From Bacteroidota bacterium (lineage in GTDB: Bacteria > Bacteroidota > Bacteroidia > Bacteroidales > F082), in the NCBI GenBank assembly GCA_002686705.1, contig NYYH01000052.1:1-13015 (forward strand): a stretch of DNA of 13,015 nucleotides, given 5' to 3'. Below the pieces are notes generated by a model, which saw only the letters and a list, made by a program, of their open reading frames with translations, searched no databases and had not been told where the DNA came from. Positions 1 through 13,015 of the stretch are shown one piece after another. The translations under genes were made by a program, and so were the position numbers. Every line of letters begins with the position of its first letter. The first letter of the stretch is position 1.

Positions 1-422
1 AATGAAAGAAAAAAACAATATCAAAAAAAACAATTAGTTTTGTATTAACACTCTCTTAATTTTTGACCCTAAAAGTTCAAGTTTGTTTGAAGACATACAT
101 TTATGGTTAGATCTCTGTTATTTCGATAGTTATAATTTAAATGATTATCTAATAAAATTAGTTATTCAATGATTCGATCATCAAAAGTACAATAAAATAG
201 AGGAATGCCTCAAGTTTCTAACTTCACTTTGAAATTGTATGTCTAACAGGATTAGGGAATTGAATAATACAAATTCCTCTAACTAATCCTTAAAACTATT
301 AATTATATAGTAATCAATAGCTACAAGAGATGGCAATTAAAAAATAGACTTTGTTGTTCATTTTTTTAATTATTTTGCAAAACAATTTCTAAATCTTACT
401 AAAAAATAGGAACTCTAATTTT
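1..422. other. Non-coding region upstream of the TonB-dependent receptor gene
   Basis: This AT-rich stretch has no convincing reading frame on either strand and no recognisable tRNA or other structured RNA. It presumably contains the promoter and leader of the receptor gene starting at 423, but I found no exact TAnnTTTG -7 box. The closest strings are TAGACTTTG at 345-353, which has one base too many, and TTATTTTG at 370-377, which has one mismatch. The only clear structure is an interrupted inverted repeat at 248-290, listed separately. A smaller hairpin (ATGAT-TCG-ATCAT, 169-181) is of a size expected by chance in DNA of this composition. Confidence 0.6.
248..290. repeat. Interrupted inverted repeat (hairpin) upstream of the receptor gene
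   Basis: AGGATTAG at 248-255 pairs with CTAATCCT at 283-290, and the directly adjoining GGAATT at 256-261 pairs with AATTCC at 272-277. This gives 14 base pairs closed by a 10-base loop (262-271), with a 5-base bulge TCTAA on the right arm. No run of T follows on either strand, so it does not look like an intrinsic terminator. It could be a regulator site, a structured leader element or a remnant of a small repeat element. The pairing is directly visible; the function is unknown. Confidence 0.5.
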
Positions 423-2972
423 ATGTTCTATTTCAAACTAACTTTTATAAGCTTCTTATGTTTCATTCAAATGCTGCCTTCGCTGGTTGCCAATAATAGT
501 GGCGAAGTTGCAGAAGATGGTAAAATAAAAGGTGCTGTTGTGGATTCACAGACCAAAGAACCAATTGAATATGCAACTATTGCCTTGTATAGAGAAGCAG
601 ACAATGAACTGATTACAGGAACTGTTACAGATTTTATTGGGCACTTTAAAATTGAGAAACCCGTTGCAGGTAATTATTATTTGATAATTACTTTTATTGG
701 CTTTAAAGAAATTAAATCAGAACGGTTCACAGTTATTAATAATAATCGTAACCTCAATCTTGGTAACTTTACTTTAGTATCTTCTTCCAGGAATTTGGAT
801 GCCGTTGAGGTGATTGCCAAAAGAGCTACTATTGAATATAGAATTGATAAAAAAGTAATCAATGTTGGCAAACAAATCACAGCACAGGCAGGTACAGCAA
901 TAGATATTCTTGAGAACGTCCCATCGGTACAAGTGGATATTGAAGGTAACGTTACATTAAGGGGAAGTAGCGGGTTTACTGTATTGATTGATGGCAGACC
1001 AACAATACTGGATCCAAGTGATGTGCTGCGCCAAATTCCATCAACAAGTATTGAAAATATAGAAATAATAACAAATCCTTCGGCTAAATATGAGCCAGAT
1101 GGAGCCACAGGAATTATCAATATTATTACCTTAAAAAACCGGCTTGATGGTTTAAGTGGAGTTGTTAATGCCAGTGCTGGAATATATGGTGAATATGCAG
1201 GGGATCTTCAGATGAGCTACAGAATGAATAAACTTAATTTCGTTTTAAGTGCGAATCACCGTACAAGGTCGCAACCCGGATTTCAAACAGCGGAAAGAAA
1301 AACGTTTTCAAATGATACAAGTTTTTTTGTCGAATCTTCCGGGGATACAAAAAGGGAATATTATAGAAGCAATATTAGAGCAGGAATTGAATATGACATG
1401 AGCAAAAGGGATTTTATTTCATTATCAGGTAGAATTGGCCATTGGGGTATGATGACTAACTCAAATCTTAGATATAACGATTGGACTTTCCCGGAAACTG
1501 CAATGTTTTCTTATAATAGTATGGACCATGCTGAAAGAGGGGGAAATTATTTTAGTGTTAATGGGTTATACCAACGAACATTTTCAAAAAAAGTTCAGAA
1601 AAAGGAAGTAATTCCTAATCCTGAAATTAACGATGGTAAAGAAGCCAAAACTTTCGAGAATATTAACGACCCAGATACCAAACCTCAAATCGATCATGCT
1701 CTAATATTCAAAATAGATTACCAGGGTAGAGATTTTAATGAGTCAATTACAAATGAATTGAGGGACCTCTCTGATGAGTTGATTGATAAAAATAAAAATG
1801 TTGAAAAAGGACCTTCTAGTAAGTTTAGGTTAAATATTGACTATACTTTACCTGTCAGCATTAGCGACAAATTTGAGGCAGGAATGCAATGGAGAAGCAG
1901 GAAAAGTGTCGATATTACAGAATTATGGCTATATAATGATACAACTGGTGAGTTAGAATATATTGATAAGTACAGTCATAAAGTTGATTACTTGCGCAAC
2001 ACATATGCTGCATATGCATTATATGGAGGATTTGCAGGTAATTTTGGTTACCAAGTTGGCCTTCGAACAGAATATACTTATCGGAATATTGAAATGGTTG
2101 GTGAAACTCCTTTTATTATTGATCGTTGGGACTATTTTCCTACCACCCATTTATCATACAATTTACCACTTGAGCAGCAAATAATGGCGAGCTATTCACG
2201 TCGTATTGACCGCCCAAGAGGATGGTGGCTTGAACCATTTATTACTTGGGTAGATGCATACAATGTACGACAGGGAAATCCTGCCATGAAACCGGAATAT
2301 ATCGATTCGTATGAAGCTGGATATCTTAAAAAGTTTAATGACAATTTCTTCTCTCTGGAAGCCTATTACCGAATTACACATAATAAGATTGAAAGGATTT
2401 CTTCTGTTTTCCATGAAAATGTTATGTTGAGTAAGCCAGAAAATATTGGTCAGGATTTTTCACTGGGGATTGAAGCAATGCTTAATATTGGAGTTTTTAA
2501 TTGGTGGGATATGGAAGTTAGTGGTACCTTTTTCAGATACAAACTGGTAGGTGAGTTAACTTATATGAATGATGATGAAATTATATCAGAACCAATAAAT
2601 CGATCCTCACGAAACTGGAATTCAAGACTCAACAACACATTTAAACTGTGGAGAAATGGAGAATTGCAATTGAGTAGTAGATATAACAGCTCCTCTGTTA
2701 CTGCACAAGGAACAACAACAGGGTATTTTGTTTTGGATGCTGCGTTTAAAGTTACATTTCTTCATCGTTCATTGTCTGCCAATCTTCAAGGCAGAGATAT
2801 CTTGGGCACTTCTCTTCGGGAAAGAATATCTGAAGGACCAAATTTTTATACACACTACAAGAATGTGCCAAAATCACCGGTTATTGTACTCACGATCTCA
2901 TATCGCTTTAATAATTTTGATATTGGTAAAGGTTCAAGACAAAATGAAGAAGGTGAAGGAGAGGATTTCTAA
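423..2972 (+). CDS. TonB-dependent outer-membrane receptor, carboxypeptidase-regulatory-like domain plus plug plus beta-barrel
   Basis: This outer-membrane protein probably takes up a ligand using TonB energy; the ligand is unknown. Residues 1-23 form a signal peptide (hydrophobic core to LVA-N). Residues about 34-120 are a CarboxypepD_reg-like beta-sandwich (KGAVVDSQTKEPIEYATI, then TDFIGHF). A TonB-box-like stretch LDAVEVIAKR lies near 125-134. The plug is about 145-237, with VPSVQVDIEGNVTLRGSSG, VLIDGRP and a closing GATGIINIITLK. The rest to 849 is a barrel rich in alternating aromatic strands, ending with PVIVLTISYRFN and a short acidic tail. The order and C-terminal end match the 'outer membrane beta-barrel family' (PF14905-like) receptors, not SusC, and no SusD partner lies beside it. 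Length is normal and the frame intact. A broken S41 protease gene follows 25 bases downstream and was probably once co-transcribed. Confidence 0.92.
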   Translation: MFYFKLTFISFLCFIQMLPSLVANNSGEVAEDGKIKGAVVDSQTKEPIEYATIALYREADNELITGTVTDFIGHFKIEKPVAGNYYLIITFIGFKEIKSERFTVINNNRNLNLGNFTLVSSSRNLDAVEVIAKRATIEYRIDKKVINVGKQITAQAGTAIDILENVPSVQVDIEGNVTLRGSSGFTVLIDGRPTILDPSDVLRQIPSTSIENIEIITNPSAKYEPDGATGIINIITLKNRLDGLSGVVNASAGIYGEYAGDLQMSYRMNKLNFVLSANHRTRSQPGFQTAERKTFSNDTSFFVESSGDTKREYYRSNIRAGIEYDMSKRDFISLSGRIGHWGMMTNSNLRYNDWTFPETAMFSYNSMDHAERGGNYFSVNGLYQRTFSKKVQKKEVIPNPEINDGKEAKTFENINDPDTKPQIDHALIFKIDYQGRDFNESITNELRDLSDELIDKNKNVEKGPSSKFRLNIDYTLPVSISDKFEAGMQWRSRKSVDITELWLYNDTTGELEYIDKYSHKVDYLRNTYAAYALYGGFAGNFGYQVGLRTEYTYRNIEMVGETPFIIDRWDYFPTTHLSYNLPLEQQIMASYSRRIDRPRGWWLEPFITWVDAYNVRQGNPAMKPEYIDSYEAGYLKKFNDNFFSLEAYYRITHNKIERISSVFHENVMLSKPENIGQDFSLGIEAMLNIGVFNWWDMEVSGTFFRYKLVGELTYMNDDEIISEPINRSSRNWNSRLNNTFKLWRNGELQLSSRYNSSSVTAQGTTTGYFVLDAAFKVTFLHRSLSANLQGRDILGTSLRERISEGPNFYTHYKNVPKSPVIVLTISYRFNNFDIGKGSRQNEEGEGEDF

Positions 2973-2997
2973 ATTGTACAGTTACATTATAGAGACA

Positions 2998-3980
2998 ATG
3001 AATAAATTAATATTAATCATTACTCTAATTACAACTTTAGCCATCGCTGCTTAAGGCTAATAAAAGGACAAGCGATAATAATTTCTGTGAAGAAAGAGTC
3101 TGCTGCTTATAATATTGGTATTAAACCAGGATTTAATCTTGTTGAAGTGAATGGGAAAACTATCAATTCATTTATTGATGCTAAGAAGGCAGATCCAAAC
3201 CCTCCTTTTAACGATATTCACATAAACTTATTAAGTACTGAGAACATTATCCGAGAATTGTACGGAACACCTGGTGACACAGTAAATATAACTTATTTAG
3301 GTGAAAAAAATATAGAACACTTTGCATCACTTATACTTAACAACAGAAGTGCTGAGAAAGTGTCATTTATTCCATCATTGCCGCCAATGTATGCTTCGTT
3401 TGATAAAAAGATAATTAATGATAGAATTGCTTATATACATTTTGATGTTTTTCTTCCAGTTTTGCTCGATTCGATAGTAAGTAGTATTGCCGAGTATAAT
3501 GATTATCCTAATTTGATTATCGATATACGGGGAAATCCCGGTGGGGATTTTAATACCAGAAGAACCATAGCATAACAATTTGTAAGTGAGCGTACCCTAT
3601 TCTGGAGATACCAACGAAGAAACGATGTTAACGAAGTGTTTTTAGTCCCTCCATCTAAGCCATATAATGGAAAAGTAGTAATACTTATAGATGAGTTGAG
3701 CAGCTCGTCAAGTGAAGAATTCTCAGGTGCTATGAAAGCTATCGGGAGAGCTACTATTATTGGTCAAAGAACGGCTGGAAAAGTAGTAACTATGGAGATT
3801 GTAGAATTGCCTGATGGTGGACTTTTTGTTTATCCAAATCAGCAAACTCGAACATGCAAAGATGAAATATTGGAAGCGGTAGGAGTTGTCCCTGATATTA
3901 GTATTGAATTAGATAGAGATTCATTATTAATAGGGATAGATAATCAGCTTGAAAAAGCAATTAATTACTTAAATAATTAA
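2998..3980 (+). pseudogene. Decayed S41-family (C-terminal processing-type) serine protease with PDZ domain
   Basis: Three pieces together resemble an exported S41 protease. An ATG at 2998 starts a signal-peptide-like segment (MNKLILIITLITTLAIAA) that ends at a TAA at 3052. Homology then resumes in another frame, with no start of its own except a GTG at 3087: a PDZ domain (SVKKESAAYNIGIKPGFNLVEVNGK) and the S41 core LIIDIRGNPGG. That frame is interrupted by TAA at 3573-3575 and continues unbroken to 3980 with the Ser cluster of the nucleophile motif (LSSSSSEEF, Ser codons 3699-3713), the presumed catalytic Lys (TAGK, 3780-3782) and the typical end GVVPDISIELDRD. The part usually present between signal peptide and PDZ is missing. 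So there are two lesions: an N-terminal deletion/frameshift and a nonsense codon upstream of the catalytic residues. Loss of activity is inferred. A sequencing error could explain one lesion but hardly both. Confidence 0.85.
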
Positions 3981-4078
3981 TTACACAAAAAATACCGTGA
4001 TTAAATGACAATGATGTAATTAAAGATGCTAGAACAGTGCTTTATATTCAATCTAGATGCAAACCCTAATTAGCTTCT

Positions 4079-4315
4079 TTAAGTATTGTTTAAATCGAAT
4101 AACTTCTTTTCTCTTTCTCTCAAACACTGCTTATGATGAATAATAATCTTGTCGAGTTTCTCCTCGCTCATTTCATTAACTAATTTAAATTTTTCTTCAG
4201 TAGAAAGTTCACGAAGTTCGATAGCTGGACAAGTATCCAAAGGGTCATCCAAAGGACATTGTATTAAAAGTCCGAAAACGCTGGATATTTTTTCGGTTAA
4301 CAGGATTTTATCCAT
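4079..4315 (-). CDS. Small Cys/His-containing protein of unknown function (78 aa)
   Basis: I do not recognise a named family. The protein is short, soluble and charged, with no signal peptide or membrane segment. The N-terminal half has CPLDDPLDTC (Cys20 and Cys29). The C-terminal half is a predicted amphipathic helix (about 38-72, LSTEEKFKLVNEMSEEKLDKII) running into HHKQC (His60, His61, Cys64) and a basic end. The Cys/His spacing could bind a metal, or the cysteines could be redox-active; this is inference. Reasons to believe it is a gene: protein-like composition with a clear helix pattern, an exact TAnnTTTG box 19 bases upstream of the ATG, and a position in an otherwise empty gap, convergent with the protease pseudogene. 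It sits downstream of the VOC gene on the same strand, with 106 bases between them. Confidence 0.6.
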   Translation of the reverse strand: MDKILLTEKISSVFGLLIQCPLDDPLDTCPAIELRELSTEEKFKLVNEMSEEKLDKIIIHHKQCLREREKKLFDLNNT

Positions 4316-4334
4316 AAAATCAATTCTAGGAAGT

Positions 4335-4342
4335 CAAAAATA
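4335..4342 (-). promoter_or_regulatory. Candidate Bacteroidota -7 box for the 78-aa protein gene
   Basis: On the - strand this reads TATTTTTG, an exact match to the TAnnTTTG -7 consensus of the Bacteroidota primary sigma factor. It ends 19 bases before the ATG at 4315, which would give a leader of roughly 12 bases. A TTG at 4357-4359 on the same strand is closer than the usual 19-base spacing, so the -33 element is poor. In AT-rich DNA a single box can arise by chance. Confidence 0.35.
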
Positions 4343-4421
4343 CAAATTTTCTAAAACAAGTTTATACTAATATAAATGCTTAATTATTCAGTAATTTCAT
4401 TTATAGAGAATCACAAACTCA

Positions 4422-5477
4422 TCAAATTTTTCGGGATGCCCCTAAGATTTTAAAAAACCACATGGGTAAAGGCTTTTTTTGTTTTCTTTTAGTAATATTT
4501 AGATACCATCCAATTTTCTTTATGATGGGAATTTTGTGTGTCTCAACAAATTCAATTAATGTCCCATCAGGATCTTCAATATAAGAGAAGTGTCCGGCAG
4601 CTTCGCCCATGTCAAAACCAACTGCACTGTCAACTGTAAAATTATATCCAGCAGCTTCACACTCCGTTTTCAGATCATGCATTCCAATTATATCAAAGCA
4701 TAGATGGATATACCCTAAATCTCCCCAAAGTCGATCTTCATATATTTTTCTAACCTTATGATCTACAGCCTGAATAAGTTCAATCGTGCTATCACCCAAC
4801 ATAGGGCTAAATGGTCCTATTCTCTTGTTTTCATGCTTTAGCAGTACTCGTCTGTATTTCTCATTTCCACCTGGCAAACTTGTCAAATCATTAAAAATCT
4901 TCTCCTGGTCATAAACAACAGTTTCATAACCTAAAATTTGAGAGTATAACTTTATGGATCTATCCATATCGCTAACTCCAATTATTACGCCTGAATTTCC
5001 ACCGGTTACTTTTGGTTGTTTTAGAAGCCAATCTGTACCTTGTTCGATCTCAAAAATGTTATTGTATGGATCTTTTATAAAAAAATGTGGTTTACCTTCC
5101 GGAGAGTTATTTATTTCAGAAATTATGTTGACTTTACTTTTTTGAAACTGTTTAAATGCCCTATGTATATCAGGGGCTTTTATCTTGCCGATAAAAATAC
5201 CCAAATCACCTAGTTGAATCTCAAAAGAAGGTGCTTCCGGAGTTCGACTTGTATTTTGCCAAACTTCAAATCCACCTCCCCCCTTCATATTATAAGTAAG
5301 TACAGCATGGCGTGTTTGAATTTGATTATCAGTATATCGTGACATCAAATTAGCCTCTGCTGCTTCATCAAAAATGATAACGTCGTAACCAAGTATTTTT
5401 TGATACCAATCACGTGCTTCTTTTAAATTCGAAACCCCAATTCCTAATTGCTGTATCCCAGCTACAATATATGCCAT
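4422..5477 (-). CDS. Two-domain VOC (glyoxalase/bleomycin-resistance/dioxygenase fold) protein
   Basis: The 351-residue protein contains two tandem vicinal-oxygen-chelate domains and no signal peptide, so it is probably cytoplasmic. Domain 1 (about 6-146) opens with LGIGVSNLKEARDWYQKILGYDV and closes with HFFIKDPYNNIFEIEQ. Domain 2 (about 160-313) opens with GVIIGVSDMDRSIKLYSQILGYE and closes with FSYIEDPDGTLIEFVE. Possible metal ligands in domain 2 are His258 (YIHLCFD) and Glu309 (LIEFVE). The His often found on the first strand is absent in both domains (IQQLGIG, NSGVIIG), so the metal site may be incomplete or atypical. A basic, aromatic C-terminal tail (about 318-351) is not part of the fold. 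The ATG follows directly on the TAA of the upstream dehydrogenase gene, implying translational coupling and a shared pathway. Isomerase, lyase or ring-cleaving dioxygenase activity are all possible; the substrate cannot be read. Confidence 0.82.
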   Translation of the reverse strand: MAYIVAGIQQLGIGVSNLKEARDWYQKILGYDVIIFDEAAEANLMSRYTDNQIQTRHAVLTYNMKGGGGFEVWQNTSRTPEAPSFEIQLGDLGIFIGKIKAPDIHRAFKQFQKSKVNIISEINNSPEGKPHFFIKDPYNNIFEIEQGTDWLLKQPKVTGGNSGVIIGVSDMDRSIKLYSQILGYETVVYDQEKIFNDLTSLPGGNEKYRRVLLKHENKRIGPFSPMLGDSTIELIQAVDHKVRKIYEDRLWGDLGYIHLCFDIIGMHDLKTECEAAGYNFTVDSAVGFDMGEAAGHFSYIEDPDGTLIEFVETHKIPIIKKIGWYLNITKRKQKKPLPMWFFKILGASRKI

Positions 5478-6272
5478 TTATTTCGGCTGAATTTTGTTCA
5501 CAAAGCTATAAAAAAGAACAGGTAAAAATTTTCTAACCCAAACTAAGTAGATTTCCTTGCCACCAATAAACACTTCTTTCTTATTTTTTTTAATGGCCTT
5601 AATAATTTGTTTAGAACAAGATTCAGCACTAATACCTTGTGCCTGACCATCATCCAATTGATTATGCCGACTCCCATCCTTCAAAATTGCATTGTATGAA
5701 ATATTAGTTTTAACACGACCAGGTATAACGATTGTAACCTTTATTCGATTACTTGCTTGTTCAGCTCTAAGAGTTTCATAGTAACCATGCAGTGCATGTT
5801 TAGAAGCCGAATAAGCAGATCGAAGAGGAAATCCAAACTTACCAACGACGGAGCTCACTACAACAATGTGTCCAGATTTTTGTTCCATCATATAAGGCAA
5901 GACAGCCTTAGTAATAGCAATATTTCCAAAATAATTAATTTCCATTATACGACGGTCTATTTTAAGTGGTGTCTCAAATGCAAATGATCTTTGACTGATA
6001 CCTCCGTTTAAAATTAAATAATCAATTGAGCCATATCTTTGTATAACTTCTTTAACATTAGAGCTATAGTCATTATTCTTCTCTAAATCCAATGGGATGA
6101 GGAAGCAGTTTTCAGTATAATGCACACAACGATTCTTAACCTTTTCTAACTCTTCAACATTACGAGATGAAAGCACAACATTTGCCTGAAGTTTGGCCAT
6201 AGTTATTGAAAGTGCCTTTCCAATACCTGATGAGGCTCCAATTATCCAAACTGTTTTGTCATTAAACGTCAT
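5478..6272 (-). CDS. Short-chain dehydrogenase/reductase (SDR), classical type
   Basis: This is an NAD(P)-dependent oxidoreductase of 264 residues, a normal length for a classical SDR. The cofactor motif GASSGIG is at 12-18. SSRN (35-38), with Arg37 after the second strand, suggests NADP(H). The NNAG motif appears as NGG (89-91). The catalytic set is Ser141 (VVVSSVVG), Tyr154 and Lys158 (SAYSASKHA), with PGRVKT after the sixth strand. The sequence resembles the DHRS7-like branch, with NGGISQRS and a C-terminal hydrophobic stretch (about 240-258, KEIYLVWVRKFLPVLFYSF) that may contact the membrane. It is upstream of the VOC gene with no intervening base (TAA then ATG), so the two are almost certainly one transcript. 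The physiological substrate is unknown. A 147-base gap separates it from the GH26 gene upstream, so it may have its own promoter, though no clear -7 box is visible there. Confidence 0.9.
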   Translation of the reverse strand: MTFNDKTVWIIGASSGIGKALSITMAKLQANVVLSSRNVEELEKVKNRCVHYTENCFLIPLDLEKNNDYSSNVKEVIQRYGSIDYLILNGGISQRSFAFETPLKIDRRIMEINYFGNIAITKAVLPYMMEQKSGHIVVVSSVVGKFGFPLRSAYSASKHALHGYYETLRAEQASNRIKVTIVIPGRVKTNISYNAILKDGSRHNQLDDGQAQGISAESCSKQIIKAIKKNKKEVFIGGKEIYLVWVRKFLPVLFYSFVNKIQPK

Positions 6273-6419
6273 CCTAATATTAATTAATCAGCACATCGAA
6301 ATTAGAATGTCTAAAAATATCAAATAATTATTACTATCAGTCGATTTCAACAAAGATTAAATTACTTAGTCGAAATGATAATATTTTGAAGTGCAGATAA
6401 AGCACTCGTTAGGCTCCCA

Positions 6420-7565
6420 TTACCAGGTATCTTTAATAGTTTGACGGATTACTTCACAAGTTGAAGTGTCGTTAATTATGCTCCAGTTAAGAGACTTGTT
6501 TAATGTTGTTTTATCGTCATCATCATTAAATAGTATAATAGCCTTTAATCTTGGATACTTTGCTGGTAAATCTGTAAGAGCATTTCTGAACCATTCTTCT
6601 CTATTACCTCCAACTCGTAGGCATCCCATTTCAGTAATCATCATAGGTTTGTCGAGCATATCTAGCCAATCATAATAGTTGCCATATATATCTTTAAATG
6701 TCCACCATTTAGACCAAGAGGCAACAGTACCATAATTTAAGGTTCCAACTCCTATCCAATCAACATATTCATCACCAGGGTAATATTCGGCATAACGCAA
6801 ATAGGCAGGCTGAGGTGCCCAAATCCAGATTACGTTATCCACTCCTAACTCCCGGAATTTATTAACGACATGTTGCCAAGCGGCAACAAAATCCTTTGGT
6901 TCATTATTCTGAGGGCCCCATGGATATCTGTAAGGATCATTCATTTCATGTCCGAATCTAATGAAAATATTATGTTCAAAAGCAGCTATTTCATGAGCCC
7001 ACTCCTCAATATAGAAATCATAATCACCACGAGCCACAGTAGACATCCCTGCTACATTTGGATCAGCAACAGCATGTAAATTATGTTTTTCTCTATCAAA
7101 GTCATTTAGCCATGGTTCCCAGGTTATTATAGGCATTGAGCCCAAATCGTAAATTGTTTTTGCATAAATTGCTGGAAACTTTTCTCTATCCTTATCACCC
7201 CAGGCAGTATAAATTTGAATTAGTGGTAAAGTGGACTTTAGTGATTCATCAAGATTTATTATTTTATCGAAAGACTGCAGATAATTATTTTCATAAACCC
7301 CAAGAAAAATTGTATCCGGATTTTTCATCAACTCAATATTATGCCTATATGGTTGAAACCAAGCCAGTTCTTTCGATCTTATTGGTTCTCGCTGACTAAG
7401 GAGGTAATCTTGTTCAACTTCAATTATTTTATTTCCTAAAGCATCTAATGCTCCAGAAATAGGGCCACTTGTTTGTTTTCCAAGAAAGACAAATACAAGT
7501 ACTAATGCAATACCCATTACTGTTGCTGCACTAACAAAAACAAAACGCTTCATCGAATTCTTCAT
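6420..7565 (-). CDS. Membrane-anchored glycoside hydrolase family 26 protein (beta-mannanase/lichenase-like)
   Basis: This is a retaining endo-glycosidase-like protein, probably acting in the periplasm while tethered to the inner membrane. After a few basic residues comes one membrane segment (about 8-28) with no signal-peptidase or lipobox Cys site, then a (beta/alpha)8-type domain (about 60-375). The acid/base is probably Glu207 in RFGHEMND (codon 6945-6947), and the nucleophile is Glu312 in MITEMG (codon 6630-6632); their spacing of 105 residues fits GH26. Other GH26-like signals are PIITWEPW (145-152) and WIWAPQP (247-253). Known members cleave beta-1,4-mannan, and some cleave mixed-linkage glucan or xylan. 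It is the last gene of the polysaccharide operon, 11 bases after the synthase. I infer that it trims or edits the polymer, as BcsZ does for cellulose. An alternative start is Met5. Both catalytic acids are present, so activity is expected. Confidence 0.85.
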   Translation of the reverse strand: MKNSMKRFVFVSAATVMGIALVLVFVFLGKQTSGPISGALDALGNKIIEVEQDYLLSQREPIRSKELAWFQPYRHNIELMKNPDTIFLGVYENNYLQSFDKIINLDESLKSTLPLIQIYTAWGDKDREKFPAIYAKTIYDLGSMPIITWEPWLNDFDREKHNLHAVADPNVAGMSTVARGDYDFYIEEWAHEIAAFEHNIFIRFGHEMNDPYRYPWGPQNNEPKDFVAAWQHVVNKFRELGVDNVIWIWAPQPAYLRYAEYYPGDEYVDWIGVGTLNYGTVASWSKWWTFKDIYGNYYDWLDMLDKPMMITEMGCLRVGGNREEWFRNALTDLPAKYPRLKAIILFNDDDDKTTLNKSLNWSIINDTSTCEVIRQTIKDTW

Positions 7566-7576
7566 CTCTATATATT

Positions 7577-9184
7577 TTAACTCTTTCTTCTTATCTTTAT
7601 TTTTTTAAGATCAATCTTTTTCCAAGGTTCTTCCGGTTCCAAATCACGTGATTCATAAGCAGCATAAATCCCTCCAATAATCATAATTATTGACACAAAT
7701 GCAAAAGCGAACATTCCCCAAACTTTTTGGCTTGTAAGTATCAATATTCCTTCAGAAGCCACATATAACCTATCATAAATTACATACCCCAAAGTTAATA
7801 TGAACAATATAACCTGAAAAATTAACGGGCGCGTATATGGACTCAACCCTTTTACTGCTTTTTTTGCAGTAGGTATATATGGTATTTCTACGTTTACAAC
7901 AGCAAGCAATGCACCAAGAAAAAACACAGGCCAGGTTGCAAATTTCAACACCATCCCACGCCAGTGAAGTCCTCTCTCAGATATAGGATGACTTAGCCAG
8001 CGTTGTACATATAAATATACTAATAATGCGATAACAATAATTGGTGTGCCGTTGACTAAAAACTCCCCAAAATCCATTTTTGCCGGCAACCATCCTCCCC
8101 AAAAATACATAAATGGTATAGCCACGTACAAAAAAATCGTTACTCCTACCAAATAATATGTAGAGATAGCAAAATAAGAAATTAGTTGCCACAAGCTTAG
8201 TGTTTTTGATAATCGCGGCAATTCACTAAAAAGTATCTCAAATACTCCGCGAGACCATTTTAATTGTTGCTTACAAAACGAACCAAAATCTTCAGGTACA
8301 AGACCGCGACTAACAACTACGGGGTTAAAAACGGATTTCCATCCAGCAGCATGAAGCCTAATAGATGTTATTAAATCTTCTGCCAAACCAATTCCATGCC
8401 CACCAATAGAATCCAATGCTTTTTTCCGGAAGGTACAGTTTGCACCTATAGCCACGCTTGTCCCATAACCGTACATGCCCATCATTGTTGGACCATAAAA
8501 AGTATAGGTTTGTTCTGCGGCTCCACGTGCGGTAAACGAACGATACTGATTGTAATATGTTTGTGCAACTTGCACGAAACCAACCCTTTCGTCTTTAAAA
8601 TAGCCTAGCACTTCATCAAGAAAGTTAGGGAAAGGAATATGATCGGGATCCATAATTAACACAAAATCCTCATCGATCATTTGAAGAGCTTTATTTACTT
8701 TTCCTGCTTTCGCACCTGGTAAACCAACTAGTTCTAACCAAACTGCTCCATGTTTTTCAGCCACTTCCTTAAAAGCGGGGTCCTGGGTATCATCTAATAA
8801 ATAGGTTGTGTGAGGATAAATGATATTTGCACAAGCTTCAAGAGTTTTATCAAACATACTTAGTGGTTCTCCCGGTGAACTAGTAGTAAAAATTGCAACT
8901 TTCAGCCCGTCCTCAGCATGTGCTCTTTTTGGTTTCTTTATCCCAAGATAATTTATCCAAATTAAAATTAATCGTAGTAGACCGTACCATGTAATTAATG
9001 AAAGAATAACAAATAATGGTAGTGAAGCCACATGATTAGGGTGAAACCACCAGTCAAAAAATCGAACTATACTTATCACACCAGCAATAACAAGAATAAG
9101 GAAAAAGAAACGTCCGGTTTTGGTAACTTCTTGTGCCTCCCAAAACTTCCATAACTCATCCGACCTATCTTGTTTTGTTCTCAT
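7577..9184 (-). CDS. Processive family 2 glycosyltransferase, cellulose-synthase-like, multi-pass membrane protein
   Basis: This is the likely polymerase and inner-membrane channel of the operon, using a nucleotide sugar (GDP-mannose or UDP-glucose cannot be told apart here). Two N-terminal membrane segments (about 25-45 and 53-80) precede a cytosolic GT2 domain (about 93-320) with the processive D,D,D,QxxRW set: Asp131/Asp132 (LLDDTQD), DPDH (179-182), AED (268-270) and QQLKWSRG (306-313). The distance from Asp270 to Gln306 equals that in BcsA. Roughly five further segments follow (about 335-362, 379-396, 411-431, 453-472, 488-510). YIPTAK (436-441) sits where BcsA has its FxVTxK gating loop. 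The protein ends after a 25-residue basic tail, so the PilZ c-di-GMP domain of BcsA is absent. Its ATG overlaps the stop of the upstream gene by one base (TAATG). Hyaluronan- or YaiP-like synthases are alternatives. Confidence 0.92.
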   Translation of the reverse strand: MRTKQDRSDELWKFWEAQEVTKTGRFFFLILVIAGVISIVRFFDWWFHPNHVASLPLFVILSLITWYGLLRLILIWINYLGIKKPKRAHAEDGLKVAIFTTSSPGEPLSMFDKTLEACANIIYPHTTYLLDDTQDPAFKEVAEKHGAVWLELVGLPGAKAGKVNKALQMIDEDFVLIMDPDHIPFPNFLDEVLGYFKDERVGFVQVAQTYYNQYRSFTARGAAEQTYTFYGPTMMGMYGYGTSVAIGANCTFRKKALDSIGGHGIGLAEDLITSIRLHAAGWKSVFNPVVVSRGLVPEDFGSFCKQQLKWSRGVFEILFSELPRLSKTLSLWQLISYFAISTYYLVGVTIFLYVAIPFMYFWGGWLPAKMDFGEFLVNGTPIIVIALLVYLYVQRWLSHPISERGLHWRGMVLKFATWPVFFLGALLAVVNVEIPYIPTAKKAVKGLSPYTRPLIFQVILFILTLGYVIYDRLYVASEGILILTSQKVWGMFAFAFVSIIMIIGGIYAAYESRDLEPEEPWKKIDLKKIKIRRKS

Positions 9185-10740
9185 TATTTTAGGTATAATT
9201 TAATCCCTACATTAAAATTATTGGTTAAGAAATAATATGTTGATACATATGAGTACGAAATAGTTAGATCTACTTTTTTAGATAACTGGGATTGCAAAGA
9301 AACTCCTAAATCAAGTGGGACATATCTTTGATTACTATAACCGGTTACGATAACTGTTTCATCAAAATCATTTTTATCAAGGTATAAATACGGGGCTTTA
9401 ATTTTAGAAAACAATCCTATTGATGTATGTCCATATATTTCCGTTGATGAGCCAATCTGGTACTTAATATTTACTAATAAAGAATTCGACATCTGATTCA
9501 TTGGAGTATAATAAGGATTATATATCCCTTCAATTTTATCCGTGTAATTGCTTATTATCTGTGATAGGCTATCAACTGCTTCAAATCGGTCCTCCTTTGA
9601 ATTCATATAATTAAAACTATAACCAAAATAAAATTTGAAATTCGAAACAACAACCGGACGACTTAGAAACCATAGATAGTAAGAGTTAACATAATTATTA
9701 TCTGGAAATATATTCGATTGAGCTCCAATTAATCCGTTCCAATTATCCTTCTTACCAATGGAAATATTTAATGCGAGTCGTGAAACTAACAAGATGCTAT
9801 CTCTCTCAACACTGCTCACTGTATAATCATAATTTTTTCGTTCTACCATCAAATCAATTTGAACGGGTCTATTAAATTTTTTTACTAAATGAATACCGCC
9901 AATCCAATCAACGTCAGATCCTATTTTAGAGTAAATTCCACCAACAGACATTTTCAAATTGATGCCAGCACTGGCAATATTAAAACTATTAGAAAGTTGC
10001 ACTGATGCTATTAAATTTGAAGTCGGAATATCCGAATACCTCAACATGTTTCCCGAAATACCAAGATCAAGAATATCCGACCGATACCAGTTAAACTTTA
10101 TGCTGGGACCATAGGCATGCATTGGCTGATCATCAATACGATACCTACCTCCTATAGATAATTGAGGAGCTATAATACGATAAATTTGTTGATACAGTTC
10201 TTTGATCATATTATCATCAGGATTTAGTGTAATCGCATTTTCAAGATGTATAGTAGCTTCTTTAAATTGCCTTTGATAATAGTAAATTTTACCTAATAAT
10301 AGTTGAGCTTCTCCATTGTATTTATTGACAGAAACATATTCGATTAATAGTTTTTTGGCATATTCATATTTTTTATAATCGAACAACATTATTGCATATT
10401 CATATTTAACATCCATATTGTTAGGATGAAAGCCAATAGCTCGTTCATAAATTGTTGATGCCAGATCAAAGTCATGCAACCAAAACAATGTTTGTGCATA
10501 CAATCGTTCTACATAAATGTTACCAGGGTATTGATCTTCAAAAGATCCTAGAACATCTGCTGCTTCAGAAAATTTCTTAGCATCAATTAATTGCCTAGAT
10601 TTATCTAAAGTATTATCTACCAGCTCATTTTGAGCGATAATAGTAACACTAAATGAAAAAATGATAAATGCCAAAATAGGCAATTTGAACCATTGTGCTT
10701 TTAAATTCAGCAAAAGATTTCCCATATTAATATATCCCAT
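9184..10740 (-). CDS. Exported TPR plus outer-membrane beta-barrel protein (BcsC/YaiO-like exporter)
   Basis: The 518-residue protein starts with a signal peptide (core about 20-33, likely cleavage after SVTIIA at 36). About four TPR-like helical repeats follow (about 43-188; clearest are FDLASTIYERAIGFHPNN and FKEATIHLENAITLNPDD). The rest (about 195-518) is a region of alternating polar/aromatic strands that reads as an outer-membrane barrel, ending in NVGIKLYLK. GIYNPYYTP (405-413) followed by strands recalls the end of BcsC (GxYFSPQ-type segment), and the size would allow about 16 strands. A periplasmic TPR scaffold fused to a porin is the layout of BcsC and PgaA, but with far fewer repeats than BcsC. 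The family could equally be YaiO-type. As the first gene of the operon, coupled to a GT2 synthase, it probably exports the polymer. Met6 (codon 10723-10725) is a plausible alternative start with a more compact signal peptide. Confidence 0.8.
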   Translation of the reverse strand: MGYINMGNLLLNLKAQWFKLPILAFIIFSFSVTIIAQNELVDNTLDKSRQLIDAKKFSEAADVLGSFEDQYPGNIYVERLYAQTLFWLHDFDLASTIYERAIGFHPNNMDVKYEYAIMLFDYKKYEYAKKLLIEYVSVNKYNGEAQLLLGKIYYYQRQFKEATIHLENAITLNPDDNMIKELYQQIYRIIAPQLSIGGRYRIDDQPMHAYGPSIKFNWYRSDILDLGISGNMLRYSDIPTSNLIASVQLSNSFNIASAGINLKMSVGGIYSKIGSDVDWIGGIHLVKKFNRPVQIDLMVERKNYDYTVSSVERDSILLVSRLALNISIGKKDNWNGLIGAQSNIFPDNNYVNSYYLWFLSRPVVVSNFKFYFGYSFNYMNSKEDRFEAVDSLSQIISNYTDKIEGIYNPYYTPMNQMSNSLLVNIKYQIGSSTEIYGHTSIGLFSKIKAPYLYLDKNDFDETVIVTGYSNQRYVPLDLGVSLQSQLSKKVDLTISYSYVSTYYFLTNNFNVGIKLYLK

Positions 10741-10772
10741 TTAGTTTCTATCATTACCTAAATTAAAGGATG

Positions 10773-10803
10773 CAAATATACAACCTGTAGTGAAATTAGT
10801 AAA
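10773..10803 (-). promoter_or_regulatory. Candidate promoter of the polysaccharide operon
   Basis: On the - strand, TATATTTG (10780 down to 10773) matches the Bacteroidota -7 consensus TAnnTTTG exactly. Exactly 19 bases further upstream lies TTTA (10803-10800), three of four matches to the -33 TTTG. The leader to the ATG at 10740 would be roughly 25 bases. The -33 half falls inside the direct repeat, so the repeat may supply the upstream promoter region. The match is directly visible; activity is inferred. Confidence 0.5.
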
Positions 10804-10858
10804 AATGTGTAATTGAGTTAATAACTTGAAAACAATAATAAAATTATTGCATTTCAAT
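10792..10858 (+). repeat. 67-base perfect direct repeat, copy 1
   Basis: These 67 bases are identical to 12949-13015, at an offset of 2157. The preceding base differs between copies (T here, G there). The right end is undefined because copy 2 runs off the window. Within it are an 11-base hyphenated palindrome AGTTAATAACT (10816-10826) and a hairpin CAATAAT-AAA-ATTATTG (7 pairs, 10833-10849). The left end starts 52 bases upstream of the TPR/barrel gene and overlaps its presumed -33 box. No reading frame is present. It could be a dispersed intergenic repeat, a miniature mobile element or a duplicated regulatory segment. Confidence 0.92.
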
Positions 10859-11005
10859 TTTTAATATTATTATAATTCAAGAACGACTGCTTCAAATCTG
10901 TAGTTTAGAAATTATGAAAGGACTTATTATGTCATTATAAAAATTGCTTCAGAGAGACAATTATTTGAGTGTGCTTCTTAAAATATTTTTTCTACTTTTA
11001 CAAGA

Positions 11006-11013
11006 TAGGTTTG
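11006..11013 (+). promoter_or_regulatory. Candidate -7 box for the LpxR-like gene
   Basis: TAGGTTTG matches the TAnnTTTG consensus exactly and ends 27 bases before the ATG at 11041, giving a leader of about 20 bases. No TTTG is found at the expected -33 distance; only T-rich sequence lies near it. The call rests on one box and its position. Confidence 0.4.
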
Positions 11014-11040
11014 TAATATGTTTTCCATAAGATATTTATA

Positions 11041-11973
11041 ATGAGATTATCACTGGTAATATTATTCTTGATCCTATCTATTCTTGTAAGGACTCAGAAT
11101 GAAATTACCCACAATATTGTTGAAATTACGGTTGATAATGATCTTGTATTTCTTAATGACAGGTATTATTCTAATGGAGTTACTTTAAAGATTTATTCAC
11201 CAACTATTAAAAAATCACCAATTAATAGAATCCTGTTGCCTAGCGATATTGACGAAATAATTTATTACGCACTGAGTATAACCCATCACCTTTATACACC
11301 TGATGAAGTATCAACATCAGAAATTCAATTGACGGATCATCCGTATGCAACTTATCTATTGTTGGGTAATAGTAAAATGTCGTTTAATTACAAGAAGCGG
11401 ATAAAGAAAACTTCAGGTATGGCGGTGGGTTTGATTGGATCAGCTGCTGGCGGTGAATATATACAGAATAGATTACATAGTACCATGGCAGCAGCATATC
11501 CATCCGAAGGTTGGCAAAACCAAGTGAAAAATGATCTTTGCTTACAATATAGTGCTGTTATTGAAAAAGGATTCGTCGATTTTAATTGGTTTGAGCTAAA
11601 TGGGATGGTTGGAGCTACTCTAGGCGTACCACATACTGAAGCTAATATTGGAAGTTCTTTCAGAATTGGATATTTTAACGACTATTTCCATGGATTGGCT
11701 GTTGATGCATCATCTCGTTGGCAAGCATGGATATACTGTAGCGGTTCGATATTTTTGATAAATTATAATGCATCGTTGCAAGGAGGTACATTAATTCAAG
11801 ACAATGTTCATACTATAAGCAACATAAATAGTTCGTTGTTACATGCTTCTTTGGGAGGAGAATTGCAATATAAAAGACTAAGTATCGAATATGGTATGGT
11901 AGTCCGCTCACCTGAATTTCCAACCGCGTATTGGCATCGGTGGGGACATCTTAATGTTTCATTTGCATTTTAG
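11041..11973 (+). CDS. LpxR-family outer-membrane protein (lipid A 3'-O-deacylase-like, DUF2219)
   Basis: The 310-residue protein has a short hydrophobic signal peptide (about 1-18) and then outer-membrane barrel strands to the end (HLNVSFAF, aromatic last residue). Family motifs are clear: VDNDLVFLNDRYYSNG (31-46), with Asn33/Asp34 matching the Asn-Asp pair of the Salmonella LpxR site; HHLYTPDE (82-89); DHPYATYLLLG (99-109, DRPYAGWLYLG in relatives); and AAGGEYIQNRLHSTM followed by GWQNQ, where His146 corresponds to the catalytic His. Salmonella LpxR removes the 3'-acyloxyacyl chain of lipid A. Here the role is probably removal of acyl chains from lipid A or a related lipid, but many Bacteroidota members are untested. 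It is divergent from the polysaccharide operon and 153 bases upstream of the pseudouridine synthase gene, with no sign of a shared function beyond the cell envelope. Confidence 0.85.
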   Translation: MRLSLVILFLILSILVRTQNEITHNIVEITVDNDLVFLNDRYYSNGVTLKIYSPTIKKSPINRILLPSDIDEIIYYALSITHHLYTPDEVSTSEIQLTDHPYATYLLLGNSKMSFNYKKRIKKTSGMAVGLIGSAAGGEYIQNRLHSTMAAAYPSEGWQNQVKNDLCLQYSAVIEKGFVDFNWFELNGMVGATLGVPHTEANIGSSFRIGYFNDYFHGLAVDASSRWQAWIYCSGSIFLINYNASLQGGTLIQDNVHTISNINSSLLHASLGGELQYKRLSIEYGMVVRSPEFPTAYWHRWGHLNVSFAF

Positions 11974-12126
11974 ATAATAATAAAACACATAACGAATTTA
12001 CTCTCGATAGAGTTATCAGAAAGTGCACAAACTTTATTTCGCTCAAATAAATTCCCTCTATGTGAATAATCTTAAAGATATTTGCAGACATATATTACTA
12101 ATTAAAATGCTTATCTAAGATAGTCA

Positions 12127-12939
12127 ATGAAACCTAAAAGAAATAATTCAGAAAAACCTTCACAAAATAAAGGGAACAAAAGAGTATCTAAAAAAGCTAC
12201 TGCTGAGAAAAAAGCAGCAGACACTCCGGTGTTGGTAAGACTTAATAAATACATTGCTGACGCAGGAATTTGTTCGCGCCGAGAAGCTGATAAACTTATC
12301 GAAAGTGGGAAAATAACTATTAACAATAAGGTTGTGACTCAGCTAGGCACTAAAGTAGTTCCGGGTGATGTAGTAGTATATAACAATAAGACTTTAAGAA
12401 GCGAAAAACTACGGTATTTATTGCTTAACAAACCCAAAGGATTTATTACTACTTCTGATGATCCTCAAAATAGGCGTACCGTTATGAATTTGGTTGAAAA
12501 AGCTTGTACTGAAAGAATATATTCAGTGGGCAGACTGGATCGTAATACAACTGGTTTGCTTCTTTTCACTAACGACGGGGAACTAACCACTCGCTTAACT
12601 CACCCAAAACATGGTGTTAAAAAATTATATCATGTTGTTCTGGATAAACCCCTTTCGAAAAATGATATGTTACGGATAATTGAAGGAATAGAACTTGAAG
12701 ATGGGTTAATTAGGCCCGACAAAATAAATTGGGTGGCAGATGAAATGGACAAAAGACATGTTGGTATAGAATTACATTCAGGTAAGAACAGAATTGTACG
12801 GCGAATATTTGAGCAACTAGACTACGAGGTGGTAAAACTCGACAGAGTGATTTTTGCTGGTTTAACCAAAAAAGATTTACCAAGAGGAAAATGGAGATTT
12901 CTAGAAGAGAAGGAAGTGAATATATTGAAAATGATTTAA
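12127..12939 (+). CDS. rluB: rRNA pseudouridine synthase, RsuA/RluB type, with S4 domain
   Basis: The enzyme isomerises a uridine in ribosomal RNA, most likely large-subunit RNA if it is a true RluB; the symbol is a family-level choice. A very basic, probably disordered N-terminal extension (about 1-33, rich in Lys, Asn and Ser) precedes an S4 RNA-binding domain (about 36-82: VRLNKYIADAGICSRREADKLI, then GKITINNKVV). The catalytic domain (about 94-262) has LLLNKPKGFITT, the signature GRLDRNTTGLLLFTNDG (135-151) with catalytic Asp138, LTHPKHGVKKLYHV, and HSGKNRIVRRIFEQL near the end. The length of 270 is normal once the extension is allowed for. It appears to be a stand-alone housekeeping gene. 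The second copy of the direct repeat begins 10 bases after its stop codon. Confidence 0.93.
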   Translation: MKPKRNNSEKPSQNKGNKRVSKKATAEKKAADTPVLVRLNKYIADAGICSRREADKLIESGKITINNKVVTQLGTKVVPGDVVVYNNKTLRSEKLRYLLLNKPKGFITTSDDPQNRRTVMNLVEKACTERIYSVGRLDRNTTGLLLFTNDGELTTRLTHPKHGVKKLYHVVLDKPLSKNDMLRIIEGIELEDGLIRPDKINWVADEMDKRHVGIELHSGKNRIVRRIFEQLDYEVVKLDRVIFAGLTKKDLPRGKWRFLEEKEVNILKMI

Positions 12940-12948
12940 GACAAACTG

Positions 12949-13015
12949 GAAATTAGTAAAAATGTGTAATTGAGTTAATAACTTGAAAACAATAATAAAA
13001 TTATTGCATTTCAAT
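12949..13015 (+). repeat. 67-base perfect direct repeat, copy 2 (truncated by window edge)
   Basis: Identical base for base to 10792-10858 and in the same orientation. It begins 9 bases after the last base of the pseudouridine synthase stop codon, and identity is still unbroken at the last base of the window, so the true repeat may be longer. The AGTTAATAACT palindrome lies at 12973-12983 here. It brackets, with copy 1, a 2090-base segment carrying the LpxR-like and pseudouridine synthase genes. Confidence 0.92.

Follow-up and report, generated by a model that had tools for sequence, protein, structure and literature searches.

A conserved cassette of TPR-barrel, GT2 and GH26 genes in Bacteroidota as a probable synthase-dependent exopolysaccharide system

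Introduction

The Bcs cellulose system comprises the synthase BcsA, the TPR-barrel exporter BcsC and a hydrolase gene, and the locus described here has counterparts of all three: a BcsA-like synthase, a BcsC-like TPR-barrel and a hydrolase. It departs from Bcs in that BcsB is absent from 39 genomes with the same arrangement (class A, below), the synthase has no PilZ match, QQLKW replaces QxxRW, and GH26 replaces GH8. The mixed-linkage glucan synthases BgsA (S. meliloti) and RiGT2 (Romboutsia ilealis) are processive GT2 enzymes, as our synthase may be. BgsA also resembles it in having no PilZ and two or three N-terminal helices (available text of PMC6821405), whereas BgsA and RiGT2 both carry QxxRW (available text of PMC10374906). 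The R. ilealis RiGT2 paper mentions neither GH26 nor TPR.

The pairing of GT2 with GH26 already has a precedent, in S. meliloti. On pSymB, UDP-glucuronate decarboxylase and galE-type genes are followed by GT2, DUF995, GH26 and DUF995, a cluster that we take to be the aps operon (uxs1-uxe-apsS-apsH1-apsE-apsH2) for an arabinose-containing polysaccharide. Like our locus, it places GH26 in the same operon as a GT2 synthase; unlike our locus, it has UDP-sugar and DUF995 genes, none of which accompany our cassette, and no TPR-barrel gene in the pSymB stretch read. The wps-1 exopolysaccharide cluster of Actinoplanes missouriensis also combines a GH26 gene (wpsE) with GT2, but belongs to a Gram-positive organism, follows a Wzx/Wzy-type pathway and includes sulfotransferases (excerpted text of PMC13390465). 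Searches of open-licence papers listed no TPR-GT2-GH26 system and no CDP-using processive GT2.

Here we analyze three genes in a 13,015-nucleotide stretch of Bacteroidales DNA (contig NYYH01000052.1; hereafter the window, meaning the whole stretch analysed) and their relatives in other genomes.

Results

Layout of the cassette

A first-pass annotation had described three tightly packed genes for a TPR scaffold with an outer-membrane barrel, a cellulose-synthase-like GT2 and a membrane-tethered hydrolase, and our coordinates and protein analyses agree with it (Table 1). All three genes lie on the minus strand; the TPR-barrel and GT2 genes meet in TAATG, a 1-base overlap, and 11 bases separate GT2 from GH26. 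The possible promoter element upstream follows TAnnTTTG, which we take to be the Bacteroidota -7 box consensus. GH26 is most likely the last gene of the cassette, because the SDR gene that comes next lies 147 bases away and has relatives at just 3 of the 81 loci examined (the best 80 of 106 plus the window). The neighbouring glyoxalase, with relatives at 1 of these 81, was likewise rejected as a cassette part (both genes, 4422-6272).

Table 1. Features of the window (positions) and of related loci (locus names)
Feature	Position or loci	Strand	Evidence or remark
TPR-barrel exporter, BcsC-like, 518 aa	9184..10740	-	Pfam TPR, model pLDDT 94.2, PDB matches
GT2 polysaccharide synthase, BcsA-like, no PilZ, 535 aa	7577..9184	-	Pfam, PDB sequence and fold match, motifs
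Membrane-anchored GH26 glycoside hydrolase, 381 aa	6420..7565	-	Pfam PF02156, invariant columns, CtLic26A match, anchor
Possible promoter -7 element TATATTTG	10773..10780	-	TAnnTTTG pattern upstream of TPR-barrel start
Triad loci with broken GT2 Asp pair	L051, L068, L071, L074, L075, L077, L079, L080, L170, L172, L173, L174, L178		GT2 of L178 is L175, same genome
Class-B loci, GH26-like domain fused to or following GT2	L087-L098, L115-L123, L125, L176, L177, L179		GH158-related gene beside
Class-C Chlorobia-like loci, minimal cellulose-like cassette	L126-L135, L139		TPR-barrel, GT2 and GH8

Elsewhere in the window, an S41 peptidase match (3087-3980) falls in two separate frames, one at 3087-3575 and the other at 3636-3980, and this gene therefore looks interrupted or misassembled. 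An LpxR-family outer-membrane protein (11041-11973; Pfam, 167 bits) is encoded divergently from the cassette.

Exporter, synthase and hydrolase

The exporter carries TPR repeats according to Pfam. In its AlphaFold model (mean pLDDT 94.2, 64 sequences), DSSP assigns 17 long strands after the TPR helices; three BcsC entries head the PDB matches of this model, and PelBC comes next. By its match to BcsC entry 9b8a (E 1.7e-18, TM-score 0.59), the protein is BcsC-like.

The synthase scores above the cut-offs of the Pfam GT2 models, with no PilZ among its Pfam matches. Its best PDB match is BcsA, both by sequence and by fold (AlphaFold model, pLDDT 87.6; E 1.4e-26). Against the BcsA model TIGR03030 it scores 142.5 bits, below the cut-off of 699.1. 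In the model, two long helices precede the catalytic domain and membrane helices follow it. Hydropathy places a fifth segment past the GT2 domain (412-430) where the model has a broken helix, and we therefore treat this topology as putative. Its motifs are DDT, DPDH, AED, QQLKW and PYIPTAK; compared with the processive-GT2 set (D, DxD, TED, QxxRW, FxVTxK), the first three are present and the last two depart. All 84 class-A rows, with duplicates included, have QQLKW, whereas QxxRW and FxVTxK are reported to be invariant across the BcsA, CrdS and BgsA clades (available text of PMC6821405). In BcsA the Arg of QxxRW forms a salt bridge with the diphosphate, R382A is inactive, and two gating-loop residues, Thr and Lys, are both critical (PMC10592267, in its accessible part). 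Both gating-loop residues are retained in PYIPTAK, and the Lys of QQLKW might keep the diphosphate contact. BcsB (PF03170) was found in none of the 39 class-A genomes, a set outside which the window's own genome lies; the E. coli and B. subtilis controls were positive.

The hydrolase matches GH26 (PF02156, 36.2 bits, cut-off 20.2), which occupies the place of the Bcs GH8 enzyme. Its N-terminus has a single hydrophobic segment, at residues 8-26; the protein has no lipobox. H206, E207 and E312, the catalytic HE pair and second Glu of the family, are invariant in 71 sequences. The best PDB match is the lichenase CtLic26A, its nearest characterised relative: the GH26 profile gives CtLic26A 166 bits, mannanases at most 47 and 1,3-xylanase-type entries 34. 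A loop that reads DGYNWG in CtLic26A is GTLNYG in the window protein, so its specificity may be neither that of a lichenase nor that of a mannanase.

Conservation of the cassette

We scanned species genomes with the window GT2 protein, kept the best 80 of 106 loci, and searched these and the window (81 loci) with profiles grown from the three window proteins. GH26 is downstream and co-oriented at 79 of the 81; both misses (L013, L075) are cut by contig borders, and at L016 and L025 the GH26 gene is broken into two frames. The TPR-barrel gene is upstream and co-oriented at 78. Of its three exceptions, L017 ends at a contig border, while L020 and L032 retain GT2 and GH26 and carry another large ORF in place of the TPR-barrel. 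Among 761 non-overlapping ORFs at the best 80 of 106 loci, only the TPR-barrel, GT2 and GH26 families recur at most loci. The adjacency is not due to chance, which bears out the co-occurrence that the first-pass annotation had proposed to look for.

Because the scan was anchored on GT2, it measures adjacency and not frequency. When 394 genomes were drawn evenly from the phylum, two had class A, one of them the chosen centre; a phage collection gave distant matches only. Databases label the cassette proteins 'cellulose synthase (UDP-forming)', 'glycosyltransferase' or 'hypothetical protein'; some source names for the GH26 are beta-mannanase.

Related arrangements

In 13 genomes of the even draw we found a second arrangement (class B). 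GT2 is fused to a GH26-like domain in 11 of the 13 (the score is weak in G392 and G079), and a separate GH26-like gene follows GT2 in G268 and G221. All seven fused proteins inspected have an extra hydrophobic segment between GT2 and GH26, as expected if fusion had joined an anchored GH26 of the window type to GT2. In 15 of 16 genomes (the 13 drawn evenly, together with G005, G497 and G456), the class-B GT2 adjoins a GH158 relative (PDB 9oro match, E 1.4e-48); the class-B contig of G343 is only 3.3 kb. GH158 is an endo-beta-1,3-glucanase family.

Class C combines TPR-barrel, GT2 and GH8 genes, with QQxRW in 24 of 25 rows. GH8 fills the hydrolase slot at all 11 loci fetched (by similarity; Pfam-tested in three), and nif and other neighbours suggest a Chlorobia host. 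The slot beside the synthase thus holds either GH8 or GH26. The earlier view that GH26 is unusual there is qualified by the pSymB precedent of GH26 beside GT2.

Two outliers were also observed. At L136 (2925-5596) GT2 overlaps a 325-aa GH26 gene with no TPR-barrel nearby, and its Asp-pair region resembles that of the S. meliloti GT2. At L138 (586-8999) a QQLKW GT2 adjoins apparent ABC-transporter genes, named by eye, with no GH26 nearby.

A subtype with CDP-sugar genes

At 8 of the best 80 of 106 loci the cassette adjoins a triad encoding glucose-1-phosphate cytidylyltransferase (TIGR02623), CDP-glucose 4,6-dehydratase (TIGR02622) and an SDR, identified with models at L080 and L068 and by similarity at the remaining loci. 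The triad follows GT2 at six loci (GH26 is visible behind it at five; L075 is cut off), lies upstream at L074 and is divergent at L051. In a second draw, which took a triad carrier as its centre and covered 247 genomes of a single order, ten had class A. TIGR02622 was present in nine of these ten, versus 26 of the 237 others (Fisher p 8e-8). Five of the ten were already known; the five new ones (G576, G630, G668, G712, G781) all have TIGR02622. The triad is in place at L170, L172, L173 and L174, and L171, which has no triad, is the same contig as L015.

By reading the alignment, and not by single-column scan, we noticed an Asp pair after strand 2 of GT2 (131-132). It reads DD in all 73 class-A rows with no triad at the locus (70 distinct, given the identical pairs L124 = L050, L171 = L015 and L058 = L056) and DS, DN, TD or SD in all 12 rows with one. 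Adding L175 makes 13 of 13: this GT2, cut off at its end, reads DS, and a second contig of its genome carries the triad and then GH26. This triad is the only one predicted before inspection, with TIGR02622 already known on that contig. DD is also retained in seven other class-A genomes where TIGR02622 is unlinked, and classes B, C and the other outliers have DD or DE in all rows except one gapped. In poplar CesA8, an Asp of the invariant DDG lies close enough to a ring nitrogen of uracil for a hydrogen bond (PMC10592267, same portion). Cytosine is without that ring hydrogen, and loss of the Asp would therefore fit a CDP donor.

L076 and L078 are nested among the triad rows of the GT2 tree (SH-aLRT 99), yet have DD, Tyr278 in GH26 and no triad at the locus; no TIGR02622 match exceeded the cut-off in their genomes, whose completeness is unstated. 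At residue 278 of GH26, 9 of 11 triad rows have Phe, and all 72 other rows have Tyr. We had considered this change a perfect marker when it held in seven of seven rows, but L170 and L174 have Tyr.

On the GT2 tree the Asp-pair and triad traits each change only twice. The first GT2 tree has triad rows in two clades, the larger GT2 tree has them in one clade with a reversal, and the GH26 tree requires five changes; all three are quick trees without bootstraps. The first omits 31 named loci (duplicates, pieces and short loci superseded by longer ones). The final alignments and larger tree omit L085, L086, L013 and L064, GH26 rows below 430 bits and GT2 rows below 550, leaving 83 GH26 and 86 GT2 rows. 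In a single-column co-variation analysis, only GT2 column 103 separated triad rows from others at 98%, which proves little because the same test found such columns in 2 of 16 clades with no triad rows; the shuffled-split test ignored kinship. The strength of the case for a donor switch is the pairing, one prediction and the chemistry, not many events.

Discussion

We consider it likely that the cassette is a three-gene synthase-dependent exopolysaccharide system, a confidence that applies to the machine and not to its product. From the computed parts, folds, membrane segments and conserved adjacency we infer polymer synthesis, the export route, the donor and the role of GH26. GT2 would polymerise a UDP-sugar at the cytoplasmic side, and the chain would pass through a membrane channel within GT2 itself. 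The TPR domain would guide the chain across the periplasm to exit via the BcsC-like barrel. GH26, anchored in the inner membrane, may act in the periplasm on this polymer as BcsZ acts on cellulose, cutting it to release or shorten chains or to clear strays. The change of QxxRW to QQLKW, the altered FxVTxK and the loci L020 and L032 with no TPR-barrel count against this reading.

We tentatively propose that the product is a beta-glucan with 1,3 and 1,4 links. A 1,3-linked beta-glucan is suggested by the lichenase as nearest characterised hydrolase and by GH158 beside class B; our certainty is limited because the GH26 loop differs from that of CtLic26A and because of the pSymB precedent. The mixed-linkage glucan named by the first-pass annotation is thus the best fit, although it remains a guess.

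Plain cellulose, made by a divergent Bcs-like system that has dispensed with BcsB and PilZ and replaced GH8 by GH26, is a less probable product. The nearest PDB relatives of GT2 and the exporter are BcsA and BcsC, GH8 fills the slot in class C, and databases label the GT2 as a UDP-forming cellulose synthase. These points are set against a TIGR03030 score far below its cut-off, the absence of BcsB from all 39 genomes, the lichenase-like GH26 and GH158 beside sister class B. We regard a polymer of another UDP-sugar, for instance a pentose as presumed for the aps operon, as unlikely. Among plasmid matches, the highest bit score belongs to the pSymB GT2, whose neighbours are GH26 and the UDP-glucuronate decarboxylase and galE-type genes. 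However, no such genes recur at window-type cassettes, and the GT2 identity is only 29%. The class-A profiles score 141 bits on the pSymB GT2 and 85 bits on its GH26; the pSymB GH26 bears no resemblance to CtLic26A.

Most characterised GH26 enzymes are mannanases, and the name beta-mannanase occurs among source labels, so a beta-mannan, which the first-pass annotation had also suggested, or a glucomannan might be expected, with GH26 as its mannanase. We find this product improbable and do not favour it, on profile scores and residues. Mannanases score far below CtLic26A, and GH158 beside class B also speaks against mannan. At mannanase subsites -1/+1, R203, H206 and E207 fit by spacing, but Leu276 occupies the presumed position of the -1 Tyr in an indirect alignment through CtLic26A. 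No mannose-nucleotide gene recurs among the 761 ORFs near the best 80 of 106 loci. The idea that GH26 degrades dietary or environmental polysaccharides and lies here by accident, as GH26 enzymes in utilisation loci of Bacteroidota (PMC6556568, available text) could suggest, is refuted by the adjacency at 79 of 81 loci (best 80 of 106 plus the window) and the class-B fusions; the ten window proteins scanned with Pfam, which include one TonB-type barrel protein (423-2972), contain no SusD and thus no SusC/SusD pair of a utilisation locus.

The window cassette is of the UDP type, and a CDP donor therefore concerns its relatives only. In the triad subtype, we see an even chance, judging from sequence, that GT2 has come to use a CDP-6-deoxyhexose in place of a UDP-sugar, becoming a processive CDP-reading synthase of an unusual 6-deoxyhexose polymer. 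The points in favour are the triad beside GT2, the broken Asp pair, the GH26 change near the active site and the return of the Asp pair in a lineage with no triad. If this is true, the subtype would be a natural experiment on nucleotide reading by a processive synthase, one that evolution has apparently also run in reverse, and might open the way to 6-deoxyhexose polymers of a new class. The cassette itself would be a compact machine to make, trim and export a sugar polymer in several Bacteroidota lineages, and would allow a test of the minimal set for synthase-dependent export without BcsB or PilZ.
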